Of a stretch of 64,000 nt of DNA, positions 1 to 64,000 are shown piece after piece. The stretch's first letter is position 1; every line of letters starts with the position of its first letter. A program made the position numbers and the translations under genes. The notes beneath the pieces were generated by a model. It ran no database searches. It had not been told where the DNA came from and saw nothing but the letters and a program-made list of their open reading frames with translations. The stretch spans positions 806,001 to 870,000 of the forward strand of contig NZ_CP061304.1 of assembly GCF_018687735.1 (NCBI RefSeq). Reading direction: 5' to 3'. The DNA comes from Polynucleobacter sp. MG-5-Ahmo-C2. GTDB lineage: Bacteria; Pseudomonadota; Gammaproteobacteria; Burkholderiales; Burkholderiaceae.

Positions 1-1353
1 AGTAAGGATGCTGCAGTGCGTTTGGTATTCGAGCCTAAGAGTAAAAATATTGACGTTAATGAGTTCGTTAATCTTTTGTTGGCCCATACCTCACTAGAGT
101 CCAATGCGCCAATGAACTTGGTGATGATCGGCAATGATGGTCGTCCTCGTCAAAAAGGGCTGAAAGAGATTTTGACGGAGTGGGTTGAGTTTAGAGTTGC
201 CACAGTGACTCGCCGAACTCAGTATCGCTTGGGCAAGGTGAAAGATCGGATGCACATATTGGAAGGGCGCTTAACCGTTCTTCTCAATATAGACAAGGTC
301 ATTAAGATTATTCGCAATAGCGATGAACCGAAAGCTGACCTGATCAAAGAGTTCAAACTCTCAGACCGTCAGGCTGAAGATATTCTCGATATTCGTTTGC
401 GCCAGTTAGCGCGACTTGAAGGGATCAAGATTGAGCAAGAGCTTAAGGCACTGAAAGTGGAGCGTGATGACTTAGAAGGCTTGCTACAAAGTGATGCAAG
501 CCTCCGTAAGCGCATCATCAAGGAGATTGAGTCTGATATGAAGGACTTCGGTGATGATCGCCGAACCTTTATTCAGGAGGATAAACGTGCTGTCGCAGAA
601 ACCAAAGTGATTGATGAACCGGTTACGGTGATCGTTTCCCAAAAAGGTTGGGTGCGTGTACGTCAAGGTCATGAGCATGATCCAACTCAATTTGGCTTTA
701 AGGCAGGTGATGCCATGTATGACACCTTTGAGGTTCGTACAGTTGATGTGATGCAAGGCTTTGGTAGTGATGGCCGTGTCTATACGGTGCCAGTGAGCGA
801 ATTACCTGGTGCACGCGGCGACGGTTCGCCATTAACCAGCTTTGTGAATTTGGCCCCTGGCTCACAAATGGTTGCTTACTACGCTGGCCAGCCAGATGAT
901 TTAGTGCTGCTGTCCACTAAAGCGGGTTATGGTTTCTTGGCTAACGTTTCTGATATGAGTACCCGCAATAAGGCTGGTAAATCTTTTGTGAGCATTGATG
1001 CCAAAGTTCCGGGTGATGCTCCATTGGGGGCGGTAAAAGTGAAGATGGGTATGAAGCAAGTTGCTTGCTTATCGCAGGCCTCTAAATTATTGGTATTCCC
1101 ATTGGATGAACTCAAGCGTTTGCCAACAGGCGGTAAGGGCGTGATCCTGATGGGCTTGGATGATAAAGAGTTCCTAGCGTCTGCAATTGCTGTTGGTCCT
1201 GATGGCGCTACTTATGCTGGCGCTGGTCGAGCAGGAAAGCCAACAGAACTGAATCTAGATGCAAAAACGCTCAAATCGTTTGCGGGCAATCGCGCACGCA
1301 AGGGTCACTTTGTCGAGCCACGCCTGAAAGATGGCAAGCTGAAAGCGAATTAG
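1..1353 (+). CDS. parC: DNA topoisomerase IV subunit A, C-terminal part (partial)
   Basis: The reading frame is open from the first base of the window, so only the C-terminal 450 or so residues are present and the start lies upstream. The visible part covers the end of the breakage-reunion domain and its long coiled-coil arm (the DILDIRLRQLARLEG stretch is typical of type IIA topoisomerase A subunits), then the C-terminal beta-propeller that wraps DNA. ParC with ParE decatenates daughter chromosomes using ATP. GyrA is the alternative, but the short propeller with no clear GyrA box (QRRGGKG) favours ParC. It ends 5 bp before the convergent xdhC-like gene with no terminator visible between them. 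Confidence 0.88.
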   Translation, partial: SKDAAVRLVFEPKSKNIDVNEFVNLLLAHTSLESNAPMNLVMIGNDGRPRQKGLKEILTEWVEFRVATVTRRTQYRLGKVKDRMHILEGRLTVLLNIDKVIKIIRNSDEPKADLIKEFKLSDRQAEDILDIRLRQLARLEGIKIEQELKALKVERDDLEGLLQSDASLRKRIIKEIESDMKDFGDDRRTFIQEDKRAVAETKVIDEPVTVIVSQKGWVRVRQGHEHDPTQFGFKAGDAMYDTFEVRTVDVMQGFGSDGRVYTVPVSELPGARGDGSPLTSFVNLAPGSQMVAYYAGQPDDLVLLSTKAGYGFLANVSDMSTRNKAGKSFVSIDAKVPGDAPLGAVKVKMGMKQVACLSQASKLLVFPLDELKRLPTGGKGVILMGLDDKEFLASAIAVGPDGATYAGAGRAGKPTELNLDAKTLKSFAGNRARKGHFVEPRLKDGKLKAN

Positions 1354-1358
1354 GCGCA

Positions 1359-2327
1359 CTAGCCCAATTGGTTTTTCTTGGGAACGCTGATGCCGTATTT
1401 AACGGCAATTACCTCCGCCAGAATCGACACTGCGATTTCTGGTGGGGTGAGAGCCCCAATATAAAGCCCTACTGGACCATGCAGTCTATTGACTTGTTCT
1501 CGGTTGAGATCAAACTCTAGAAGTCGTTCTTTGCGCTTTTGTGTATTCTTGCGACTTCCCAATGCGCCAACATAAAAGGCAGGGGATCTCAAAGCTTCCA
1601 TCAGCGCCATGTCATCAAGTTTGGGGTCATGCGTGAGGGCTACAACTGCAGTATGTGGATCAACACCAATTTCCAGCAATACATCATCAGGCATGCCTTT
1701 GTGGAAAATAAGATCGTCACGATTTAGGCCTTCTGCATATTCTTCGCGAGGGTCGACCACAATGACTTCAAAGTCAGAAGCGAGTGCAAAGTCCGCCGTA
1801 TAGAGCGATAGTTGGCCAGCGCCAATGATCACCATGCGCCAGCGTGGGCCGTAAGTGGTTTGCATCTCTTGATCGTTGCAAACAAATTCATCATGGCGAG
1901 ATCCGCTACTTAAGCTCGATTTGCCAGTACTGAGATTGACTGTACGGCGACTAATTTGGTGGGAGGAGATTTGCTCTAGGAGCTGTTCCAAAATTGTGAG
2001 CTCTGGTTTGGGCTCAACCAGCAGTCTCAAAGTTCCTCCGCATGGCAGACCAAAGCGCGCAGCTTCTTGCTGGCTAACGCCATAGACCACCATTTCAGGG
2101 GTGTTGCGCGTCAGAATTTCCGTTTGTACACGGCGAATTAAGTCATCCTCGACACAGCCACCAGATACCGAACCTGCTACCTGACCATCGTCCCGAATGG
2201 CAAGCCATGATCCAATAGGTCGTGGGGCCGACCCCCAAGTTTGCACTACCGTAGCAATAGCTACTGAGTGGCCAGCTTTAAGCCAGCTGACGGCAGAGCG
2301 GAGGACGCTTAAATCGGTGCTATTCAT
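1359..2327 (-). CDS. XdhC/CoxI family molybdenum hydroxylase maturation protein
   Basis: A protein of 322 residues with the two-part XdhC architecture. The N-terminal XdhC/CoxI domain carries the conserved GSVSGGCVE motif (residues about 52-60, with the family cysteine) and a GLPCGG motif (about 93-98). The C-terminal part is a Rossmann-type XdhC_C domain beginning VIIGAGQLSLY (about 166-176). Family members bind the molybdenum cofactor, promote sulfuration and insert it into xanthine dehydrogenase, CO dehydrogenase-like or aldehyde/isoquinoline oxidoreductases. It is divergent from a MocA-like nucleotidyltransferase, the usual partner that makes the cytosine dinucleotide form of the cofactor. 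No molybdenum hydroxylase structural gene is in this window, so the client enzyme is unknown. Confidence 0.88.
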   Translation of the reverse strand: MNSTDLSVLRSAVSWLKAGHSVAIATVVQTWGSAPRPIGSWLAIRDDGQVAGSVSGGCVEDDLIRRVQTEILTRNTPEMVVYGVSQQEAARFGLPCGGTLRLLVEPKPELTILEQLLEQISSHQISRRTVNLSTGKSSLSSGSRHDEFVCNDQEMQTTYGPRWRMVIIGAGQLSLYTADFALASDFEVIVVDPREEYAEGLNRDDLIFHKGMPDDVLLEIGVDPHTAVVALTHDPKLDDMALMEALRSPAFYVGALGSRKNTQKRKERLLEFDLNREQVNRLHGPVGLYIGALTPPEIAVSILAEVIAVKYGISVPKKNQLG

Positions 2328-2382
2328 GCTATGTGCTGTCTTTATTGTTTATTTTTTTAGTTTCCTATTTATTATCACTCTA

Positions 2383-3033
2383 ATGACATCTTTCGGTTTG
2401 CAATCTAGTTCATCAAATCTTCGTTTGGCGGTACTGTTGCTTGCCGCAGGTGAGGGTAGTCGCTTGGGTTCCATACCAAAAGCACTGCTACAAAAGGATT
2501 CTCAAAGCCTCTTAAGTCGTTTTTGCCAATCAATCAAAACATTTGCCGTAATTGAATTAGTGGTTGTAACTGGTTTTCATGCGCAACCCATTGAATCCGA
2601 GTTGGCTGAAATACAAAAGAAATTCGATTTACCTATAAAGTGCGTCCGTAATCCCCATCCAGAATCGGGGCAAGCATCTTCGGTGCGTCTTGGTCTCGAA
2701 TCTCTATCAACCAACTACGAGGTGTTGTTGGTGGCTTTGTGCGATCAACCTCTTATAGGCACCGCTGAAATTGATGCATTACTTGAACAATTTGAGCAAC
2801 GTGCGCAGCAAATAGAAGTTGTTTTGCCAATGGTGGGTCAGCAGCGCGGCAATCCCGTGGTGTTTTCATATAAGGTGATTGCGGATATCTTGGCGATACC
2901 AAATATGGTGTGTAGATCTTATATAGATCAGCATCCAGCGCTAGTGCAAACCTTCACAACAGAAAGTCCAGCGTACATTGCTGATGTCGATACCGATGCC
3001 GACATCAGCAGGTTTGCTTTACAGCGCCCTTAG
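2383..3033 (+). CDS. MocA-like molybdenum cofactor nucleotidyltransferase
   Basis: About 216 residues from the ATG at 2383. The open frame runs upstream to 2197, but that part would overlap the divergent xdhC-like gene, so the later start is preferred. The N-terminus has the nucleotidyltransferase signature LLLAAGEGSRLGSIPKALL, and the CDQP motif follows in the middle, as in MobA/MocA proteins. Members of the NTP_transf_3 group transfer CMP or GMP from CTP or GTP to the molybdenum cofactor. Pairing with an XdhC-family protein favours MocA, which forms molybdopterin cytosine dinucleotide for xanthine-oxidase-family enzymes. Its 3' end overlaps that of convergent ridA by 4 bp. Confidence 0.82.
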   Translation: MTSFGLQSSSSNLRLAVLLLAAGEGSRLGSIPKALLQKDSQSLLSRFCQSIKTFAVIELVVVTGFHAQPIESELAEIQKKFDLPIKCVRNPHPESGQASSVRLGLESLSTNYEVLLVALCDQPLIGTAEIDALLEQFEQRAQQIEVVLPMVGQQRGNPVVFSYKVIADILAIPNMVCRSYIDQHPALVQTFTTESPAYIADVDTDADISRFALQRP

Positions 3034-3494
3034 GCTTCAATTTCAGCGATTAATTCAATTTCAACGCAAGCGCCCAGAGGGATTTGCGCTACGCCAAAAG
3101 CGCTTCGGGCATGTTTCCCAGCATCACCAAACACTTCAACAAGTAATTCTGAGCAACCATTAATCACCAAATGATGCTCTGTGTATTGATCTGTGGAGTT
3201 CACCAAGCCCATGACTTTTACAATCCGCTTGACTTTACCGAGTGAGCCTAAATGATTTTGCAAGGTTGCGATGAGATCAATTGCGATCGATCTTGCTGCA
3301 GCTTTTCCAGCCTCAGTATCCATGTCTTTGCCTAACTTGCCTGCCCAAGGCTTGCCGTCTTTCTTGGCAATATGACCTGACAAGAAAACAGTATTACCGG
3401 TAGTAGCGGCCATGACGTAAGCAGCGGCAGGGGGTCCCGCTGGGGGCAACTCAATCCCAAGGGATTTGAGGCGATCAAGGTATGTGTTGCTCAT
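3030..3494 (-). CDS. RidA family (YjgF/YER057c/UK114) protein
   Basis: 154 residues, matching the longer RidA subfamily. It starts MSNTYLDRLKSLGIELPP and contains TGNTVFLSGH and, near the C-terminus, AFGVAQIPLGACVEIELIAEI, which is typical of the trimeric YjgF fold. RidA proteins hydrolyse reactive enamine/imine intermediates made by PLP enzymes. The conserved arginine of true imine deaminases is replaced by glycine or alanine at the usual C-terminal site (GACVEIE instead of xARVEIE), so this may be a Rid paralogue with another substrate. That reading of the residue is made by eye and should be checked by alignment. Confidence 0.85.
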   Translation of the reverse strand: MSNTYLDRLKSLGIELPPAGPPAAAYVMAATTGNTVFLSGHIAKKDGKPWAGKLGKDMDTEAGKAAARSIAIDLIATLQNHLGSLGKVKRIVKVMGLVNSTDQYTEHHLVINGCSELLVEVFGDAGKHARSAFGVAQIPLGACVEIELIAEIEA

Positions 3495-3623
3495 GATTGT
3501 GAATCCATATTAAGTAGAAGATCAATCTTACCGGGAAGCACTTTCACCTTGCTTTTTTCAGTGCTTTTATCGACTCTGGGGGCCCAAATCCGCCAAACAA
3601 TGACCCAAAGAGCGTCTCTCCGC

Positions 3624-3651
3624 TATACTCTCCCAAATTGATTTAAATCAA
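3624..3651 (+). promoter_or_regulatory. Candidate promoter with perfect FNR/ANR box upstream of the cytochrome c pair
   Basis: Positions 3638-3651 read TTGATTTAAATCAA, a perfect 14-bp palindrome identical to the FNR/CRP-family consensus TTGAT-N4-ATCAA. A good -10 element (TATACT) lies at 3624-3629. If that -10 is used, the box sits just at or after the transcription start, a position usually linked to repression rather than activation. The cytochrome ATG is at 3672. The regulator itself is not in the window. Confidence 0.7.
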
Positions 3652-3671
3652 ACTTATTAATACTGATTTCT

Positions 3672-4037
3672 ATGAAAAAACTAACAATTCTTCCTCAAAT
3701 GCTTGTTGCTGCTGGTTTGGCTCTTACGGGTTTTACTGCCCAGGCTGACGAAGTAAAAGGTAGCGCTGCCGCTGGAAATGCCAGGGTATGGCTTTGCGTT
3801 GGCTGTCACTCAATTCCCGACTACCGTGCAGACTACCCATTGGTCTATAAGGTTCCAATGTTAGGCGGTCAAAATGCCGGCTATATCGCTAGCGCCTTAG
3901 CGGCTTACAAGAAGGGTGAACGAAAGCATCCAACAATGCGCGCCATTGCAGGTAGCCTTTCTGATCAAGATATGGCTGACCTTGGCGAATACTATGCTGC
4001 GCAAACAGCCAGCTCACCTAACAACCCGTTGAAGTGA
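3672..4037 (+). CDS. Small periplasmic cytochrome c, monohaem
   Basis: 121 residues with an N-terminal signal peptide (basic MKK, hydrophobic core, cleavage likely after AQA near residue 25). There is one haem c attachment motif, CVGCH. A distal HPTMRAIAG segment probably supplies the axial methionine. The sequence resembles one half of a cytochrome c4 or a c553-type electron carrier. It is followed after 13 bp by a second monohaem cytochrome, so the two are likely cotranscribed and may together act like a split dihaem c4 between the bc1 complex or a molybdenum hydroxylase and a terminal oxidase. The partner enzyme is not shown by the sequence. A perfect FNR-type box lies 20 bp upstream. Confidence 0.85.
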   Translation: MKKLTILPQMLVAAGLALTGFTAQADEVKGSAAAGNARVWLCVGCHSIPDYRADYPLVYKVPMLGGQNAGYIASALAAYKKGERKHPTMRAIAGSLSDQDMADLGEYYAAQTASSPNNPLK

Positions 4038-4050
4038 TAGAGGCACGTTT

Positions 4051-4404
4051 ATGAAATTTGCACTAATTACCGCAGTTTTACTATCGAGTATTGGCCTTGT
4101 TAACGTATCCAATGCTGCTAGCGTTGATAAAGGTCAGGCACTAGTTGAGAAAGCCAATTGTGCTTCTTGCCACGGCGCTGGCCTGAATGCCCCAATCTTG
4201 CCGGTTTATCCTAAACTGGCCGGTCAGTATCCTGACTACCTTTACTACGCCTTGAAGGCGTACAAAGTAGGTAATGGCAATCCACAATATGGTCGTAATA
4301 ATGCGATTATGGGTTCACAAGTTCAAGTATTCTCCGATGCAGATCTGCAAGATATTGCTGCTTACATTGCATCCTTACCAGGAAACTTTGTAGTCAAGAA
4401 GTAA
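4051..4404 (+). CDS. Second small periplasmic cytochrome c, monohaem
   Basis: 117 residues with a signal peptide ending near NAAS (about residue 23) and one CASCHG haem-binding motif. The segment PKLAGQYPDYLYYALKAYKVG is typical of cytochrome c4/c553 proteins (compare PMLGGQNAGYIASALAAYKKG in the preceding gene). The NAIMGSQ segment likely contains the axial methionine. The two proteins are clear paralogues in tandem. A strong intrinsic terminator follows at 4427-4464, closing the two-gene unit. Confidence 0.86.
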   Translation: MKFALITAVLLSSIGLVNVSNAASVDKGQALVEKANCASCHGAGLNAPILPVYPKLAGQYPDYLYYALKAYKVGNGNPQYGRNNAIMGSQVQVFSDADLQDIAAYIASLPGNFVVKK

Positions 4405-4426
4405 ATTCCCTGGGCTGTAGATAAAG

Positions 4427-4464
4427 CAAAGGCTTAGATTAATATTCTAAGCCTTTGTTATTTA
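4427..4464 (+). terminator. Rho-independent terminator after the cytochrome pair
   Basis: A perfect 12-bp stem (CAAAGGCTTAGA at 4427-4438 with its complement at 4446-4457) and a 7-base loop, followed by a T-rich tail. It lies between convergent genes (cytochrome c on plus, gntR on minus) and could work for both. Confidence 0.85.
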
Positions 4465-4477
4465 TAGGTATTTTATA

Positions 4478-5116
4478 TTACCTAAGTGCTTCCAGGCCTC
4501 TAGAGAAGTGCTTTCTCATAGCGGCTTCTGCAGCCAATTCATCTCGCTTGAGAATTGCCTGCAGGATTTCTCGATGCTCAAGGAGGGATGCTTGTAGTCT
4601 TCCTGTGCTCGTCAAAGAATCTTTTCGATGCAATTTGAGTACTTTCCTTAAATCAGCAATAACGCCATTCATCCACCGATTGCCGGCAATTTCCTGGATT
4701 AACTCATGAAATTTGCCATTAATTTCAAAGAATTGCTCAATATCTCGGTCTGCAGCGGCTTTTTCTAGTCGGTGGTGTAGGTGGTCGAGTTGATTTAGCT
4801 CATCCTCAGTTGCTTTTGTGGCGGATTCTTTTGCCGCTTGGCTCTCTAATAGCGATAACACCGTGAAAATTTGCTCTAAATCACCCCGATTGACTTCAGT
4901 CACGTAGGCGCCTCTGCGCATCTTGATCGTTATGAGGCCCTCAGAAGCCAATACTTTGATTGCTTCTCGCATCGGCGTCCTGCTAATTCCGTACTGCTCA
5001 GCCAGAGATTGTTCGTCCAGCCAGCTCCCTGGAGGAAATTGTTTGCTAAATATCTGCTCACGCAGCCGATCAGCTACATCCTCGTACAAGGGCCTGTTAT
5101 TCAATTTTGTATTCAT
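4478..5116 (-). CDS. GntR family regulator, FCD (FadR-like) subfamily
   Basis: About 212 residues from the ATG at 5116. The frame remains open to a TTG at 5158, but that would add a poor non-family N-terminus. It has an N-terminal winged helix with the GntR pattern (LYEDVADRLREQIF, then GISRTPMREAIKVLASEGL) and an all-helical C-terminal FCD ligand domain containing the histidine and aspartate residues that usually bind a metal. FCD regulators respond to organic acids or acyl-CoA derivatives. It is divergent from the methylmalonyl-CoA operon, so it probably controls that operon in response to propionate or a pathway intermediate (inference). The start codon lies within a 22-bp palindrome and shows no Shine-Dalgarno sequence. 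Confidence 0.88.
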   Translation of the reverse strand: MNTKLNNRPLYEDVADRLREQIFSKQFPPGSWLDEQSLAEQYGISRTPMREAIKVLASEGLITIKMRRGAYVTEVNRGDLEQIFTVLSLLESQAAKESATKATEDELNQLDHLHHRLEKAAADRDIEQFFEINGKFHELIQEIAGNRWMNGVIADLRKVLKLHRKDSLTSTGRLQASLLEHREILQAILKRDELAAEAAMRKHFSRGLEALR

Positions 5117-5129
5117 AATTATGAATACA
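5108..5129. promoter_or_regulatory. 22-bp perfect palindrome, candidate GntR operator
   Basis: The half-site TGTATTCATAA (5108-5118) is followed directly by its reverse complement. The palindrome covers the gntR start codon (5114-5116), lies at the edge of the gntR -10 element and is about 80 bp upstream of the mutase start. Length, symmetry and position fit an operator for the FCD regulator acting on both divergent promoters. Binding has not been shown. Confidence 0.65.
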
Positions 5130-5158
5130 TGATAACTAGACAAATTCCAAATAGTCAA
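5129..5158 (-). promoter_or_regulatory. Candidate sigma-70 promoter of gntR
   Basis: Read on the minus strand, TTGACT (5153-5158) is separated by 18 bases from TATCAT (5129-5134); each matches the consensus at 5 of 6 bases. The predicted transcription start near 5122 falls inside the palindrome and only about 6 bases before the ATG, suggesting a nearly leaderless mRNA. Confidence 0.5.
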
Positions 5159-5209
5159 GCAGAATTGGAGAAATTAGATGCAATGCAATAAAACTACCAG
5201 GAGTGCTTT

Positions 5210-7396
5210 GTGAGTTCAGACAATAAAAGTTCATCAACAAGTTCATGGCCGGAAGTTCCAGAAACTAATTTGGACGCCTGGAAAAAGTCTGCACAGAAAT
5301 CCGCGCCAAATGGCGATGTGGGCAAACTGGGCTGGAATACGCCAGATGGCATTCAGCTGAAAGCGCTCTATACCTCTGCCGATACCGAGGGATTGAGTTA
5401 CACCAATACCTTGCCAGGTTTTGAACCTTTTGTTAGGGGTCCACAAGCAACGATGTATTCAGTTCGTCCATGGACCATACGTCAATATGCCGGCTTTTCT
5501 ACTGCTCAAGAATCCAATGCGTTCTATCGGAAAGCATTGGCTGCGGGCGGACAAGGTGTATCCGTTGCCTTTGACTTGGCCACCCATCGAGGCTATGACT
5601 CTGATCATCCTCGTGTCACTGGTGATGTTGGTAAAGCTGGCGTTGCAATTGATTCTGTAGAAGATATGAAGATCTTGTTTGATGGCATTCCATTGGATAA
5701 GGTGTCTGTTTCTATGACTATGAATGGTGCCGTTTTGCCGGTATTAGCTGGCTATATTGTTGCTGGTGAGGAGCAAGGCGTAAAGCAGGAACAGTTATCG
5801 GGCACGATTCAGAACGACATACTCAAAGAGTTCATGGTGCGCAATACCTATATTTATCCGCCAGAGCCATCGATGCGGATTATTGGCGACATTATTGAAT
5901 ACACCGCTAAGCACATGCCGAAATTCAACTCGATTTCGATTTCGGGTTATCACATGCAAGAAGCTGGCGCAAATCAAGTTTTGGAACTGGCCTTTACATT
6001 GGCCGATGGAAAAGAGTACGTCAAAACAGCGCTTGCAAAAGGATTGGATGTGGACGGCTTTGCGGGCCGCTTGTCCTTCTTCTTTGCAGTTGGCATGAAC
6101 TTCTATTTAGAGGTCGCCAAATTACGCGCTGCAAGGTTGTTGTGGTGGCGCATCATGAAGTCTTTCGAGCCGAAAAATCCAAAGTCTTTGATGTTGCGTA
6201 CCCATTGTCAAACATCGGGCTGGTCTTTAACAGAGCAGGACCCCTATAACAACGTTGTGAGAACAACTGTTGAAGCTATGGCAGCTGTATTCGGTGGCAC
6301 CCAATCCCTCCACACGAACTCATTTGATGAGGCAATTGCCTTGCCTTCAGAGTTTTCAAGTCGAATAGCACGGAATACTCAGTTGATTCTTCAAGAAGAA
6401 ACCCACATCACTAGCGTGATTGACCCTTGGGCAGGTTCTTACATGATGGAGAGCCTCACGCAAGAGATGGCAGATAAGGCCTGGGAAATTATTCAAGAAG
6501 TCGATGCCATGGGTGGAATGACCAAGGCTGTAGAAAGTGGTTGGGCTAAATTAAAGATTGAGGCATCGGCCGCTGAGAAGCAAGCCAAGATTGACTCTGG
6601 CTCCGATGTGATTGTTGGTGTGAATAAATATAAGCTTGAAAAAGAAGATCTCGTGGATGTTTTGGTGATTGACAACGATCGCGTTCGAGATGGTCAGGTT
6701 GCGCTTCTGAAAGATATTAGAGCAAAGCGCGACAGTAAAAAAGTAGAGGCCGCATTAGAAGCATTAACCAAAGCTGCTGAGGACAACACCGGAAACTTGT
6801 TGGAATTGGCAGTGAATGCAATACGTTTACGCGCTACGGTTGGTGAAGTATCTGATGCATTGGAAAAGGTTTACGGGCGCCATCGCGCCGATACTCAAAA
6901 GGTGACCGGCGTGTATGCAGCTGCCTATGACTCAGCCGAGGGCTGGGAAAAACTCAAACTAGAAATCGCTGACTTTGCCAAAGATTTTGGCCGACGTCCA
7001 CGCGTGATGATCGCTAAGCTTGGTCAAGATGGTCATGATCGTGGCGCCAAGGTTGTGGCTACAGCCTATGCAGACTTGGGCTTTGATGTGGATATCGGCC
7101 CGCTGTTCCAAACCCCCGAAGAGTGCGCACGTCAGGCTATTGAAAACGACGTTCATGCATTGGGTGTTTCAACGCTAGCAGCAGGTCATAAGACATTGGT
7201 TCCGGCCATCATTGCGGAACTGAAAAAACAAGGCTCAGATGACATCATCGTCTTTGTGGGCGGCGTGATCCCTAGGCAAGATTACGAGTTTCTTTACGAG
7301 GCAGGCGTGAAAGGTATTTATGGACCAGGCACCCCAATCCCAGCTTCGGCTAAGGATGTGCTTGAGCAAATTCGTAAATCAATAAAACCAGCTTAG
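5210..7396 (+). CDS. Methylmalonyl-CoA mutase (single-chain)
   Basis: 728 residues from a GTG at 5210, with a CAGGAG ribosome site just upstream. This B12-dependent enzyme interconverts (R)-methylmalonyl-CoA and succinyl-CoA. The N-terminal TIM-barrel substrate domain includes [21 protein letters not shown] and [18 protein letters not shown]. The C-terminal cobalamin domain carries the base-off DxHxxG motif (D607, H609, G612), in which H609 should be the lower cobalt ligand. Length and motifs fit the catalytic large subunit, able to act alone as a homodimer. It opens an operon with meaB, pccB, pccA and a VOC protein, which gives a full propionyl-CoA to succinyl-CoA route. Isobutyryl-CoA mutase is an unlikely alternative given the context. 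Confidence 0.95.
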
Positions 7397-7411
7397 CCTG
7401 GATTAGAGAAC

Positions 7412-8437
7412 ATGCTCGAAGCTGCCGATCAAACTTTAGTGAGCGACCTCACTGGTATTCAGTCGCTAAAACAGCGACGTGCATTAGCGAAGATCATTAC
7501 CTTGCTTGAGTCTACACGCTTAGATCATCGTAAACGTGCTGATGAAGTACTCAATACGCTCCTGCCAAAGACTGGAAAATCATTTCGTTTAGGGATCTCT
7601 GGAGTGCCTGGGGTAGGTAAGTCTACGCTGATTGAAACTCTCGGTTTGTATCTGATTGAAAAAGGTCATCGCGTTGCTGTGATGGCGATTGATCCTTCTT
7701 CGAGTTTATCTGGAGGATCTATTCTGGGCGATAAAACCCGCATGGAGCGCCTCTCAGTTTTAGAAGGCGCCTTCATTAGACCAAGCCCATCCTCCGGAAC
7801 GCTAGGCGGTGTTGCCGAGAAAACCCGTGAAGCCATGTTAGTAGCGGAGGCAGCCGGGTTTGATGTCATCATTGTCGAGACTGTCGGTGTTGGGCAAAGT
7901 GAAATTGCTGTGTCTGGCATGACAGATATGTTCTTGCTATTGCAGTTGCCAAATGCTGGAGACGATCTTCAGGCAATCAAAAAAGGCGTCATGGAAATTG
8001 CGGATCTCATTGCTATTAATAAAGTTGATATTGATCCTGATGCAGCTACGCGTGCGCAACTATTTATTACTAGTTCTTTGCGTTTACTAGGTTTTCAAGG
8101 AAATCCTGATCATGCTTCCCATGATCAAGAGTTTTGGCATCCAACCGTCATTACCTTAAGCGCCCTCGAGGGTAAGGGCATTCCTGAGTTATGGGAAAAG
8201 GTTTCTCAATTTCAAAAACTGCAAAGGGCAAACGGCAAATTTGAGAGCCGTCGCAAGCAACAGGCAGGTGCATGGATGTGGGATCGTATCGATGCTGGTC
8301 TAAAAACCGCTTTCCGAAACAATCAAGCAGTGCAAGAACTATTGCCAATTTTAAGTGCACAAGTAAATCAAGGAACTATGGCAGCTTCAGTTGCGGCAAG
8401 ACGCTTATTAGAGTCCATGGGGCATGAATTTTTCTAA
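7412..8437 (+). CDS. meaB: MeaB-type GTPase, methylmalonyl-CoA mutase chaperone
   Basis: 341 residues of the MeaB/ArgK G3E family of P-loop GTPases. The Walker A motif is [12 protein letters not shown], followed by [20 protein letters not shown] and ETVGVGQSE; the guanine-specificity motif is NKVD. MeaB binds methylmalonyl-CoA mutase, gates the loading of adenosylcobalamin and removes damaged cofactor. The gene lies 15 bp after the mutase, the standard arrangement. Older databases call this family ArgK (arginine/ornithine transport kinase), which is not supported here. Confidence 0.95.
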
Positions 8438-8447
8438 GGAGCAGGAA

Positions 8448-9980
8448 ATGAAGGAAATCATTCAACAGCTGGAAGCGAAGCGCGAGCTTGCCCGATTGGG
8501 TGGTGGGCAAAAGCGTATTCAGGCTCAGCATGCGAAGGGCAAATTAACAGCCCGTGAGCGTATTGAATTATTGCTGGATGCCGGCACTTTTGAAGAGTGG
8601 GATATGTTCGTGGAACATCGCTGCCATGACTTTGGAATGGCCGATCAAACAGTGCCAGGTGATGGCGTAGTTACCGGTTATGGAATGATTAATGGCCGCT
8701 TGGTGTTTGTATTTTCACAAGATTTCACTGTATTAGGCGGATCTTTATCTGAAGCACATGCAGAAAAAATTTGCAAAATCATGGATCAGGCCCTGAAGGT
8801 TGGTGCGCCTGTGATTGGCTTAAATGACTCTGGCGGCGCACGTATTCAGGAAGGCGTTGCTTCCTTAGGCGGCTATGCAGAAATCTTTCAGCGTAACGTT
8901 ACTGCTTCAGGTGTGATTCCACAGATCTCTTTGATCATGGGGCCATCCGCTGGTGGTGCCGTATATTCACCGGCGTTGACCGACTTCATCTTCATGGTTA
9001 AAGACAGTTCTTATATGTTTGTCACTGGTCCAGAAGTTGTCAAGACTGTTACTCATGAGGACGTCACCTCTGAAGAATTAGGTGGTGCTGTAACGCATTC
9101 AACCGTGTCAGGAGTCTGCGACTTGGCATTTGATAATGATGTTGAAGCAATCATGATGCTGCGTCGTTTCTTTAATTATTTGCCGCTCTCTAACCGCGAA
9201 AAACCACCGCTAATTAAAGGCGCAAACCGCAATGAAGAGTTTGATTTCTCCTTGGATACCTTGGTGCCCTCTAATCCAAATCAACCATATGATATGAAAG
9301 AGTTGATTGAGAAGATTGCCGATGATGGCGAGTTCTTCGAATTGCAGCCTGACTACGCTAAAAATATTGTGATTGGTTTTGCGCGTATGGAAGGACGTTC
9401 AATTGGTATCGTAGCAAACCAACCATTAGTTTTGGCTGGCTGTTTGGATATTAAAGCCTCCATTAAGGCTGCACGTTTCGTTCGTTTCTGTGATGCCTTT
9501 AATATTCCAGTGGTGACCTTAGTAGATGTTCCAGGCTTCATGCCAGGTACTGCACAAGAGTACGGCGGCATTATTAAGCATGGGGCTAAATTACTCTATG
9601 CCTACGCTGATTGCACTGTGCCTAAAGTGACATTGATTACTCGCAAAGCCTACGGCGGAGCCTATGATGTGATGGCCTCAAAGCATTTACGTGGTGACGT
9701 GAACTTTGCATGGCCATCCGCAGAAATTGCGGTGATGGGTCCAAAGGGTGCTGTTGAGATTATCTTCCGTGAAGAAAAATCTGATCCCGAGAAGATTGCA
9801 GCCCGTGAAGCAGAGTACAAATCGAAGTTTGCAAACCCATTTGTTGCTGGGCGTCGTGGTTATATCGATGACGTCATTTTGCCTCATGAAACGCGCAAAC
9901 GTATTGCCCGTTCTCTGGCGATGCTGAAAGATAAAGACTTGAAGAATCCTGCCCGTAAACACGGCAATATTCCTCTGTAA
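8448..9980 (+). CDS. pccB: Propionyl-CoA carboxylase beta subunit (carboxyltransferase)
   Basis: 510 residues from the ATG at 8448, which has AAGGAG at 8436-8441. An upstream in-frame ATG at 8424 lies inside meaB and lacks such a site. This is an acyl-CoA carboxyltransferase with the two crotonase-like halves. The first contains [12 protein letters not shown] and [12 protein letters not shown], and the second [23 protein letters not shown], where oxyanion-hole glycines sit. With PccA it carboxylates propionyl-CoA to (S)-methylmalonyl-CoA. The family also uses acetyl- or methylcrotonyl-CoA; position between meaB and the biotin subunit points to propionyl-CoA. Confidence 0.94.
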
Positions 9981-9995
9981 GGGCGCCAACAAATC

Positions 9996-12032
9996 ATGAC
10001 TACGAAAATGTTTAAGAAAATTTTGATTGCAAATCGCGGCGAGATTGCTTGTCGCGTTATGAGTACCGCCAAGAAAATGGGTATTAAGACGGTGGCCGTC
10101 TATTCAGAAGCAGACAAAGAAGCGCGTCACGTGCAGCTAGCAGATGAGGCGATATGTATTGGGCCTGCATCTTCTAGAGAATCTTATTTGCTAATGGATC
10201 GCATCATTCAGGCTTGTAAAGATACGGGTGCTGAGGCAGTTCATCCTGGGTATGGTTTTTTATCTGAGAACGAACAGTTCGCCAGACGTTGCGAAGAGGA
10301 GGGTATTGTCTTCATCGGCCCGAAATACCAATCCATTGCTGCAATGGGTGACAAGATTGCCTCCAAGAAATTGGCATTAGAGGCCAAGGTCAACACAATC
10401 CCGGGCCACAACGAGGCAATCGCAACAACTGAAGAAGCAGTCAAAATCGCTCATGGTATTGGCTACCCAGTGATGATTAAGGCTTCTGCTGGAGGCGGTG
10501 GCAAGGGTCTGCGAGTAGCATTTAATGATAAAGAGGCGGCCGAAGGTTTTGCTGCATGCAAGACCGAGGCAATGAATAGCTTTGGTGATGATCGTATCTT
10601 TATTGAGAAGTTTGTTGAAGGCCCGCGCCATATTGAGATTCAGATATTGGGTGATTCGCATGGCAACGTGGTGTATCTAAATGAGCGAGATTGTTCGATT
10701 CAGCGTCGTCACCAGAAGGTGATCGAGGAAGCGCCATCACCCTTTATCGATCCTGCAACTCGTAAGGCTATGGGTGACCAAGCTGTTGCTTTGGCTAAAG
10801 CAGTGAACTATCAATCTGCCGGTACTGTCGAGTTTGTGGTGGGCAAAGATAAGTCTTTCTACTTTTTGGAGATGAACACCCGCCTACAAGTCGAGCATCC
10901 GGTAACCGAGTCGATCACAGGTCTTGACCTCGTTGAGCAAATGATTCGTGTAGCTGCCGGCGAAAAGCTCGCTTTTAAGCAAGCGGATGTGAAGTTGGAT
11001 GGTTGGTCAATAGAATGCCGTATCAATGCTGATGATCCATTTCGCAATTTCTTACCTTCGACTGGACGTTTAGTTAAGTATCGCCCACCAGAAGCCATCA
11101 ATGGCGTACGCGTCGATACAGGCGTATATGAGGGCGGTGAGATTCCGATGTATTACGACTCCATGATTGCCAAATTGATTGTGCATGGCAGGGATCGCAC
11201 TGAGGCTATAGAAAAAATGCGTGCTGCCTTAAATGATTTCGTCATTCGGGGCATCCATTCTAATATTCCTTTTCAGGCAGCGCTGTTGCAGCATCCCCGT
11301 TTTGTGAATGGTGATTTCACAACGGGCTTTATTGCAGAGGAATATCCAGAAGGATTTAAAAAAGACTCCGTACAACCAACTGATCCGAAGCGCCTTGCAG
11401 CACTGGCTGCCTTTATGCGCTATCGCTACCTAGAGCACATCAAAATGATTGACGGTCAATTAGCTGGCCATGAAATGATCATAGCGAAAAAGTTTGTTGT
11501 GGTTACGGGTATCAAAGCCGGCTCGATGAATGATCCAGTTGAGCTGCCTATTCGCGTCGAGTTAAAGGATGGAATTTACTCTGTCTATATCGATGAGGCC
11601 GATGAAGTAAGTCGTTACGATATCGTTAGTGATTGGCGCCCAGGACAAATTTGTCTGAACGCTACCATTAATGGCAGCCATAAAATTACTGCACAAGTAG
11701 AGCGCCGTAGTGTGAAATATATTTTGGTGCTTGATGGCGTACATTTTGAATGTATGGTCCTGAGCCCATTAGGTGCAGAGCTCCAGCGCCGGATGCCAGT
11801 GAAGCTGCCACCGGATACATCGAAGTTGGTGATGTCGCCCATGCCTGGTCTTTTGACGAAGATTGCTGTCAAGGCCGGCGAGACGGTAACAGCGGGTCAA
11901 AAACTCGCATCAATCGAGGCCATGAAAATGGAAAATACACTGTCAGCAATGCAAGATGGTGTAGTAGCAGAGATTTGCGCTAACGAGGGCGATAGCTTGG
12001 CAGTTGATCAACTCATCATTCGCTTCGAATAA
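9996..12032 (+). CDS. pccA: Propionyl-CoA carboxylase alpha subunit (biotin carboxylase plus BCCP)
   Basis: 678 residues. The N-terminal biotin carboxylase starts [16 protein letters not shown] and has the ATP-grasp glycine-rich loop ([12 protein letters not shown]) and [14 protein letters not shown]. The middle region resembles the BT domain that docks the beta subunit in propionyl-CoA carboxylases. The C-terminal biotinyl domain contains EAMKMEN, with K644 as the biotinylated lysine, 35 residues from the end. The ATG at 9996 is preceded by little ribosome-site sequence; a second ATG at 10008 is possible. Acetyl- or methylcrotonyl-CoA carboxylase subunits look similar, and context decides for propionyl-CoA. 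Confidence 0.94.
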
Positions 12033-12040
12033 GGAAAAAG

Positions 12041-12508
12041 ATGTCTGCTAAGCCATTTAAAATTTTAGGCATCCAGCAAATTGCTATTGGTGGCGTGAAT
12101 AAAGACCGCCTAAAGAAATTATGGGTTGATCTGTTGGGCTTTGAATATAAGAGTACTTTTGTCTCTGAGCGTGAAAACGTGGATGAGGATATTTGTGCAA
12201 TTGGTAAAGGTGCGTATGAGGTTGAAGTTGATTTGATGCAACCTTTTGATATTGAAAAGAAGCCGGCAGTACATCAAACCCCCTTAAATCACATTGGTTT
12301 ATGGGTGGATGACCTGCCTAAAGCAGTTGAATGGCTATCTGCTAATGGTCTGCGTTTTGCCCCAGGCGGTATTCGCAAGGGAGCGGCTGGTTTTGACATC
12401 ACTTTTGTCCACCCTAAAGGTAATGAGGAGTTCCCGATTAGTGGCGAAGGGGTCTTAATTGAGCTTGTACAGGCGCCGCCTGAAGTGATTGCAGAATTGG
12501 GTTCATAA
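12041..12508 (+). CDS. VOC superfamily protein, probable methylmalonyl-CoA epimerase
   Basis: 155 residues forming the paired beta-alpha-beta modules of the vicinal-oxygen-chelate fold (about residues 8-65 and 82-145). It starts 8 bp after pccA with AAGGA upstream. A route from PccAB product (S)-methylmalonyl-CoA to the mutase substrate (R)-form needs an epimerase, and this last gene of the operon is the natural candidate. By eye, likely metal ligands are Q13, E60 or E62, H84 and E141. In classical epimerases the first ligand is a histidine (IDHIGIAV), here replaced by glutamine (IQQIAIGG). The Q/E/H/E set resembles some glyoxalase I enzymes, so a lactoylglutathione-lyase-like activity is the alternative. 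Confidence 0.72.
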
Positions 12509-12541
12509 TTTCATTTTTAAAGCACAGTAAACGAGTTCAAA

Positions 12542-13270
12542 TTGGCCCGCATTCTAGCCATCGACACCTCAACAGCTTGGTGTTCGGTGGCTTTATCTTT
12601 AGGTGATCAAGCACCAATAGTCCGACATGAGTTGGTATCGGCTGGCGCTAGCCAACTGGTTTTACCTTGGGTTGAGGATCTGCTGGATGAGGCAAATTTG
12701 AAGCTAAATGGACTTGATGCCATTGCGGTTGGGATTGGTCCTGGTGCCTTTACAGGGGTCAGGCTTGGTGTAGCAGCAGTTCAAGGCTTGGCCATCTCCT
12801 GTAATTTGCCAGTTTTGCCTGTGGCTAGCTTGGATGCCATTGCGGCGCAATTCATTAAAACGGAAGACTTCAGTCGGGCAAAGCCAGCACATTTTGTCAT
12901 CGCCATAGATGCCCGTATGGATGAAATTTATTGGGCTAAATACGAAACTCCGATTGGTGCAGATCAATTGCCAAAGCGTATCACCGCTATCCATTTGTCA
13001 AAGCCTGAAGAATTAGATCTCGTTGATGTTGATCATTTAGCCGGTAGTGCTATTAAGACCTACGGCGATCGCCTATTGACCAAGGTAAACGTACCACTTT
13101 CTTCGGTTACGCTGGATGCGGAAATCCATCTAACCGCCTTAGGCATCTTAGATTGCGCTAAGCAAAATTATCTGGAAGGTAAGCAAATCGATGTGCGCAT
13201 GCTTGAACCGCTGTATGTGCGAGATAAGGTTGCCTTTACCACCCTAGAACGCCAAGAATTACTCAAGTAA
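12542..13270 (+). CDS. tsaB: tRNA threonylcarbamoyladenosine biosynthesis protein TsaB
   Basis: 242 residues beginning ARILAIDTSTAWCSVALS, the ASKHA-fold N-terminus of TsaB, with IAVGIGPGAFTGVRLGVAAVQGLA as the second signature. TsaB is the non-catalytic partner of TsaD in forming t6A at position 37 of ANN-decoding tRNAs. The start is a TTG at 12542 with no obvious Shine-Dalgarno sequence; no ATG close by keeps the family N-terminus. It is followed by rimI with a 1-base stop/start overlap, the usual tsaB-rimI arrangement. Confidence 0.93.
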   Translation: MARILAIDTSTAWCSVALSLGDQAPIVRHELVSAGASQLVLPWVEDLLDEANLKLNGLDAIAVGIGPGAFTGVRLGVAAVQGLAISCNLPVLPVASLDAIAAQFIKTEDFSRAKPAHFVIAIDARMDEIYWAKYETPIGADQLPKRITAIHLSKPEELDLVDVDHLAGSAIKTYGDRLLTKVNVPLSSVTLDAEIHLTALGILDCAKQNYLEGKQIDVRMLEPLYVRDKVAFTTLERQELLK

Positions 13271-13785
13271 TGTCTGAGAGCTTTTCTGAACTTTCTTTTC
13301 TGCCTATGCAGACTGCAGATTTAGATGCTGTTTTAGAGATTGAATCGGTATCGCATCAGCACCCGTGGACCAGGGGAAATTTTTCCGATTCGCTAGCGGC
13401 AGGACATTGGGCTTATTGCATTCGCCCGCAAGTAGATCAGGCGGTCAAAGGTTCCTATTTAGATCCCGCAATTTTATGGGCTTATTGCATTCTCTTTCCC
13501 GCAGTTGATGAATTGCATTTGCTGAACATTACGGTATCTACAAAGTTGCGCAAGCTGGGGTTGGGTTCCAGGATGATGGCGGCAATCGAGGGTGTGGCTG
13601 CGCAGCAAAAAATTCCCAGAATTATTCTAGAAGTTCGGCCGTCGAATGTTGCGGCAGTCAATTTGTATCAAAAGCTTGCTTACGAGCAAATTGGTATGCG
13701 TAAAAATTACTATCCAGCTGATCCACACTTGGGAACACGCGAAGATGCGCTCGTGATGGCTAAATCGATTAAGCTAGAGTCATGA
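13270..13785 (+). CDS. rimI: Ribosomal protein S18 alanine N-acetyltransferase RimI, with internal insertion
   Basis: 171 residues of the GNAT family. It has ITVSTKLRKLGLGSRMM (acetyl-CoA pyrophosphate loop) and EVRPSNVAAVNLYQKLAYEQIGMRKNYY, typical of RimI. E. coli RimI is about 148 residues; the extra length is explained by about 23 residues between two copies of WAYCI (residues 47-51 and 70-74). The DNA shows a 16-bp direct repeat exactly 69 bp apart. The insertion lies in the beta2-beta3 region before the core LLNITV strand and may enlarge a surface loop. It starts within the tsaB stop codon and overlaps the next gene by 4 bp (ATGA), so the three genes are translationally coupled. Confidence 0.93.
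   Translation: MSESFSELSFLPMQTADLDAVLEIESVSHQHPWTRGNFSDSLAAGHWAYCIRPQVDQAVKGSYLDPAILWAYCILFPAVDELHLLNITVSTKLRKLGLGSRMMAAIEGVAAQQKIPRIILEVRPSNVAAVNLYQKLAYEQIGMRKNYYPADPHLGTREDALVMAKSIKLES
13408..13492 (+). repeat. 16-bp direct repeat flanking 53 bp inside rimI
   Basis: TGGGCTTATTGCATTC occurs at 13408-13423 and again at 13477-13492. The offset of 69 bp is a multiple of three, so the unit adds 23 residues without breaking the frame. This is the footprint expected from a tandem duplication whose remaining part diverged, or from an insertion with target duplication. Confidence 0.9.
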
Positions 13786-14318
13786 GCAATACACATTCAG
13801 TCTTCCTGAAGGAAATGGGCATTACCGAATGGTCTTCTAAAGATGCGGTTCATGCCATCTCATCTGCGGAAAGTTCAGTCCAAGTACAGCAGGCAACTGC
13901 TATAGCACCCCAAGAGGCTGTTGAAAAAGTTTCTCAAGGGCATTGGTGGTTCTTTGGTACTCAGCCGCAAGGTGATGCGCAGACTCTCTTTCAGAATGTC
14001 GTCCGCACGCTAGGTTTAGGACCGCAAGAGTGGTCATGGAAGAGTACCAACGATAATCTGGGTGCGCTTCAAGCCCCGGGCGATGGTTTGCCAGTGGTGG
14101 CGTTTGCCTTTGGAGGTCCTATCGCTCAAAAAATTACTGGTGAGCGAGATCCTTTGCCGCAACTACGTGAAACGATACTCTCTCTAAATAATGGGGCTGA
14201 TGAGGAGATTCCAGTCATCGCTTCATTTGACTTGGCGCAACTAGTTACTAAACCCAAAGACAAGGCCTTGCTCTGGCAGGATCTTTTATTAGCAAAGTCA
14301 GTACTGCAGAATATTTAA
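13782..14318 (+). CDS. Putative DNA polymerase III psi (HolD)-like protein
   Basis: 178 residues, no family with certainty. The N-terminus FLKEMGITEWSSKDAV resembles the psi N-terminal peptide of E. coli, recalled as QLQQLGITQWSLRRP, which binds chi and the clamp loader. The middle HWWFFGTQPQGDAQTLFQNVVRTLGLGPQEW resembles the psi core or the start of a uracil-DNA glycosylase-like fold. The C-terminus has KDKALLWQDLL, comparable with ARAALWQQI in psi. In E. coli holD directly adjoins rimI; here the gene overlaps rimI by 4 bp. In related betaproteobacteria a uracil-DNA glycosylase with a similar N-terminal tail often sits at this place, so this may instead be a reduced remnant of that protein. 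No glycosylase catalytic motifs are seen. The 3' end overlaps lplT by 4 bp. Confidence 0.6.
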   Translation: MSNTHSVFLKEMGITEWSSKDAVHAISSAESSVQVQQATAIAPQEAVEKVSQGHWWFFGTQPQGDAQTLFQNVVRTLGLGPQEWSWKSTNDNLGALQAPGDGLPVVAFAFGGPIAQKITGERDPLPQLRETILSLNNGADEEIPVIASFDLAQLVTKPKDKALLWQDLLLAKSVLQNI

Positions 14319-15634
14319 TGCTTGTGTTCACCGATGAGGTGCATCGAGTCATATTCCGCTTGGTTTTTAGCGTGACGCTTAATAACCAGCCACATCAAGC
14401 CACTGACTGTTAATCCAAAGCCAATGATGACATACGGTACTGGTACATCAAGCCATATCAATACTGAATACATGGCAAGCATCATTAGCACCGAAATATT
14501 TTCATTGAAGTTTTGAACTGCGATTGAGTGGCCGGCAGACATCAGCACGTGACCGCGATGCTGCAGTAGTGCGTTCATTGGTACAACAAAATAGCCTGCC
14601 AACCAACCAACTAGTATCAATAAAAGATATGCCGGTAGCAAATTGAGGCTTACTTGCATTTTGCCGATTGTCATCATCGTTATATTAGGCAACATATCTG
14701 AGTTGTAGACAGCCATCACACAAACCACTAAACCCATGGCGATGCCATATGGCAATACCTTTAGAGAGTTACGAAGAGGTACGCGACCTGCGGCCCAAAC
14801 GGCTCCACCGGCTACTCCGACAGCGGATATGGCTTGCAGAATGGCGCCTTGCGACAGATTCATGTGAAGGGCAACTTGAGCCCACTTAATCACAATAAAT
14901 TGCAGAGTAGCACCAGCACCCCAAAACAAAGTGGTCACTGCCAATGAGATTTGACCGAGGCGATCATTCCATAAGGTTTTAAAGCAAACTGAAAAATCTT
15001 TGATAAGTTCAATGGGATTTGCTTTTTGAGCAACATAGCGCGCCCCGGTATCTGGAATCTTGAGATTAATCAGTGCTGCAACGATATAAATCATCATGAT
15101 GATCATGATGGCGGATTCAGCAGGCGTATCAATCCCCGTATCAATGGTTGGCATATCCAATGCCAGCAGGCTTTGGGATACCGTACTGCTAATCAAAACA
15201 CCACCTAAGACGGTACCTAAAATAATGGAGCCAACCGTGAGGCCTTCGATCCAGCCATTGGCAGCCACTAGTTTTTCTGGTGGGAGAAGTTCAGTCAAAA
15301 TTCCATACTTCGCGGGTGAATAGGCTGCAGCACCAAGACCGACGATCGCATAAGCTAGCAATGGGTGGCTACCAAAAAGCATGACTACGCAGCCTACGAA
15401 CTTAATCGTATTGGTGATGAACATGACATTGCCCTTGGGGCGTGAGTCTGCAAAGGCGCCTACAAAGGCAGCTAGAACCACATAGGACAATACGAAGAAT
15501 AATTTGAGTAAAGGGGTCATCCAGGCCGGAGCATGAAGCTGGGCCAATAGGGCAATTGCTGCGATCAGCAGGGCGTTATCAGCAAGCGACGAAAAAAATT
15601 GCGCCGCCATAATGATGTAAAAACTACGGTTCAT
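14315..15634 (-). CDS. lplT: Lysophospholipid transporter LplT (MFS)
   Basis: 439 residues with about 12 hydrophobic segments and the LplT N-terminus NRSFYIIMAAQFFSSLADNALLIAAIALL, followed by GAFADSRPKGNVMFITN, the loop after helix 2. LplT flips lysophospholipids across the inner membrane for re-acylation by Aas. In enterobacteria lplT and aas are adjacent; here no aas acyltransferase is nearby, so re-acylation would be done by an enzyme elsewhere. It is divergent from alr, with about 50 bp between the starts. Confidence 0.9.
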   Translation of the reverse strand: MNRSFYIIMAAQFFSSLADNALLIAAIALLAQLHAPAWMTPLLKLFFVLSYVVLAAFVGAFADSRPKGNVMFITNTIKFVGCVVMLFGSHPLLAYAIVGLGAAAYSPAKYGILTELLPPEKLVAANGWIEGLTVGSIILGTVLGGVLISSTVSQSLLALDMPTIDTGIDTPAESAIMIIMMIYIVAALINLKIPDTGARYVAQKANPIELIKDFSVCFKTLWNDRLGQISLAVTTLFWGAGATLQFIVIKWAQVALHMNLSQGAILQAISAVGVAGGAVWAAGRVPLRNSLKVLPYGIAMGLVVCVMAVYNSDMLPNITMMTIGKMQVSLNLLPAYLLLILVGWLAGYFVVPMNALLQHRGHVLMSAGHSIAVQNFNENISVLMMLAMYSVLIWLDVPVPYVIIGFGLTVSGLMWLVIKRHAKNQAEYDSMHLIGEHKH

Positions 15635-15684
15635 TCGTACAATCTAGTCATTGATTCAATTAAAACACGAAAGGAGGGGTCAAT

Positions 15685-16800
15685 ATGGGCCCTTCAGCTA
15701 ATGGCTTGATTAATAGGCCAATTTTGGCATCGATTTACACCGAGGCCTTTCGGCATAATTTAAACAGAGTTCGGGAGCTTGCTCCAGAGTCTAAGATTTG
15801 GTCTGTCATTAAGTCTAGAGCCTACGGGCACTCTTTTGAGGCCGCCTTGCAGGGCTTGGCATCTACCGACGGTTTTGCCCTCCTAAACATGGAAAGTGCA
15901 CTGCGTTTAAGGGAGCAAGGTTGGCAGGGCAGAATCCTATTATTGGAAGGGTTATTCCATGAAAATGAATTGGCACTAGCCCACAAGTTGTCATGCGATC
16001 TCGTTGTTCATTGCGAAGCTCAGGTTGAATGGCTTGAGAAATATCAAGCGCATAAACCATTTAATGTTTTTCTGAAAATGAATACCGGCATGAATCGCCT
16101 AGGCTTAAAACCTGCAGCCTACAGAACGGCATTTCATCGCTTGCATGCCTCGGGTTGCAAAATGCATCACATGACGCATTTTGCAAATGCTGATCAAGTT
16201 GATCGGATTCCCACTGTCGATAGTCAGTTGGAATTATTTAATGACACGATTGATGGCTTGGCTGCCCCCACTTCACTGGCTAACTCAGCGGCGATTTTGT
16301 GGCATCGCAATGCTCTTGGCGATTGGGTTAGACCTGGAATTATGCTTTATGGCGCATCGCCAACAGGGCTGTACTCGGATATTCAGAATGCCCATTTAAA
16401 GGCGGTAATGCATCTACATAGTGAAATCATTGATATTCAGGAGTTGGAAAAAGGCGAACGCATTGGTTACGGTGGACGCTTTGAGACTCCTGAAGCAATG
16501 AGGGTGGGCATCATCGCTTGCGGATATGCCGATGGTTATCCGCGTCACGCAAAAGATGGTACGCCAGTCTGGGTAAGTGACGGAAGCAAAGATGGCGGAA
16601 TAATTTGCCCAATCGTTGGTCGTGTATCGATGGATATGATGAGCATTGATCTACGTAATGCACCTCATGCAAAAATCGGTAGCGTTGTAGAGTTATGGGG
16701 CGATAAGGTTCCTGTTGATGATGTTGCACAAATGAGTGACACCATTGGGTATGAACTTCTTTGTGCTGTAGCCCCTCGTGTCCCTGTAGTCATTAAGTAA
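15685..16800 (+). CDS. alr: Alanine racemase
   Basis: 371 residues of the fold III PLP family. It converts L-alanine to D-alanine for peptidoglycan. The PLP lysine should be K43 in VIKSRAYGHS (usually VVKADAYGHG), and the second catalytic base is the tyrosine in RIGYGGRF. RVSMDMMSIDL is the conserved substrate-site segment. A strong AAAGGAGG ribosome site lies just before the ATG. The SRAYGHS variant is slightly unusual but keeps the key K, Y and GH positions. A bidirectional terminator follows. Confidence 0.95.
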   Translation: MGPSANGLINRPILASIYTEAFRHNLNRVRELAPESKIWSVIKSRAYGHSFEAALQGLASTDGFALLNMESALRLREQGWQGRILLLEGLFHENELALAHKLSCDLVVHCEAQVEWLEKYQAHKPFNVFLKMNTGMNRLGLKPAAYRTAFHRLHASGCKMHHMTHFANADQVDRIPTVDSQLELFNDTIDGLAAPTSLANSAAILWHRNALGDWVRPGIMLYGASPTGLYSDIQNAHLKAVMHLHSEIIDIQELEKGERIGYGGRFETPEAMRVGIIACGYADGYPRHAKDGTPVWVSDGSKDGGIICPIVGRVSMDMMSIDLRNAPHAKIGSVVELWGDKVPVDDVAQMSDTIGYELLCAVAPRVPVVIK

Positions 16801-16836
16801 ACATTAAAGGGTAGCTAGAGAAGGTGCTTCAATAAA

Positions 16837-16863
16837 AAACCCCATTCAATTTGAATGGGGTTT
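16837..16863. terminator. Bidirectional terminator between alr and bamD
   Basis: A perfect inverted repeat with 13-bp arms (AAACCCCATTCAA at 16837-16849 and its complement at 16851-16863), flanked by A-rich and T-rich ends. It sits between convergent alr and bamD and can serve both. Confidence 0.85.
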
Positions 16864-16885
16864 GAACTTGCGATACCTTGCGTTC

Positions 16886-17800
16886 TTACTTATTCCAGAA
16901 CTGCCACCATCTACGCTCTTTCTTCACGCGCTGCCCAGTTTCTAACATCTGACTATCCGGAAAGTTAAGCTTAAAGACGCGAGCCGTATCGTTGCTGAGG
17001 TCAACCATGCCCAGCTTTTGATAGGACTTATACAGCAGATAGAGAGCCTCTTCCACGGCAGGTGCGCGGTCATAGTCTCGAATGACGAGCTGCGCACGAT
17101 TGGCGGAGGCTAAATAGGCGCCGCGCTGATAATAAAAACGGGCCACAATCACATCGGCTTCAGCCAGCGAATTGACGATATAGCGCATCCGATCCAAAGC
17201 GTCTGGTGCGTATTTACTGTCGGGAAAACGTTCGACAACTACTTTGAATGATTCAAACGCATCTTTAGCTGCTTGCGGATCACGCTCACTTAAATCTTGG
17301 CCGGTAAATTTACCAAGCCAACCCAAGTCATCATTGAAGGTGATAAGACCTCTGAGGTAATAGCCATAATCTAAGTTTGGACTACCTTGATGCAATTTGA
17401 TAAAGCGATCGATCGCAACCAGTGCTTGTGCTTGTTCATTGCCCTTCCAGTAGCAATAAGCAGCATTAATTTGCGCTTGCTGTGAGTAGGGGCCAAATGG
17501 AAAGCGTGCCTCTAGTTTGTCAAAGTATTTGCCGCATTTAACGAAGTCACCATCATTTAATTTATCGGTGGCTTCCGAATAGAGTTTGGCTTCTGACCAA
17601 ATATCGGTATCGTCTTTTTGGCCATCGCTACCGGCGCATCCACTGAGTAATAGCACTGCCGTCAGCATTACCAAAAGCAATGCTAGGGGGCTGTTATTAA
17701 AAAAAGTGGCCTTTTTTTGTTGGGCAGAGTTACCAGCAAGCCTTAAACTGGCGTCTGATATTACGTCGGACATTACTGAAAGGCTCTTTAAGCGTGGCAT
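16886..17800 (-). CDS. bamD: Outer membrane protein assembly factor BamD
   Basis: 304 residues from 17800, a lipoprotein with a hydrophobic signal segment and lipobox LLSGC; the mature protein would begin at the cysteine near residue 55. The rest is TPR-like helical repeats (YFDKLEARFPFGPYSQQAQINAAYCYWKG, RFPDSKYAPDALDRM) typical of BamD/YfiO. BamD works with BamA in inserting beta-barrel proteins in the outer membrane. The start is uncertain. The ATG at 17800 has AGGAG upstream, but gives an unusually long signal region and overlaps the rluD start. The ATG at 17773 gives a shorter leader and no overlap. Confidence 0.92.
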   Translation of the reverse strand: MPRLKSLSVMSDVISDASLRLAGNSAQQKKATFFNNSPLALLLVMLTAVLLLSGCAGSDGQKDDTDIWSEAKLYSEATDKLNDGDFVKCGKYFDKLEARFPFGPYSQQAQINAAYCYWKGNEQAQALVAIDRFIKLHQGSPNLDYGYYLRGLITFNDDLGWLGKFTGQDLSERDPQAAKDAFESFKVVVERFPDSKYAPDALDRMRYIVNSLAEADVIVARFYYQRGAYLASANRAQLVIRDYDRAPAVEEALYLLYKSYQKLGMVDLSNDTARVFKLNFPDSQMLETGQRVKKERRWWQFWNK

Positions 17801-18834
17801 TGCCGCAAACTCCTGATTCGAATCCTACCGATTATATCGATGATGAGGATTTCATCTCCCTGGAGATTCCTTTAGAGATGGCTGGGGAGCGACTCGACAA
17901 GGTATTAGCAGGGTCTTTGCCTGATTATTCCCGTAATCGACTCAAAGCCTGGGTTGAGGCAGGGGCTGTTATGGTGGACGGAAAAGTCACCAAAGCCCGT
18001 TATTTGCTGCATGGTGGTGAAAGTATTAAGCTCTTTCCACAAGAAATGCCGGAGCAATTTGCCTTCAATCCGGAAGATATTCCTTTGGATGTTGTTTATG
18101 AGGACGAATCTATCATCGTGATAAATAAGCAGCCAGGTTTGGTAGTGCATCCAGCCGCCGGAAATTGGTCGGGCACTTTGCTCAATGGACTCTTATTTCG
18201 CTATCCAGAGCTCAAGTCCTTACCTAGGGCTGGGATTGTTCATCGCTTAGATAAAGACACTTCTGGGTTGATGGTGGTAGCTCGCACCGCTCAAGCTCAA
18301 ACTGCTCTAGTAAGGCAGCTACAAGAGAGAACTGTTGGGCGTCGCTATTTATCTTGGGTTTGGGGTGATGCGCCTAGTCAAGGCAAAGTTTTAGCCTCTG
18401 TTGGCAGGGATCAACGCGATCGTCTTCGAATGGCAGCCGGCAGCCCACAGGGTAAGCCTGCAGCGACTGTATTTCGAAGGCTTGCAAAGGGCAGTTTTAA
18501 TGAGTCTCCTCTAGCCTTGCTTGAGTGCCGCCTAGAGACAGGGCGTACGCATCAAATCCGCGTACACCTCGAATCACTTGGCTTTCCATTGCTAGGCGAT
18601 CCGGTTTACCGTAAAAAAACGCCTGGAGTTGCCAAGTCCTTGCCATTTGAGCGCCAGGCTCTACATGCATACGCCCTCAGTTTGCAACATCCCTTATCTC
18701 AGCAATGGATGACTTGGTTTCGCTTGCCGCCGCTTGATTTGATGGACTTATTGCCACAGCTTGGCATGGGCCCCGAGGTGCTGCCAAGGGAAGAGGCTTT
18801 ATTAGCATCCATTCATCATGAGCATCAATCATGA
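17794..18834 (+). CDS. rluD: 23S rRNA pseudouridine synthase RluD
   Basis: 346 residues from a GTG at 17794 preceded by AAAGG. The N-terminal S4 RNA-binding domain is residues about 22-85 (RLDKVLAGSLPDYSRNRLKAWVEAG). The catalytic domain has HRLDKDTSGLMVVA with the essential aspartate. RluD makes pseudouridines 1911, 1915 and 1917 in helix 69 of 23S rRNA. It is divergent from bamD and overlaps pgeF by 4 bp, the common bamD/rluD/pgeF layout of betaproteobacteria. Confidence 0.94.
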   Translation: MALPQTPDSNPTDYIDDEDFISLEIPLEMAGERLDKVLAGSLPDYSRNRLKAWVEAGAVMVDGKVTKARYLLHGGESIKLFPQEMPEQFAFNPEDIPLDVVYEDESIIVINKQPGLVVHPAAGNWSGTLLNGLLFRYPELKSLPRAGIVHRLDKDTSGLMVVARTAQAQTALVRQLQERTVGRRYLSWVWGDAPSQGKVLASVGRDQRDRLRMAAGSPQGKPAATVFRRLAKGSFNESPLALLECRLETGRTHQIRVHLESLGFPLLGDPVYRKKTPGVAKSLPFERQALHAYALSLQHPLSQQWMTWFRLPPLDLMDLLPQLGMGPEVLPREEALLASIHHEHQS

Positions 18835-19592
18835 GCTTTATTTTGCCTAAATGGTCAGCCCCACAATGTGTTCATTCATTGCAAACAACAAGGCAGGACG
18901 GCATTAGCAATCCACCTTATGAAAGCCTCAATCTTGGGGATCATGTTGGAGATCAATACCCAAGAGTTCTAGCAAATCGTCAAATTCTGAGAAAGCATCT
19001 ACCGACAGAGCCTATATGGCTTAAACAAACACACGGTGTTCAGGTGAGTACGCCTGCTAGTCGCGCCCTAGTGATTGCTAAGCCATTCGAGGCCGATGCT
19101 GCCGTAACAAATATTCCAAACGAGGTATTGGCTATTTTGACGGCTGATTGCTTACCGGTCCTACTTTCTACTACTAATGGTTCTGTTATTGGCGCCGCCC
19201 ATGCAGGGTGGCGTGGCTTATGCGATGGCATTTTGGAAAACACAGTAAGCGAAATGCTCAAGCTTGTAGATCTTCCTAGGGCAGCAGAGTTGGTCGCCTG
19301 GATGGGACCAGCAATTGGTGCAGAATCCTTTGAAGTTGGCCAGGATGTATTGGAACGTTTTCAGGAAACGGGGATGCATGACATCCAGCAGTGTTTTTTA
19401 CCTATTCCCCATAAGCCTGGAAAGTATTTTGCTGACATTTATCAGTTAGCACGAGATCGACTCACGGCTATTGGCTTGAAATCCATCTTTGGCGGTGATA
19501 TGTGTACCGTGAAAAATGAAGCACAATTTTTCTCCTATCGTCGTGATGGAGTAACGGGTCGATCTGCATCCCTCATTTGGATTTCCAAATAA
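18831..19592 (+). CDS. pgeF: Peptidoglycan editing factor PgeF (YfiH/DUF152 family)
   Basis: 253 residues of the multicopper-polyphenol-oxidase-like laccase family (DUF152), now known to hydrolyse aberrant L-Ser-containing peptidoglycan precursors. Metal-site motifs are visible: KQTHGVQV, LTADCLPVLL, AAHAGWRGL and the final SYRRDGVTGR. ATG overlaps the rluD stop (ATGA), so it is coupled to rluD. The older label polyphenol oxidase should not be taken as function. Confidence 0.93.
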   Translation: MSFILPKWSAPQCVHSLQTTRQDGISNPPYESLNLGDHVGDQYPRVLANRQILRKHLPTEPIWLKQTHGVQVSTPASRALVIAKPFEADAAVTNIPNEVLAILTADCLPVLLSTTNGSVIGAAHAGWRGLCDGILENTVSEMLKLVDLPRAAELVAWMGPAIGAESFEVGQDVLERFQETGMHDIQQCFLPIPHKPGKYFADIYQLARDRLTAIGLKSIFGGDMCTVKNEAQFFSYRRDGVTGRSASLIWISK

Positions 19593-19703
19593 CGTTGATT
19601 GTGTGCGGGTAAACACTAGCCCATTTCTGCGGCTAGGGTTATTGCGTATAACTTTATAAGCAGTATAGACCGAGAATGATCCTAATTAATTGAAGAGACT
19701 ACT

Positions 19704-21335
19704 ATGTTTGCAGGCATGAATACCGGGGCCACCCCATCATTGGCGCCGCACCATATGGCGATGATTCCTCCAGAGCGCTTGGCGGAAATTCAAAAGGAAT
19801 ACTTCGCCGAGTTAGCACATATTGCGACTAATCCCGAAGCCATTGAGGTAAAGGATCGTCGCTTTGCTGGTAAAGCTTGGCATTCATCTTGGAGCAAGGT
19901 GATTGCTGCAACCTATTTGTTGAACTCAAAACATCTGATGTCTTTAGCCAATGCAGTGGATACAGATGAAAAGACTAGACAGAAGATTCTGTTTACGACC
20001 GAGCAAATGATCGATGCGCTCTCGCCATCGAACTTCATTGCGACTAATCCAGAGGTGCTAGAAAATATTATCAGTACCCAGGGCCAATCGATTCAAAAAG
20101 GGATCGTAAATTTGCTGGGCGACATGAAGAAGGGCAAAGTTTCTCAAACGGATGAGAGCGCTTTTGAGGTTGGAAAGAATATTGCAACAACAGAGGGTCA
20201 CGTTGTCTTTCGTAATGAATTATTTGAATTAATCCAATACACGCCGCTGACGGAAACTGTTTTTGAACGCCCTTATTTAATGGTGCCTCCATGCATTAAT
20301 AAATATTACATTTTGGATTTGCAGCCCGATAACTCCGTTGTGCGCCATATGGTTGCTCAAGGACATACCGTCTTCCTCGTTTCCTGGAAAAACCCAGATG
20401 CCGCTATGGCGGAGGTGAGCTGGGATGATTACGTTGGAAAAGGTGTCATTAAAGCGATTGAGGTTGTAAAAGATATTGGCAATACCAAGCAGATCAATAT
20501 CCTAGGATTTTGTGTTGGCGGTACCCTAACGTCTTCAGCCTTAGCAGTTCTTGCGGCACGCGATGAGCACCCAGCAGCTAGCCTAACTTTATTTACAACC
20601 TTATTGGATTTCACCAATACGGGCGTTTTAGATGTCTTTATTGATGAAGGCATGGTGGAGTTACGCGAGAACACCATCGGCGGCAAGAATGGCAAGTGCG
20701 GAATGATGTCTGGTTTAGATCTAGGGAACACTTTTTCCTTCTTGCGTCCTAACGATTTAGTTTGGAACTATGTAGTTGAAAACTATCTCAAAGGCAATTC
20801 TCCGCCCCCATTTGATTTGCTCTATTGGAATGGTGATTCAACCAACTTGCCAGGCAATATGTATTGCTGGTACTTACGTCATACCTATTTGCAGAATGAT
20901 TTAGTTAAGCCTGGCAAGCTTAAGATTTGTGGTGAGAAAGTTGATTTAGGCAAGATTAAGTGCCCAGCCTATTTATATGCTTCTCAAGAGGACCATATTG
21001 TTCCTTGGCAATCTGCTTATGAATCAACGCATATCCTGAAAGGGAAAAATCGTTTTGTTCTTGGCGCCTCTGGTCATATTGCTGGTGTGATAAATCCGCC
21101 AGCAAAAAATAAGCGTTATTACTTTGAAAATAACAAGATTGCAGCTACTGCAGATGAATGGCTTAAAGGCGCAAAGCAACTACCCGGAAGCTGGTGGCCG
21201 AATTACACCAAATGGCTTGAGCAATTTGGCGGAGAAAAAAAACCAGCAAGCAAAACATTTGGTAATGCCAAGTACAAAAAAATGGATGCTGCACCTGGGG
21301 TGTATGTAAAAGAAAAGGCAGTTCAAGCGGCTTAA
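19704..21335 (+). CDS. phaC: Class I polyhydroxyalkanoate synthase PhaC
   Basis: 543 residues, a little shorter than the roughly 590 of Cupriavidus because of a short N-terminus. The lipase-like box is GFCVGG with catalytic C270; the other triad members are D430 (EDHIVPW) and H458 (GHIAGVINPP). It polymerises (R)-3-hydroxybutyryl-CoA on the surface of cytoplasmic granules. phaB follows after 41 bp and phaR after that. The 111 bp upstream contain a weak 6-bp hairpin (19616-19636) and no strong promoter match. Confidence 0.96.
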   Translation: MFAGMNTGATPSLAPHHMAMIPPERLAEIQKEYFAELAHIATNPEAIEVKDRRFAGKAWHSSWSKVIAATYLLNSKHLMSLANAVDTDEKTRQKILFTTEQMIDALSPSNFIATNPEVLENIISTQGQSIQKGIVNLLGDMKKGKVSQTDESAFEVGKNIATTEGHVVFRNELFELIQYTPLTETVFERPYLMVPPCINKYYILDLQPDNSVVRHMVAQGHTVFLVSWKNPDAAMAEVSWDDYVGKGVIKAIEVVKDIGNTKQINILGFCVGGTLTSSALAVLAARDEHPAASLTLFTTLLDFTNTGVLDVFIDEGMVELRENTIGGKNGKCGMMSGLDLGNTFSFLRPNDLVWNYVVENYLKGNSPPPFDLLYWNGDSTNLPGNMYCWYLRHTYLQNDLVKPGKLKICGEKVDLGKIKCPAYLYASQEDHIVPWQSAYESTHILKGKNRFVLGASGHIAGVINPPAKNKRYYFENNKIAATADEWLKGAKQLPGSWWPNYTKWLEQFGGEKKPASKTFGNAKYKKMDAAPGVYVKEKAVQAA

Positions 21336-21376
21336 GCGCCGTAAAAATTCATGAAGGTTTTTTAAGGGGGAAATCA

Positions 21377-22117
21377 ATGTCTCAAAAAGTCGCGTACGTA
21401 ACTGGTGGTATGGGCGGTATTGGTACTGCTATTTGCCAACGTTTAGCAAAAGATGGATTTAAGGTGATCGCTGGTTGCGGTCCAAATTCACCGCGTAAAG
21501 ATCGATGGATTGCTGAGCAGAAGGCTTTGGGTTATGACTTTATTGCCTCCGAAGGTAATGTCTCTGATTGGGACAGTACTGTTGCTGCTTTCGAGAAGGT
21601 AAAGGCTGAAGTGGGCCGCGTCGACGTATTGGTAAACAATGCCGGCATTACGCGCGACAGCGTATTCCGCAAGATGACCCCTGATGCATGGAAGGCTGTG
21701 ATTGATACCAACTTAAATTCGCTTTTTAACGTTACCAAACAAGTGATCGATGGCATGGTTGAAAACAATTGGGGTCGTGTGATCAATATTTCTTCTGTCA
21801 ATGGTCAAAAAGGTCAGTTTGGTCAGGCGAACTATTCAACTGCTAAGGCAGGTTTACATGGTTTCACAATGGCCCTGGCACAAGAGGTTGCCACTAAAGG
21901 CGTTACTGTGAACACCGTTTCTCCAGGTTACATTGGTACCGATATGGTTAAAGCCATCCGCGAAGATGTTCTTGAGAAGATTGTTGCTGGTATTCCTGTG
22001 AAGCGTTTAGGTACTCCTGAAGAAATTGCTTCCATTTGCTGCTGGATTGCTTCTGATGATGGTGGCTATGCAACTGGTGCAGACTTCTCATTAAACGGCG
22101 GCATTCACACTGGCTAA
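21377..22117 (+). CDS. phaB: Acetoacetyl-CoA reductase PhaB
   Basis: 246 residues, a short-chain dehydrogenase with TGGMGGIG nucleotide-binding motif (about residues 9-16), NNAG, an active-site serine in ISSVNG and the YSTAK catalytic tyrosine/lysine pair. It reduces acetoacetyl-CoA to (R)-3-hydroxybutyryl-CoA with NADPH for PhaC. Start ATG follows AAGGGGG. The ACP reductase FabG is the alternative, but position after phaC and the ITRDSVFRKM segment favour PhaB. Confidence 0.95.
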   Translation: MSQKVAYVTGGMGGIGTAICQRLAKDGFKVIAGCGPNSPRKDRWIAEQKALGYDFIASEGNVSDWDSTVAAFEKVKAEVGRVDVLVNNAGITRDSVFRKMTPDAWKAVIDTNLNSLFNVTKQVIDGMVENNWGRVINISSVNGQKGQFGQANYSTAKAGLHGFTMALAQEVATKGVTVNTVSPGYIGTDMVKAIREDVLEKIVAGIPVKRLGTPEEIASICCWIASDDGGYATGADFSLNGGIHTG

Positions 22118-22119
22118 TA

Positions 22120-22130
22120 CTGCAGTGCAG
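22120..22130. promoter_or_regulatory. Candidate PhaR operator (CTGC-N3-GCAG)
   Basis: CTGCAGTGCAG at 22120-22130 fits the symmetrical CTGC-N3/4-GCAG type of site described for PhaR repressors. It lies in a TGC-rich stretch (further TGC/GCA triplets through about 22215) about 105 bp before the phaR ATG. PhaR is known to repress phaR and phasin genes, so autoregulation is likely here (inference). Confidence 0.5.
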
Positions 22131-22234
22131 CATTTCTGCACAATGATTTGGTCGCAACATTGCTTATTTACCTTTGCATCAAACTAGAGATAAACTAGGC
22201 TAATGTTGCGTTGCAGTATTCAGTAAGGAAAAAA

Positions 22235-22795
22235 ATGGTTACCCGAACAAAGCGAGCTGGTGAAGACCGCCTCATTAAGAAATACCCCAATCGTCGTCTC
22301 TACGATACCCAAACCAGCACCTATGTCACCTTGTCTGACATTAAGGGGTTGGTCATGGGAAATGAAGTTTTCAAAGTGATTGATGCAAAGACGGATGAAG
22401 ATCTGACTCGCAATATTTTGTTGCAAATTATTCTGGAAGAAGAGGCTGGTGGTGCTCCAGTGTTCTCCTCTCAAATGCTTTCACAAATCATTCGCTTCTA
22501 TGGCAACTCGATGCAAGGTTTGATGGGTAATTATCTTGAAAAGACAATGCAGTCTTTCGTGGATATTCACAATAAATTAGGTGATCAGACCAAAGGCTTA
22601 GGCGCTGGTAGTACGCCTGAAGCTTGGTCGCAAATGATGAATCTTCAAAACCCCCTCATGCAAGGCTTGATGGGGAATTACATGGAGCAGAGCAAAGATT
22701 TATTTGTAAAAATGCAAGAGCAATTACAGGGCTCACAAAACCTATTTGGTAATTTTGCGTTTACACCACAACCTACTAAAAACCAAAAAGAATAG
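22235..22795 (+). CDS. phaR: Polyhydroxyalkanoate synthesis repressor PhaR
   Basis: 186 residues from the ATG at 22235 (TAAGGA just upstream); an upstream TTG at 22211 in frame is less likely. The N-terminal PHB/PHA accumulation regulator DNA-binding domain is [26 protein letters not shown], followed by the PHB_acc repeat region ([25 protein letters not shown]), which binds granules. A Met/Gln-rich tail repeats [12 protein letters not shown]. PhaR represses phasin and its own gene until PHA granules sequester it. Confidence 0.95.
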
Positions 22796-22797
22796 TT

Positions 22798-24156
22798 GTG
22801 GCTGGGAAAATTGGTTTTGTATCCTTAGGCTGCCCTAAGGCGCTCGTTGATTCTGAGCTGATTCTCACGCAATTGAGTGCCGAAGGGTATGAGACGGCAA
22901 AGGATTATTCAGGTGCTGACTTAGTGGTTGTGAATACCTGCGGATTTATCGACTCTGCGGTAGAAGAAAGTCTTGCTGCGATTGGTGAGGCGCTTGCTGA
23001 AAACGGCAAAGTGATTGTCACTGGATGCTTGGGTGCCAAAAAGAATGCTGACGGTAGCGATCTTATACAAAGCATCCATCCTAAAGTGCTTGCAGTGACT
23101 GGGCCACATGCTACCGATGAAGTGATGCAGGCAATTCATTTGCACCTGCCAAAACCACACGACCCATTTACAGACTTAGTTCCTCCAGCGGGTGTCAAGC
23201 TGACACCAAAACATTATGCTTATCTAAAGATATCTGAGGGCTGTAATCACCGTTGCACTTTCTGCATCATTCCTAGTCTTCGTGGGGATTTGGTATCAAG
23301 ACCTATTGGCGAGGTATTGCTGGAAGCTAAGCGTTTATTTGAATCTGGTGTGAAAGAGTTATTGGTTGTCTCTCAGGATACGAGTGCTTATGGCGTTGAT
23401 ATTCAATACCGCACAGGTTTTTGGGATGGCAAGCCAGTAAAGACTCGGATGTTTGATTTAGTAAACGCCTTAAATCAGATTGCCCGCGAACATCAAGCAT
23501 GGGTACGGCTGCATTACGTTTATCCTTACCCGCATGTTGATGACATCTTGCCTCTGATGGCAGAGTTTTCTGAGCATGGCTATGGTGTATTGCCTTATCT
23601 TGACATTCCTTTGCAGCATGCACATCCTGATGTTCTGAAAAGAATGAAGCGACCTGCTAGCGGAGAGAAAAATTTAGAACGCATCTTAGCTTGGCGGGCT
23701 GCTTGTCCTGATTTGGTTATTCGCAGTACTTTTATTGCAGGATTCCCGGGTGAAACTGAAGCAGAATTTGAGTACTTGCTCAATTTCTTGGATGAGGCAC
23801 AAATTGATCGCGCAGGATGTTTTGCGTATTCACCTGTCGAGGGTGCAACCGCAAATCAATTGGATAGTCCAGTTCCCGACGCAGTTCGAGAGGATCGCCG
23901 TGCGCGTTTCATGGCAAAAGCAGAAGAAATCTCCATTAAGCGTCTTGCCAATAAAATAGGAAAAAGGGTTCAGGTCCTGATTGACCGTGTTGACGAATCT
24001 GGTGGAATTGGCAGAACCATTGGGGATGCCCCTGAAATTGATGGTCTGGTGAGGGTTTTGCCGCCGACTAAGCCCTCAAAGCGCTATCGCACAGGCGAAA
24101 TCATTCGTGCAACGGTTATTAGCTCCCAAGGGCATGACCTAATAGCGGAAACTTGA
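22798..24156 (+). CDS. rimO: Ribosomal protein S12 methylthiotransferase RimO
   Basis: 452 residues from a GTG only 2 bases after the phaR stop codon. The N-terminal UPF0004 domain begins [17 protein letters not shown]. The radical SAM cluster motif is CNHRCTFC (C149, C153, C156), and a C-terminal TRAM domain ends the protein. RimO adds a methylthio group to Asp-88 of S12. No ribosome site separate from the phaR stop is seen, so translation may be coupled to phaR. MiaB is excluded by the [12 protein letters not shown] and PSLRG motifs. Confidence 0.95.
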
Positions 24157-24236
24157 CGATTGCTATAAAAATAATGTTTGCGTCATTCATTTAGTACAAA
24201 TTCAGCCCAATTTTGGGCTCGTCTAAGGGGATTTTT

Positions 24237-25421
24237 ATGAGTCGTGATGTCGTTGTCTTAAGTGCAGTACGTTCCGCTATTGGCGCCTTCAATGGCTCCC
24301 TCAGTAGCTTTGAGCCTTCCGAGCTCGGCGGTATTGTGATGAAAGAAGCAGTTGCCCGCTCTGGTGTAGACCCCGCCTTGATCAATTATGTAACTGTTGG
24401 AAACACCATCCCAACGGATAGTCGTTACGCTTACGTTGCTCGCGTTGCCGCGATTCAAGCTGGTTTGCCAATGGAATCTGTAGCCATGGCCTTGAACCGT
24501 TTATGTAGCTCTGGCCTACAGGCAATTGTGACTACTGCGCAGCAAATCATGTTGGGTGACTGCGATTACGGTGTTGGCGGTGGTGTTGAAGTCATGTCGC
24601 GCGGTATGTATGGTTCGCCAGCGATGCGCAGTGGTGCTCGTATGGGTGATACCAAAATGCTTGACTTGATGGTTGCTGTATTGACCGATCCATTTGGCGT
24701 TGGTCATATGGGTGTTACTGCAGAGAACCTCGTTGAAAAATGGAAGCTGACTCGTGAAGAGCAAGACGCATTGGCAGTGGAATCACACCGTCGTGCTGCT
24801 AACGCAATTAAAGAAGGTCGCTTCAAATCCCAAATTGTTCCAATTACCATTAAGTCTCGCAAGGGCGATGTCGTATTTGATACTGACGAACATTGCAAAC
24901 CAGATACCACTATGGAAACTCTGGGCAAGATGAAAGCTGTATTTAAGAAAGAGGGTGGCTCTGTTACTGCAGGTAACGCCTCTGGTATTAACGATGGTGC
25001 AGCGTTCTTTGTATTGGCTGATGCAGAAACTGCCAAGAAGGCTGGTCATAAGCCAATCGCACGTTTAGTGTCCTATGCGGTGGCTGGTGTTCCGAACCAT
25101 ATCATGGGCGAAGGTCCAATACCCGCAACTAAGCTTGCTCTTGAGCGTGCTGGCCTCAAGTTAGATCAAATGGATGTGATTGAATCCAACGAAGCATTTG
25201 CTGCGCAAGCCTTGGCAGTGACTAAAGGTCTTGGTTTAGATCCAGCCAAAACGAACGTGAACGGTGGTGCGATTGCTTTGGGTCACCCTATTGGTTGCTC
25301 TGGCGCTGCTATTGCCACTAAAGCCATCCATGAATTGCAACGTGTTCAAGGTAAATATGCTTTGGTAACGATGTGTATTGGCGGCGGTCAAGGTATTGCT
25401 ACTATTTTTGAGCGTCTGTAA
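24237..25421 (+). CDS. Acetyl-CoA acetyltransferase / beta-ketothiolase
   Basis: 394 residues from the ATG at 24237, after AAGGGG. The thiolase active-site residues are visible: nucleophile C90 in LCSSGLQAI, GHPIGCSGA and the final CIGGGQGIA. As PHA synthase and reductase lie just upstream, condensation of two acetyl-CoA to acetoacetyl-CoA is a likely role (PhaA/BktB). The sequence start MSRDVVVLSAVRSAIGAFNGSL is BktB-like, and BktB enzymes also make 3-ketovaleryl-CoA from propionyl-CoA, which would link to the propionyl-CoA genes. A role in fatty-acid degradation cannot be excluded. Confidence 0.93.
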   Translation: MSRDVVVLSAVRSAIGAFNGSLSSFEPSELGGIVMKEAVARSGVDPALINYVTVGNTIPTDSRYAYVARVAAIQAGLPMESVAMALNRLCSSGLQAIVTTAQQIMLGDCDYGVGGGVEVMSRGMYGSPAMRSGARMGDTKMLDLMVAVLTDPFGVGHMGVTAENLVEKWKLTREEQDALAVESHRRAANAIKEGRFKSQIVPITIKSRKGDVVFDTDEHCKPDTTMETLGKMKAVFKKEGGSVTAGNASGINDGAAFFVLADAETAKKAGHKPIARLVSYAVAGVPNHIMGEGPIPATKLALERAGLKLDQMDVIESNEAFAAQALAVTKGLGLDPAKTNVNGGAIALGHPIGCSGAAIATKAIHELQRVQGKYALVTMCIGGGQGIATIFERL

Positions 25422-25477
25422 TAAAAGCTGGGGTAAAGACTCAGAACGATTTGCGATTGATCTCTTTGGTTAAATGC

Positions 25478-26365
25478 TCAAGAGATCAGTAGTAAAGCAG
25501 CATCCAAGCCGACTCGGTCAAAAGCCGCGTCGGCTTTTTCTTTGACGACTGGTTTTGCTTTATAGGCAACACTAATGCCTGAGCCATTCATCATGATGAG
25601 GTCATTTGCGCCATCACCCATCGTGATTGCATTTACTTTAGCGCATCCCAACAAGCGACAAGCTTCATCGAGATAGGCTGCCTTAGCAGCGCCATCGACA
25701 ATATCGCCAAGCACTTTGCCCGTCAACTTGCCACCGATGATTTCTAAGGTATTGGCTTGTGATTGCTTAAAGCCGAGTTGTTCGCGAAGTTTTTCTGTAA
25801 AAAAGGTGAAGCCACCAGATACTAAAAGAGTGTAAAGACCGCGTGCACTTGCTCCTGCCAACAGTTCTTGGGCACCAGGATTTGGCTGCAAGCGTTCTCG
25901 ATAAACTGCTTCTAGCGAGTCAACGGACACTCCTTCTAGTAGGGCAACACGACGCCGCAAGCTTTCTTTAAAGTCTTTAATCTCACCACGCATCGTTGCT
26001 TCGGTAATTTGTGCAACTGCAGATTTTTTTCCGCTAAAGTCGGCAATCTCATCAATACATTCAATGTTGATTAACGTTGAATCCATATCCATCGCCAGCA
26101 CTTTGATGTCAGCAGGCTTGAGCTCGGGATTTAAGAAGCAGAGGTCGCTATTAAATTTTGCTGCAATGGAGCGCAGATGTTCCCTTTGGGCAATATCTAA
26201 TAATTGATTCAATTCCCAACGCTCAGAATGGTAGGTGCCATTGGAGATTTGTCCGACTATCGAATCTACGGACACTCCATATTGATTGGCTTGCTTCTGA
26301 AGTTCAAAGACTAGCTTTTCGGAGATTGGCTCTTTAGAGAGGGCAACAAGAGTTTGCTTGGACAT
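25478..26365 (-). CDS. serB: Phosphoserine phosphatase
   Basis: 295 residues of the HAD superfamily. The catalytic motif I is DMDST (D93 as nucleophile, D95 as acid/base), followed by the ECIDEIAD cap, the SGGFT motif II and GDGANDLIMM motif IV. The N-terminal 85 residues form an ACT-like regulatory region. It performs the last step of serine synthesis. A 9-bp inverted repeat at 25458-25466/25480-25488 overlaps its 3' end, between it and the convergent thiolase, but lacks a T tract. Confidence 0.95.
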   Translation of the reverse strand: MSKQTLVALSKEPISEKLVFELQKQANQYGVSVDSIVGQISNGTYHSERWELNQLLDIAQREHLRSIAAKFNSDLCFLNPELKPADIKVLAMDMDSTLINIECIDEIADFSGKKSAVAQITEATMRGEIKDFKESLRRRVALLEGVSVDSLEAVYRERLQPNPGAQELLAGASARGLYTLLVSGGFTFFTEKLREQLGFKQSQANTLEIIGGKLTGKVLGDIVDGAAKAAYLDEACRLLGCAKVNAITMGDGANDLIMMNGSGISVAYKAKPVVKEKADAAFDRVGLDAALLLIS

Positions 26366-26388
26366 AACTTAATAATAAAGGCGAATGA

Positions 26389-29300
26389 TTAATTGGCTTT
26401 AGCAGGGCTCAGCATGGCAGATTCATTCAGGCGGCGCAATACTTGGCGAATTGCATCTAATCGCTGCTCAAGTTTTTCGAATTCCCGATCTTTTTGGGGT
26501 AATACTTTGAGCTTATCTTGGCCGTTGAGTTGAATGTGTTTAGAGCTCTGAATCAGCTGAATGATCTTGAGTGGGTCAATAGGTGGATTTGGGATAAATT
26601 GAATTTGTATTGATGTTGCTATGGCATCAATCTTTTTAATGCCAAAGCCGGCCATCTCCAGGCGGAGTCGATGCGTTTCGTAAAATGATTTAGCCTGATC
26701 GGGAAGATCCCCAAAGCGATCTACCAATTCTTCCCGTAAGCCCATGAGCTCTGAGAAATCATTTGTACCGGCAAAGCGCTTATACAAAGAGAGGCGCTCA
26801 TGCACATCCGGACAATAGTCATTCGGAAGCAAGGCCGGGACACCGAGATTAACGTCGGTAGTTGCTTGTAATGGTGCAAGTAAATCAGGTTCCTTACCGC
26901 TTCGCAAAGACTTGACTGCTCTATTGAGCATCTCTGTATAAAGTTGAAAACCAATCTCATGAATTTCACCAGATTGTTTATCACCTAAGACTTCGCCAGC
27001 ACCCCGAATCTCTAGGTCATGCATAGCCAAATAGAAGCCTGACCCAAGCTCTTCCATGGCCTGAATGGCATTGAGGCGCAACTGGGCTTGTTTGCTTAAG
27101 GCCTCTGGATCGGGAACGAGCAGGTAAGCATAGGCTTGGTGATGTGAGCGACCAACACGACCGCGTAGTTGGTGTAGTTGGGCTAAGCCAAACTTATCGG
27201 CACGATGCATGATGATGGTATTGGCAGTTGGTACATCAATACCAGTTTCAATAATGGTCGTGCACAACAAAATATTAGTTCTTTGGGTAACGAATTCGCG
27301 CATGACAGACTCAAGTTCACGCTCATGCATTTGACCGTGAGCGACACTAATACTTGCTTCTGGAATCAGCTCTTGTAGTGCGTGTTTACGATTCTGAATA
27401 GTTTCCACTTCATTGTGAAGAAAGTAGACTTGGCCGCCACGTTTGATTTCTCGAAGAACTGCTTCGCGAATAACGCCATCACCCTCCCGGCGTACAAATG
27501 TTTTAATCGCGAGACGTTTCTGAGGTGCGGTAGCAATAATAGAAAATTCGCGTAAGCCCTCCATGGCCATTCCCAAGGTTCTGGGTATTGGTGTGGCAGT
27601 CAAGGTGAGGATATCAACTTCGGCCCGTAAGGCCTTTAGAGCATCTTTTTGGCGGACGCCAAAGCGATGTTCTTCATCCACAATCACCAAACCGAGATTT
27701 GCAAACTGTGTTTCCTTGGAGAGTAGCTTGTGGGTTCCAATAATGATGTCAGCTTCGCCCTTGGCAATTGCTTCTAATGCAGCATTGATTTCTTTGGTAG
27801 TTTTAAAGCGTGAGAGTTCAACAATTCGAACGGGCCAATCGGCAAATCGATCCTTCCAAGTGGCAACATGCTGTTCGGCGAGTAAGGTAGTCGGCGCAAG
27901 AATAGCAACTTGCTTGCCACCCATGACTGCAACAAAACTAGCCCTTAGCGCAACCTCAGTTTTACCAAAGCCAACATCACCGCAAACCAAGCGGTCCATC
28001 GGCGTACCGCTCGTCATATCGCCAATCACTGCAGCAATTGCATTTGCTTGATCGGGAGTTTCTTCAAAGCCAAAGCTTTCAGCAAAAGCGGCGTAATCGT
28101 GGGCTGAAAATTCAAAGGCATGGCCTTTACGGATTGCTCTTGCAGCATAGAGCCCAAGGAGTTCGGCAGCAGTATCCCGAATTTGTTGAGCTGCTTTGCG
28201 TTTGGCTTTATCCCATTGTCCAGACCCTAGCTGATGAAGCGGTGCTGAATCTGGGTCAGATCCAGCATAGCGCGTTACCATTTGCAATTGTTGAACGGGG
28301 ACATACAGGGTTGCTTCACCTGCATACTGAAGATGGAGAAACTCTTCAAAAATGGGTGCTTCTTTAGGGGGAGCTAAATTGAGAAGTACCAAGCCCTGAT
28401 AGCGCCCAATACCGTGTTCAGCATGTACTACAGGGTCACCAATCTTGAGCTCTGACAAATCCTTAAAGAGCATGTCAGGGTCGGCACTCTCGGATGCTTT
28501 ACCCTTGCGCCTTTGCCTTGCGGTTGCAGTAAATAATTCTGTCTCGGTAATGATGATGAGGTTTTGGGCCGGCCAGGAGAAACCATTAAAGAGTGGGGCA
28601 GTTGTTATTCCAAATAAGGAGTCACTCTTAATAAAGTCGGCAACCGTTTCAAAGCCTTCGGGTTTTAGCTCATAAAGGGGTTTGCCATCTAGGCCAGCAA
28701 CAGAGTTGCTTTCTTCAAATAATTGTCGAATTGATTCTTTGCGACCAGCGCTATCGCTACAAATTAGAATGCGTACTTTCTCATTTGCTGTTAATTTTCG
28801 TAAACCGCTTACTGGATCAGCGTCGCGACGATGAACTGCAATATCTGGGACCGGAAGAAACTGCGCAGCTTCGTTAGTTTCTTTTTCTAGGGAGAGGCGA
28901 GCATGTGGTTTTGCAGTAGAGAAGAATTCATCAACATCCAGAAATAATTCTTTTGGCGGAAGAATGGGTCTATCAAGATCATGTTTGAGAAACTCATAAC
29001 GTGAGAGAGTGTCTTTCCAAAAGCTTCGTATCGCATCCTCAATATCGCCGGTGCTGATAATCCATACCGGATCGCCTGATCTTGGGAAATAATCGAATAC
29101 GCTTGATTGTTCCTCAAAGAACATAGGTAGATAGGACTCTATGCCTGCGCTAGGGATGCCTAAGTTCGCATCCTTGTAGATGGAGCAGCGGGTGGGGTCT
29201 CCTTCAAAGACTTCTCGCCAACGGCCTCTGAATGCCGTGCGAGCCTCATCATTAAAGGGAAATTCATGCCCCGGAAGAAGGCGAACCTCTTTGACGGGAT

Positions 29301-29931
29301 AGAGACTTCTCTGGGTGTCCGGGTCAAACGAACGAATCTGCTCGATTTCATCGCCAAATAAATCTAAGCGATAGGGCAGAGTAGAGCCCATTGGAAATAG
29401 ATCAATCAGTCCACCGCGAATGCTGTATTCACCCGGACGCATGACTGCACTTACAGGATCATAGCCAGCCTGTTGGAGTTGTAGTTTTAGCGCTGCCTCA
29501 TTGAGTCTGTCTCCCTGCCTAAAGAAAAAGGTATGCCCTGATAAGAAGTTTGGTGGCCCCAATCTTTGCAGTGCCGTGGTTACAGGGACCAGAACTATAT
29601 CGCAGCTACCATTCAGAAGCTCATAGAGGGTTGCTAAACGCTCAGACACTAAGTCTTGATGCGGGGAGAAATGGTCGTACGGAAGAATTTCCCAGTCAGG
29701 CAAAAGACGTGTTTTGAGCTGTGGAGCAAAGGCCGGAATTTCTTCTAAAAGTCTTTGGGCTTCTTGTGCCTGTGCACAGAAGATCACCATGACTGAAAAA
29801 TCCTTGCGATAGTGCAGGGCGGTTTGGGCTATCAGAGCAGCGTCAGCCGAGCCTACCAGCCCCGAAAAGGTAAAGCGCTGCCCAGCCCGCGGAGCGGGTA
29901 TGGGGGGTACTAGATTTAATCCATCAGACAT
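26389..29931 (-). CDS. mfd: Transcription-repair coupling factor Mfd
   Basis: 1180 residues, normal for the family. The UvrB-like N-terminal module is followed by the RNA polymerase interaction domain (LKIGDPVVHAEHGIGRYQGL). The RecG-like translocase has Walker A CGDVGFGKTEVALRA, the DEEHRFG motif and the QLRGRVGRS motif VI. The C-terminal TRCF domain follows (LPDQAKSFYETHRLRLEMAGFGI). Mfd removes stalled RNA polymerase and recruits UvrA. serB follows on the same strand after 23 bp. It is divergent from ispD with only 23 bp between the starts. Confidence 0.97.
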   Translation of the reverse strand: MSDGLNLVPPIPAPRAGQRFTFSGLVGSADAALIAQTALHYRKDFSVMVIFCAQAQEAQRLLEEIPAFAPQLKTRLLPDWEILPYDHFSPHQDLVSERLATLYELLNGSCDIVLVPVTTALQRLGPPNFLSGHTFFFRQGDRLNEAALKLQLQQAGYDPVSAVMRPGEYSIRGGLIDLFPMGSTLPYRLDLFGDEIEQIRSFDPDTQRSLYPVKEVRLLPGHEFPFNDEARTAFRGRWREVFEGDPTRCSIYKDANLGIPSAGIESYLPMFFEEQSSVFDYFPRSGDPVWIISTGDIEDAIRSFWKDTLSRYEFLKHDLDRPILPPKELFLDVDEFFSTAKPHARLSLEKETNEAAQFLPVPDIAVHRRDADPVSGLRKLTANEKVRILICSDSAGRKESIRQLFEESNSVAGLDGKPLYELKPEGFETVADFIKSDSLFGITTAPLFNGFSWPAQNLIIITETELFTATARQRRKGKASESADPDMLFKDLSELKIGDPVVHAEHGIGRYQGLVLLNLAPPKEAPIFEEFLHLQYAGEATLYVPVQQLQMVTRYAGSDPDSAPLHQLGSGQWDKAKRKAAQQIRDTAAELLGLYAARAIRKGHAFEFSAHDYAAFAESFGFEETPDQANAIAAVIGDMTSGTPMDRLVCGDVGFGKTEVALRASFVAVMGGKQVAILAPTTLLAEQHVATWKDRFADWPVRIVELSRFKTTKEINAALEAIAKGEADIIIGTHKLLSKETQFANLGLVIVDEEHRFGVRQKDALKALRAEVDILTLTATPIPRTLGMAMEGLREFSIIATAPQKRLAIKTFVRREGDGVIREAVLREIKRGGQVYFLHNEVETIQNRKHALQELIPEASISVAHGQMHERELESVMREFVTQRTNILLCTTIIETGIDVPTANTIIMHRADKFGLAQLHQLRGRVGRSHHQAYAYLLVPDPEALSKQAQLRLNAIQAMEELGSGFYLAMHDLEIRGAGEVLGDKQSGEIHEIGFQLYTEMLNRAVKSLRSGKEPDLLAPLQATTDVNLGVPALLPNDYCPDVHERLSLYKRFAGTNDFSELMGLREELVDRFGDLPDQAKSFYETHRLRLEMAGFGIKKIDAIATSIQIQFIPNPPIDPLKIIQLIQSSKHIQLNGQDKLKVLPQKDREFEKLEQRLDAIRQVLRRLNESAMLSPAKAN

Positions 29932-29954
29932 CTACGCTCATTATAGAATCAGGC

Positions 29955-30701
29955 ATGAGCTCAGGAAATCAATCCAAGAAGAAATGCCATGCGCTTCTGC
30001 CAACTGCAGGAACAGGATCTCGCTTAGGTGGTGATTTACCTAAACAGTTCCAGCAATTAGCTGGCAGGCCTATGCTGGCTTATGCCATAGACGCTTTTAT
30101 GCAGTCTCCCCTCATTGAATCCATCTGGATAGGTGTCGCACCGGGTTTTATTGATAACCCCATTTTGAAAACCCTTACCAAAGGCAGCAAGCCAATTCAT
30201 TTCTTGCCTACTGGTGGCCTTACCCGTCAAGAGACCGTTTGCAACACTCTTGCAGCATTACTCAAATCCGGCATGCCAGAAGATGATTGGGTCCTAGTTC
30301 ACGATGCAGCTAGGCCTGGTATTACACCTGCACTCATTCAAAAATTGATTGACCTGGTACTAGCCACTGATGTGGGTGGTTTGTTGGCTGTTCCTTTGGC
30401 GGATACTTTGAAGCAAGCGGATTTGGATTCTGTTATTGCGGGCAACATGCCCCATGTAGAGAAAACCATTCCACGCGAACACTTATGGCAGGCTCAAACC
30501 CCTCAAATGTTTGGCCTGAAGAAATTGCATGCTGCTCTTGAAGATGCTATTCGATTAGAGGCTGACGTCACTGATGAAGCAAGTGCTATGGAGTTGGGGG
30601 GAATGAGGCCATTATTAATTGAAGGCGCAACTCGGAACTTTAAGGTAACCCATCCTGCTGATTGGGAGTTGATGCAACTACTTTTATCAAACAACAAGTA
30701 A
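29955..30701 (+). CDS. ispD: 2-C-methyl-D-erythritol 4-phosphate cytidylyltransferase
   Basis: 248 residues. The CTP-binding loop is [19 protein letters not shown], with VLVHDAARP and the final [11 protein letters not shown] typical of IspD. It is the third step of the non-mevalonate isoprenoid pathway. ispF follows 16 bp later, the usual order. The alanine after LLPTA (instead of the more common PAAG) keeps the glycine-rich loop intact. Confidence 0.96.
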
Positions 30702-30717
30702 TCAATCAAGAGTTCAT

Positions 30718-31221
30718 ATGACACCAAGTAACACTTACGTTCCACTGTTTCGTATTGGTCAGGGTTATGACATCCATGCTTTGGTGGCTGATCGCAAGCT
30801 CATCCTTGGCGGAGTGCATGTGCCGCATGAAAAAGGTTTATTGGGCCACTCTGATGCTGACGCCTTACTCCACGCATTAACTGATGCTTTGTTAGGTGCA
30901 GCAGGGTTAAATGATATTGGGCAGTTATTTCCGGACACTGATCCAAAATTCAAAGACATGGATAGTCGAATCTTGCTCCGCGCAGCTTTGCAAAAGGTTC
31001 AGGCGGCAGGCTTTCAGGTTGGGAATGTCGATGCCACCATTATTTGCCAGAAGCCAAAATTGGCTGATTATTTGCCTGAAATGGTCAGAAATATCGCTGC
31101 TGACCTCTTGGTGACCCCTAGCCACGTAAACCTGAAGGCTAAAACCAATGAATCTCTAGGTCACCTGGGAAGGGGTGAGGGCGTTGCAGTGCACGCTGTT
31201 GCATTGCTCTACAAGGCCTAA
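30718..31221 (+). CDS. ispF: 2-C-methyl-D-erythritol 2,4-cyclodiphosphate synthase
   Basis: 167 residues. [12 protein letters not shown] carries the zinc ligands Asp and His, and [22 protein letters not shown] the third histidine; [16 protein letters not shown] is the C-terminal CMP-binding segment. It cyclises CDP-methylerythritol 2-phosphate. It is paired with ispD in a two-gene unit, followed by tRNA-Leu. Confidence 0.96.
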
Positions 31222-31300
31222 AGATCCTCGAAGACCCCAAGCATTGTAGAATTACGGTCTTTAGAGTGAAGTTTAAGCGTGGCAGTGTTTGCGGATATTC

Positions 31301-31387
31301 GCGAGGATGGCGAAATTGGTAGACGCACCAGGTTTAGGTCCTGACGCCAGAAATGGTGTGGGGGTTCGAGTCCCCCTCCTCGCACCA
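31301..31387 (+). tRNA. tRNA-Leu (anticodon TAG)
   Basis: 87 nt with an encoded CCA. The acceptor arms GCGAGGA and TCCTCGC pair perfectly, and the anticodon loop TTTAGGT gives TAG. A long variable arm is present (TGACGCCAGAAATGGTGTG region), and the T arm GGGGGTTCGAGTCCCCC is canonical. It lies between ispF and tig. Confidence 0.97.
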
Positions 31388-31443
31388 CAAGATTGCTACT
31401 TGGCTTGGACTTCACATACCCTGATTTCAATATAGAGACGAGA

Positions 31444-32781
31444 ATGGCTGTGCAGATAGAAAATTTAGGTTCGTTAGACCGCAAGATGACTTTGGAATTC
31501 GCTCGTGCCGATTTGGCAAAAGCGCGCGACGCCCGTTTGGCTCAAGTTGCTAAGACCATGAAAGTGGCTGGCTTCCGCCCAGGCAAAGTACCAAAGAACA
31601 TGGTTGAGAAACAGTACGGTATGCAAGTTGATTTCGAACTTCAGTTTGATAAAGCTTCTGAACTGTTTTACGAGCAAAGCAAAAAAGAAGGCATTGCACT
31701 AGCAGGCCAACCACGTCTCGAGCCAAAGAGTGAATTAGATGCAGACCAGATTGTTTTTGATGCATTCTTTGAAGTCCTCCCAGAGGTAAAGATTGGCGAC
31801 TTCTCAACAGCAGAAGTGACCAAATATACAACTGATATCGGTGATGCTGAAATTGATCGCGCAATTGATGTATTGCGTAAGCAGCAGGTTCACTACCATC
31901 CTCGTGGCGAGGCAGGTGCCCATGGTGATGGCGGCTCTAATACAGCAGCCCAAAATGGCGACCAGGTTGTGATCGATTTTGTTGGCAAGATTGATGGCGT
32001 TGAATTTGCTGGCGGTAAAGCTGAGAACTTTGAATATGTTTTGGGTGAAGGTCGTATGTTGCCTGAATTCGAGGCTGCAACCCTGGGCCTCAAACCGGGC
32101 GAGAGTAAATCATTTCCCTTGAGCTTTCCGGCTGACTACCATGGTAAAGACGTAGCTGGTAAAACGGCTGAGTTCACTATCACTGTCAAAGCCGTGAACT
32201 GGGCACACATGCCAGTAGTTGATGATGCATTTGCATTGTCTATGGGTGTTACAGAAGGTGGTGTTGCAAAAATGCGCGCAGAAGTGAAAGAAAACTTAGA
32301 TCGCGAAGTGAAGCGTCGCATCACTTCCTTGATGAAAAATGAGGTTATGGAGAAACTCAATACTTTGTGTGAGCTTGAAGTTCCCAAGTCTTTGGTATCT
32401 TCTGAGCAAGAGCGTTTGGTTGAGAGTGCCCGTCAAGATTTAATGCAACGTGGTGTACCAAATGCCAAGGATGCCCCCATTCCAACTGAACTATTTGCAG
32501 AGCAGGCGCTTAAGCGTGTACGCCTAGGCTTGATTCTGAGTGAATTGGTTAAAAAAGAAAGTTTGGCTGCTACTGCAGATCAAATCAAGGCTGAAATTGA
32601 TGAGCAAGCTGCTACTTATGAAGATCCAAAAGAGGTTGTTCGTTGGTTCTATAGCAACCCAAGTCGCCTTAAAGACATCGAAAACCTGGTTCTTGAAGAT
32701 AATGTGATTAAGCATTTCACATCGCTTGCCAAAGTAGGCGATAAGGCGATAAGCTTTGAAGAGCTAAGCAAGCTAAACTAA
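31444..32781 (+). CDS. tig: Trigger factor
   Basis: 445 residues from the ATG at 31444 (GAGACGAGA upstream); the frame is open from 31393 but that begins within 6 bp of the tRNA end. The N-terminal ribosome-binding domain has the signature AGFRPGKVP. The FKBP-type PPIase domain is around residues 150-250 (GDQVVIDFVGKIDGVEF), with a Gly-rich insertion GAHGDGGSN just before it. The helical C-terminal chaperone domain completes it. Trigger factor binds nascent chains at the ribosome. It is followed by clpP, clpX and lon, the classical order. Confidence 0.96.
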   Translation: MAVQIENLGSLDRKMTLEFARADLAKARDARLAQVAKTMKVAGFRPGKVPKNMVEKQYGMQVDFELQFDKASELFYEQSKKEGIALAGQPRLEPKSELDADQIVFDAFFEVLPEVKIGDFSTAEVTKYTTDIGDAEIDRAIDVLRKQQVHYHPRGEAGAHGDGGSNTAAQNGDQVVIDFVGKIDGVEFAGGKAENFEYVLGEGRMLPEFEAATLGLKPGESKSFPLSFPADYHGKDVAGKTAEFTITVKAVNWAHMPVVDDAFALSMGVTEGGVAKMRAEVKENLDREVKRRITSLMKNEVMEKLNTLCELEVPKSLVSSEQERLVESARQDLMQRGVPNAKDAPIPTELFAEQALKRVRLGLILSELVKKESLAATADQIKAEIDEQAATYEDPKEVVRWFYSNPSRLKDIENLVLEDNVIKHFTSLAKVGDKAISFEELSKLN

Positions 32782-32823
32782 GTCTCAATAGCTATTAATC
32801 TACCCCAAATAGGATACTTATCA

Positions 32824-33453
32824 ATGAGCCAGAACCATTTTCAGTCTGAAAACATAGAGCCAAAAGGTTTGGGCTTGGTTCCAATGGTGATTGAAACCTC
32901 TGGCAGAGGCGAGCGCGCTTATGACATTTATTCGCGTCTATTAAGAGAGCGGGTTGTTTTCTTGGTGGGTGAGGTTAATGATCAGACTGCTAACTTAGTG
33001 ATTGCGCAGTTATTGTTTCTTGAGAGCGAGAATCCTGATAAAGAGATTTCTCTTTATATCAACTCACCTGGCGGTTCTGTATCTGCAGGGCTTGCCATAT
33101 ACGACACCATGCAGTTCATCAAGCCACACGTGAGCACCTTGTGTATGGGTATGGCCGCTAGTATGGGCGCGTTTTTATTGTGTGCTGGTGAAAAAGGTAA
33201 GCGATATGCCTTGCCAAATTCACGCGTGATGATCCATCAGCCATTGGGCGGAGCGCGTGGTCAAGCCTCTGATATTGAAATTCAAGCCCGTGAAATTTTG
33301 TACTTGCGTGAGCGTCTGAATAAGATTTTGTCTGAGCGCACTGGCCAATCGATTGAGACCATTGCAAAAGACACCGACCGTGATAACTTTATGTCTGCTG
33401 AACAAGCCCGTGAATACGGCTTGATTGACAAGGTTATCGAGAAGCGTCCTTAA
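32824..33453 (+). CDS. clpP: ATP-dependent Clp protease proteolytic subunit
   Basis: 209 residues. The catalytic serine is in [13 protein letters not shown], the histidine in VMIHQPLGG and the aspartate in [13 protein letters not shown]. The propeptide includes [26 protein letters not shown]. It forms the tetradecameric chamber that works with ClpX (19 bp downstream). Confidence 0.97.
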
Positions 33454-33472
33454 TACTTATATAGAGCATACT

Positions 33473-34834
33473 TTGAGCGATACGAGCACTCCAAGCACAT
33501 CAGATAAAGTTTTGTATTGCTCCTTTTGTGGAAAAAGTCAGCATGAGGTCAAGAAGTTAATTGCAGGCCCGTCTGTATTTATTTGCGATGAGTGTATTGA
33601 CCTTTGCACGGACATTATTCAAGAAGAAATTGCCAAACTTCCGAAGGAGGGCGGCGATGATTCTTTACCAACGCCTCACCAGATCAGGGAAAATCTCGAT
33701 CAGTATGTGATTGGTCAAGATCATGCCAAGAAGACCTTGGCGGTTGCTGTCTACAACCATTACAAGCGCCTGCAATATTTGCCCAAGCCTAAAAAAGAGA
33801 GGCTGGACAAGGACGGTAAGCCAGCTGAAGTGGTAGATAAAAAGGAATCTAAGTTACCTGCTAAGGCAATGGTTGACGGTGTTGAGTTGGCTAAGAGTAA
33901 TATTTTGCTGATCGGGCCAACTGGTTCTGGTAAGACGCTCTTGGCGCAAACATTAGCGCGCATGCTTGATGTACCGTTTGTCATGGCTGACGCAACTACC
34001 TTGACTGAAGCTGGTTATGTTGGCGAAGACGTTGAAAATATTATTCAAAAGTTACTGCAAGCTTGCGACTACAACGTAGAAAAAGCGCAACGCGGCATTG
34101 TATATATTGATGAGATCGATAAGATCTCGCGTAAGTCAGATAATCCCTCCATTACTCGCGATGTTTCAGGTGAAGGTGTCCAACAGGCCTTATTGAAGTT
34201 AGTTGAAGGCACCATGGCAGCTGTGCCACCTCAAGGTGGGCGTAAGCACCCTAACCAAGATTTCTTGCAAGTTGATACTACGAATATTCTATTTATTTGT
34301 GGTGGTGCTTTTGATGGTCTTGAAAAGGTGATTCAGCAACGCACAGCCAAGACGGGCATTGGATTCAATGCATCAGTTCCTGGCAAGGATGATCGTGGTG
34401 TGAGTGATTTATTGATTGAGGTTGAGCCAGAAGATTTAATCAAGTTTGGCCTGATTCCTGAGTTGATTGGTCGTTTGCCGGTGGTGGCAACTTTGGCACA
34501 ATTGGATGAAGAGGCTTTGATTCAGATTCTGACTGAGCCTAAGAATGCCCTAGTGAAGCAATACCAGGCATTGCTCACGATGGAAGGGGCTGAGTTAGAG
34601 GTGCGTCAAGCCGCTTTAGCCGCTATCGCCAAGAAGGCCATTGCTCGTAAAACGGGTGCACGAGGTCTCAGATCTATTCTTGAGGGCTCTTTGATGGATG
34701 TCATGTATGACTTGCCATCTCTCAAGAATGTCCAAAAGGTAGTTATAGACGACAGCAGTATCGCAGAGGGTGGAAAGCCCTTATTGGTCTACAAGCAAGA
34801 TCCAGAGCAAGCGGATTTAAGCAAAAAAGCCTAA
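33473..34834 (+). CDS. clpX: ATP-dependent Clp protease ATPase subunit ClpX
   Basis: About 453 residues from a TTG at 33473. The open frame reaches back to 33425 inside clpP, but the family N-terminus ([25 protein letters not shown]) fits the TTG. The N-terminal zinc domain has four cysteines (CSFC and CDECIDLC). The AAA+ part has Walker [21 protein letters not shown] and sensor residues. ClpX unfolds substrates for ClpP. A terminator follows at 34860-34880. Confidence 0.96.
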
Positions 34835-34859
34835 ATACTTAGGGTTTTTGCTATTTTCG

Positions 34860-34880
34860 GGGCATTTTTGCCCGTTTTTT
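34860..34880 (+). terminator. Rho-independent terminator after clpX
   Basis: Short stem GGGCA (34860-34864) with TGCCC (34869-34873), a T-rich loop, then G and a run of six T. It separates the clpPX unit from the lon promoter. Confidence 0.75.
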
Positions 34881-34892
34881 GTACTTTTCCCC

Positions 34893-34920
34893 CTTGAATT
34901 TTCAAAAGAGTGACCCATAT
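34893..34920 (+). promoter_or_regulatory. Sigma-32 (heat-shock) type promoter of lon
   Basis: CTTGAA at 34893-34898 (with CCC before it) and ACCCATAT at 34913-34920 are spaced 14 bases apart. This closely matches the RpoH consensus CCCTTGAA-N13/14-CCCCATNT. The predicted start lies about 85 bp before the lon ATG at 35013. Lon is a classical heat-shock gene, so position and sequence agree. Confidence 0.78.
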
Positions 34921-35012
34921 AGGTAGTATGCTACTCATGAATAATGTCTCTATTTAGTGGTGCATTACTTTTAGAGACTTTTGAGGATTGACTACTTTGG
35001 AGGATTTGCCCT

Positions 35013-37445
35013 ATGCCTGGCCACTTATTACTACCCTCTGAACCGATTCAGCTACCTTTGCTCCCATTGCGGGATGTTGTTGTCTTCCCTCATATGGTGA
35101 TCCCTTTATTTGTGGGTCGCCCTAAGTCGATTAAAGCTTTAGAAGCTGCCATGGAAACTGGCAAAAATGTTTTACTGGTTGCTCAAAAGACAGCGGCCAA
35201 GGATGAACCTGGTATTGAAGATCTGTATGAGGTTGGTTGCATTGCCAACATCTTGCAAATGCTGAAGCTTCCAGATGGTACCGTTAAGGTCCTGGTAGAA
35301 GGCGTGCAGCGTGCTGAAGTGAGTCAAATTGAAGACAGCATGGGTTACTTTAATTGTGAAGCTACTCCAACTGCTATTGACGCGATTGATGCGCATGAGA
35401 CTGAAGCTTTGCGCCGTGCCATCATGGCTCAGTTTGATCAGTACGTAAAACTTAATAAAAAAGTTCCACAAGAAATATTGTCTTCGCTTGGCGGCATTGA
35501 TGACCCAAGCCGCTTAGCCGATACCATTTGTGCGCATTTGCCAGTCAAACTAGAACAGAAGCAACGTTTGTTAGAAATGACTGATGTAGTGCAGCGTTTA
35601 GAAAGTCTTTTAGCCGATCTTGAAAGCGAGATTGATATCTTGCAAGTGGAGAAGCGCATTCGTGGACGTGTTAAACGTCAAATGGAAAAGAGTCAGCGCG
35701 AGTACTACCTTAACGAGCAAGTGAAAGCAATTCAAAAAGAATTAGGCGAGGGTGAAGAGGGCGCCGATCTCGAGGAACTTGAGAAACGTATTAAAGCTGC
35801 TCGGATGCCAAAAGAGGCTTTGAAAAAAGCTGAATCTGAGCTGAAGAAATTAAAGTTGATGTCACCGATGTCTGCTGAGGCTACAGTGATTCGAAACTTT
35901 ATCGATACTTTGGTGAATCTTCCATGGAAGAAAAAAACCAAGATTAATAATGACCTCACCAATGCGGAAAAAGTATTGGATGAAGATCACTATGGCTTAG
36001 ATAAGGTTAAAGAACGTATTTTGGAGTACCTCGCAGTTCAACAACGTGTTGATCGTGTGAAGGCGCCGATTCTTTGCTTGGTAGGGCCTCCTGGCGTCGG
36101 TAAGACTTCCTTGGGCCAGTCAATTGCCCGTGCGACCAATCGTAAGTTTGTGCGTATGGCATTGGGTGGTGTACGTGATGAGTCCGAGATTCGTGGACAT
36201 CGTCGTACTTATATCGGTTCGATGCCAGGTAAGATTTTGACAAGTCTTACCAAAGTGGGTGTCCGCAATCCATTATTCCTTTTGGATGAAGTGGATAAGA
36301 TGGGCATGGATTTCCGTGGTGATCCTGCGAGCGCCTTGTTGGAAGTTTTAGACCCTGAGCAAAATCACACCTTCCAAGATCACTATGTTGAAGTTGACTT
36401 TGATCTATCGGATGTGATGTTCGTTGCAACCTCTAACTCGCTTAATATTCCAGGCCCTTTATTGGATCGCTTGGAAATTATCCGTTTGGCTGGTTACACG
36501 GAAGACGAAAAAACTAGCATTGCTATCAATTACCTCATTCCCAAGCAAATTAAAAATAATGGCTTGAAAAAGGATGAGTTAAAGATTGAAGAGAGTGCAG
36601 TACGCAACATCATTCGTTACTACACCCGCGAAGCAGGTGTGCGCTCTCTAGAAAGAGAAATCAGCAAGATCTGCCGTAAGGTTGTCAAGCTTTTACTCCT
36701 GAAAAAAGAGGCCGCCCCAGTTGTAGTGAACGCTGATAACCTTGAGAAATTCTTATCCGTTCGTATGTATGACTTTGGTTTGGCAGGTAAAGAAAACCAA
36801 GTAGGCCAAGTAACGGGCTTAGCCTGGACTGAGGTGGGTGGAGATCTATTAACCATTGAGGCTGCAGTAATGCCAGGTAAAGGTGTCATTACACGTACAG
36901 GCTCCATCGGTGATGTCATGAAAGAGTCTGTCGAGGCTGCACGTACTGTTGTTCGCTCTAGATCAAAACGGCTTGGCATTACGGATGAGGCATTTGAGAA
37001 GAAAGATATTCACATTCACTTCCCAGATGGCGCAACCCCTAAAGATGGTCCCTCTGCTGGTATTGCGATTACCACCGCCTTAGTTTCTGTTTTCACGGGA
37101 ATTCCGATTCGCTCTGATGTTGCAATGACCGGTGAGATCACTTTGCGAGGTGAGGTTCTTCCGATTGGCGGCTTGAAAGAGAAGCTTTTGGCGGCGCACC
37201 GTGGCGGCATCAAATTAGCGTTGATACCAGAAGAGAATGTGAAGGATTTGATTGATATTCCGGATAACGTCAAGAACGCAATTGAAATTATTCCTGTGCG
37301 CTGGATTGATAAGGTTCTAGAGCTTGCGTTGGAACGTATGCCAGAAGCATTGCCAGAGCCAACACCCGAAGAGCTTGCTAAAAAGGCATCTGAAGTCAGT
37401 AAAGTGAGCGAGAAGATATCCTCAGGAGAAGTTCTCAAGCACTGA
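35013..37445 (+). CDS. lon: ATP-dependent protease Lon (class A)
   Basis: 810 residues, with GGAGG upstream of the ATG. The N-terminal substrate-binding LON domain starts LPLLPLRDVVVFPHMVIPLFVGR. The AAA+ module has Walker A GPPGVGKTSLGQS and LLDEVDKM. The protease domain has the catalytic serine in PKDGPSAGIA and the lysine partner downstream in GGLKEKLLAAHRGG. It degrades misfolded and regulatory proteins. A heat-shock promoter lies upstream and an inverted repeat (37456-37504) follows. Confidence 0.97.
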   Translation: MPGHLLLPSEPIQLPLLPLRDVVVFPHMVIPLFVGRPKSIKALEAAMETGKNVLLVAQKTAAKDEPGIEDLYEVGCIANILQMLKLPDGTVKVLVEGVQRAEVSQIEDSMGYFNCEATPTAIDAIDAHETEALRRAIMAQFDQYVKLNKKVPQEILSSLGGIDDPSRLADTICAHLPVKLEQKQRLLEMTDVVQRLESLLADLESEIDILQVEKRIRGRVKRQMEKSQREYYLNEQVKAIQKELGEGEEGADLEELEKRIKAARMPKEALKKAESELKKLKLMSPMSAEATVIRNFIDTLVNLPWKKKTKINNDLTNAEKVLDEDHYGLDKVKERILEYLAVQQRVDRVKAPILCLVGPPGVGKTSLGQSIARATNRKFVRMALGGVRDESEIRGHRRTYIGSMPGKILTSLTKVGVRNPLFLLDEVDKMGMDFRGDPASALLEVLDPEQNHTFQDHYVEVDFDLSDVMFVATSNSLNIPGPLLDRLEIIRLAGYTEDEKTSIAINYLIPKQIKNNGLKKDELKIEESAVRNIIRYYTREAGVRSLEREISKICRKVVKLLLLKKEAAPVVVNADNLEKFLSVRMYDFGLAGKENQVGQVTGLAWTEVGGDLLTIEAAVMPGKGVITRTGSIGDVMKESVEAARTVVRSRSKRLGITDEAFEKKDIHIHFPDGATPKDGPSAGIAITTALVSVFTGIPIRSDVAMTGEITLRGEVLPIGGLKEKLLAAHRGGIKLALIPEENVKDLIDIPDNVKNAIEIIPVRWIDKVLELALERMPEALPEPTPEELAKKASEVSKVSEKISSGEVLKH

Positions 37446-37455
37446 ATGTAGATGG

Positions 37456-37504
37456 GTTTTCCGTCTTATCTGCCCTGTTGCTAGTGGTTGATTTGACGGA
37501 AAAC
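37456..37504 (+). repeat. 10-bp inverted repeat between lon and tRNA-Val
   Basis: GTTTTCCGTC at 37456-37465 pairs exactly with GACGGAAAAC at 37495-37504; the loop is 29 bases. There is no T tract after it, so it is not a classical terminator. The right arm overlaps a TTGACG (37493-37498) that could be the -35 of the tRNA-Val promoter. It may form a 3' stem on lon mRNA or bind a dimeric regulator. Confidence 0.6.
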
Positions 37505-37551
37505 ACGCTTATCTTTGGTACTTAGGTTACAATTCCACCTGTAATATTTTG

Positions 37552-37627
37552 GGGCGCTTAGCTCAGTTGGTAGAGCGTCTGCCTTACACGCAGAATGTCG
37601 GGAGTTCGAGCCTCTCAGCGCCCACCA
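37552..37627 (+). tRNA. tRNA-Val (anticodon TAC)
   Basis: 76 nt with encoded CCA. Acceptor GGGCGCT pairs with AGCGCCC. The anticodon stem TCTGC/GCAGA encloses CTTACAC, giving TAC. The T stem GGGAG/CTCTC has one G-U pair. The position just after lon is conserved in betaproteobacteria. Confidence 0.97.
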
Positions 37628-37726
37628 AATGTTTACTTCTTCTTGCCTGTTTCAAGGCGTCCATGCTCCAGATCCTGTCGCCTAGTACACTCACATAGTT
37701 GATATTTATTACTAGCGAACTTACTC

Positions 37727-39190
37727 ATGTTTGATACTGTCCGTAAACACCAAAAGCTTCTCCAGCTCGTGTTGATGCTATTCATCGTTCCATCATTTGC
37801 TATGTTCGGAATTTCTAGTTATTCCAGCTTCATGGATAAGGAAACAGACCTTGTGAAGATCAATGGCAAACCCATTACCGCCCAAGAGGTCGACAATGCA
37901 GCTAAGCGTCAAGCAGAGCGAGTTGGTGGCAATCTACAGATTGCACAAAGCCTGCAATTTAGACAGGCGATCCTAAATGAGTTACTGCAACAGCGCATTC
38001 TCGGCTTTGCAGTAAATGATTTGCGTCTTCAGGTTGGCAAAGATGCTTTAGTAAAGAGTTTGCAAAATATTCCGCAAATTCGAGCCCTTTACAAACCAGA
38101 TGGCACTTTTGACGACGTTCGTTTCAAGCAACTCTTAGCAAACAATGGCCTGAATGAAGAGCAGTTTTATGCCGGCCAGGCATTTGATCTCAAAATAAGT
38201 CAGTTGGTTAATTCGGTTGCTCGTACTGAAATTGGAAGCCCGAAGCTTTCTGAGATCATTTCCACTCTATATGAAACAGAGCGCCAAGTTCAGGCTTTGC
38301 CGTTCGAAGCTAAAAGCTTTTTAGCCAAGGTAAATCCAAGTCAAGAAGAGCTGCAGAATTTTTACAACGCCAACGCTAGTTTATTTGAGAGTCCTGAGTT
38401 TATTGATGTTGAGTATATTGTTCTCAAGGCTGACCCTAAGGAAGATGCTAAGGTCTTTAGTGAAAAGGCTGACCAATTCGCTAATATGACTTATGACCAG
38501 TCCGATAGTTTGAAGCCTGTGGCTGAAAAATTAAAGTTGAATATTCAGAGTCAAAAGGGCGTTACTCGCTCTGGCCTGGGCGGTGTATCCAGGGATCATC
38601 CATTAGCTAACCCTAAAGTCATCCAATCACTTTTTGGCGACGAGGCCCTAAAGAATAAGCGCAATATTGAGGCAGTTCAAACTGCACCTGGTGTTTTTGT
38701 ATCTGCGAGGGTAGTGATTTTCCATCCCGCTCAGACTTTGCCATTTAAAGACGTTGCTGGAGAAGTAAAGCGGCAAGTTAGCCAAAGGGCTGCAGAGAAA
38801 TTGGCTGTTGCTGCTGCTTCTGAGCGTTATGCAGAACTTCAAAAGGATCCAAAGAATGCTACTGGATTTGGCAGTGCTGTATGGGTATCTCGTAATAAGC
38901 CGGCAAACCTTGTTGGCAGCGCTTTAGATGATGTAATGTCCACCAATCCAGATAAATTACCCGCTTATATTTCGGTGAGCAATCCTGGGGTTGGCGCTAC
39001 TTTGTATCGAGTAGATCAAATTCGCCAGCCAACTGGTGTGGATGCAAAAGTTCATAAAGCACAGTCACAGCAAATTCAAGCGCTGGCTGCACAATCTGAG
39101 TTTGCGGGTTTTATGGCTTATTGGCGCGACACTGCAAAGGTGAAAACTATCAATCCATTGAAGCCCCCATCTACAGGTGCAGGCAGTTAA
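37727..39190 (+). CDS. ppiD: PpiD/SurA_N-type periplasmic chaperone lacking the parvulin domain
   Basis: 487 residues. An N-terminal cytoplasmic stub and one membrane helix (about residues 12-30) are followed by a SurA_N-like chaperone domain (DLVKINGKPITAQEVDNAAKRQ). In PpiD of relatives (about 620-640 residues) a parvulin PPIase domain lies in the middle. Here the text passes directly from PEFIDVEYIVLKADPKED (to about residue 240) to AKVFSEKADQFANMTYDQSDSL, the segment normally found after the parvulin domain. No parvulin motif (HILI, GGDLGFF) is present. The roughly 150 residues missing equal the size of that domain, and the frame is intact, so this looks like a clean domain loss. It follows lon and tRNA-Val, the usual ppiD site. 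A chaperone role without isomerase activity is inferred. Confidence 0.88.
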   Translation: MFDTVRKHQKLLQLVLMLFIVPSFAMFGISSYSSFMDKETDLVKINGKPITAQEVDNAAKRQAERVGGNLQIAQSLQFRQAILNELLQQRILGFAVNDLRLQVGKDALVKSLQNIPQIRALYKPDGTFDDVRFKQLLANNGLNEEQFYAGQAFDLKISQLVNSVARTEIGSPKLSEIISTLYETERQVQALPFEAKSFLAKVNPSQEELQNFYNANASLFESPEFIDVEYIVLKADPKEDAKVFSEKADQFANMTYDQSDSLKPVAEKLKLNIQSQKGVTRSGLGGVSRDHPLANPKVIQSLFGDEALKNKRNIEAVQTAPGVFVSARVVIFHPAQTLPFKDVAGEVKRQVSQRAAEKLAVAAASERYAELQKDPKNATGFGSAVWVSRNKPANLVGSALDDVMSTNPDKLPAYISVSNPGVGATLYRVDQIRQPTGVDAKVHKAQSQQIQALAAQSEFAGFMAYWRDTAKVKTINPLKPPSTGAGS

Positions 39191-39209
39191 TCTGCTGCTT
39201 GAACTATTT

Positions 39210-39866
39210 CTACTTGCTGAGAAGTGATTGATATGGGGCCATAGCGCCCCATACGTTTTTATACAAAATCATCTGTGCTTTTTCATTGGGATGAATGTTG
39301 TCCTGCTGAAATAGTGCAGCGTTACTCGCAACACCTTCTAAGAAAAACGGTAGTAGTTCGACGCTCTCTTGGGCGGCGAGTTTTGGATAGAGCTCTTTAA
39401 ATTTCTTTGTATAGGCATGGCCATAATTTGGCGGAATTTGCATACCAAGTAACAAAACCTTAGCACCGGTTTTTTTGCTCAGCACGATCATCCTGCGTAA
39501 GTTCTTTTCGGTCTCAGTAATAGATAGGCCTCGCAAAGCATCATTCGCACCGAGCTCAAGAAATACAATGGCAGGCTTTTTCTGCTCTAGTAGCTTGGGT
39601 AGGCGGGCAAGACCACCAGAAGTCGTTTCTCCGCTGATGCTGGCATTAAATACAGTCCACTGACTTCCTTGTTTTTGAAGTTGACCCTCAAGAAGTTTTA
39701 CCCAACCCGAACCCCTGACGAGGCCATATTCAGCTGAAAGACTATCGCCCATTAGCAAAATGACAGGATTAGGGCTCGCAGATGTGACAAAGGAAATTAA
39801 CAGGCAAAATAAGCCTATTGCAATAGCTTTTTTTGATATGAAAGTCGACGGAATATTTTGATTCAT
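39210..39866 (-). CDS. tesA: TesA-type GDSL esterase/lysophospholipase
   Basis: 218 residues with a signal peptide (about residues 1-30) and the SGNH hydrolase blocks: GDSLSAEYGL (nucleophile Ser), GETTSGG, GANDALRG and DNIHPNEKAQ (Asp/His). It is like TesA of E. coli, a periplasmic thioesterase I/arylesterase/lysophospholipase L1. It is divergent from a YbbA-type ATPase, the conserved tesA-ybbA arrangement. The next gene upstream, ppiD, is convergent with it. Confidence 0.92.
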   Translation of the reverse strand: MNQNIPSTFISKKAIAIGLFCLLISFVTSASPNPVILLMGDSLSAEYGLVRGSGWVKLLEGQLQKQGSQWTVFNASISGETTSGGLARLPKLLEQKKPAIVFLELGANDALRGLSITETEKNLRRMIVLSKKTGAKVLLLGMQIPPNYGHAYTKKFKELYPKLAAQESVELLPFFLEGVASNAALFQQDNIHPNEKAQMILYKNVWGAMAPYQSLLSK

Positions 39867-39916
39867 CTATTTATTGACTTCGGGGCTAGCAAGCCTTTAT
39901 TTCAGATTTCATATTT

Positions 39917-40591
39917 ATGAGCGCCTTCGAAAAAGTTCTTAGCGCTGTTCACTTGGGTAAGTCCGTTCGCTCCAGCGATGGCATCCTTAGCATTTTGCAC
40001 GACATTTGCTTTGAGCTCAGTCAAGGTGAAAGTGTAGCTATCACTGGCAGCTCTGGTTCCGGTAAAAGTACTTTACTCGGCCTTTTGGCCGGCTTAGATC
40101 TTCCGAGTGAGGGTAATGTCACCTTGATGGGGCAGAATCTCAATACACTCGATGAAGACGGCCGTGCCAAACTGAGGGGTTTGCAGGTTGGCTTTGTTTT
40201 TCAGTCATTTCAACTGTTACCGCACCTAACGGCGCTTGAAAATGTGATGCTCCCGGCAGAGCTGTCGAGAATGGAAAACCCCAAGGCAAATGCTAAAACA
40301 TGGCTCGAGCGCGTGGATTTAGGTGAGCGATTTGACCATTTCCCCAAAACCCTTTCTGGAGGGGAGCAACAACGGGTGGCCTTGGCAAGAGCCTTCATTA
40401 CTAAGCCTGCCATTCTGTTTGCTGATGAACCTACCGGAAGCTTAGATGAAGCTAGCGGAAATCGGGTCATTGAGCTCCTTTTTGATCTCAATCAAGCCAA
40501 TCAATCTACCCTTGTTCTGGTTACCCATGATCCAGCCTTGGCTAGTAGGTGCCAGCGCCAATTACACCTTCAGGGCGGGCGCTTGTTGTAG
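39917..40591 (+). CDS. ybbA: YbbA-type ABC transporter ATP-binding protein, without its permease
   Basis: 224 residues of the LolD/MacB group of ABC ATPases. Walker A is GSSGSGKSTLL, the signature LSGGEQQRVALARA and Walker B ILFADEPTGSLD. It is divergent from tesA as in E. coli. In E. coli the large permease ybbP follows ybbA; here purL follows after only 21 bp, so no permease is encoded next to it. The partner must be elsewhere or absent. Confidence 0.9.
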   Translation: MSAFEKVLSAVHLGKSVRSSDGILSILHDICFELSQGESVAITGSSGSGKSTLLGLLAGLDLPSEGNVTLMGQNLNTLDEDGRAKLRGLQVGFVFQSFQLLPHLTALENVMLPAELSRMENPKANAKTWLERVDLGERFDHFPKTLSGGEQQRVALARAFITKPAILFADEPTGSLDEASGNRVIELLFDLNQANQSTLVLVTHDPALASRCQRQLHLQGGRLL

Positions 40592-40612
40592 GCAAAACCT
40601 TATAATCTAGGG

Positions 40613-43600
40613 ATGTCTTTTTTCCACTTTTTGCCCGGCGCTGATGCGCTTTCCTCCTTCCGCCAACAGCGTCTTTTAGCCTCATTAGCTTCTCAAGGCA
40701 TTGAGCTTGATTCCATTGAGGCGCAATACATTCATTTCATTTGGTCTGAAGAAGCTCTAAGCACTGCAGATCAGGAGCTTCTTGCTAGTCTTCTGACTTA
40801 CGGGCAACCGTTTAGTTCCAAAATGAATCCAGGTAAATCCTGGTTTTCTAAAAATTCAGGCTCAGGCCAAGGTGCTGTCGTCATTCCGCGCTTGGGAACA
40901 GTATCCCCATGGTCCAGTAAAGCAACTGATATTGCACGGCAATGCGGACTAACAGTATTGCGCATTGAACGTGGCATACAGTACTCATGGAATGCTAAAA
41001 ACACATTAAGCCCGGCACAAGAACAATTAGTGTTGGCAGCAATTCATGATCGGATGACTGAAGCGGTTATTCATTCTGTAGAAGAAGCGAATGCACTTTA
41101 TCAAACCCTCGAAGATCGTCCATTAAGCCGTATCTTGCTATTAGAACAAGGTAGGGCAGCTTTAGATAAAGCCAATCAAGAGCTTGGTCTAGCCTTATCT
41201 GATGATGAGGTGGATTATTTAACGGAAAATTTTATACGCCTAAAGCGCAATCCAAGTGATGTAGAGCTCATCATGTTCGCGCAAGCAAATAGTGAGCATT
41301 GCCGGCATAAGATTTTTAATTCAAGCTGGACTATTGACGGTGACGACCAAGAGCGTTCACTGTTTGCAATGATTCGCAATACGCATCAATTGCATCCAGA
41401 GGGAACAATTGTTGCGTATTCTGACAACTCTGCCGTGATGGTTGGCTGTGAATCAGAGACTTGGGTTCCCCAGGGCGGTGATCATCGCTATGAGAAAGAT
41501 ACGCGTTTAGTCCATACCTTGATGAAGGTAGAGACGCATAACCATCCAACTGCCATTGCACCATTTCCGGGAGCTTCTACAGGCGCTGGCGGTGAGATTC
41601 GTGATGAAGGAGCTACTGGTATAGGTGGACGCCCTAAAGCAGGCTTAACCGGCTTTTCAGTTTCCAATCTGAATATCCCAGGCACCGAGCTTCCTTGGGA
41701 AAGTGAAAAATATGGCAAGCCGGAGCGGATTGCCACACCTTTGCAAATCATGATTGATGGCCCCTTAGGGGGAGCCGCATTTAATAATGAGTTTGGCCGC
41801 CCCATCTTAGGCGGTTATTTCCGTGTCTTTGAGCAAACCTTAGATGACACACGTCGCGGTTATCACAAGCCAATCATGATTGCTGGTGGTATTGGCAGCA
41901 TTGATGCAATTCATACAACGAAGAAAGCAATTGAAGCAGGGCATTTATTGATTCAATTGGGTGGTCCAGGTATGCGTATTGGTATGGGTGGCGCAACAGG
42001 TAGTTCCGTTGCCACTGGCACCAACACTGCAGATTTAGATTTTGATTCTGTTCAACGCGGAAACCCTGAGATGGAGCGTCGCGCCCAAGAGGTTATTAAT
42101 GCTTGTCGCGCAATGGGCGAAAACAATCCAATTGTTTCCATACATGATGTAGGTGCCGGTGGCCTTTCTAATGCGTTCCCTGAGTTAGCGGATGGCGCAG
42201 GATTAGGCGCTAAATTTAAATTACGCAGTGTGCCGCTTGAAGAGAGTGGCATGAGCCCAGCAGAAATCTGGTGTAACGAATCTCAAGAGCGCTATGTATT
42301 GGCGATTGAAGCAAAAGATTTAGACCTCTTTAAATCCTTCTGCGAACGCGAACGCTGTCCATTTGCTGTAGTAGGTGAAGCGACCGCAGAGCGTCAACTG
42401 CAACTCAGTGACTCTAAGCAAGACGCAAGCACTGATGCTGCAATGCCAATTGATATGCCAATGGAAGTACTGCTTGGCAAGCCACCACGCATGCATCGTG
42501 ATGTGCAACGAATTACTCAAGAGTTCAGCGAGCTTGATGTCACTGATACTGACCTTGCTCAATCAGTTGCCTGGGTCCTGCAACAACCTACAGTGGCAAG
42601 CAAATCCTTCTTAATTACGATTGGCGATAGATCTGTTGGTGGCCTCAATGCCCGCGATCAATTTGTTGGCCCATGGCAAGTACCTGTAGCTGACTGTGCG
42701 GTTACCTTAATGGACTACAAAGGCTATCGGGGCGAAGTAATGAGTATGGGTGAAAGAACCCCTGTTGCCGTAATCGATGCTTCTGCCGCTGCCCGTATGG
42801 CCGTAGGTGAGGCCATTACAAATTTATTGGCTGCCGATATTCATTCTTTAGGGGATGTGAAGTTATCAGCCAATTGGATGGCGGCTTGTGGCTCTCCGGG
42901 AGAGGATGCAAAACTATATGACTCGGTCAAAGCTGTTGGTATGGATCTCTGTCCTGCCCTAGGCATTTCAATCCCAGTCGGAAAAGATTCTTTATCGATG
43001 GCAACTGCTTGGCAAGATGGAGCAGAGTCAAAGAAGGTTGTTTCCCCCGTTTCTTTAATCATTTCTGCGTTTGCTTCAGTCCAGGATGTACGTAAAACAC
43101 TGACCCCTCAATTAAAACTCAAAGAGAAAAATGGCGCCTCCCTTGATACTGAATTAATCCTGATTGATCTGGGGCGTGGTAAGAACCGCATGGCTGGGAG
43201 TATTCTTGCTCAAGTATTGAATCAGTCAGGTAAAGAGGCGCCTAATCTAGATCACCCGGAAGATCTCAAGAACTTAGCAGCTGCCATCATTGAGCTTCGC
43301 AAAGAGAACAAGTTACTGGCGTATCACGATCGCTCTGATGGCGGATTATTGGCTTGTATTGCTGAGATGGCGTTTGCATCTCATTGCGGAGTCTCCATCA
43401 ATGTTGACATGATTGCGGTGGATGCTGGACAAGAGCCAGATTACGGCGATGCCAAGAACTGGGCGCAACAAGTTTCTGGCCGTCGGCATGAGCAAACCAT
43501 GCGTGCTTTATTTAATGAAGAGCTTGGTGCAGTGATTCAAGTTTGCAGAGAAGAGCGTGATGCAGTTTTTGCAATCCTACGTAAGCTAGGCTTAAGCGCG

Positions 43601-44650
43601 TTTAGTCATGTCATTGGCAAGCCAAATACTAATGGCCGAATTGAAGTCTGGCGGGATGCTAAGAATGTCTTCGCAGAGCCACGCGAGGTTTTGCAAAAGA
43701 TGTGGGCTAATACCAGTTATCAAATTGCTCGTTTGCGCGACAACCCTGTCTGTGCTGATAGCGAATTTGCGCTCTTGGATAATTTGTCTGATACTGGAAT
43801 GTCCCCAAGGCTTACTTTTGATTCGAGCGATGATATTGCTGCGCCATTCATTCAGAAGAATGCACGCCCCAAAGTGGCGATTTTGCGTGAGCAGGGCGTT
43901 AACTCCCATGTTGAAATGGCCTATGCCGTTAACTGGGCCGGATTTGACAGTTTTGACGTCCATATGTCTGATTTATTGAGTGGCAAAGCAAAGCTCGATG
44001 ACTTCCGTGGATTAATTGCTTGCGGCGGCTTTAGTTATGGTGATGTGCTTGGTGCTGGTGAAGGGTGGGCCAAAACAATTTTATTCAACCCGCAACTTCG
44101 AGATCAATTTTCCACATTCTTCAATCGTCAGGATAGTTTCGCCTTAGGTGTTTGCAATGGTTGTCAGATGATGAGTAATCTTTCTGGGATTATTCCTGGC
44201 GCACAGGCTTGGCCTAAATTTACCCGCAATCAATCAGAGCAATATGAAGCGCGTTTAGTCATGGCGGAAATTCTTGCTTCCCCTTCAATCTTCACTCAAG
44301 GCATGGAAGGTAGTCAATTACCCATTGCTATAGCGCATGGTGAAGGTTTTGCGAATTTTAACCAACAGGGCAATTTGAATCTACTACATCAGCAAGGTTT
44401 AGCAGCCTTACGTTTTGTTGATCACCAGGGCAATCCAACGGAAACTTATCCTCTGAACCCAAATGGTTCACCTGGTGGTCTCACTGGTGTAACAACGCCA
44501 GATGGTCGTTTCACAGTAATGATGCCTCACCCCGAGCGTGTATTTCGTGCTGTGCAGATGAGTTGGTGCCCGCCTGAATGGTTGGATACTTCAGATGGTG
44601 CAAGCCCGTGGTTACGTTTATTCCGTAATGCGCGCCATTGGGCAAAGTAG
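40613..44650 (+). CDS. purL: Phosphoribosylformylglycinamidine synthase (single large form)
   Basis: 1345 residues, the long gammaproteobacterial/betaproteobacterial type. The N-terminal PurS-like region precedes the FGAM synthase core ([32 protein letters not shown] and a second repeat from about residue 620). The C-terminal glutamine amidotransferase has the nucleophile cysteine in [10 protein letters not shown] and the histidine/glutamate later (AHGEGF and MPHPER). It makes FGAM from FGAR, glutamine and ATP, the fourth step of purine synthesis. Confidence 0.97.
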
Positions 44651-44662
44651 GGTTACGAAAAT

Positions 44663-45424
44663 ATGTTGATGGAGCCCGTAACCTTTTCTGAAAGTGGTGG
44701 AATTCGTTATTTGCATTTTGGTACTGAGTTGATTCAAGGGGCAATGCGTATCCGTGACCCCAATGAAATCTATCTCGAATATAACCAGCAAATGATGGCA
44801 TGGCTTCTCTTTCTTGAAACCAAGCCAGGGATGCGAGTTGCACAATTGGGCCTGGGAACAGGCGCGTTAACAAAATTCACACATCTCCATTGTCCTGCAG
44901 TTAAATCTACCGTGGTAGAGCTTAACCCTGCAGTCATTGTTGCAGCGAGAAGTATGTTTTCAATGCCAGACGATGATCGCAGATTGGAGACCTTGCAAGT
45001 GGATGCTAAAGAATTTGTGAGGCGTTCTCAATATCTCAATACGTTTGATGCCGTGCAAGTTGATTTGTATGATGCTATTTGCGACGGTCCGTCTGCCAGT
45101 TCTTTAGAGTTTTACAAAGGTTGCTATCAAATTCTCAAGGGCCCTGGGGTTCTGACGGTTAACCTCTTCTCAAAGCATAAAAGCTTTGATATCAATCTTA
45201 AGAATATTTGCGAAGCGTTTGGTGATCGCGTGCTCTTATTCCCCGAATCACATGATTGCAATGTCGTTGCGATTGCGTTTAAAGGTCCAAAACTAGAAGC
45301 AGAGTGGCGTGATGTTTCTGCGCGAGCCAAGCTGATTAAGGAAAAAACAGACCTACCAACCAATAAATGGGTGTCAGGCATTAGTCATGTAAATGCCCAT
45401 CAGGAATCAAAGTTATCCATCTAA
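44663..45424 (+). CDS. Spermidine-synthase-like protein
   Basis: 253 residues with the Rossmann-like fold of polyamine aminopropyltransferases. The nucleotide-binding loop is QLGLGTGALTKF, then VVELNPAVI and FDAVQVDLYDAICDGP, where the acidic residues of the polyamine site fall. The protein is shorter than SpeE (about 285 residues), with a reduced N-terminal beta domain, so activity on putrescine is uncertain. It starts 12 bp after purL and ends before a bidirectional terminator. Confidence 0.85.
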   Translation: MLMEPVTFSESGGIRYLHFGTELIQGAMRIRDPNEIYLEYNQQMMAWLLFLETKPGMRVAQLGLGTGALTKFTHLHCPAVKSTVVELNPAVIVAARSMFSMPDDDRRLETLQVDAKEFVRRSQYLNTFDAVQVDLYDAICDGPSASSLEFYKGCYQILKGPGVLTVNLFSKHKSFDINLKNICEAFGDRVLLFPESHDCNVVAIAFKGPKLEAEWRDVSARAKLIKEKTDLPTNKWVSGISHVNAHQESKLSI

Positions 45425-45441
45425 TAAATAATTGGATAAGA

Positions 45442-45469
45442 AAAAAGGCGATCATCTGATCGCCTTTTT
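45442..45469. terminator. Bidirectional terminator between the spermidine-synthase-like gene and acnB
   Basis: A perfect 13-bp stem, AAAAAGGCGATCA at 45442-45454 and its complement at 45457-45469, with A and T tracts on the two sides and a two-base centre. It lies between convergent genes. Confidence 0.9.
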
Positions 45470-45505
45470 GGTTTTCAAGCATTGAGTGCTTGAAGGCTTT
45501 TTCAA

Positions 45506-48091
45506 TTAAACGGTCACAGTATCTGCAACATCGCTAAATGACTTGATCTTATCAAAGCTCATATATTTATAGACATCGCTGGCTTTAGCATCTAGAGCCT
45601 TTACTTGCTCTAAATACTCGGCTGGCGTAGGTAGACGTCCCAACAGGGCGGCAACAGAAGCCAGTTCGGCAGAGGCCAAATACACGCGCGTATCAATACC
45701 TAAGCGGTTAGGGAAGTTACGTGTGGAAGTTGATACAGCCGTTGAACCTTTGCGGATTTGCGCTTGGTTGCCCATGCACAATGAGCAACCTGGACTTTCC
45801 ATACGAGCACCAGCAGCACCCAACATACCGTAGTAGCCTTCTTCCATCAAGATCATGGCGTCCATCTTGGTTGGAGGCGCTACCCATAAACGGGTTGGCA
45901 TATCTTTTTTACCTTGCAACACTTGACCAGCGGCACGGAAGTGTCCAATGTTGGTCATGCATGAACCAATAAAGACTTCATCAATCTTGTCACCGGCAAC
46001 TTCAGACAATACTTTTACATCATCTGGGTCGTTAGGGCATGCAAGGATCGGCTCTTTGATTTCATCGATATTGATTTCGATAATTTCCGCATAGTCGGCA
46101 TTAGCATCAGGTTGCAGCAGTTGCGGGTTTGCAATCCAAGCTTCCATTGCTTTGATACGACGACCAAGAGTACGCTTGTCGTCATAACCATTAGCAATCA
46201 TCCACTTCATCAAAGTGATGTTCGATTGCATGTACTCAATGATAGGTTCTTTGTTTAAATGAACGGTGCAACCACCAGCAGAACGTTCAGCAGAGGCATC
46301 AGATAATTCAAATGCTTGTTCAACCTTGAGATCGGGTAAACCTTCGATTTCTAGAATGCGACCAGAGAAAATATTCTTCTTACCTTGCTTCTCGACGGTG
46401 AGTAAACCCCTCTTAATTGCATACAAAGGAATTGCATTGACCAAGTCACGTAAGGTGATGCCTGGTTGCATCTTGCCTTTGAAGCGAATCAAGACAGATT
46501 CAGGCATATCTAAAGGCATAACGCCTGTAGCAGCAGCAAAAGCAACTAAGCCTGAGCCTGCGGGGAAAGAGATGCCAATTGGGAAGCGAGTATGACTATC
46601 GCCACCAGTGCCACAGGTATCAGGCAATAGCAAACGATTTAACCAGCTATGGATCACGCCGTCACCAGGACGCAATGCAACGCCACCACGATTGGTCATG
46701 AATGGCGGCAATTCATGCTGAGTACGAATGTCTACCGGTTTTGGATAAGCGGAAGTGTGGCAGAAAGACTGCATTACTAAGTCAGAAGAGAAGCCTAAGC
46801 AAGCTAAATCCTTTAATTCATCACGAGTCATCGGACCAGTGGTGTCTTGTGATCCAACGGTAGTCATGTGAGGCTCACAGTACGTTCCGGGACGTACACC
46901 TTGACCCTCTGGCAATCCACAGGCACGACCAACCATCTTCTGCGCCAAGCTAAAACCTTTTTTGTTATCAGGTGGACTCACCGGCAGGCGGAATTCGGTA
47001 GAGGCAGGTAAGCCCAGTGCTAAACGGGCTTTAGCGGTCAAGCCACGTCCCACGATCAAGGGGATGCGACCGCCAGCGCGTACTTCATCCAAAATAACAG
47101 GGGACTTGAGTGCGAAGGAGGTAATTTCTTTGCCATCTTTCAGAGCTTTACCTTCGTATGGACGCAATTCAATAACGTCACCCATATTCATTTTGGACAC
47201 ATCTAATTCGATTGGTAGTGCACCAGAATCTTCCATGGTGTTAAAGAAGATAGGCGCAATATTGCCACCAAGACAGACGCCGCCGAAGCGCTTGTTTGGA
47301 ACAAATGGAATATCTTGACCAGTCCACCACAAGACAGAATTGGTTGCGGACTTGCGTGAGGAACCCGTACCAACTACATCGCCTACATAAGCAATTTGAT
47401 TGCCTTTTTTCTGCAGTTCAGCAATTTGCTTCATTGGGCCACGAACACCAGACTCATCTGGTTCGATACCAGGGCGTGGGTTTTTCAGCATAATCGTTGC
47501 ATGCAAAGGAATGTCGGGACGGCTCCAAGCGTCGGGTGCTGGAGAGAGGTCATCAGTATTCGTCTCGCCAGTGACTTTAAATACCGTGAGCTTCATGCTT
47601 TGAGGAACTGCGGGGCGGCTAGTAAACCATTCTGCATCTGCCCAACTTTTCATCACAGCCTTTGCATTTGCATTACCTTTTTCAGCAAGCTCATGCACGT
47701 CATTGAAGTAATCAAACATCAAGAGTGTTTTCTTGAGCGCATCAGCGGCAACGGCGCCACATTCTGCGTCCGTCAAAAGCTCAACCAATGGTTTGATGTT
47801 GTATCCGCCAAGCATGGTTCCCAACAATTCAGTTGCCTGAACTCGTGAAATCAATGGTGATTTTTCAGTGCCTTTTGCTACTGCGTCTAAAAATTCTGCT
47901 TTCACCTTTGCCGCATCATCTACGCCGGCAGGTACGCGATTCGTAATTAGCTCTACAAGCTCAGCTTCTTTCCCTGTAGGTGGATTCTTTAGCAACTTCA
48001 CCAATTCTGCAGTTTGATCTTTGCTTAATGGGAGGGCTGGAATACCGAGTGCTGCGCGTTCAGCAACTTGGGCGTTGTAGGCTTCTAACAT
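45506..48091 (-). CDS. acnB: Aconitate hydratase B
   Basis: 861 residues, normal for AcnB. The N-terminal HEAT-like domain (about 1-160) is followed by the swivel domain (domain 4), the order typical of AcnB. Iron-sulfur ligands are visible in GSCMTNIGH and [15 protein letters not shown]. It converts citrate to isocitrate in the TCA cycle and in some strains 2-methylisocitrate. It is monocistronic, with a candidate TATAAT -10 (minus strand, 48159-48164) in the 5' region and an 8-base-loop GC hairpin near 48135-48150. Confidence 0.97.
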
Positions 48092-48257
48092 TGTGTTTCC
48101 TATGCGGTAAATGTGATCTATAGAAAGACTAAACGGGAATTTTCACCCGAATTTCGACATTATAGTTACTAATTTAAGTCTTATATAAGAGTTTAAACCC
48201 TATAAATCCACCTAAGAGGGCTTTGGAGTGTCAATTAAAGGGGGTTTCAGGCAAAGA

Positions 48258-48446
48258 TTAGATAACCTTCTCATCCTTGAGAGCCCAAACCAAGGCTACC
48301 ACCCATCCAATCAGGGACCAGCCCAGAAAGAGATTTAGTGCAAAAATCGCACCAGTATTAGCCCTCTTTCTATGGAAAGCGATGGCAAAAGGCAGGAAGT
48401 AAAAGAGCGATAAAACAGTAATAAGAATGGCAAACAGAAGGCGCAT
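48258..48446 (-). CDS. Small membrane protein, superinfection-immunity family (Imm-like)
   Basis: 62 residues with two membrane helices (about 4-24 and 33-57). The pattern FLPFAIAFHRKRANTGAIFALNLFLGWSLIGWVVALVWAL matches the superinfection immunity protein family first known from T4 Imm, which blocks injection of DNA by related phages. Chromosomal homologues are common in proteobacteria and their role is mostly untested. It lies 5 bp after the DUF2147 gene on the same strand. Confidence 0.82.
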   Translation of the reverse strand: MRLLFAILITVLSLFYFLPFAIAFHRKRANTGAIFALNLFLGWSLIGWVVALVWALKDEKVI

Positions 48447-48451
48447 GGCGT

Positions 48452-48898
48452 TTATTTCTCACGTATCCAGGTTTGTGTTCTTCCCAGCAAAGGGATTCCA
48501 ATATAGGCCCTTAAATCCAATTTACCACCCTGGTCCTTGAGTTTCATCTCTGCTCGATAGATTTCACCATCATCAGGGTCCAAGATTTGACCGCCTGAAT
48601 AAGAGTCCCCAGTCCTTTTGAGGCCAGTTAGGATTTCCATGCCCAGAACAGGTTTGCCTTTGCGGTTATCGGTACATTTTTCACAGTTTGGCAGTGCGCT
48701 CAGATCAAGTATTTTTGTAATTACCCCAGAAAAAACACCATTTTTCTCAGTAATTTGCACAATTGCAGCCGGTAGGTTGGTGTCGTCGTCAAAAGTCTTC
48801 CAGGTGCCCACAATGGAGTCCGATGTTTGGGCTGACAGTTGGGTGGCTTCAAAGGCCAGAATGCAGCCAAGGACGATGAAAAGCAGTGGTTTTTTCAT
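48452..48898 (-). CDS. DUF2147 family periplasmic protein
   Basis: 148 residues with a signal peptide (MKKPLLFIVLGCILAFEATQLSA, cleavage near residue 23-24). DUF2147 blocks are DSIVGTWKTFDDDT, ITEKNGVFSGVI, GMEILTGLKRTGDSYSGGQILDPDDGEIYRAEMKL and the C-terminal GRTQTWIRE. The family is a small beta-barrel, lipocalin-like in appearance, of unknown function. Two cysteines (NCEKC) could bind metal or form a disulfide. Possibly in one unit with the immunity-like gene. Confidence 0.87.
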   Translation of the reverse strand: MKKPLLFIVLGCILAFEATQLSAQTSDSIVGTWKTFDDDTNLPAAIVQITEKNGVFSGVITKILDLSALPNCEKCTDNRKGKPVLGMEILTGLKRTGDSYSGGQILDPDDGEIYRAEMKLKDQGGKLDLRAYIGIPLLGRTQTWIREK

Positions 48899-48979
48899 AG
48901 ATTTCTGGATTATTACCTTTTTACAATTCAGTCATTAGACATTGCTATCGTTATAATTACTTTTTCCAACAGAGCTTAA

Positions 48980-50644
<1,665 letters not shown>

Positions 50645-50653
50645 GAGGATGCT

Positions 50654-51517
50654 ATGAGTCCATTCAAACTATGCGGTTTTAATGTTGGTTTAGATCAGCG
50701 TTTTTTCTTAATCGCGGGTACCTGCGTCATTGAGTCCGAACAGTCGGCCATTGATGTTGCTGGGCATTTGAAAGAAATCACCAGCGCTTTGAACATCCCG
50801 TTTATCTATAAATCTTCCTTTGATAAGGCTAACCGTTCTTCTGGAACTTCGTTTCGTGGTTTAGGTATGGAGAAGGGCCTAGAAATATTGGCTAAGGTTA
50901 AAAAAGAAGTGGGTGTTCCGATTTTGACTGATGTTCACGATATTAACGAGATCGAAGTAGTGTCTAAGGTTGTTGATGTGATTCAGACCCCTGCCTTTTT
51001 ATGCAGACAGACCGATTTCATTCGTGCTTGCGCTCAAAGTGGTAAGCCAGTCAATTTTAAAAAGGGGCAGTTCCTATCCCCACATGAAATGCTCAATGTT
51101 ATTGAGAAGGCGCGAGCAGCAGCCAAAGAAGTAAATGTTCCGGATCAATTTATGGTTTGTGAGCGTGGTGCCTCATTCGGCTATAACAATCTAGTTTCTG
51201 ATATGCGCAGCTTGGCCATATTGCGCGAGGCGAATGCACCCGTTGTTTTTGATGCTACCCATTCTGTTCAACTACCGGGTGGCCAAGGGACAGCAAGCGG
51301 TGGGCAACGTGAGTTTGTGCCAGTATTGGCGCGTGCCGCGGTTGCTGTTGGTATTAGTGGTCTTTTTATGGAAACTCACCCAGATCCATCTAAAGCCTTA
51401 TCTGACGGCCCTAATGCAGTTCCGTTACATCGCATGAGGGAGTTGCTAGAGTCATTGCTTGCGATTGATACAGTAGTCAAATCTAACGGTCCATTTTTAG
51501 AAAATAGCTTTCAGTAA
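50654..51517 (+). CDS. kdsA: 3-deoxy-8-phosphooctulonate synthase
   Basis: 287 residues, 9 bp after pyrG. The KDO8P synthase barrel has [34 protein letters not shown] and [23 protein letters not shown]. It condenses PEP with arabinose 5-phosphate for lipopolysaccharide inner core. Confidence 0.97.
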
Positions 51518-51536
51518 TTTTTAAAGAAGTTATTAA

Positions 51537-52856
<1,320 letters not shown>

Positions 52857-52877
52857 GTCACAAAAGATATACTTAAT

Positions 52878-53183
52878 ATGCGGATTGTCATCTACTCGAT
52901 GCTGGTATTGCTCATCGCAATTCAGTACCCCCTGTGGCTAGGAAAGGGTGGATGGCTAAAGGTTTACGAGATGGAGAGACAGGTAGAGCTTCAGGAGGCT
53001 AAAAATAGTCTCATGGCTCTTCGTAATGCAAAGTTAGCGGGCGACGTTAAGGATTTAAAGGATGGTACGCGCGCTATTGAGGAGCGCGCTAGAGCTGAGC
53101 ATGGTTTGATTAAAGAGGGTGAGTTTTTTGTGCAAATCTTGCCTGCAGATAAAGCGAACACACCCGCTGCTATGAAACAATAA
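52878..53183 (+). CDS. ftsB: Cell division protein FtsB
   Basis: 101 residues with an N-terminal membrane helix (about 3-21), a coiled-coil of heptads (EMERQVELQEAKNSLMALRNAKLAGDVKDL) and the family C-terminal RARAEHGLIKEGEFFVQI. FtsB forms the FtsQLB complex at the septum. It is downstream of eno (21 bp), the classical order, and ends 3 bp before convergent hslO. Confidence 0.95.
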   Translation: MRIVIYSMLVLLIAIQYPLWLGKGGWLKVYEMERQVELQEAKNSLMALRNAKLAGDVKDLKDGTRAIEERARAEHGLIKEGEFFVQILPADKANTPAAMKQ

Positions 53184-53186
53184 ATT

Positions 53187-54152
53187 CTAATGGCCGCTAG
53201 ATGGCGGTCTTGTGGCATCGCTGAGTAAATCCGTTTTGAATACTTGCAAACAGTCCACGGCATCGAACCGATAGGGCTTGGCGCAAAACTCACAAATTGT
53301 CTCTACTATCCCTTGCTCTTCCAGTATCCCTTGTACCTCTTCCTCCCCAAGCATTCTCAAGACATCGGCAACTTTGTTGCGCGAGCAACGACAAGAAAAG
53401 CGAATCTTTCTTGGGGGGAAGCTGCGAACGCCATTCTCAGTGGATTCCTCTAAAAACAAGCGCCTCAAGATAGTTTCAGGTGGAAGCGTTATCAACTCCT
53501 CGTCGGTGATCGTTTCACCCAAAGTCTGTATACGAGTCCAGCCCTCGGCAGCTGTTTGTGGATCAAGGTGTGTATGGCCACCAGAATCTGGCATGCGTTG
53601 CAACAAGAGTCCGCCTATATTTGAATCATTTGAAGTTAGCCAAATTCTGGTTTCTAGCTGTTCAGAATTTTGCATGTATAGACCGATAGCCTCTGCCGCG
53701 CTAGCTACTGGCGTGAGCTGACCACCGCGATGCTGTTGGAGCGCAACAATGCCTTGGTAGGGTGGTTGGCCGGGCTCTCGCTCCGAAGGGTCTAGGGTAA
53801 TCACAAGCCTGCCAGAGTTCCTTGCATCGAGCAGATCTCCAAGAGTCGCATTTGGAGATATTTCTGAGGGATCGACTGATAGCTTGACGGTGGCTCTCAT
53901 CGATAGATCGGACTTACATTCGACAACGAGTAGCTGAATCGGGCCTTTACTTTGTGCCTGAATAATCAATGTGCCATCAAACTTGAGGCTAGCGCTCAGA
54001 AGGGTGGCTGCACCAACAAAATCACCTAGAATGCGTCGTACTACCGGCGGATCATTACGACGCTCTAAAACAGCCTGCCACGCAGTGCTGATGGACACAA
54101 TTTCCCCGCGAACTGGGGCCCCATCACAGACAAATACAAGTAATTCATTCAT
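53187..54152 (-). CDS. hslO: Redox-regulated chaperone Hsp33
   Basis: 321 residues. The N-terminal globular core is VFVCDGAPVRGEIVSISTAWQAVLERRNDPPVVRRILGDFVGAA. The C-terminal redox switch has four zinc-binding cysteines in CRCSRNKV and CEFCAKPY, spaced as in Hsp33. It prevents aggregation on oxidative unfolding. It is divergent from gltX. Confidence 0.96.
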   Translation of the reverse strand: MNELLVFVCDGAPVRGEIVSISTAWQAVLERRNDPPVVRRILGDFVGAATLLSASLKFDGTLIIQAQSKGPIQLLVVECKSDLSMRATVKLSVDPSEISPNATLGDLLDARNSGRLVITLDPSEREPGQPPYQGIVALQQHRGGQLTPVASAAEAIGLYMQNSEQLETRIWLTSNDSNIGGLLLQRMPDSGGHTHLDPQTAAEGWTRIQTLGETITDEELITLPPETILRRLFLEESTENGVRSFPPRKIRFSCRCSRNKVADVLRMLGEEEVQGILEEQGIVETICEFCAKPYRFDAVDCLQVFKTDLLSDATRPPSSGH

Positions 54153-54207
54153 GAGGCAAAGTATCCACGTTTTTTAATTTTGCCGCCAATTTGACTGACC
54201 TGAGATA

Positions 54208-55614
54208 ATGCGCTTTATGCATATTCGTACACGTTTCGCCCCCAGTCCAACGGGCTTTATTCATTTGGGCAATCTACGCAGCGCTCTCTACCCTTGGGCA
54301 TTTGCACGTCACAATAAAGGTGATTTCATTCTTCGGATTGAAGATACCGATTTGGAGCGCTCTACTCAGGAAGCGGTAGATGTGATCATTGAAGGGATGT
54401 CCTGGTTAGGGCTTGATTTAGATGAGGGTCCAATCTATCAGATGCAGCGGATTGATCGCTATCGTGCAGTCGTCAAACAAATGCTGGATGCAGGACTGGC
54501 CTATCCCTGCTATATGTCGGAAGAGGAGTTAAATAAACTCCGTGACCAACAAATGGCCAATAAAGAAAAGCCGCGTTACAACGGTTTGTGGAGACCGGAA
54601 CCCGGAAAAACTTTGCCGACGATTCCTGAAGCTGTGCAGCCAGTCATTCGCTTTAAGAATCCTATTGGCGGATCTGTCATCTGGGATGATGCCGTGAAGG
54701 GCAAGATTGAAATTAGCAATGATGAGCTTGATGATCTTGTAATTGCTCGCCCAGACGGCACACCAACGTACAACTTTTGCGTCGTAGTAGATGACTTGGA
54801 TATGAAGATTACTCATGTCATTCGTGGTGATGATCATGTAAATAACACCCCTCGTCAGATTAATATCATGACGGCCTTAGGTGGCATTCCTCCGATCTAT
54901 GCTCATCTACCCACGGTTCTAAATGATTCTGGTGAGAAGATGAGCAAGCGTAATGGCGCCATGAGTGTGCGCGATTATCAAAAGGCAGGGTATTTGCCGG
55001 AGGCAATTCTGAATTATCTGGCGCGCTTAGGTTGGTCACACGGTGATGCAGAAATATTTACAAAAGAACAATTTGTAGATTGGTTTGATTTAGAGAGCTT
55101 GGGTCGCTCACCAGCACAACACAATCCTGAAAAATTACTCTGGTTAAATCATCAATATATTCAGAATGCAGATCCCACTCAATTGGCTGAAGTGACTAAA
55201 CCCTTTGCACATCAGCTTGGTATCGATACTGAAAATGGACCAAACTTTATTCAAGTTGTTGGACTATTAAAAGATCGTGCTAATACCTTGATTGAGATTG
55301 CGGAAGGGGCTAAGCTGTTTTACTTGCCAGCACCGATGCATAGTGCAGAACAGATAGCCGCAAATATTCCGGAATCGATTGTCCCTGCACTAAAAGATTT
55401 AATTGAAGCAATCAAGAATGCGGAACCTACAAAAGAAGCTTACGGAGCGGCATTTAAGCAAGTTCTAGCCGTGCATCAACTTAAGATGCCAGCCTTAGCT
55501 ATGCCCGTTCGTTATGCCTTATTTGCTACAACTCAGACTCCAGCAATAGATTCTGTATTGGTGGTATTGGGTAAGGATGAAGCTCTCAAGAGGCTCTCCA
55601 AGGTGGTCCAGTAG
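54208..55614 (+). CDS. gltX: Glutamyl-tRNA synthetase
   Basis: 468 residues. [21 protein letters not shown] carries the HIGH-type motif (HLGN), and [10 protein letters not shown] is the KMSKS motif. Class I synthetase with the C-terminal anticodon-binding helical bundle. ATG at 54208 or 54217 are both possible. A tRNA cluster including tRNA-Glu follows. Confidence 0.96.
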
Positions 55615-55619
55615 GCAAT

Positions 55620-55649
55620 TTGCGCAATCGCACAAAAATAGGATAAAAT
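55620..55649 (+). promoter_or_regulatory. Candidate promoter of the tRNA-Ala-Glu-Asp cluster
   Basis: TTGCGC (55620-55625), 18-base spacer, TAAAAT (55644-55649), about 43 bp upstream of tRNA-Ala. Spacing and -10 fit sigma-70; the -35 is weak. Confidence 0.45.
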
Positions 55650-55692
55650 CTTGGATTGTTTTGAGTGTCTTGCGGTTTTATTGTGGGATTTC

Positions 55693-55768
<76 letters not shown>

Positions 55769-55802
55769 AGCATTCAAATTGCTGTATTTTGAAGTAGTCC
55801 AG

Positions 55803-55878
55803 GTCCCCATCGTCTAGAGGCCTAGGACATCACCCTTTCACGGTGAGTACGGGGGTTCGAATCCCCCTGGGGACGCCA
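55803..55878 (+). tRNA. tRNA-Glu (anticodon TTC)
   Basis: 76 nt with CCA. Acceptor GTCCCCA/TGGGGAC. Anticodon stem TCACC/GGTGA with loop CTTTCAC, anticodon TTC. It is 34 bp after tRNA-Ala. Confidence 0.97.
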
Positions 55879-55931
55879 GAAATTTTGGTGGCAGTAAAAT
55901 GTAGTTTGTGATGTTTCACTCGATGTATTTT

Positions 55932-56008
55932 GGAGCGGTAGTTCAGTTGGTTAGAATATCGGCCTGTCACGCCGAGGGTCGCGGGTTCGAGTCCCGTCCG
56001 TTCCGCCA
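55932..56008 (+). tRNA. tRNA-Asp (anticodon GTC)
   Basis: 77 nt with CCA. Acceptor GGAGCGG/CCGTTCC with one G-U pair. Loop CTGTCAC gives GTC. A strong terminator follows at 56017, which closes the Ala-Glu-Asp transcript. Confidence 0.97.
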
Positions 56009-56016
56009 AGACAATT

Positions 56017-56043
56017 AAAAGCCCCCTGAGTCAGGGGGCTTTT
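56017..56043 (+). terminator. Terminator after the tRNA cluster
   Basis: Perfect 13-bp stem, AAAAGCCCCCTGA at 56017-56029 and its complement at 56031-56043, then more T. It also faces the 3' end of the minus-strand esterase gene. Confidence 0.9.
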
Positions 56044-56057
56044 TTATTTCTAAGGCA

Positions 56058-56909
56058 TTACAGTGTGCGCGTGCGAAGTGCCTTGGGGCTCATGTCTAAA
56101 TAGTAATTATCTATACCAAGATTTCCACCCTTAACTCTAGCTAAGAATCGTAAAGTCTCGTTCAATACGATTTCTCTCTCGTTATCAATGGTGACTATGT
56201 GATAGCTATTGCCCAGCCAAATTGTTCTACGAAGATCTGATTTGACTTTAGATAATATCTTTTCTGCAGACCATACCGAACATGTGTCATCCTCAACGGA
56301 CTGTATTAATAGGAGTCTAGAGTTAATTAAATTCAGATTTTTTGTGGTGTAAGCCATGAGCTTATTGGCTTCATACAAATGCCTTGCGGTGATCAGTGGT
56401 GCGCCTACCTCAGATAATTCATGGGACTTAAATTTGTCACGAATGCGGCGTCGTAGCTCGAGATTTTTGATGCCAAAAGGCTCTCTCTCCGAATACTCCC
56501 AATTTCGGATTCCCAGGCTGTATGCAATATTGAGTAGAAATCGATACCACGGCACAGACCAACCGTCATAACGCAATACCGGTGAATAGAGCGCAATTGA
56601 AGAAATATCAGACCTTTGTGTGGCAATCGCAAGTGCGAAGGTAGCGCCCATACTGATGCCTGCTAAATTGATGGTTTTATATTGAAGCTTGTGATCGTCT
56701 ATGCAATTGTGAACTTGGCTAAGCCACTCTTCGTAGTTATCTGCAGGACTTCCATAAAGGTAACCCTTGATTTCAGGAACCACGGTATTAAATCCGTTAG
56801 TACTTAGAAAGCTGGGAAGTTGGCCTAATTCAAGTCCACCACCATTCAAACCTGGAAGTAAAATGGTGATGCTGTCGCTTGTGGCGCCTATTTCATTTCT
56901 ATGGGGCAT
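56058..56909 (-). CDS. Alpha/beta hydrolase (carboxylesterase-like)
   Basis: 283 residues. The fold is supported by the oxyanion segment ILLPGLNGGG, the nucleophile elbow GISMGATFAL (Ser near residue 108), an acid candidate in QSVEDDTCS and the histidine in NSYHIVTID. The sequence resembles bacterial Est30-type carboxylesterases (SYHVIT near the end). There is no sign of a signal peptide, so it should be cytoplasmic. Its substrate is unknown. It is divergent from the DUF4118 gene. Confidence 0.82.
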   Translation of the reverse strand: MPHRNEIGATSDSITILLPGLNGGGLELGQLPSFLSTNGFNTVVPEIKGYLYGSPADNYEEWLSQVHNCIDDHKLQYKTINLAGISMGATFALAIATQRSDISSIALYSPVLRYDGWSVPWYRFLLNIAYSLGIRNWEYSEREPFGIKNLELRRRIRDKFKSHELSEVGAPLITARHLYEANKLMAYTTKNLNLINSRLLLIQSVEDDTCSVWSAEKILSKVKSDLRRTIWLGNSYHIVTIDNEREIVLNETLRFLARVKGGNLGIDNYYLDMSPKALRTRTL

Positions 56910-56939
56910 GTCTTACACTGTCGTCAATATAGTTATGCC

Positions 56940-57428
56940 ATGAAGCATACACCGTCCAAGGAATCCATGAAACACAATCTTAATGCTTATCGGTGGTGTC
57001 CCAATAAGGGGCAGGGCTACTTAAATGCGTGCGTCGGTGTATTTTTTGCTTTTTGCATTCGCTTAAGCCTTCAGCCACATATCGAGGAGGCGCTACCTTT
57101 GTTTTTCTTTCAGATCAATACGATTGTGATTGCCTTCTTTTTTGGGGTTGGTCCAGCATTACTCACTTTGGTGTTAAGCATCCCATTAATTTCCTATTTT
57201 TTTATGGCACCTTATATGAGCTTTAGTGTTGTTGATTCCAGGGATATAACAACACTAATTGTTTATATAACCTACACATTACTTGTAAGCTTTTTGGTTG
57301 AGTGGTTGCGTCGCGAACAGTACAACGCAAAGATGGCTATTTTAGTAAGCGAATCTCGTTTCAAGCTGATGGTCGAAGGTGACACCAAAATACGAGAGCT
57401 GCTTAAAAATTCCCCCCCACAAACCTGA
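56940..57428 (+). CDS. DUF4118 membrane protein, probable truncated sensor
   Basis: About 162 residues from the ATG at 56940 (the frame opens at 56901, overlapping the divergent hydrolase; an ATG at 56967 is also possible). Three or four membrane helices are in the DUF4118 arrangement (LNACVGVFFAFCIRLSLQP; FFQINTIVIAFFFGVGPALLTLVLSIPLISYFFMAPYM; ITTLIVYITYTLLVSFLVEWLRRE), as seen before the kinase part of KdpD-like sensors. After the last helix, SESRFKLMVEG looks like the start of a PAS domain. The protein then stops at NSPPQT after a run of eight C bases. No histidine kinase follows. It looks like a sensor kinase cut short. Confidence 0.7.
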   Translation: MKHTPSKESMKHNLNAYRWCPNKGQGYLNACVGVFFAFCIRLSLQPHIEEALPLFFFQINTIVIAFFFGVGPALLTLVLSIPLISYFFMAPYMSFSVVDSRDITTLIVYITYTLLVSFLVEWLRREQYNAKMAILVSESRFKLMVEGDTKIRELLKNSPPQT

Positions 57429-57460
57429 ATAACTAAGGCCTTTTAAACCTTCCGATTCTG

Positions 57461-57573
57461 CCCCTTATTGCTGATAGCTGAGAGCCGGTTAAGTTCAGCA
57501 GAGGGGGTCACCATAAATTGAGATTGAGTGATCTCATCTGAACCTCACCTTGTGGTGTTAGCACAATGTGAGG
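57461..57573. other. Intergenic stretch with three consecutive stem-loops
   Basis: Between 57429 and 57641 no gene is recognised. Stem 1: CCCCT (57461-57465) and GCTGA (57470-57474) pair with TCAGC (57495-57499) and AGGGG (57502-57506). Stem 2: AGATTGAG (57521-57528) pairs with CTCATCT (57533-57539) with one bulge. Stem 3: 11 bp with one mismatch, CCTCACCTTGTG (57543-57554) against CACAATGTGAGG (57562-57573). This could be a small RNA or a leader; no RNA family is recognised. Confidence 0.35.
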
Positions 57574-57641
57574 TGTAAGGAGTCAAAATAATGCTAATAA
57601 GCAGTTGTTAATCAAATAGCTTGTGCAGCATTCACTACAGC

Positions 57642-58250
57642 TTACTTTTTTGGAGTTGTTATAGAGGCCGCCATTGCATCGTAATAAATGACCTTAACTT
57701 GTTCGCCAACATTAACATCAGCCAAGAGAGCTGGGTTTTTAACGGTTACAGTGGTAACTTTGCCGCTAGGACCCTTAACAGAGACAAGTTTCTTATCGCG
57801 GTCTACGGCAACGATATCGGCAATGATGGTTGTTTGATTGGCAATGGTTTCAGAAGGCTTTTCATTTGCCTTTGATTTGGTGACCGTATTAGTTTCTACC
57901 TTGCTACGAATGCCATCACTCTTGGTTTTAATCAGTTCAATTGCAACGGCCAATTCATAAGTCACGTTAACTCGATCACCTTTCTTAATTTGATCGAAAT
58001 TGGTGATTTCTGGACCTGCGACAAATTTAGATTCACCTTCTTTATTTTTGAAGGTAATGGTACGAGTCTTTTTATCAATCTTGACTACGTTACCTTCATA
58101 TAGCTGGTAGCGGTTGTCCACTACAGCCGCATCGATCACCATTGGCTTGGCGGAACCGGTATCAGCAGGTTTCGTTTGCGCCACTACTGAAAATGAAGTG
58201 GCCAATATAGTTGCTATAGCTAGCGAAATGGTGGTGGATTTAAGATTCAT
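57642..58250 (-). CDS. Exported protein with duplicated small beta-domain
   Basis: 202 residues, family not recognised. A signal peptide (residues 1-25, cleavage after VVAQ or near VA-Q) leads to two repeats of about 55 residues. Repeat A (52-107) is YEGNVVKIDKKTRTITFKN to TYELAVAIELI; repeat B (142-197) is IIADIVAVDRDKKLVSVKG to IYYDAMAASIT. They are joined by a Lys/Ser/Thr/Asn-rich linker. The pattern (short strands, turn with charged residues, GDRVNV / GEQVKV near the end) suggests tandem OB- or SH3-like folds as in CusF-like or DUF5666-type proteins. No metal-binding Met/His cluster is seen. Confidence 0.75.
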   Translation of the reverse strand: MNLKSTTISLAIATILATSFSVVAQTKPADTGSAKPMVIDAAVVDNRYQLYEGNVVKIDKKTRTITFKNKEGESKFVAGPEITNFDQIKKGDRVNVTYELAVAIELIKTKSDGIRSKVETNTVTKSKANEKPSETIANQTTIIADIVAVDRDKKLVSVKGPSGKVTTVTVKNPALLADVNVGEQVKVIYYDAMAASITTPKK

Positions 58251-58400
58251 TATTTTCCTTATGAATAATTAACGCTGATTAAGATATTAGCTCACTTTTA
58301 TCATTTTTTAGTCTTTAGAGTGCTAATGCGGTATTCGGACCAATGCCCTCATCTTTGTTAAGATTATTGTCTTATTCCGGAAACTCAAGAAGGGCCTTAA

Positions 58401-59180
58401 ATGCCTCAATTTGCTGCAAATTTGACAATGTTATTTACAGAAGCGCCTTTCTTGGAGCGCTTTGAGCGCGCCTCTCAAGCGGGATTTAAGGCGGTTGAAT
58501 TTCTGTTCCCATATCCATATTCAGCTGCTGAAATTAAACAGAAGTTAGATCAGCACAACTTAAGGCTAGTCCTTCATAATTTGCCGGCTGGTGATTGGGA
58601 TGCCGGGGAGCGTGGAATAGCTTGTCATCCAGACCGAGCTGAAGAGTTCCGTTTGGGGGTTGCAAAAGCGATCGAATATGCCAAGGTTCTAGGCGTTGCG
58701 CAATTGAATTGTTTGGCAGGCAAAGTTCCTGCAGGTGCAGATCAAAAATTATTTCATGACACTTTTGTGGCTAATTTGAAATATGCGTCCGCTGAGTTAA
58801 AAAAATCCAATTTAAAGCTACTTATTGAGCCAATTAATACATTTGATATTCCTGGATTCTTTTTAAATACAACACAGCAGGCGCTAGATATTATTAAAGA
58901 GGTTTCCTCTGATAATCTCTTTGTGCAATACGATATCTACCATGCCCAGCGTATGGAGGGTGAATTGTCCAATACTATCGAAAAGAATCTCAAGCAGATC
59001 GCCCATATTCAGCTAGCTGATAATCCCGGCCGCAATGAGCCTGGCACTGGTGAAATTAACTATGCCTATCTTTTCAAATTCCTTGACAAGATTGGCTACT
59101 CAGGTTGGATTGGTTGTGAATATAAACCTGCGACTACGACAGAAGCAGGTTTAGCTTGGATTCAGAAATTAAATTCATAA
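58401..59180 (+). CDS. hyi: Hydroxypyruvate isomerase
   Basis: 259 residues, a TIM-barrel of the AP endonuclease 2/xylose isomerase-like family. Key segments: NLTMLFTEAPFLERFERA, VEFLFPY, LLIEPINTFDIPGFFL, VQYDIYHAQRMEG and IGCEYKP; the metal-binding glutamates and histidine are in place. It interconverts hydroxypyruvate and tartronate semialdehyde. glxR follows after 28 bp, as in glyoxylate/glycerate gene clusters. Glyoxylate carboligase (gcl) is not next to it. Confidence 0.92.
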   Translation: MPQFAANLTMLFTEAPFLERFERASQAGFKAVEFLFPYPYSAAEIKQKLDQHNLRLVLHNLPAGDWDAGERGIACHPDRAEEFRLGVAKAIEYAKVLGVAQLNCLAGKVPAGADQKLFHDTFVANLKYASAELKKSNLKLLIEPINTFDIPGFFLNTTQQALDIIKEVSSDNLFVQYDIYHAQRMEGELSNTIEKNLKQIAHIQLADNPGRNEPGTGEINYAYLFKFLDKIGYSGWIGCEYKPATTTEAGLAWIQKLNS

Positions 59181-59208
59181 AATTAAAGCAAATATAAAAG
59201 GAGATGAA

Positions 59209-60108
59209 ATGAGTGCGAAATTAAAATTAGGTTTTGTTGGTCTCGGTATTATGGGCGCCCCTATGGCGGGCCAACTTATTAAAGCAGGACATGAGGTTTT
59301 TATTCATACTAGAAGTAAGGTTCCACAGGAGCTAGCCTCATCTTCAGCTATTCAGTGTTCTAGTCCCAGCGAGGTCGCTGAAAAGGCAGACATTATTTTT
59401 ACGATGGTGCCAGATACGCCCGACGTTGAAAAAGTCTTGTTCGGTGAGAAGGGCGTCGCATCTGGCTTATCGAAGGGCAAGGTTGTTGTTGATATGAGCT
59501 CAATCTCACCCATTGCCACCAAAGAATATGCCAAGAAAATAAATGCTTTGGGTTGCGACTACTTGGATGCCCCAGTTTCTGGCGGAGAGGTTGGAGCTAA
59601 AAATGCCACGCTATCGATCATGGTCGGTGGTGATGAAGGAGTATTTAATAAGGTGAAGCCCGTTTTAGATTTGATGGGTAAGAATATCAATTTAGTGGGT
59701 GGTAATGGGGATGGTCAAACTGCCAAAGTCGCAAACCAAATCATCGTAGCCTTAAATATTGAAGCTGTTGCTGAGGCGCTTTTATTTGCAGCCAAAGCAG
59801 GCGCTGATCCCGCCAAAGTCCGTCAAGCATTAATGGGCGGCTTTGCGAGCTCAAAAATTCTTGAGGTGCATGGTGAACGCATGGTGAAGCGCACATTTGA
59901 CCCGGGCTTTAGGATTGAGTTGCATCAGAAAGATTTAAACCTCGCACTCAATAGCGCTCGTGCTTTAGGCGTTTCACTGCCGAACACCGCCACTGCTCAA
60001 GAGCTTTTCAACTCTTGCTCGGCTCATGGTGGCAAAGCCTGGGATCATTCGGCGATGGTGAAGGCTTTAGAAAAATTAGCCAACTTTGAAATTGGTCAAA
60101 AAGCCTAA
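59209..60108 (+). CDS. glxR: Tartronate semialdehyde (2-hydroxy-3-oxopropionate) reductase
   Basis: 299 residues of the beta-hydroxyacid dehydrogenase family. GFVGLGIMGAPMAGQLIKAGH is the NAD(P)-binding loop, DAPVSGGEVGA the substrate motif and GDGQTAKVANQI has the catalytic lysine. It reduces tartronate semialdehyde to glycerate. A strong AAAGGAGAT site lies before the ATG. Other family members (3-hydroxyisobutyrate dehydrogenase) look similar; adjacency to hyi decides. Confidence 0.93.
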   Translation: MSAKLKLGFVGLGIMGAPMAGQLIKAGHEVFIHTRSKVPQELASSSAIQCSSPSEVAEKADIIFTMVPDTPDVEKVLFGEKGVASGLSKGKVVVDMSSISPIATKEYAKKINALGCDYLDAPVSGGEVGAKNATLSIMVGGDEGVFNKVKPVLDLMGKNINLVGGNGDGQTAKVANQIIVALNIEAVAEALLFAAKAGADPAKVRQALMGGFASSKILEVHGERMVKRTFDPGFRIELHQKDLNLALNSARALGVSLPNTATAQELFNSCSAHGGKAWDHSAMVKALEKLANFEIGQKA

Positions 60109-60117
60109 GATCTAAAT

Positions 60118-60705
60118 ATGGCATCAACCCTCTTGGTGTATTTGCATGGCTTTCGCTCTTCCCCTAGATCCAGTAAGGCTGTGATGACCGGTGAGGCCAT
60201 CAAGGCCTTATCGACAGTCAATAACCCTATTGAATGGTATTGCCCGCAGTTATTGGCTTCACCGCAGAACAGTATGGATATGGTTACAGAGCATATTCAT
60301 CTGTCTAAGGCCGATCATATTGTTGTCATCGGTTCATCGCTGGGCGGATTTTATGCAAACTATTTGGCAGAAAAGTATGGCTGCAAAGCGGTTGTCTTAA
60401 ATCCGGCCGTTCGTGCTGCCAGGGAGCTTGCCCCCCATGTGGGAATGATGACGTCCTATGACAATGACGAGCCATTTGATTTTCGCCCTGAATATATTGA
60501 TGAGCTAAAAGCCTTACAAGTTGAAAGGATTTCTAATCCTAGCCGTTACTTTTTGATTGCAGCAAAAGGAGATGAATTGCTTGATTGGCAAGAAATGACG
60601 GAGTTCTATCAAGGCGCCAAGCAGCTTGTCCTTGAGGGCAGTGATCATGGCATTGCCGACTATGCAGACCATCTCCCAGCAGTTTTGGAGTTTATATCTC
60701 CCTAG
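60118..60705 (+). CDS. YqiA/YcfP-type esterase
   Basis: 195 residues of the UPF0227/YqiA alpha/beta hydrolase group. LVYLHGFRSSPRSSKA, nucleophile GSSLGGFYANYLAE, acid GDELLDW and histidine GSDHGIADY. It starts 9 bp after glxR and may be in the same transcript. Function of the family: short-chain esterase activity, physiological role unknown. Confidence 0.88.
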   Translation: MASTLLVYLHGFRSSPRSSKAVMTGEAIKALSTVNNPIEWYCPQLLASPQNSMDMVTEHIHLSKADHIVVIGSSLGGFYANYLAEKYGCKAVVLNPAVRAARELAPHVGMMTSYDNDEPFDFRPEYIDELKALQVERISNPSRYFLIAAKGDELLDWQEMTEFYQGAKQLVLEGSDHGIADYADHLPAVLEFISP

Positions 60706-60784
60706 ATGATTGATTGACACATATTTCTTCTGTAAGATAAGTTAAACGATTGATGGCATCGCCTAGGTCGAGAAAGGAGAGTTT

Positions 60785-61354
60785 GTGCTGAGCATCTTGA
60801 AATTAGACGCTGGTGGAATTCCCCAGGGTTGGGTTAACGCTGAAGAAGCAACCAAACACTACGCTGATAATAGTGTCTTATGGACACTGGGCGACCCCAT
60901 CATGAAAATGCGGGGCGGCATTTCTAGGGCTAGCGGCTTGCAGTCCGTCATTGAACTTCATTCGATTATTGCTATCAAAGGTAGTGCGAAGATTAATTTA
61001 TTCGATGTTGTCCCGGTGATCACAAAACATAAACTCTTTAAACGTGACCGCGGTCTTTGCGCTTATTGTGGAGATGTAATTCATGAGAATCAGGCTGAGG
61101 CAGAGCACATTATTCCCAATAGTCGTGGCGGAAAATATTCCTGGATGAATTTAGTGATTTCTTGCAGGCCCTGCAATCAACACAAGGGTAATCGCACTCC
61201 CGAACAAGCTGGCATGGCTCTGTTGTACACCCCTTATCTGCCAAGTTTGTACGAAGATATGATTCTTAAAGGGCGCAATATTCTAGCTGACCAGATGGAT
61301 TTCCTGGCGGCTAATTTGCCCAAGAATAGTCGTTTACTTGAGAGTGCTCTCTGA
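60785..61354 (+). CDS. HNH endonuclease family protein
   Basis: 189 residues from a GTG at 60785, with AAAGGAG at 60773-60779. The HNH zinc-finger type is visible: C92 and C95 (CAYC), H108 (AEHIIP, catalytic histidine region), N122 and C127/C130 (CRPCNQHKGN). The approximately 80-residue N-terminal region is not recognised. Homologues of this single-gene form are common in betaproteobacteria and are not part of a restriction system here, as no methylase is nearby. Confidence 0.88.
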   Translation: MLSILKLDAGGIPQGWVNAEEATKHYADNSVLWTLGDPIMKMRGGISRASGLQSVIELHSIIAIKGSAKINLFDVVPVITKHKLFKRDRGLCAYCGDVIHENQAEAEHIIPNSRGGKYSWMNLVISCRPCNQHKGNRTPEQAGMALLYTPYLPSLYEDMILKGRNILADQMDFLAANLPKNSRLLESAL

Positions 61355-61398
61355 GCTCAGAGTCAGAGCAAGTTACGCAGTCTTACTCTAGTAGTTTG

Positions 61399-62364
61399 AT
61401 GCACTCAAAATCGTTGCGGATGATTGTGGTAGCGCTGGTTTTATCGCTGCTTGGGCATCTCATTTTATTTGTTGGCCTACCTTTTCTTTCCCTTGGCTCT
61501 GCTCCAGAAATTGCAGATGACCTCATTATTAGAACTGAGTTGAAACTTGAGCCGCCTAAGAAAATTCAAATGGCGAAGACTCCCAAAAAGAAATTAAACA
61601 AAGAAGATTCTAGTGCGAAGTTAGAAGATCCAAAAAGCCTGGTAGCGGGAGCACAGGGTGGGGCCTTTAATCAATCGGGAGTGGCCTTCAAACTACCAGA
61701 GTCGGGAATCATTTATTACGACTCTTACGTCGATGGCCAAAAGTATCAGACTGGAGAAATCGACTGGATTGTTGATGGAAATAGCTATCGCCTATATGTC
61801 AATATCCCCTATGCTTTCGTCGGCCCATTTGTATTTGAATCGAGGGGAACCATTGATGCATACGGTATGGCCCCCTCTATTTATTGGTCGCAGCGTGGCA
61901 CAAGGCCACCACGTTATTCTCGATTTGATCGACATTCAACTGGAGGAGGACAGATGTTCTTCTCAGAAAAGCCAGAGTTCACGCCAGCCATTCCCCCTGG
62001 AACTCAAGACCGATTCAGCCTCATGTTCCAGATTGCTTCATTGCTAAACGGGGATAGCAAAATTGATGAGGCTGGAAGTATTCGTGCATTGCCGGTAGTT
62101 GATTACAACACGGTTGAAATGTGGCAATTTAAAAGTTATGGTGAGGCTATCTCCGAGGATATTCCGACCCTGGGAAGGTCTGTTAACCGTCATTACGCTT
62201 TGATGCAGCGTGAAAATGACCCCTATAAGCGCCAGGTGGACATTTGGTTAGCTAAAGATCTCGAGTGGCTGCCGGGCAGAATTCGCTCCCAGGAGGCTAG
62301 TGGCAGGGTTCTTGAGCTTGTTTTTAAGCAAAAGAGCCCCATACCGCCGACAGCATTGCCCTAA
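61399..62364 (+). CDS. DUF3108 family exported protein
   Basis: About 321 residues from the ATG at 61399 (a TTG at 61396 is also in frame). An N-terminal membrane anchor or signal (MIVVALVLSLLGHLILFVGLPFL) precedes a Lys/Pro-rich linker (EPPKKIQMAKTPKKK) of TonB-like look, then the DUF3108 beta-rich domain from about residue 95 (GIIYYDSYVDGQKYQTGEIDWIVDGNSYRLYV). Function of the family is unknown, likely periplasmic. It overlaps the convergent potassium channel gene by 4 bp. Confidence 0.82.
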   Translation: MHSKSLRMIVVALVLSLLGHLILFVGLPFLSLGSAPEIADDLIIRTELKLEPPKKIQMAKTPKKKLNKEDSSAKLEDPKSLVAGAQGGAFNQSGVAFKLPESGIIYYDSYVDGQKYQTGEIDWIVDGNSYRLYVNIPYAFVGPFVFESRGTIDAYGMAPSIYWSQRGTRPPRYSRFDRHSTGGGQMFFSEKPEFTPAIPPGTQDRFSLMFQIASLLNGDSKIDEAGSIRALPVVDYNTVEMWQFKSYGEAISEDIPTLGRSVNRHYALMQRENDPYKRQVDIWLAKDLEWLPGRIRSQEASGRVLELVFKQKSPIPPTALP

Positions 62365-62888
62365 AAACCCGATCCTGATTTGGGGTTTTGATTTGAGTGT
62401 CCGAGCAGAGCCACCATCATTGAATATAGGGCCGCTCCAGACATGGATACTGCAAAGATTCCTGTAAACGAGATAATAATGGGCAAAATTCTCCAGTGCT
62501 CGGTCAGGGTGTAATCGCCATATCCTACAGTTGTATACATTTCGCCTGCGAAGTAAAAGGTCTGTGGATTTGTTGGAAATACCTTAAGGGCCACGCAAAT
62601 ATAGGCCCAAGCGATGATTTCTACGAAATGGGTTGCAATAATGAGCAAAATCGCGATAAAGTAAGAAACAAAATTGGCGCCATAGATCCGTTTATTTTCT
62701 AGCTGCTGATCAAGCCAATGAAAAGCGCCAGCAATCGACAAAACGATCATGCCGTGAACCGTAAGCATGAAGCAAGCCAGAAGCAACACAAACCAAATTT
62801 GCCCATTGCCCATATCCATATTAATTTCGCTGAAGAGTGTTGCAAAGCTGGGAAGGTCTGCATTACGGAAAAGGTCTATTAGGAACAT
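62361..62888 (-). CDS. Two-pore-helix type potassium channel (Ion_trans_2)
   Basis: 175 residues with three hydrophobic segments (about 31-53, 72-100, 134-160) and a pore loop holding the K+ selectivity filter TVGYGD (120-125). It lacks an RCK/TrkA-N regulatory domain, so it would be a minimal KcsA-like channel with an extra N-terminal helix. The C-terminus is short and polar. Confidence 0.88.
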   Translation of the reverse strand: MFLIDLFRNADLPSFATLFSEINMDMGNGQIWFVLLLACFMLTVHGMIVLSIAGAFHWLDQQLENKRIYGANFVSYFIAILLIIATHFVEIIAWAYICVALKVFPTNPQTFYFAGEMYTTVGYGDYTLTEHWRILPIIISFTGIFAVSMSGAALYSMMVALLGHSNQNPKSGSGF

Positions 62889-62954
62889 GGAAATTCTGAG
62901 TGAAGATTACAAAAATATCTTATTTGACATAATAATGATTATACGCAAATATAC

Positions 62955-63665
62955 CTATGGGGATTTCGCTGGTGAGGACTTCATGGCCCGTTGATATGGC
63001 GTCTTGTAAAGCTTAAGCCATCGAGATCTTAAGCCATCTCCTATCCAAGGTTTATCGTAAATATCTGCAATATCAATAGCGCTTAATCCCAGCGCATTAC
63101 GAAGTTGTAAGTCTGCTCCTTGATCTAAGAGCAGCTTAACCAGTTGCTCATTCCCAGACTGCACTGCCATCATCAGAGGCGTTGTATTGTTTAAGCTTAA
63201 GGAGTCTACCGTAGCGCCATTAGCTATCAAAAACTGGGCAACTTCCAGGTGTCCTTTGGTGCAGGCGTAATGCAGCGGAGTCCAGCCTATGTGGTCAACC
63301 ATCGCTTTTTTCTTGAGCACAAGAGTTTTCACCAGAGGCAAATTACCTTGAATAGATGCAATCATCAACGGAGTTTCACCGCTTTTATTGGATAAATCTA
63401 CGTCAATTTTTGGGTCATTTATCAGTAAATCAATCACATTCGCCGAATTGTCTTTGATAGCCAAAATCAGCATAGGATTGCCATTTGCATCTACGGAATT
63501 GGGGTTTGCACCCTTAGAGAGTAAGTTTTTAACCTCAGCAACATCATCAAATTTTGCCGCTTTTGCAAAATCAGCTATTTGACTAGTGGTCTGTGCTTGA
63601 GCATGTTGGTTTAAGGCGCCCACGCAAGCAAAAATAAAAAGTAATTGGTTAAACTTTATTCTCAT
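62955..63665 (-). CDS. Exported ankyrin-repeat protein
   Basis: 236 residues with a signal peptide (cleavage after QAQ near residue 24-25). About five ankyrin repeats between residues about 30 and 200, e.g. AKFDDVAEVKNLLSKGANPNSVDANGNP, GWTPLHYACTKGHLEVAQFLIANGATVDSLSLNNTTPLMMAVQSGNEQLVKLLLDQGADLQLRN. Ends with a basic tail. It overlaps the tatD-like gene by 4 bp (ATGA), a conserved tatD-ankyrin pairing in Burkholderiales. Periplasmic binding role is likely; target unknown. Confidence 0.88.
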   Translation of the reverse strand: MRIKFNQLLFIFACVGALNQHAQAQTTSQIADFAKAAKFDDVAEVKNLLSKGANPNSVDANGNPMLILAIKDNSANVIDLLINDPKIDVDLSNKSGETPLMIASIQGNLPLVKTLVLKKKAMVDHIGWTPLHYACTKGHLEVAQFLIANGATVDSLSLNNTTPLMMAVQSGNEQLVKLLLDQGADLQLRNALGLSAIDIADIYDKPWIGDGLRSRWLKLYKTPYQRAMKSSPAKSP

Positions 63666-64000
63666 GAATAAGTTCTATCTATATGAAAACATTGGTAAAA
63701 ATTAGATGAAGTTTGATTTGCAAGCTCCTCAAGCTCTAGCCCTTTGAGGTCGGCAATGAATTCGCCAACTTTCGCTACCCAGGCTGGTTCATTAATCTTG
63801 CCGCGGTAGGGAATGGGCGCCAAATAGGGAGAATCTGTTTCAATGAGCATCCTCTCTAATGGTACAGCCTTGCAGGTTGCCTGCAGGTCTTTAGCGCTTT
63901 TAAAGGTCACAATCCCTGAAAAGGAGATGTAAAAACCTAAGTCCATAGCTGCTTGCGCTACCTCTAGGCTTTCAGTAAAGCAATGCATTACACCGCCAAT
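63662..64000 (-). CDS. TatD family metal-dependent hydrolase, C-terminal part (partial)
   Basis: The frame is open through the right edge of the window, so only the last about 113 residues are seen; its start lies beyond base 64000. GGVMHCFTES, SFSGIVTFKSA, LIETDSPYLAPIPYRGKINEPAWV and KLGEFIADLKG-like VGEFIADLKGLE match TatD/YcfH, a 3'-5' DNase fold of the amidohydrolase type (the HCFTES and ETDSPY carry metal ligands). Confidence 0.9.
   Translation of the reverse strand: MGGVMHCFTESLEVAQAAMDLGFYISFSGIVTFKSAKDLQATCKAVPLERMLIETDSPYLAPIPYRGKINEPAWVAKVGEFIADLKGLELEELANQTSSNFYQCFHIDRTYS

Follow-up and report, generated by a model that had tools for sequence, protein, structure and literature searches.

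Loss of the inner parvulin domain of PpiD in Polynucleobacter and its recurrence in other families

Annotations list PpiD among the peptidyl-prolyl isomerases. Two reports describe the parvulin domain of the Escherichia coli protein as devoid of activity (PMC2956729, PMC9797188), and the first of them also presents it as dispensable. Since the E. coli domain is reported to be inactive and dispensable, its upkeep in many species is puzzling. The E. coli protein, of 623 aa and solved together with YfgM in structure 8zht, consists of a membrane anchor, a SurA-like NC domain at residues 38-186, nested second and third domains, and an inner parvulin domain that lacks both active-site His residues. 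It acts with YfgM at SecYEG, and its reported contacts are residue 122 for SecG and residues 599/600 for YfgM (PMC9643414). PpiD engineered without its parvulin domain (PpiD-delta-Parv) restored the growth of an fkpA ppiD surA mutant and rescued surA skp cells slightly less well than intact PpiD; it protected citrate synthase about twice as well and had a lower cell level (PMC2956729). The same study describes the chaperone core of SurA, as in SurA N-Ct, as independent of the PPIase domains (PMC2956729), although SurA, unlike PpiD, is a separate, soluble protein. A modelling paper has the parvulin "hand" of PpiD grip DsbA (PMC9797188). No report of a natural loss of the PpiD parvulin domain was found in the literature searched, which comprised titles and abstract openings and few subscription journals.

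Architecture of the short PpiD and its deletion junction

The window is a stretch of 64,000 nucleotides (G000:C1:806001-870000) from a Polynucleobacter genome of one contig and 1.82 Mb. The genomes compared with it belong to an order and a class that we take, from the presence of Polynucleobacter and Neisseria, to be Burkholderiales and Gammaproteobacteria. An open reading frame with an ATG start at 37727..39190 (+) encodes a protein of 487 aa with a SurA_N_3 match (PF13624, residues 1-160, 103 bits). It is preceded by lon (35013..37445, +), a conserved upstream neighbour, and by tRNA-Val (tac) (37552..37627, +), detected with ARAGORN. This frame is the PpiD orthologue of Polynucleobacter, as the earlier note had concluded from the order lon, tRNA-Val, ppiD. 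Among the relatives listed, the closest with organism names were Polynucleobacter proteins with 82-84% identity. The adjacency to lon was not constant among relatives. The two genes were adjacent in G192, a genome of the same family with lon immediately 5' of ppiD, and in G288 and G318, and apart in G347 (about 18 kb), G153, and G228; in E. coli, which shares the lon neighbourhood, hupB lies between them. The NCBIfam equivalog NF008054 gave 99.4 bits against a cut-off of 493, and we therefore term the protein a parvulin-less variant rather than a canonical PpiD. A sequence search against PDB sequences returned no useful match. On the downstream side lies a divergent pair, presumably a GDSL-type esterase-like protein (39210-39866, -) and an ABC-transporter ATPase-like protein (39917-40591, +), both named from their sequences.

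The Pfam scan of the window PpiD gave one other match, to Rotamase_2 (PF13145; residues 204-343), which at 29.6 bits was just above the cut-off of 27, and none to PF00639 or PF13616. PF00639 reached 99-106 bits in all four full-length relatives of the order scanned (639-650 aa). As determined by alignment with a full-length PpiD of the family (L043), window residues 237 and 238 pair with L043 residues 243 and 395, respectively. About 151 residues are thus gone between residues 237 and 238 (38437..38438, +; position uncertain by a few residues), and they comprise the entire PF00639 domain and a helical stalk. The loss of the parvulin domain is confirmed, at the place and of the size (about 150 residues at residue ~240) first described. 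PF00639 with catalytic His/Asp/His, the mark of a parvulin-type prolyl isomerase, was not found in the window PpiD. L043 and a second full-length PpiD of the family, L049, are orthologues with 38% and 37% identity to it; unlike the window protein, they and the full-length PpiDs of the order carry the inner parvulin domain with catalytic residues.

The remaining parts are those of E. coli PpiD. The N-terminal membrane anchor (residues ~9-31; 37751..37819, +) was placed by a model helix at 9-31 of low pLDDT, a hydrophobic run, and analogy with E. coli. The N-terminal lobe of the SurA-like NC domain (residues 38-181; 37838..38269, +) corresponds by alignment to the E. coli NC domain and contains most of the PF13624 match. 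The second domain is in two parts, residues 182-218 (38270..38380, +) and 338-435 (38738..39031, +), both taken from the mapped E. coli domain limits. Between them lies the retained third domain (residues 222-336; 38390..38734, +), delimited by the structure model. The C-terminal helix of the NC domain (residues 436-480; 39032..39166, +) was mapped likewise and contains a model helix at 440-469. Outside the parvulin domain, the window PpiD has the fold of the PpiD-YfgM structure.

The structure model showed a parvulin-like fold (beta-alpha-alpha-beta-alpha-beta-beta) at residues 222-336, the region that also reaches the PF13145 gathering score, and a complete absence of parvulin-like folds is ruled out. 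The earlier note had held that a parvulin fold at 195-290 would overturn its reading. Formally, such a fold is present, but it belongs to the outer domain that was kept and that full-length PpiDs possess besides the inner one. The idea of a parvulin-free middle was not upheld. In the HHalign comparison of the retained with the lost domain, much of the likeness lay in the leader segment and the alignment stopped before the last strands; opposite the first His of the lost domain, the retained domain has a Tyr. By the same method, the second domain resembled neither the third nor the inner domain in sequence. These results indicate that the retained middle is a degenerate homologue of the lost domain, and that PpiD is a nested protein from which the innermost domain has been removed. 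PpiD is built like Russian dolls, with the SurA-like NC, second, third, and parvulin domains each inserted in the preceding one. The innermost doll together with its stalk was deleted in frame on the branch to Polynucleobacter, and this probably let the third domain, itself degenerate and parvulin-like, close up.

The shortened frame is under purifying selection. Whole-gene dN was 0.055-0.103 in ten pairs with genus relatives; dS was saturated and finite in four of the ten pairs, in which dN/dS was 0.030-0.042. The dN of the third domain was below that of the whole gene in nine of the ten pairs, the exception being the L064 pair (0.058 versus 0.055). A pseudogene or decay is ruled out by the open frame and the low dN, in line with the original description of a frame kept under selection.

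Activity of the lost domain and function of the remaining protein

Fourteen loci from order genomes and eight database proteins were compared as full-length relatives, and all 22 kept the active-site His, Asp, and His, whereas E. coli PpiD is without both His residues. The argument from the near-inactivity of the E. coli domain does not carry over directly to these relatives. Judged by these residues, the lost domain was probably not dead before its removal, and the deletion of an already dead domain is not the best account here. Outside the 22, two proteins (P0256 and P0260) had, in our reading, a Tyr in place of the second His. A full-length PpiD of 630 aa (L249:328-2217; genome G781, family f133) had a degenerate inner domain that scored 31 bits for PF00639 and may be an intermediate on the way from a working domain to its loss; in G866, a genome of the same family, the inner domain has gone.

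We next consider the partner of PpiD. The E. coli contact residues 122 and 599/600 are not in the deleted stretch; their counterparts in the window PpiD are residues 113 and 457/458. The window's genome encodes a YfgM-like protein (TPR_21, 154 bits), and its gene adjoins genes that we take to be hisS-like and bamB-like. TPR_21 was above the cut-off in all 34 genomes tested, 30 of which have a short PpiD. In one 1.0-Mb genome with a short PpiD, the YfgM-like match (G745:C1:393035-393607) contained one internal TGA stop.

The check for surA or another parvulin, which the earlier note had proposed, showed that such proteins are present. SurA of this genome has 482 aa and two PF00639 matches, and its gene lies beside a gene that we take to be pdxA-like. 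A 266-aa protein encoded about 9 kb past the window (G000:C1 ~878601-879401; L002:1078-1878) has, in our reading, an apparent signal peptide and the motifs HIL and GYHII, and may share the remaining isomerase work in the periplasm with SurA. A 280-aa protein (G000:C1 ~372325-373167; L003:1024-1866) reached 56 bits for PF00639 with no His motifs and is perhaps an inactive parvulin chaperone.

By analogy with PpiD-delta-Parv, which also lacks the parvulin domain, kept its chaperone activity, and complemented chaperone mutants (PMC2956729), the window PpiD most likely works as a chaperone with YfgM at the Sec translocon. The engineered protein differs in being laboratory-made and in its lower cell level; the natural form is also without the stalk helices and is genus-wide. 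Since other parvulins remain and PpiD-delta-Parv is active, a chaperone-only PpiD with the isomerase work done elsewhere is likely. The domains outside the parvulin and the YfgM gene are kept, and the retained chaperone function first suggested is supported as the likely one. We infer that the short PpiD would stay a membrane-anchored chaperone that binds chains emerging from the translocon, and that it would have no prolyl isomerase activity, any such work falling to SurA and a second periplasmic parvulin. Overall, we consider it very probable that Polynucleobacter PpiD is the nested protein minus its innermost domain and still a chaperone with YfgM.

Distribution of the short form in the genus, the order, and the class

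Matches to the window PpiD were found in 177 of 186 Polynucleobacter genomes, its own included, and in all 144 of good quality; the nine genomes without a match were 56-87% complete. As judged by eye from the match tables, every genus match spanned the junction without an insert, except that in G551, which ended at residue 215. In the order, 386 of 399 genomes matched PpiD, most of them judged solely by having two matches. Single-match genomes with weak E-values were left unclassified (G079, G236, G265, G292, G351, G397, G408, and G416); G079 later proved short. Six genomes from five sister genera of the family each had two matches, with frame lengths of 649-660 aa; where both matches were listed (G192, G347, and G318), 143-156 residues separated them. 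Since the sister genera carry the insert and the genus matches that span the junction do not, the loss is placed on the branch leading to Polynucleobacter, which supplies the dating that had been called for.

The short form was also found elsewhere in the order. In the family f18, PpiD was present in 25 of 26 genomes of 1.1-2.3 Mb (L038-L041, L044, L045, L050, L052, L059, and L070-L089), and the insert in none of the matches. lon lay directly upstream of ppiD in four of the five f18 genomes placed, and on a separate contig in the fifth. The short PpiD of G079 belongs, by its listed relatives, to the Neisseria group. These relatives include Neisseria meningitidis (a partial record of 342 aa) and N. 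iguanae (509 aa), and full-length proteins of 605-614 aa from N. perflava, N. animalis, N. elongata, N. musculi, and others. A loss private to the species or the genus is ruled out by the short forms in f18 and other families.

In the class survey, 359 of 370 genomes matched. Among the matches listed, at least 13 genomes besides the window's had a contiguous short PpiD: G911 and G837 (f205), G688 (f148), G687 (f147), G912 (f76), G680 (f140), G866 (f133), G595 (f55), G913, G747, G839, and G619 (f79), and G613 (f73). Six more short frames of 523-537 aa (G745, G616, G079, G654, G725, and G943) were found when 66 hand-picked unlisted genomes were re-examined, 47 of at most 1.9 Mb and 19 of at least 3.6 Mb, with at least one small genome, G813, left out; apart from those 66, low-scoring genomes beyond the listed matches are unclassified. 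PF00639 was absent from all 13 of these 19 short proteins that were scanned with Pfam (f205, f148, f147, f76, f140, f133, f55, f79, f114, and f44), and in f73 and f185 frame length and match are the evidence for the short form. The five longer comparison proteins all had PF00639 above the cut-off, one weakly at 31 bits. Both forms occurred within families f140, f133, and f147. Like the window protein, the short PpiDs of Neisseria (507-512 aa) and of the class families are without PF00639 and have an outer Rotamase_2 match over or near the cut-off; unlike it, they have other cut points, and stalk helices are kept in Neisseria and several others. What is left between the flanking strands varies: in some proteins the ends join cleanly, and in others stalk or low-complexity linker spans some tens of residues. 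The loss is therefore also seen in a second family of the order, among the Neisseria-group proteins, and in nine more Pfam-checked families of the class, with different cut points, and the picture of one isolated event was not borne out.

Number and causes of the losses

A sequencing or assembly collapse as the origin of the short ppiD is practically excluded. The same short form occurs in 176 other genus genomes (G551 being uninformative), the 120 listed relatives are all 486-492 aa, the window's own genome is one contig, and full-length orthologues in close relatives, which the earlier note had named as a refuting condition, were absent from the genus matches that span the junction. Polynucleobacter and f18 might instead share one loss, through descent or gene transfer. 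The PpiD core tree of 57 rows joined the two groups at 87/91. However, long branches lead to both groups in that tree (0.40 and 0.74), with 16 f18 rows on a long branch, and a placement of Polynucleobacter inside its own family was not rejected (p-AU 0.319). A Lon+PurL tree of 30 genomes put the genus among its family members (90/99, not starred) and rejected a Polynucleobacter+f18 clade (p-AU 0.0027, log-likelihood 102 lower). The order lon-ppiD is preserved in both groups, and among the 120 relatives listed the f18 protein led to its own short relatives and then to full-length PpiDs, not to Polynucleobacter. We take these as two separate losses and regard a single one as quite improbable. 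In Neisseria, one deletion allele moved by recombination, instead of repeated deletion, could account for the patchwork. Neisseria are naturally competent, many forks within the group are open, and the starred branches of its tree (33 hand-picked proteins of the 120 listed, 12 short and 21 full) force just two changes. Against this, the tree needs six changes (bootstrap range 5-6) and rejects the short rows as a single clade (p-AU 0.0021), and the cut remnants in P0243, P0275, and P0311 are unlike one another. The Neisseria short forms have lost 98 columns, the domain core, and kept the stalk. Recombination could lie behind part of the Neisseria pattern, but we consider it unlikely as the explanation in place of repeated deletion.

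Drift in small genomes may instead have removed a useless domain, with no function gained and with recurrence reflecting deletion bias. The short forms outside the genus in the class survey came from genomes of 1.0-2.8 Mb, and in counts made without a tree a short frame was seen in six of the 47 genomes of at most 1.9 Mb (three of the 47 unclassifiable) and in none of the 19 of at least 3.6 Mb. Nevertheless, 38 of the 47 small genomes had a long frame (608-695 aa, and one of 3210), the remaining protein is strongly conserved and its junction clean, and Polynucleobacter genomes of up to 3.2 Mb (G464) carry the short form. We give drift a real weight, somewhat below an even chance. Tentatively, and with a probability that also falls short of even, the inner domain may mark lineages in which a further function is required at the translocon, such as DsbA docking, and not a requirement for prolyl isomerisation. 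If so, its presence and absence among close species would be a natural experiment on the role of the domain.

The truncated PpiD once engineered in E. coli appears to have arisen repeatedly in nature. The finding is of a common type, a deleted domain in an established chaperone, yet wider than the first reading had it; what makes it interesting is that it recurs and that a nested architecture permits it. Lineages without the domain, beside relatives with a catalytic-looking copy, offer a direct comparative test. These results suggest that the isomerase annotation of short PpiDs is wrong. The DsbA-holding model (PMC9797188) would not be general if these lineages live without the domain, since it could not apply where the hand is missing.

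Several individual matches were unusual. In G934:C121:2368-3889, a PpiD-like match ran over two frames with no room for a parvulin domain, possibly a frameshifted short form. In G659:C54:8049-9548, an insert-bearing match lay inside the open frame counted as 3210 aa, which far exceeds the gene. In L187 and L191 (f205), a low-complexity linker rich in Ala, Ser, and Gly, tens of residues long at about residues 235-275, replaces the lost domain.
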